Shown here: positions 1 to 10,678 of the stretch, piece after piece
Layout of the letters: each line of letters starts with the position of its first letter
Position numbering within the stretch: position 1 is the stretch's first letter
Assembly (NCBI GenBank): GCA_021775195.1
Contig: JAJFIG010000044.1
Location: 1 to 10,678 of the forward strand
Reading direction: 5' to 3'
Origin: Rhodospirillales bacterium
GTDB taxonomy: Bacteria > Pseudomonadota > Alphaproteobacteria > Rhodospirillales > 2-02-FULL-58-16
Length of the DNA: 10,678 bases
Notes under the pieces: model-generated
What the model was told of the DNA's origin: nothing
Databases searched by the model: none
What the model saw: the letters and a program-made list of their open reading frames with translations, nothing else
Translations under genes and position numbers: made by a program

Positions 1-1608
1 CAGCGCCTCGTGGGCGCCGTCCAGGCGGTAGTCGGTCCGGGCGTTGTGGTCGAAGCGCCAAAGCGTCCAGCCGTTGGGGTTGTGACAGGTGGCGCATTTG
101 GCGCCGAGGGTTTGGCGATGAACGTCGCCGTCCTTGTGACAGGCGGCGCAGTCGAGACGTGTATCCTTGTAGGCGCCGCTCAGGTGGCATTCCTCGCAGG
201 GGACAACGGCGTGCAGGCCGACGAGGGGAAAGCGGGTCAGGTCGTGGTCGAAGAAGACCTTGGTCTTCCAGCCCGCTTCGTTGTGGCAGCGCTGGCAGGT
301 TTTGCCTTCCTGCCCGGCGTGCACGTCGTTTTTCTTGTGGCACCCGTAGCAGGCCGTTTCCGGTTTCTTCTTGTAGAACGGGTCCCGGTGACAGGCCGCG
401 CACTTGACCTTCGGATGCTTGCCGCGAAGACGGAACCTAGTGTGTTTGTCGTGATCGAAGGTCACCTTCTTCCACTCGGCGGCGGTGTGACAGGCTTCGC
501 ACTTGGACCCGTTCACGCCCCTGTGGGTGTCGTCGGGCCGGTGACAGGCATTGCACTCGGTCTTCAGTTTCTGCTTGTCGACCGGGCCTTTGTGACAGGC
601 CACGCAGATGGCCTTGGCATGGCGCCCCCGAAGGGGGAACTTGGTGCGCTTGGTATGGTCGAAGTTGACCTTCTCCCAGCCGGCGATGGTATGGCAGCTT
701 TCGCATTTGGGGCCGTTGCGCCCCTTGTGCTGGTCGTCGCGCTGGTGGCAGGCAAGACACCGGGTATCGAGTTTCACGCCGTATAGGGCCCCGGGATGAC
801 AGGCGTCGCAGGTGACCGTGCGGTGCTTGTCGGTCAACCGGTACTTGGTATCCCGGTCGTGGGAAAATGTGACCTTCTTCCACTCCTTGGTCGTGTGGCA
901 GCCCTCGCATTTCTGGCTGTAGCGGCCGGCGTGGGCGTCGTTCAGCCGGTGACAGGAGAAACAGTCCTTGGGCGTCGGCTTGTAGCGCTCGTTGGGATGG
1001 CAGGCCTTGCAGGAAACCTCACGGTGCTTTTCGATCAGGGGGAACTTGGTCTTGGCATGATCGAAACGGCCGCGCCGCCAGGTGCGTTCGCTGTGACAGT
1101 CGCGGCAGGCCTCGCCGAGGCGGCCCTTGTGGGGCTCGTCCTTCCTGTGGCAGCCGATGCAGAGAGGCGGCGCGTCGCGGTGCTTGGCCTTCGGCTTGTG
1201 ACAGCCGGCGCAGGCGACCTTGACGTGAGCGTCCTTGAGGACAAAGTCCGTCTCCGCGTGGTCGAAGGTATCCTGGTCCAGTCCGACGATGTCGGCCTTC
1301 CGGCCCTTGTGATCGGTGTGACAATGCTTGCACTCGACGGTCCGGATGTCCTGGCGGCGGCCGTGAAAGCCGACTTTTCCGGTCACGTCCGCCGCCACCT
1401 TCTTGTGGCAGGCAAGGCAGAGCTGGCGTTGCTTTTCCTTGCTGAACGGTTCGTGGCACTTGTCACAGGTCCCCTCGTGCTCGGCATGACCCTGGACCAG
1501 GGGGCCGGGCATGACCAATTGCTCAAGTGTCGTCGCCGCGACGGTGGCGGGATACGACCAACTAGATATGACGGCTGTCACGACCAGCACTCCGATGCGT
1601 TTCCACAT
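1..1608 (-). CDS. Secreted multiheme c-type cytochrome with at least 21 hemes (C-terminus outside window)
   Basis: The minus-strand frame is open from ATG at 1608 to base 1 without a stop: 536 residues, C-terminus missing. A Sec signal peptide covers about residues 1-25, with AxA-type cleavage near ATVAA. I count 21 CXXCH heme-binding motifs, first Cys at residues 48, 64, 93, 133, 150, 168, 200, 216, 234, 267, 284, 302, 335, 352, 370, 403, 420, 438, 471, 487 and 505. From about residue 115 the protein is a tandem repeat of about 67 residues. Each unit has three CXXCH plus three further conserved His (FDH, the H before the next heme, and D-x-H-x-G), enough for bis-His ligation of every heme. 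This is cytochrome c3-like multiheme architecture; the role would be periplasmic or extracellular electron transfer. A G-rich stretch precedes the ATG. It lies 21 bp behind the cytochrome b-like gene, so they are probably one operon. Electron donor and acceptor cannot be read from the sequence. Confidence 0.95.
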   Translation of the reverse strand, partial: MWKRIGVLVVTAVISSWSYPATVAATTLEQLVMPGPLVQGHAEHEGTCDKCHEPFSKEKQRQLCLACHKKVAADVTGKVGFHGRRQDIRTVECKHCHTDHKGRKADIVGLDQDTFDHAETDFVLKDAHVKVACAGCHKPKAKHRDAPPLCIGCHRKDEPHKGRLGEACRDCHSERTWRRGRFDHAKTKFPLIEKHREVSCKACHPNERYKPTPKDCFSCHRLNDAHAGRYSQKCEGCHTTKEWKKVTFSHDRDTKYRLTDKHRTVTCDACHPGALYGVKLDTRCLACHQRDDQHKGRNGPKCESCHTIAGWEKVNFDHTKRTKFPLRGRHAKAICVACHKGPVDKQKLKTECNACHRPDDTHRGVNGSKCEACHTAAEWKKVTFDHDKHTRFRLRGKHPKVKCAACHRDPFYKKKPETACYGCHKKNDVHAGQEGKTCQRCHNEAGWKTKVFFDHDLTRFPLVGLHAVVPCEECHLSGAYKDTRLDCAACHKDGDVHRQTLGAKCATCHNPNGWTLWRFDHNARTDYRLDGAHEAL

Positions 1609-1629
1609 GGCCCCCCCATCCGCCGGCGA

Positions 1630-2592
1630 TCAGTAGAGGTGCACGGCAAGGACATGGACCACGCCCGATATCAGGAGCATGAAAAACAGCGGCAGGTGCA
1701 GCACGTGCCAGAGCGCGAACAGGCGCTCGTAGAAACTGAACTCGGCAACCTTGCGCACCCCCGCCAGATAAGCCGAAACGTAGCGGCGTGCCGCCTTTTC
1801 CTGGCGCCGGCGTTCATCGGCCGTCCAGCCGGCCCGCCGCGCGGTCACCCGGAAGGCACGGCGCAATCCGGCGCGCAGGGCGTAGCGCATCCACCAGGTC
1901 CTTACGCCCGTGGTGAAGAGACGGCCCATGCCGTGGACGACGCTCGGGGGGCGGGACAGCACCTCCGCCTCGAAGGTCCGCAGCCGCTCCCTCAGCGCCG
2001 GCGCATAGCGAAACACGGTTCCCAGACGGGTCCGGTCGGTCTCGGTTTCCTCTTCCAGATCCCGAAGACTGGCGCGGCGGCCAAAGAGGCCGTGGTGGAT
2101 CCTGGAATAGAAGTAGCGTCCGATCAGGCCGCTTCCAGCGACCAGCAGCATGGCGATCAGGGCGACGCTGCTGTTCATGGAGCCGAGCTTGAAGTTGGCG
2201 TGAAACAGGATCAGGACGGGCCCGGCGATGCCGAACACCATGTGGGCCCGGAACCAGTGCCGTACCGGCCCCAGGGCGCGCATGAACCGCGTCTTCTTGC
2301 GCAGCGGGTAAAGCAACAGCAGAACCATCAGGACGCCGCCGACGATCCCCAGCGCGTACCCCAGCCCCGACTCCGCGGTCAGCAATTCGGCGCCGCGGAT
2401 ACGCCAGCCGCCATAAAGGGCAATGCCGACCAGGGTCAGGAAAACCGGGGCATGAAAGCCTGCCTTCCTGCGCGCCGGCGCGGGCGAGGCGGCTTCGGAC
2501 GTGCCTTGATCTCGGGGCCGCGGCGCGGCACTGGTCGCTGAGGCCCCGATCGTATTGTCGACGACGGCCCCCGCGGCGGAAGCGGTGTTCAT
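1630..2592 (-). CDS. Cytochrome b-like integral membrane protein (putative di-heme b)
   Basis: This is a 320-residue membrane protein. A Pro/Ala-rich N-terminal tail (1-45) is followed by hydrophobic segments at about 47-65, 77-98, 114-133, 142-162 and 288-320. A hydrophilic, Arg-rich region (about 165-285) separates segments four and five. Segment three carries H117 and H131, and segment five carries H299 and H313. Both pairs are H-x13-H, the spacing by which transmembrane helices of cytochrome b proteins hold two hemes on opposite membrane faces. H112, H166, H167, H296 and H318 are extra candidates. This fits a quinol- or flavoprotein-linked cytochrome b561/ferric-reductase-like protein that passes electrons across the inner membrane. 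The exact family is not recognised with certainty. It is first in the leftward unit, and its stop lies 21 bp before the multiheme cytochrome gene, the obvious periplasmic partner. ATG 2592 was chosen; the transcript reads CGAAGAGCC shortly upstream, a weak ribosome site. Confidence 0.85.
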   Translation of the reverse strand: MNTASAAGAVVDNTIGASATSAAPRPRDQGTSEAASPAPARRKAGFHAPVFLTLVGIALYGGWRIRGAELLTAESGLGYALGIVGGVLMVLLLLYPLRKKTRFMRALGPVRHWFRAHMVFGIAGPVLILFHANFKLGSMNSSVALIAMLLVAGSGLIGRYFYSRIHHGLFGRRASLRDLEEETETDRTRLGTVFRYAPALRERLRTFEAEVLSRPPSVVHGMGRLFTTGVRTWWMRYALRAGLRRAFRVTARRAGWTADERRRQEKAARRYVSAYLAGVRKVAEFSFYERLFALWHVLHLPLFFMLLISGVVHVLAVHLY

Positions 2593-3062
2593 GGCATGGC
2601 TCTTCGGTTGAAAACCAGTATTGTCAAATAATCGTCTCGCATGCGCCCACTCCCAGATTTTCGCGCGACCCCGGCGTATACGGGATGTCCCCTATATTGA
2701 TCAGCGGGAATATCACGCCGAAACGCCGGTCCGTGGTTGTGACATTTCTGTGTGAAGTCTCTTGCATTACCGTGAATTGATGGCCAAGACCCTTCTCGCC
2801 GTGGCATAATTTTCCAAACTTGTCCTGTCGTGAGCTTCTCCAGCTTCGGTATGCGGGGCCAGAATTTTAGGGGGCTGGAAACCGAAAATTATTAAATAAC
2901 AACGTGGTAATAAATTCGGTTAACCATATTCGTTGTGTCACAATGGACGAAGATTTCTTGTTATCCTAATATTTTATTTTAGTTAAAATAGTACCTATAA
3001 ATTTAACTAATTTATTACTTAATTTTTTAGTTATGTTTCTTTGAAGCGGAGGCGGCTTCCAA
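2593..3062. promoter_or_regulatory. Shared divergent control region, AT-rich on the tlpA-like side
   Basis: This 470-bp stretch lies between the starts of the leftward cytochrome unit and the rightward thioredoxin gene and holds no convincing gene. Bases 2961-3040 contain only 11 G or C in 80 (14% GC), against roughly two thirds GC in the flanking genes. Visible symmetric elements are GGTTAACC (2918-2925), TTGTGTCACAA (2933-2943) and a 9-bp inverted repeat TTAGTTAAA/TTTAACTAA (2979-2987 and 3002-3010). They could be operators, but no known regulator consensus is matched. Promoters for both directions must lie here; I cannot single out a -35/-10 pair with confidence. GGAGG at 3048-3052 is the ribosome site of the rightward gene. 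Confidence 0.6.
2979..3010. repeat. 9-bp perfect inverted repeat in the divergent promoter region
   Basis: TTAGTTAAA at 2979-2987 and its exact complement TTTAACTAA at 3002-3010 are separated by 14 bases. A related half, TTTTAGTTA, recurs at about 3026-3034. It lies 53-84 bp upstream of the thioredoxin-like start, a plausible operator position. In such AT-rich sequence a 9-bp match could also arise by chance. Confidence 0.4.
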
Positions 3063-3707
3063 ATGGCGGTTACCAAGGCGGGCGCGAGGGTGAAAAAGCA
3101 AGTCAAGGACCGGCATCGGCCCCGATTCGTTCGCTGGACGGTTGGATTTCTTATTTCGGCGGCACTGGTGTCGGCCGTGGCGGCCCTGATCGCCGTGCCA
3201 CCGGCCGATGCCTACCACGAGGCAACCGAGCCGTCGGACGGCACGGTGAAAAGCTTCATCAAAGTGTGGCCGCCGGTCCAACCCCCCGCTTTCGATTTCC
3301 GGGACGGCGACGGCAATATCCTCGACCTGACCCGGTTCCGGGGCAAGGTCGTGCTCTTGAACATCTGGGCCACGTGGTGCCCGCCCTGCCTCAGGGAGAT
3401 GCCGGCCCTGGACCGCCTGCAGGCCCGTCTCGGCACGGAGGACGTCGTCGTGGTGCCGCTTTCCATCGACCGCGACGGCCGGCCCGTGGTCTCCCGCTAT
3501 TACACCCGGCTGGGGTTGCGCCACCTGGGCATCTACCTCGACCCCGTCAAGGCGTCGGGAAAGGGCTTCCCCATCGATGTCCTGCCCGCCTCCTTCATCC
3601 TCGACAGGGAGGGAAACATGGTCAGCTTCCTGCGCAGTTTCGTCGATTGGGACGCCCCGGAAGCGGTTGTGATGTTGCGCGATTACGCCGCCCGGGCAGC
3701 AAAATGA
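3063..3707 (+). CDS. TlpA/ResA-like membrane-tethered or exported thioredoxin
   Basis: This 214-residue protein has a basic N-terminus (1-24), one hydrophobic segment (about 25-48, ending PPADA, which could be cleaved or remain as an anchor) and a thioredoxin-fold domain (about 70-210). The active site is W105-C106-P107-P108-C109 within the NIWATWCPPCLREMP context typical of TlpA/ResA/CcmG-type proteins. The cis-proline is probably P175 in VLPASFILD. Such proteins work in the periplasm and usually reduce disulfides, including those of apocytochrome c CXXCH sites before heme attachment. Sitting divergent to a cytochrome with over 40 heme-ligating cysteines, it may serve that maturation (inference). 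GGAGG at 3048-3052 lies 10 bases before the ATG. AT-rich DNA flanks the gene on both sides, while the gene itself is GC-rich like its neighbours. Confidence 0.9.
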   Translation: MAVTKAGARVKKQVKDRHRPRFVRWTVGFLISAALVSAVAALIAVPPADAYHEATEPSDGTVKSFIKVWPPVQPPAFDFRDGDGNILDLTRFRGKVVLLNIWATWCPPCLREMPALDRLQARLGTEDVVVVPLSIDRDGRPVVSRYYTRLGLRHLGIYLDPVKASGKGFPIDVLPASFILDREGNMVSFLRSFVDWDAPEAVVMLRDYAARAAK

Positions 3708-3842
3708 GCACATATCCTAAATAAATTTATATAGTATTTAATAAAATTAAAATATTACGAGAAATAAACGGCCTGTGTTATTAACCGGCGCAATGAATAA
3801 CCGACACCATAGGGAAGCTTTGCGTCAATACGGGATTCTGGG
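3708..3842. other. AT-rich spacer between the thioredoxin-like and flavoprotein genes
   Basis: These 135 bp hold no gene. Bases 3711-3770 have 9 G or C in 60 (15% GC). A short inverted repeat GTTATT/AATAAC with a 13-base loop lies near 3777-3801. No GC-rich stem followed by a T-run is present, so no intrinsic terminator is evident. The spacer may carry a second promoter for the flavoprotein gene, or simply be read through from the gene upstream. Confidence 0.45.
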
Positions 3843-5153
3843 ATGTTAGCGCCCTCGACCCTCACCCTACTTGTATATTTTGTTCCCGCCGCCGCGATCC
3901 TGTCCCTTTACATGGGCTTGCGGGCACGGCGGCATCGACGGTCGACGGTGTGGCGGGACGAATCGGTCAACGCCGGACTGACCGAGCCGGCCTCCCTTCA
4001 CCCCATTATCGATCCGAGCCGTTGCATCGGTTCCGGCGCCTGCGTCCAGTCCTGCCCCGAGAACAACGTCCTCGGCCTCATCGACGGCAAGGTCGATCTG
4101 ATCAACCCGACCCATTGCATCGGCCACGGCGCCTGCAAGGCGGCCTGTCCCATGGACGCCATTTCCCTGGTTTTCGGAACCGAGAAGCGGGGCGTCGACA
4201 TCCCCGTCGTCCATCCCAATTTCGAGACCAACGTGCCCGGCCTCTTCATCGCCGGCGAACTGGGGGGCATGGGACTGATCCGCAACGCCATCGAGCAGGG
4301 GCGTCAGGCCCTGGAAGCGATCCGCGATCTCGCCGGCATCGGATCGGGGTCCCAGCTCGACCTGGTGATCGTCGGCGCCGGGCCGGCCGGGTTCTCCGCC
4401 TCCCTGGCGGCGCTGCATCACAAGATGAGCTTCGTCACCGTGGAGCAGGACTCGCTCGGCGGCACCGTCGCCCATTTCCCCCGCGGCAAGGTGGTGATGA
4501 CACAGCCGGCGCATCTGCCGATAGTCGGCAAGACGAAGTTCACCGAGACAACCAAGGAGACGCTGCTCGAATTCTGGCAGGACGTGGAGCAGAAAACCGG
4601 GGTCGAGATCAACTATCACGAACGCATGGAAACCATCACCCGCACGGCCGACGGCTTCGAGGTCAAGACCTCCCGCGACACCTATCGCACCCGGGCGGTG
4701 CTGCTGACCATCGGCCGGCGCGGCACGCCGAGGAAGCTGGGCGTTCCGGGCGAGGATCAGAACAAGGTGGTCTACCGGCTGATCGATCCCGAGCAGTACC
4801 GGGGCCAGCATGTGCTGGTAGTCGGGGGCGGCGACAGCGCGCTCGAGGCGGCGACCAGCATCGCCGCCGAGCCGGGGACCACGGTGTCGATCTCGTACCG
4901 CAGCGAGGCCTTCAGCCGGGCCAAGGAAAAGAACCGCCAGAAGATCAAGGACGCGGAAGCCGAGGGCCGTCTCAAGGTGCTGATGAAATCCGCCATCAAG
5001 CAGATCACCCCGACCCATGTCGAAATCGAGTGGGAGGACCAGATGCTCGAGTTCGAAAACGACGCCACCATCATCAGCGCCGGCGGCATCCTGCCAACGC
5101 CGTTTCTCAAGGAAATCGGCATCATCGTGGAGACCAAACATGGAACGGTGTGA
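3843..5153 (+). CDS. Membrane-anchored ferredoxin/FAD/NAD(P) oxidoreductase with permuted domain order
   Basis: 436 residues. An N-terminal transmembrane segment (about 5-24) followed by RARRHRR predicts a cytoplasmic body. A ferredoxin-like domain (about 52-112) has C61-x5-C67-x3-C71-P and C92-x5-C98-x3-C102-P. The usual second Cys is Ser64 in the first and His95 in the second. Residues 128-162 (NVPGLFIAGEL... RQALEAI) match the segment that normally ends thioredoxin-reductase-like FAD domains. The FAD Rossmann motif GAGPAG (178-183) comes after it, then an NAD(P) motif GGGDSA (328-333). The protein ends at IIVETKHGTV, where that closing segment would normally follow. There is no redox CXXC between the nucleotide motifs, so it is not a thioredoxin reductase. 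It likely moves electrons between NAD(P)H and the FeS centres and on to a membrane carrier; the neighbouring cytochrome b is a candidate. The ribosome site before ATG 3843 is weak (TCTGGG), but this start keeps the membrane anchor. Confidence 0.88.
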   Translation: MLAPSTLTLLVYFVPAAAILSLYMGLRARRHRRSTVWRDESVNAGLTEPASLHPIIDPSRCIGSGACVQSCPENNVLGLIDGKVDLINPTHCIGHGACKAACPMDAISLVFGTEKRGVDIPVVHPNFETNVPGLFIAGELGGMGLIRNAIEQGRQALEAIRDLAGIGSGSQLDLVIVGAGPAGFSASLAALHHKMSFVTVEQDSLGGTVAHFPRGKVVMTQPAHLPIVGKTKFTETTKETLLEFWQDVEQKTGVEINYHERMETITRTADGFEVKTSRDTYRTRAVLLTIGRRGTPRKLGVPGEDQNKVVYRLIDPEQYRGQHVLVVGGGDSALEAATSIAAEPGTTVSISYRSEAFSRAKEKNRQKIKDAEAEGRLKVLMKSAIKQITPTHVEIEWEDQMLEFENDATIISAGGILPTPFLKEIGIIVETKHGTV

Positions 5154-7224
5154 GCAACGGCGCCTCGCCATCGCGCTCCTGGCAGCGGCGGTATTGACCG
5201 GCTCCATCACCCTGCCGGCGGACGCCGGGACGCTGGACGACGCCAAGGCCGCAACCCGGGTGCGCGATTTCGGCCGTGCCGCGACCCTGTTGACGGGTCT
5301 CGCCAAGGCCGGCGAGGCGGAAGCCCAATACCGGCTGGCGAGCCTCTACCGTGGCGGGCGCGGGGTCGCCAAGGATCCGGGGGAAGCGTTCACCTGGATG
5401 CTGAAGGCGGCGCGGCAAGGGCACGTCAAGGCCCAGTACAATCTGGCGGTCATGTACCAGACGGGCGCCGGCGTCACCGCCAGTCTCGCGGAGGCCATGC
5501 AATGGTGCGCCAAGGCGGCGGCGGGGAAACACCCCATGGCCGTTGCCCGGCTGGAACACATGCAGTCCCTGGGCGATCTGGCGGTGGCCTCGGGCCCGGC
5601 GGAGGAAAAAGAACCAACCCAGGTGGCCTCCTTGCCCGCTCCCGCGGCGACTCCGGAAGCCCTGCTCAGGGCCGCCCACAAGGGACGGCGTGACGACATC
5701 GTCAAGCTGCTGGGCAGGAAAGTCGGTGTCAACGACGCCGGCCAATATGGCCGCACGGCGCTGATCGAGGCCGCCGAGCACGGTCACGGTCCCACCGTTT
5801 CGACGTTGATCGCCTACGGCGCCAACGTCGCCGCCCGGGACAATTACGGCGACAGCGCCCTGCTCATCGCCGCGAGCACCGGCAAACCGACCGTGGTCAA
5901 GGCCCTGCTGGCGGCCGGCGCCGATGTGAACGACCGGGATTCCCTCGGCAACACCCCCCTGATGATCGCCGCCGGCAAGGGACATCGCGGGGTTGTGACG
6001 GCCCTGATCGCCGCCGGTGCCGGGGTCAACGAACGGAACCGTGCCGGGCGCACGGCGCTGACCCTGGCCGCCAGGAAGGGACGGATGGAGATCAAGGGCC
6101 TGCTCGTGGCCGGCGGTGCCGACGAGGAGAAAACCGGCGCCAAACCACGGCCCGCTCCGGTGATCACGGCCAAGGATCTGGCAACGCCATCGCCGAACGT
6201 CGCCGAGGCCAACGCCCCCGCCTACGCGGGATGGTCGACGCTGATGGTTGCCGCCTGGCGGGGTCATACGAGCGCCGTGCGGACGCTGGTTGCCAAGGGC
6301 GCCGACCCCAACGTCGCCGACGAGGACGGGCACACGCCGCTGACCCGCGCCGCCTGGAAAGGACATGCCGCGATCGTCGCCGCCCTGCTGACGGCCGGTG
6401 CCGATCCCCGGGTCACGCTGGTAAGTGGAAAGACGGCGGTCATGCTGGCGGCGGAAAAGGGTCATACGGGAACCGTGCGCCGGCTGCTGGACGGCGGCGC
6501 CGACGTCAATGCCCGTCACGCCGGGGCGGGGACGGCCCTGATCGGCGCCGTGCGCGCCGGCCACGGGGAAACCGTCGACCTGCTGTTGAAAGCCGGGGCC
6601 GATACCGGCATGACCGACGGCGACGGCACGTCGCCGCTGATGGCCGCCGCCCGCCTGAACCGGGGTACCATGGCACGGACGCTGCTTGCCACCGGCGCCC
6701 GGGTGGTCGAGCGCGACGGCGACGGACGCACGGCGCTGTGGTTCGCCGCCGACGGGGGTCATGACGATCCGGTGTCGGCGTTGCTCGACCGGAACGCCAA
6801 CCCCAACACGGCGGACGACGCGGGACGCTCGCCCCTGTCACGGGCCGCCGTGCAGGGCCACGCCGGTGTGACGGCGACCTTGATCGCCGCCGGGGCCGAC
6901 GTGCTGGCCCCGAACCGCCTCGGCAACACGCCGCTGATGCTGGCCGCCAGCCGCGGCCATGACGCCGTCGTCGCCCGGCTGCTTGCCGCCGGCGCCGAAA
7001 TCGACACCAAGAACACCACCGGCAATACCGCCCTGATGCTGGCGGCGAAGGGCGGATACGGGGACGTGGTCAAGGCCCTGCTGGACGGCGGCGCCAATCC
7101 GCAGCTTCACAACAAGAAGCGCGAGCGGCCCCACATGCTCGCCGCCGCCCAGGGACACGACGAGGTCGTCGCCATGCTCGAAAGCCACAACGAGGGCAAA
7201 AGCTGGTTGCGGCGGCTGTTCTAG
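5140..7224 (+). CDS. Exported Sel1-repeat plus ankyrin-repeat protein (15 ankyrin units)
   Basis: 694 residues from ATG 5140, chosen because a Sec signal peptide follows (1-29, hydrophobic core IALLAAAVLTG, cleavage after PADA) and GGAG at 5129-5132 lies 7 bases upstream. Residues about 32-135 form Sel1-like/TPR-like helical repeats (AEAQYRLASLYRGGRGVA, then VKAQYNLAVMYQTGAGV). Ankyrin units of 33 residues with G-x-TPL-x-x-AA-x-x-GH signatures follow: five at about 171-335, a Pro/Ala-rich linker (about 336-363), then ten to the C-terminus. No enzymatic motif is seen. Both repeat types bind proteins, so a scaffold or docking role in the periplasm is the simplest reading. The gene overlaps the flavoprotein gene by 14 bp, implying translational coupling and a shared function. 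The next gene converges on it with a 4-base gap. Confidence 0.9.
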   Translation: MERCEQRRLAIALLAAAVLTGSITLPADAGTLDDAKAATRVRDFGRAATLLTGLAKAGEAEAQYRLASLYRGGRGVAKDPGEAFTWMLKAARQGHVKAQYNLAVMYQTGAGVTASLAEAMQWCAKAAAGKHPMAVARLEHMQSLGDLAVASGPAEEKEPTQVASLPAPAATPEALLRAAHKGRRDDIVKLLGRKVGVNDAGQYGRTALIEAAEHGHGPTVSTLIAYGANVAARDNYGDSALLIAASTGKPTVVKALLAAGADVNDRDSLGNTPLMIAAGKGHRGVVTALIAAGAGVNERNRAGRTALTLAARKGRMEIKGLLVAGGADEEKTGAKPRPAPVITAKDLATPSPNVAEANAPAYAGWSTLMVAAWRGHTSAVRTLVAKGADPNVADEDGHTPLTRAAWKGHAAIVAALLTAGADPRVTLVSGKTAVMLAAEKGHTGTVRRLLDGGADVNARHAGAGTALIGAVRAGHGETVDLLLKAGADTGMTDGDGTSPLMAAARLNRGTMARTLLATGARVVERDGDGRTALWFAADGGHDDPVSALLDRNANPNTADDAGRSPLSRAAVQGHAGVTATLIAAGADVLAPNRLGNTPLMLAASRGHDAVVARLLAAGAEIDTKNTTGNTALMLAAKGGYGDVVKALLDGGANPQLHNKKRERPHMLAAAQGHDEVVAMLESHNEGKSWLRRLF

Positions 7225-7228
7225 AGCC

Positions 7229-8833
7229 CTAGACCCCCTTGCGCAGATCCCGGATGATCTCGCCGGCCGCGTTGTGGCCGGGCAGGCCGGTGACGCCGCC
7301 GCCGGGATGGGCACCCGATCCACACATGTAGAGGCCGGCCACCGGGGCCCGGTAATCGGCGTAGCCGGCGGCCGGGCGCAGGGAATAGATCTGATCCAGG
7401 TGCAAGGCGCCGTGGAAGATGTCGCCGCCGGTCATGCCCAGGTCCCGCTCCATGTCGAGGGGCGAGTTGACCTGGCGGGCGATCACCGAGGCGCGGAAGT
7501 TGGGGGCGTAGCCGTCCACGGTGTCGATGATCAGATCGGCGACCCGGTCACGGACGTCGTCCCAGGAACCACCGCCGGGCAGCTCGGGATTGAAATGCTG
7601 GCAGAAGAGGCTGGCGACGTGATGGCCGGGCGGCGCCAGGGTGTCGTCGATGGTCGATGGGATGCACATGGAGACGATGGGCTTTTGCGCCCAGCCGGTG
7701 GCGCGGGCGTCGTCGTGGGCCTGCTGGATGTAATCGAGGGACGGGCAGATGTTGACGGTGCCGTTGAGGCAGCGGGCCGGGTCGTCCATGGACCGAAGCG
7801 CGGTGAAGGCGGGCAGTTCGCTCAAGGCGACGTTGATGCGGAAGGTACCCGAGGCCGAACGCCAATGGTCCATACGGCGGCGGAAGTGGGCCGGCAGCAG
7901 GGCCGGATCGACCATGCGGGTGTAGAGTAGTTTGGGGTTGAGGCTCGAGGCCACGGCGCGGGCGCGGATCACCCGGCCGTCGCCGAGGACGATGCCGGCG
8001 GCGCGGCCATTTTCGGTCAGCACGTCGCGCACCGGGGCCTCGGTCTCGATGTCGGCGCCGGCGGCGGCGGCGGATTTCGCCATCGCCTGGGTGATGGCGC
8101 CCATGCCGCCCCGGGCGTGGCCCCAAGCGCCGGCGTGGCCGTTGACCTCGCCCATCATGTGATGGAGGAGGACGTAGGCGGAGCCGGCCTGGTAGGGGCC
8201 GACGAAATTGCCGATCACCCCTTCGTAGCCGAGGTCGCCCTTGATCGGGGCGCCCTCGAACCACTGATCGAGATAGTCGCCGATGGACATCGTCATCAGT
8301 TCCATCAGGGCCGCCTGCAGGTCGGGGGTCAGCTTGCGCAGCCGGTTGGCGGCATCCAGTACCCCGAGGGCATCGCGCCAGCCACCGCCGACGTTGGGCG
8401 GGGGACGCCGGGCCAGGGCCCGCAGGACGCCGCCGACCTCGGTCAGGCGGCGCTCGAATTCCTCGTAGATATCGGGGTCCTTGTCCGAGAACTTGGCCAG
8501 TTCGCGTTTCATGATCCCGGGGTCGCGGCTGAGCCACAGGTATTCGCCGCCGGGGAGCACGTTGACGCGTCCCGAGGTGCGCTCGATGATGCTGAGCCCA
8601 TGCTTGGCGAGCTCCAGGTCGTCGATGATCTTCCGGTCGAGCAGGCTGACGACGTAGGAATAGACCGAGTTGCGGTAGCCGGGGTGGAACTCCCCGGTGA
8701 TCACGGCGCCGCCGACGATCGGGCGGGCTTCCACCAGTTTCACCGTCAGGCCGGCCTTGGCCAGGTAGGCGGCGCAAACGAGGCCATTGTGCCCGGCGCC
8801 GATGACGGCGACGTCGTAGACGGTGTCGGCCAT
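7229..8833 (-). CDS. PYROXD2/phytoene-desaturase-like FAD-dependent oxidoreductase
   Basis: 534 residues. The N-terminal dinucleotide-binding motif is GAGHNG (12-17), with an acidic residue E35 ending the second strand (VKLVEA), as expected for FAD ribose binding. A C-terminal GGGVTGLPGHNAA stretch (about 511-523) is the second FAD contact typical of the phytoene desaturase/CrtI-like and PYROXD2 group. Length is normal for that group. Substrate is unknown; no carotenoid genes are nearby, so carotenoid desaturation is not supported. The frame is open further upstream to 8998, but ATG 8833 is preferred: the conserved domain begins at once and an AGGA lies 9 bases before it in the transcript. 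It appears transcribed alone; it converges on the ankyrin gene and is divergent from the PEP-CTERM gene. Confidence 0.92.
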   Translation of the reverse strand: MADTVYDVAVIGAGHNGLVCAAYLAKAGLTVKLVEARPIVGGAVITGEFHPGYRNSVYSYVVSLLDRKIIDDLELAKHGLSIIERTSGRVNVLPGGEYLWLSRDPGIMKRELAKFSDKDPDIYEEFERRLTEVGGVLRALARRPPPNVGGGWRDALGVLDAANRLRKLTPDLQAALMELMTMSIGDYLDQWFEGAPIKGDLGYEGVIGNFVGPYQAGSAYVLLHHMMGEVNGHAGAWGHARGGMGAITQAMAKSAAAAGADIETEAPVRDVLTENGRAAGIVLGDGRVIRARAVASSLNPKLLYTRMVDPALLPAHFRRRMDHWRSASGTFRINVALSELPAFTALRSMDDPARCLNGTVNICPSLDYIQQAHDDARATGWAQKPIVSMCIPSTIDDTLAPPGHHVASLFCQHFNPELPGGGSWDDVRDRVADLIIDTVDGYAPNFRASVIARQVNSPLDMERDLGMTGGDIFHGALHLDQIYSLRPAAGYADYRAPVAGLYMCGSGAHPGGGVTGLPGHNAAGEIIRDLRKGV

Positions 8834-8979
8834 GGCGTCTGTTCCTGATTTCCTCCGCCGGCGGGGGTCCCCCGCACCGGACAGCCTACAAGGTGTTGAA
8901 TACGATAGGCCATCCCGGCGTCCATTACATTGGCGAGAGGTGTGTCCTTTGGGTGCCGTCATCCGGCATTCAGGCAGAA

Positions 8980-8998
8980 GTGTCGGGATTGTTTGCAC
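8980..8998 (+). promoter_or_regulatory. Upstream motif copy A (putative PrsR-type activator site)
   Basis: GTGTCGGGATTGTTTGCAC matches the consensus GTGTCGGRATTBYTTRCAS shared by the three sites. Its centre is about 320 bp upstream of the start predicted from the sigma-54 promoter, a normal distance for an enhancer-binding activator. It is also about 150 bp upstream of the divergent flavoprotein gene. The link to PrsR is inferred. Confidence 0.55.
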
Positions 8999-9089
8999 TT
9001 TCGCACGGCACCAAAAAGGCGCCTAAATCCATAAAAACAATAGGGAAATTACCTGGCGCGCACTATGGCGCCTGGCCAGACACTTTTTG

Positions 9090-9108
9090 GTGTCGGAATT
9101 TCTTACAG
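9090..9108 (+). promoter_or_regulatory. Upstream motif copy B (putative PrsR-type activator site)
   Basis: GTGTCGGAATTTCTTACAG begins 110 bp after copy A. It is preceded by GACAC at 9079-9083, an inverted half of its own GTGTC. Its centre is about 210 bp upstream of the predicted transcription start. Function inferred as for copy A. Confidence 0.55.
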
Positions 9109-9201
9109 TTTGGAGCCGTTATAAATTTCCAACTTAATCCCTTGTTATAGAATAAAAAATGAGCCCTGGTCAGAATTCGAACAACGCCGAGGCCGTAAAA
9201 T

Positions 9202-9220
9202 GTGTCGGGATTCTTTACAC
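9202..9220 (+). promoter_or_regulatory. Upstream motif copy C (putative PrsR-type activator site)
   Basis: GTGTCGGGATTCTTTACAC begins 112 bp after copy B and about 63 bp before the -24 element. With one flanking base each side it forms a TGTGT-N11-ACACA inverted repeat (9201-9221), the dyad expected of a dimeric regulator. It is the most symmetric of the three sites. Confidence 0.6.
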
Positions 9221-9282
9221 ATTTGCTACTCCCGCGACAGTCCGCATTTCTAAGTCTTTGAAACGACGACATTTCTCCAGTC

Positions 9283-9297
9283 TGGCACGAATCTTGC
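9283..9297 (+). promoter_or_regulatory. Sigma-54 (-24/-12) promoter for the PEP-CTERM gene
   Basis: TGGCACGAATCTTGC matches the sigma-54 consensus TGGCACG-N4-TTGC, with the obligatory GG (9284-9285) and GC (9296-9297) separated by exactly 10 bases. Transcription would start near 9309, leaving about 49 bases of leader before ATG 9358. PEP-CTERM genes of Proteobacteria are known to share a sigma-54-containing cis-element linked to PrsK/PrsR. Confidence 0.88.
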
Positions 9298-9357
9298 GTC
9301 GAATATTTATAAGGTACACGGGAAATGCTGCTACTCAACGAGGGGACGCGTTGTACA

Positions 9358-10338
9358 ATGGCAAGAATAACCAGCAAAATCACAGTTTGTGCACATTTGA
9401 TCATCGCCGCGGGGATGTTGGCGGGCATCACGTCGAAGGCCCATGCGTTCGGGCTCGACGGAGTCGTCAACGGCGCCGCCGAAGGCTACACGGACCAGTA
9501 TAGCGTCGGCTTCCTCCTCGATGACGGCGGCTCGGGCATCCCGGTGAGCGGCGGCCAGCTTTTCATCGGCCGCGATGGTGCCGCCGGCGACATCTACGTC
9601 GGCCTGATCCTTCCCTCCAACCCCAGCCCCAACGGTTTCATCGACAACGTTTATGGCGAGGCGGCATTGAGTCCGGCAAACAATTGGAACAACCCGCCTG
9701 CCTCTATCGTCAACCATCCGTTCGAAAAGCTGCAAAAGAGCGACGGGTGGGAATTTGATCTGAGCATAGGGGGTGGACCTTCCGCATTCGTCGAGGTTGA
9801 TTACCTCGAAGGCGATCAAAAGAACAACATCGTGGCCAACCCGACGGCGATTATTGTGTCGAATGGCGGGGGCGCGCTGGTTGGGGTCGCGAGTTCCCTG
9901 GAATACAACCTGGCCCAGGGCGTGCTTGCCGGGGATGCGGGGTGCGACAGTACGTCCAACGGTGGTGCCGGCTGCAAGTTCGGCGATCAGACAAACTCGC
10001 CTGACCCTGGAAACCTCACGCCGGATGCCAATTGGGAGCAGTCGGTCCAATACGAACTGCGCTTTGCCGGCGGGGCCTTCACGCCGGGGACGACGATCGG
10101 GTTGGCCGATATTTCCAATGCCATCGTGCACGCGTCCCCGAACTTTCAGGATGAAGATAAGAGAGTCAGGGTCCCGTGCCTGGAAGACAGTAACTGCGAG
10201 ACGATGACCGTCAACAATGGTGGCGGTAATAACGGCACCGACGTTCCCGAGCCCGGAACCCTGGCCCTCTTCGGTCTCGGTCTGGCCGGGCTCGCCGTTC
10301 TGCGCCGGCGCCGGCAGCCCGCCCCCGTTCGCCGTTAA
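9358..10338 (+). CDS. Secreted PEP-CTERM sorting-domain protein
   Basis: 326 residues. The N-terminus is a Sec signal peptide (residues 1-30, core LIIAAGMLAG, cleavage after KAHA). The C-terminus is a PEP-CTERM sorting signal: V-P-E-P-G-T at about 296-301, a hydrophobic helix (LALFGLGLAGLAVL), then a basic cluster RRRR. Such signals are recognised by exosortase, which processes the protein at the cell envelope in exopolysaccharide-producing Gram-negatives. The body is acidic, Gly/Asn-rich and has four Cys (two C-x9-C/C-x5-C pairs) but no enzyme motif; its function is not recognised. ATG 9358 is preferred over the in-frame ATG 9325, because GAGGGG (9340-9345) precedes it, the signal peptide then starts normally, and 9325 would lie only about 16 bases from the predicted transcript start. 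Single-gene unit; its stop overlaps the convergent TPR gene. Confidence 0.92.
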   Translation: MARITSKITVCAHLIIAAGMLAGITSKAHAFGLDGVVNGAAEGYTDQYSVGFLLDDGGSGIPVSGGQLFIGRDGAAGDIYVGLILPSNPSPNGFIDNVYGEAALSPANNWNNPPASIVNHPFEKLQKSDGWEFDLSIGGGPSAFVEVDYLEGDQKNNIVANPTAIIVSNGGGALVGVASSLEYNLAQGVLAGDAGCDSTSNGGAGCKFGDQTNSPDPGNLTPDANWEQSVQYELRFAGGAFTPGTTIGLADISNAIVHASPNFQDEDKRVRVPCLEDSNCETMTVNNGGGNNGTDVPEPGTLALFGLGLAGLAVLRRRRQPAPVRR

Positions 10339-10678
10339 CCGCCCTTGAGCCGCCGCAGGAGCGCACGGGCCTCGGCGGCACCATCGAATTTCTTTCCTGA
10401 CTTCAGGACCTGCTCGAGTTCGCGGCGCGCCTCCTTGGCGCGCCCGAGCCGGCTCAACGCCACCGCCAGGTGGTAACGCACCTGCGGCTCCTTCGACGCC
10501 CGGGCGCGGGCGTCGCGCAAGTACTTGAGACCGCGCGCCGCATCCCCCTGCTGGACCAGGATCCATCCCAGGGTATCGATCACCGCCGCCTGACCCGGGG
10601 CCATCTTGTAGGCTTTCTCGGCATAGGGCAGGGCACGCTGGTCACCGGCCCGTTGATAGATCAGGGCCAGGTTGTTGA
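10335..10678 (-). CDS. prsT: TPR-repeat protein, C-terminal part, PrsT-like (N-terminus outside window)
   Basis: The frame is open from the right window edge to TAA at 10337-10335 and gives the last 113 residues of a longer protein. It holds TPR helices: N-N-L-A-L-I-Y-Q... P-Y-A-E-K-A-Y-K, then V-I-D-T-L-G-W-I-L-V-Q-Q-G, then V-R-Y-H-L-A-V-A-L-S-R-L-G. The LNNLA..Y / A.DTLGW / YHLA..L pattern up to the C-terminus is what I recognise from the PEP-CTERM system TPR lipoprotein PrsT. PrsT co-occurs with exosortase, PrsK and PrsR and is thought to act in exopolysaccharide-linked export. Its position beside a PEP-CTERM gene supports this. Only a fraction of the protein is visible, so another large TPR protein is possible. 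It overlaps the convergent PEP-CTERM gene by the four bases TTAA. Confidence 0.72.
   Translation of the reverse strand, partial: NNLALIYQRAGDQRALPYAEKAYKMAPGQAAVIDTLGWILVQQGDAARGLKYLRDARARASKEPQVRYHLAVALSRLGRAKEARRELEQVLKSGKKFDGAAEARALLRRLKGG

Follow-up and report, generated by a model that had tools for sequence, protein, structure and literature searches.

In the accessible text of He et al. (PMC5566968), PCC3 is a porin-cytochrome conduit, predicted in 2017, that consists of an inner-membrane protein (IMP), two multiheme cytochromes (MHC), and a porin, and is placed in Alpha-, Beta-, and Gammaproteobacteria. The published model, as available there, has these four genes and takes the quinone pool as the electron partner of the IMP. 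The bis-His pairs of the IMP, with X13 spacing and located on helices 3 and 5, are described as in the ferric reductase domain (FRD). PCC3 is called functionally unverified in the available part of a 2025 paper. MtrCAB and MtoAB likewise cross the outer membrane with a porin and MHCs.

The window analyzed here is the whole of contig JAJFIG010000044.1 (C369; 10,678 nucleotides), and comparison of its genes and motifs confirmed PCC3 as the identity of its left 7.2 kb, which hold the inner half of such a locus. A preliminary description had presented this region as an undescribed envelope-spanning electron-transfer locus made of two divergent units. An open reading frame and domain scan of the window found all five genes where that description had placed them, and gene content and motifs agree with an envelope-spanning electron-transfer function. 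The locus is not undescribed, however, because IMP, two MHCs, and a porin make up PCC3 (PMC5566968, accessible text); a wholly undescribed locus was thus rejected on the match to PCC3 motifs and genes.

The IMP gene (1630-2592, reverse strand) encodes 320 aa with W113-H117-H131, W295-H299-H313, and SGLIG at 154 (S154-G158), which match the published PCC3 signature, namely two W-X3-H-X13-H motifs and SGXXG in an IMP of ~300 aa. Among 81 IMPs (80 related loci plus the window), both W-X3-H-X13-H motifs are kept in 79 and SGXXG in all. By these motifs, the IMP would be a di-heme b-type protein carrying two b hemes. It shares two bis-His pairs with X13 spacing with the FRD of ferric reductases and NADPH oxidases, but no Pfam or NCBIfam family was matched at E ≤ 0.01, the ferric-reductase-like domain (FRD/NOX) of Pfam included. 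An IMP profile found no match among PDB sequences at E ≤ 1, and searching folds with the structure model of IMP gave nothing informative, an ABC transporter of a peptide-loading complex and sensor domains being the top matches.

The gene for the predicted periplasmic cytochrome (MHC-p; 1-1608, reverse strand) lies 21 bp after the IMP gene and lacks its C-terminus at the contig end: 536 aa are visible, with 21 CXXCH motifs, an N-terminus that looks like a signal peptide by eye, and no stop codon before the end. In an alignment with six relatives, the sequence ends just ahead of three further hemes and the C-terminus, and about 24 hemes are therefore expected at full length. The earlier count of over 21 hemes thus holds as an expectation from relatives and not as an observation, the visible number being 21; a protein of exactly 21 hemes was rejected, as the alignment puts three more beyond the contig end. 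Periplasmic MHCs of 21, 24, or 27 hemes are reported for PCC3 in the accessible literature. Among 70 complete counterparts, 50 have exactly 21 CXXCH, seven have 18, seven have 24, three have 27, and one each has 22, 23, and 33. Unlike its MtrCAB and MtoAB counterparts, the window cytochrome does not belong with the decaheme DmsE/MtrA proteins: model TIGR03508 gave 16.5 bits, far under its cut-off of 192.2, and an Mtr/Mto-type cytochrome was rejected on this score.

No porin had been seen in the window; one was found elsewhere in the genome, on contig C127. This contig carries a second multiheme cytochrome, of which the last 420 aa are visible with 16 CXXCH, then a small protein, and then a porin (1757-3940, 727 aa) that matches a profile built from the porin-type neighbors of 12 related loci at E 3.4e-237. 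On this match, the porin is of the PCC3 type, and the second MHC would be the extracellular-type cytochrome, judging from the same arrangement in relatives. The order IMP, MHC, MHC, porin in relatives is that of Slit_1446-1449 of Sideroxydans lithotrophicus. The porin and this gene order agree with published PCC3, as would an extracellular MHC; a difference is the small protein that is often encoded ahead of the porin in the loci studied here. Oriented as expected, the ends of C369 and C127 have no exact match of 15-199 bases to each other, and linkage of the porin and second MHC to the IMP cluster is suggested by the relatives. A match to the porin profile was lacking in 36 loci, the genomes being checked for 8 of these.

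The second unit is separated from the first by a divergent intergenic region (2593-3062) that is AT-rich toward a TlpA/ResA-like thiol-disulfide oxidoreductase gene (3063-3707, forward strand). The TlpA-like protein has an N-terminal hydrophobic segment, a WCPPC motif, and a Redoxin/AhpC-TSA match, and probably serves cytochrome maturation. It is followed by a ferredoxin-flavoprotein (FL; 3843-5153, forward strand) with Fer4_10 and Pyr_redox_3 matches in Pfam, and by a Sel1 and ankyrin-repeat protein of 694 aa (5140-7224, forward strand), whose likely start at 5140 falls within FL, giving a 14-nt overlap. The Sel1-ankyrin gene adjoins FL in 57 of the 73 FL-holding loci; its product is predicted to be secreted to the periplasm and is probably an assembly or protective partner there. 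Compared with published PCC3, the near-constant presence of a permuted FL and the frequent Sel1-ankyrin protein are the differences.

In a structure model of FL, an N-terminal helix spans residues 4-43 and is predicted to be a membrane anchor. Two iron-sulfur motifs follow (4023-4148, forward strand): C61-x5-C67-x3-C71-P and C92-xx-H95-xx-C98-xxx-C102-P. The CxxHxxCxxxCP motif is present in all 70 FLs of at least 380 aa (loci plus the window), and His95 is invariant across 32 aligned rows. The usual second cysteine of the first motif is Ser64 in the window; at this position, the 70 FLs have C in 59 and S in 6, the pattern being unmatched in 5. From its sequence, the flavin domain is a circularly permuted relative of YpdA and thioredoxin reductase (TrxR). 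Whereas YpdA/Bdr bacillithiol disulfide reductase and TrxR (PDB 7a76, 7a7b) have the canonical order, residues 111-168 of FL (4173-4346, forward strand), a segment that is C-terminal in YpdA/TrxR, precede the first, FAD-binding Rossmann domain. When the canonical order was restored in silico, the best PDB match covered residues 6-316 of the PDB chain at 81.7 bits, versus 6-274 at 71.8, with a few weaker PDB matches (4zn0, 3r9u) showing no gain. The glycine motif for FAD (G178, G180, P181, G183) is invariant in the 32 rows, and the dinucleotide motif GGGD(S/A)ALE is found in 64 of the 70 FLs. In an alignment, arginines of FL fall on the HRR..R stretch by which a TrxR-like protein would bind NADPH. 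The NADPH domain of TrxR carries a redox-active cysteine pair. The window FL has no cysteine beyond residue 102 and so no such pair, and a thioredoxin-type reductase was rejected for this reason; the N-terminal helix and the two-motif ferredoxin domain further set it apart from YpdA/TrxR. Among the next-best relatives of its flavin domain in the phylum sample is an 836-aa flavin, cNMP, and FeS protein (L158; 830-aa relative, L159). It matches FL in blastp at 1.3e-39 and has a homologous FETxVPGLxxxG segment, but differs from FL in its canonical domain order, C-terminal iron-sulfur sites, and cNMP-binding domains.

A survey of co-occurrence across genomes upheld four of the five genes as a recurring set and not the TlpA-like gene, which mostly does not recur: it is found in 11 of 80 IMP loci, an occasional member, and was rejected as a regular one. 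The arrangement is more than chance because the other four recur together in related loci. FL is present in 73 of the 80 IMP loci, in keeping with the earlier view that the divergent units belong together, and elsewhere in the genome for 5 of the other 7; the IMP and FL genes are oppositely oriented in 51 of the 73. In a sample of 321 genomes, 38 had IMP and 39 had FL, with 37 shared, one IMP-only, and two FL-only, and five genomes with two IMPs also had two FLs; of the 39, one FL is broken by one stop (G332) and two are partial matches only (G364, G393). IMP and FL were found in the same 3 genomes of a 337-genome sample and, as strong matches, in the same 4 of a 299-genome phylum sample. Some genomes are shared among these samples, which also lack phylogenetic independence; the cut-offs for the 321- and 337-genome counts were set after a score gap seen in the 299-genome sample. 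Tree distances of IMP and FL correlate (r 0.62, 69 pairs; maximum of 1000 permutations, 0.22), in part through shared species history; over one set of 43 loci, the correlation was 0.71 for IMP-FL versus 0.34 for IMP-porin and 0.36 for FL-porin. Altogether, this pattern suggests that FL is a near-constant partner of IMP and a regular part of PCC3.

The distribution also extends beyond the taxa of He et al., to records whose titles name Nitrospinaceae, Nitrospirae/Nitrospirota, ‘Deltaproteobacteria’, and Omnitrophota, and to a Bacteroidota plasmid. A plasmid search returned a single record for the IMP query and a single one for the FL query. Emticicia plasmid pEMTOL02 encodes on one strand ccsA, an IMP-like protein, FL, proteins with 23 and 40 CXXCH, and a 538-aa protein, which places FL between the IMP and cytochrome genes. 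Here identity is 47.2% for FL, with 98% of the query covered, and 21.6% for IMP, with 69% covered; FL is the better conserved of the two, so it can help to find such systems in distant phyla.

Considering the computed gene content, motifs, co-occurrence, linkage in relatives, permuted flavin domain, and porin with second MHC, we favor as probable a PCC3-type conduit, with its outer half on another contig, in which FL exchanges NADPH or ferredoxin electrons with IMP. Electrons would pass from cytoplasmic NADPH (or reduced ferredoxin) to the FAD and two iron-sulfur sites of membrane-anchored FL, presumably docked on the cytoplasmic face of IMP, then to the two b hemes of IMP and through the inner membrane, and on via the periplasmic MHC, the porin, and the second, extracellular-type MHC to an outside substrate. 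The chain from NAD(P)H or ferredoxin through the flavoprotein and cytochrome b to a heme wire, put forward in the preliminary description, is supported by co-occurrence and protein anatomy. NADPH is the likely partner of FL, and electrons may run either way. From NADPH to an extracellular acceptor, the flow would be downhill, with the membrane potential assisting; reduction of NADP+ by inward flow would call for an energy input or a donor of low potential. More tentatively, and with rather less than even confidence, FL and IMP might form a split NOX-like transmembrane dehydrogenase with a permuted flavin domain and a His-containing iron-sulfur motif. PCC3 would then be quinone-independent, joining cytoplasmic NADPH or ferredoxin directly to an outward chain of dozens of hemes, and, if run inward with low-potential donors, could supply an autotroph with NADPH without complex I. 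Unlike in FRD proteins, the dehydrogenase proposed here is not fused to the membrane protein, and no IMP-FL fusion was found among the 120 matches listed in the IMP search or in the FL search.

It is also conceivable, if unlikely, that PCC3 works as published, with the quinone pool as the electron partner of IMP, and that FL is linked but functionally separate, or a secondary feed. This hypothesis and a resemblance of IMP to quinone-active cytochromes b are published, and two genomes (G606, whose IMP locus record L027 is a 2.5 Mb chromosome, and G612) have IMP but no FL at E ≤ 1e-40; a third (G481) has a weaker IMP match (1.4e-44) and no FL. Yet the near-equal presence of the two genes (37 shared of 38 and 39), their matched copy numbers in five genomes, their correlated divergence, and the Emticicia gene order argue against it. 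We consider it very unlikely that FL is a TrxR-like thiol-redox or cytochrome-maturation enzyme passing reductant via TlpA to apocytochrome cysteines. Its kinship with TrxR/YpdA, the adjoining TlpA-like gene in the window, ccsA in Emticicia, and a protein cluster in 29 of 80 loci with one scanned member that is CcmI/CycH-like (PF23914, 2.4e-29) would fit, but the window FL lacks the TrxR cysteine pair and has iron-sulfur motifs, and few loci have TlpA-like genes. That the two units are chance neighbors, as divergent transcription and the TlpA gene in between might suggest, is hardly credible, being contradicted by the co-occurrence counts and linkage.

From a biological perspective, the names of some PCC3-bearing lineages point to kinship with oxidizers of iron, sulfur, and nitrite. 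If electron exchange between FL and IMP holds true, FL may plug the PCC3 wire directly into the NADPH of the cell; as a cytoplasmic partner exchanging electrons at about the NADPH potential, it would alter the energy bookkeeping of a conduit whose published model, in the text available, stops at the quinone pool and which is present in many lineages. FL makes the role of PCC3 at the inner membrane directly testable.

The novelty that had been claimed for the locus survives for FL, which the searchable PCC3 texts do not describe as a regular part. In the searchable portions of PMC5566968, PMC10734462, PMC12442390, PMC12016527, PMC13386937, PMC11475568, PMC13322032, and PMC9040806, neither FL nor the ankyrin protein is described as a PCC3 neighbor, and the searchable part of PMC7399161 gave no match to the terms used. 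Among the main texts searched, mostly of open-access published papers, none contains both ‘PCC3’ and ‘ankyrin’ as whole words. Of the 87 iron oxidizers in a table of PMC10734462, 41 have a ‘4Fe-4S ferredoxin iron-sulfur binding domain protein’, a number near the 42 that carry the periplasmic PCC3 cytochrome cluster; this protein may or may not be FL.

Overall, the 299-genome phylum search listed 14 IMP genomes and 11 FL genomes. Ten weak IMP-like genomes (E 1.5e-15 to 4.0e-11), with partial profile matches, and 7 partial FL-like genomes (3.6e-57 to 6.1e-42) were set aside as other families. In the order of G042, one of four genomes has both genes. One genome (G259) is on both weak lists, its two matches lying ~101 kb apart. 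Three weak-IMP neighborhoods (L160, L161, and L162) have adjoining proteins with 6, 7, and 8 CXXCH, respectively.

The genes encoded at 1–7224 of the window were correctly called in the preliminary description, as sequence and domain searches confirmed. Two divergent units encode five proteins: on the minus strand, a multiheme cytochrome c (MHC; 1–1608(-), 21 CXXCH motifs, cut at the contig end) and a di-heme-type inner-membrane protein (IMP; 1630–2592(-)); on the plus strand, a TlpA-like protein (3063–3707(+)), a ferredoxin-flavoprotein (FL; 3843–5153(+)), which is a permuted relative of YpdA/TrxR, and a Sel1-ankyrin protein (5140–7224(+)), whose gene overlaps that of FL by 14 nt, given a start at 5140. 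The window is the complete contig C369 of a 3.27 Mb genome (569 contigs, 77.8% complete).

Sequence searches with the window IMP returned no Pfam family, NCBIfam family or PDB sequence relative, and a fold search with its model gave no informative match. However, its SGXXG and two W-X3-H-X13-H motifs match the IMP signature published for PCC3, a porin-cytochrome complex that was predicted from the genomes of iron oxidizers; on the basis of the motif alone, the IMP is expected to hold two b hemes (PCC3 passages of He et al. 2017, PMC5566968). According to these passages, the complex further comprises two MHCs, one periplasmic (median 21 hemes) and one extracellular (median 34), and a porin; for Gallionellaceae, published passages give 21, 24 or 27 and 10–35 hemes, respectively. 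The conduit, first taken as possibly undescribed, is therefore already known as a prediction, and FL and the ankyrin protein are additional co-occurring partners; neither is described as such in the PCC3 passages searched, supplements and many journals lying outside that search. Among the papers searched, none contains both PCC3 and ankyrin. One published table lists a 4Fe-4S ferredoxin protein, unlinked, with a genome count similar to that of the PCC3 cytochrome (table in PMC10734462).

Gene content was compared in the best 80 of 545 loci from an IMP alignment search, a sample biased to the window's relatives. An MHC starts at most 400 bp after the IMP in 77 loci, and in the other three no more than about 420 bp remain before the end of the contig; among 70 complete IMP-adjacent MHCs, 50 have exactly 21 CXXCH motifs and 7 have 24. 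As alignment with six relatives shows the window MHC ending just short of three further hemes, a total of about 24 is expected. The next genes in these best 80 loci are usually those for a second MHC and a porin-type protein. A profile made from the porin-type proteins of 12 related loci matched 44 of the 80; where 8 kb or more of sequence is available downstream, it matched 34 of 39. Seven of eight searched genomes of loci lacking a match encode a porin elsewhere. An alphaproteobacterial variant (L062, L070, L076, L077, L078, L087) has an 18-heme MHC, IMP, FL and ankyrin with no porin match in the locus, and a porin elsewhere in five of the six genomes. A gene pair with DUF6502 and DUF5666 domains (one member scanned per cluster) recurs near PCC3 loci (L026, L040, L041, L049, L073, L075, L079, L080).

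The preliminary description saw no MtrB-type porin in the window and left the outer-membrane step unexplained unless it lay left of base 1. The same genome encodes a porin-type protein on another contig, C127 (profile E 3.4e-237). This 4151-bp contig begins inside an MHC (420 aa, 16 CXXCH; MtrC/MtrF-like domain, 1.1e-11), followed by a 165-aa protein matching the N-terminal part of the porin profile and the 727-aa porin-type protein, whose last residue is phenylalanine. Neighbouring genes on C127 share overlapping ends, as would be expected of a single transcript. Because contig-end comparison found no exact overlap joining C127 to C369, we infer their adjacency from gene order in relatives. 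A small protein without a Pfam family between the second MHC and the porin (L100:1263-1760) also matches the N-terminal part of the profile, and ORFs occupy the same place in L010, L011, L015, L052 and L053.

FL is a near-constant partner of the IMP. It is present in 73 of the 80 loci and, for the other seven, elsewhere in five genomes; in the remaining two (L027, a 2.5 Mb Nitrospinaceae chromosome record, and L071), which have IMP and MHC, FL was not detected at E <= 1e-40. Profiles for both proteins were run against identical genome sets, three that overlap and two of which contain the window's own genome. In a phylum sample of 299 genomes, strong matches to both fell in the same four, weaker partial matches being set aside (10 IMP-like and 7 FL-like genomes, with one genome common to the two groups). 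With cut-offs picked after the score gap in that sample was seen, both occurred in the same 3 of 337 genomes of the window's own class, and the class of genome G246 (321 genomes) gave 38 with IMP, 39 with FL and 37 with both. The exceptions were G481, with IMP (E 1.4e-44) and no FL, and two genomes with FL and no IMP: G393, where the FL match is partial, and G468, which is 72% complete. The FL of G332 is interrupted by one stop. Two copies of each occur in G331, G334, G396, G586 and G603. IMP and FL distances, which include shared species history, correlated at 0.62 (69 pairs; largest of 1000 permutations, 0.22), and in 43 porin-bearing loci at 0.71, versus 0.34 for IMP–porin and 0.36 for FL–porin.

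The pairing extends to plasmid pEMTOL02 of Emticicia oligotrophica DSM 17448 (Bacteroidota), where one strand carries ccsA, an IMP-like gene with both W-X3-H-X13-H motifs, FL (47.2% identical to the window FL) between the IMP and cytochrome genes, cytochromes with 23 and 40 CXXCH motifs, and, in the porin's place, a 538-aa protein without a Pfam family. The annotation of the 25 kb covered, from a gene table that can be incomplete, includes neither an ankyrin nor a TlpA gene.

By the positive-inside pattern, the cytoplasmic face would hold the IMP N-terminus and the long segment that separates helices 4 and 5. We propose that FL docks on this face, where it could relay electrons to or from the inner b heme, with NADPH or ferredoxin as its other partner; the outer b heme would serve the periplasmic MHC. 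In a TrxR-like protein, an HRR..R stretch has a role in NADPH binding; FL arginines align with this stretch, which suggests NADPH rather than NADH as the partner. Outward flow would be downhill, with the membrane potential assisting, and inward flow to NADP+ uphill unless the donor had a very low potential. Alternatively, quinones would feed or drain the IMP, as in the PCC3 model passages of PMC5566968, and the quinone and FL routes may both operate.

The five-gene set of the preliminary description recurs in large part: IMP, MHC, FL and ankyrin are common, but TlpA-like genes occur in only 11 of 80 loci. The ankyrin gene adjoins FL in 57 of 73 loci, and most listed proteins have a signal-like hydrophobic N-terminus, several exceptions being contig-edge or split ORFs; the protein is common and not essential, and is predicted to be exported. 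A cluster with a CcmI/CycH-like protein (one member scanned) is found in 29 of 80 loci, and this and the TlpA-like protein are probably cytochrome maturation helpers.

Some IMPs have N-terminal extensions, in part with Pfam TPR repeats (P0006, P0021, P0092), and long IMP ORFs also occur in L011, L016, L017 and L018; on the predicted topology these extensions would be cytoplasmic. Weak IMP-like proteins in L160, L161 and L162 adjoin proteins with 6, 7 and 8 CXXCH motifs, perhaps the smaller IMP-MHC pairs mentioned in passages of He et al. (PMC5566968). Two proteins, in L158 (836 aa) and L159 (830 aa), combine a YpdA-like flavin domain, in canonical order unlike that of FL, with cNMP-binding domains and C-terminal iron-sulfur sites. 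Within the window, 7229–8998(-) encodes a CrtO/phytoene-desaturase-like FAD oxidoreductase (NCBIfam CrtO, 263.6 bits against a cut-off of 1000), with which no ORF from the 80 loci clusters (blastp E 1e-10). The right end (9325–10676) carries two convergent genes of the exosortase sorting system, one for a PEP-CTERM surface protein and one for a PrsT-type TPR protein, the latter a fragment.
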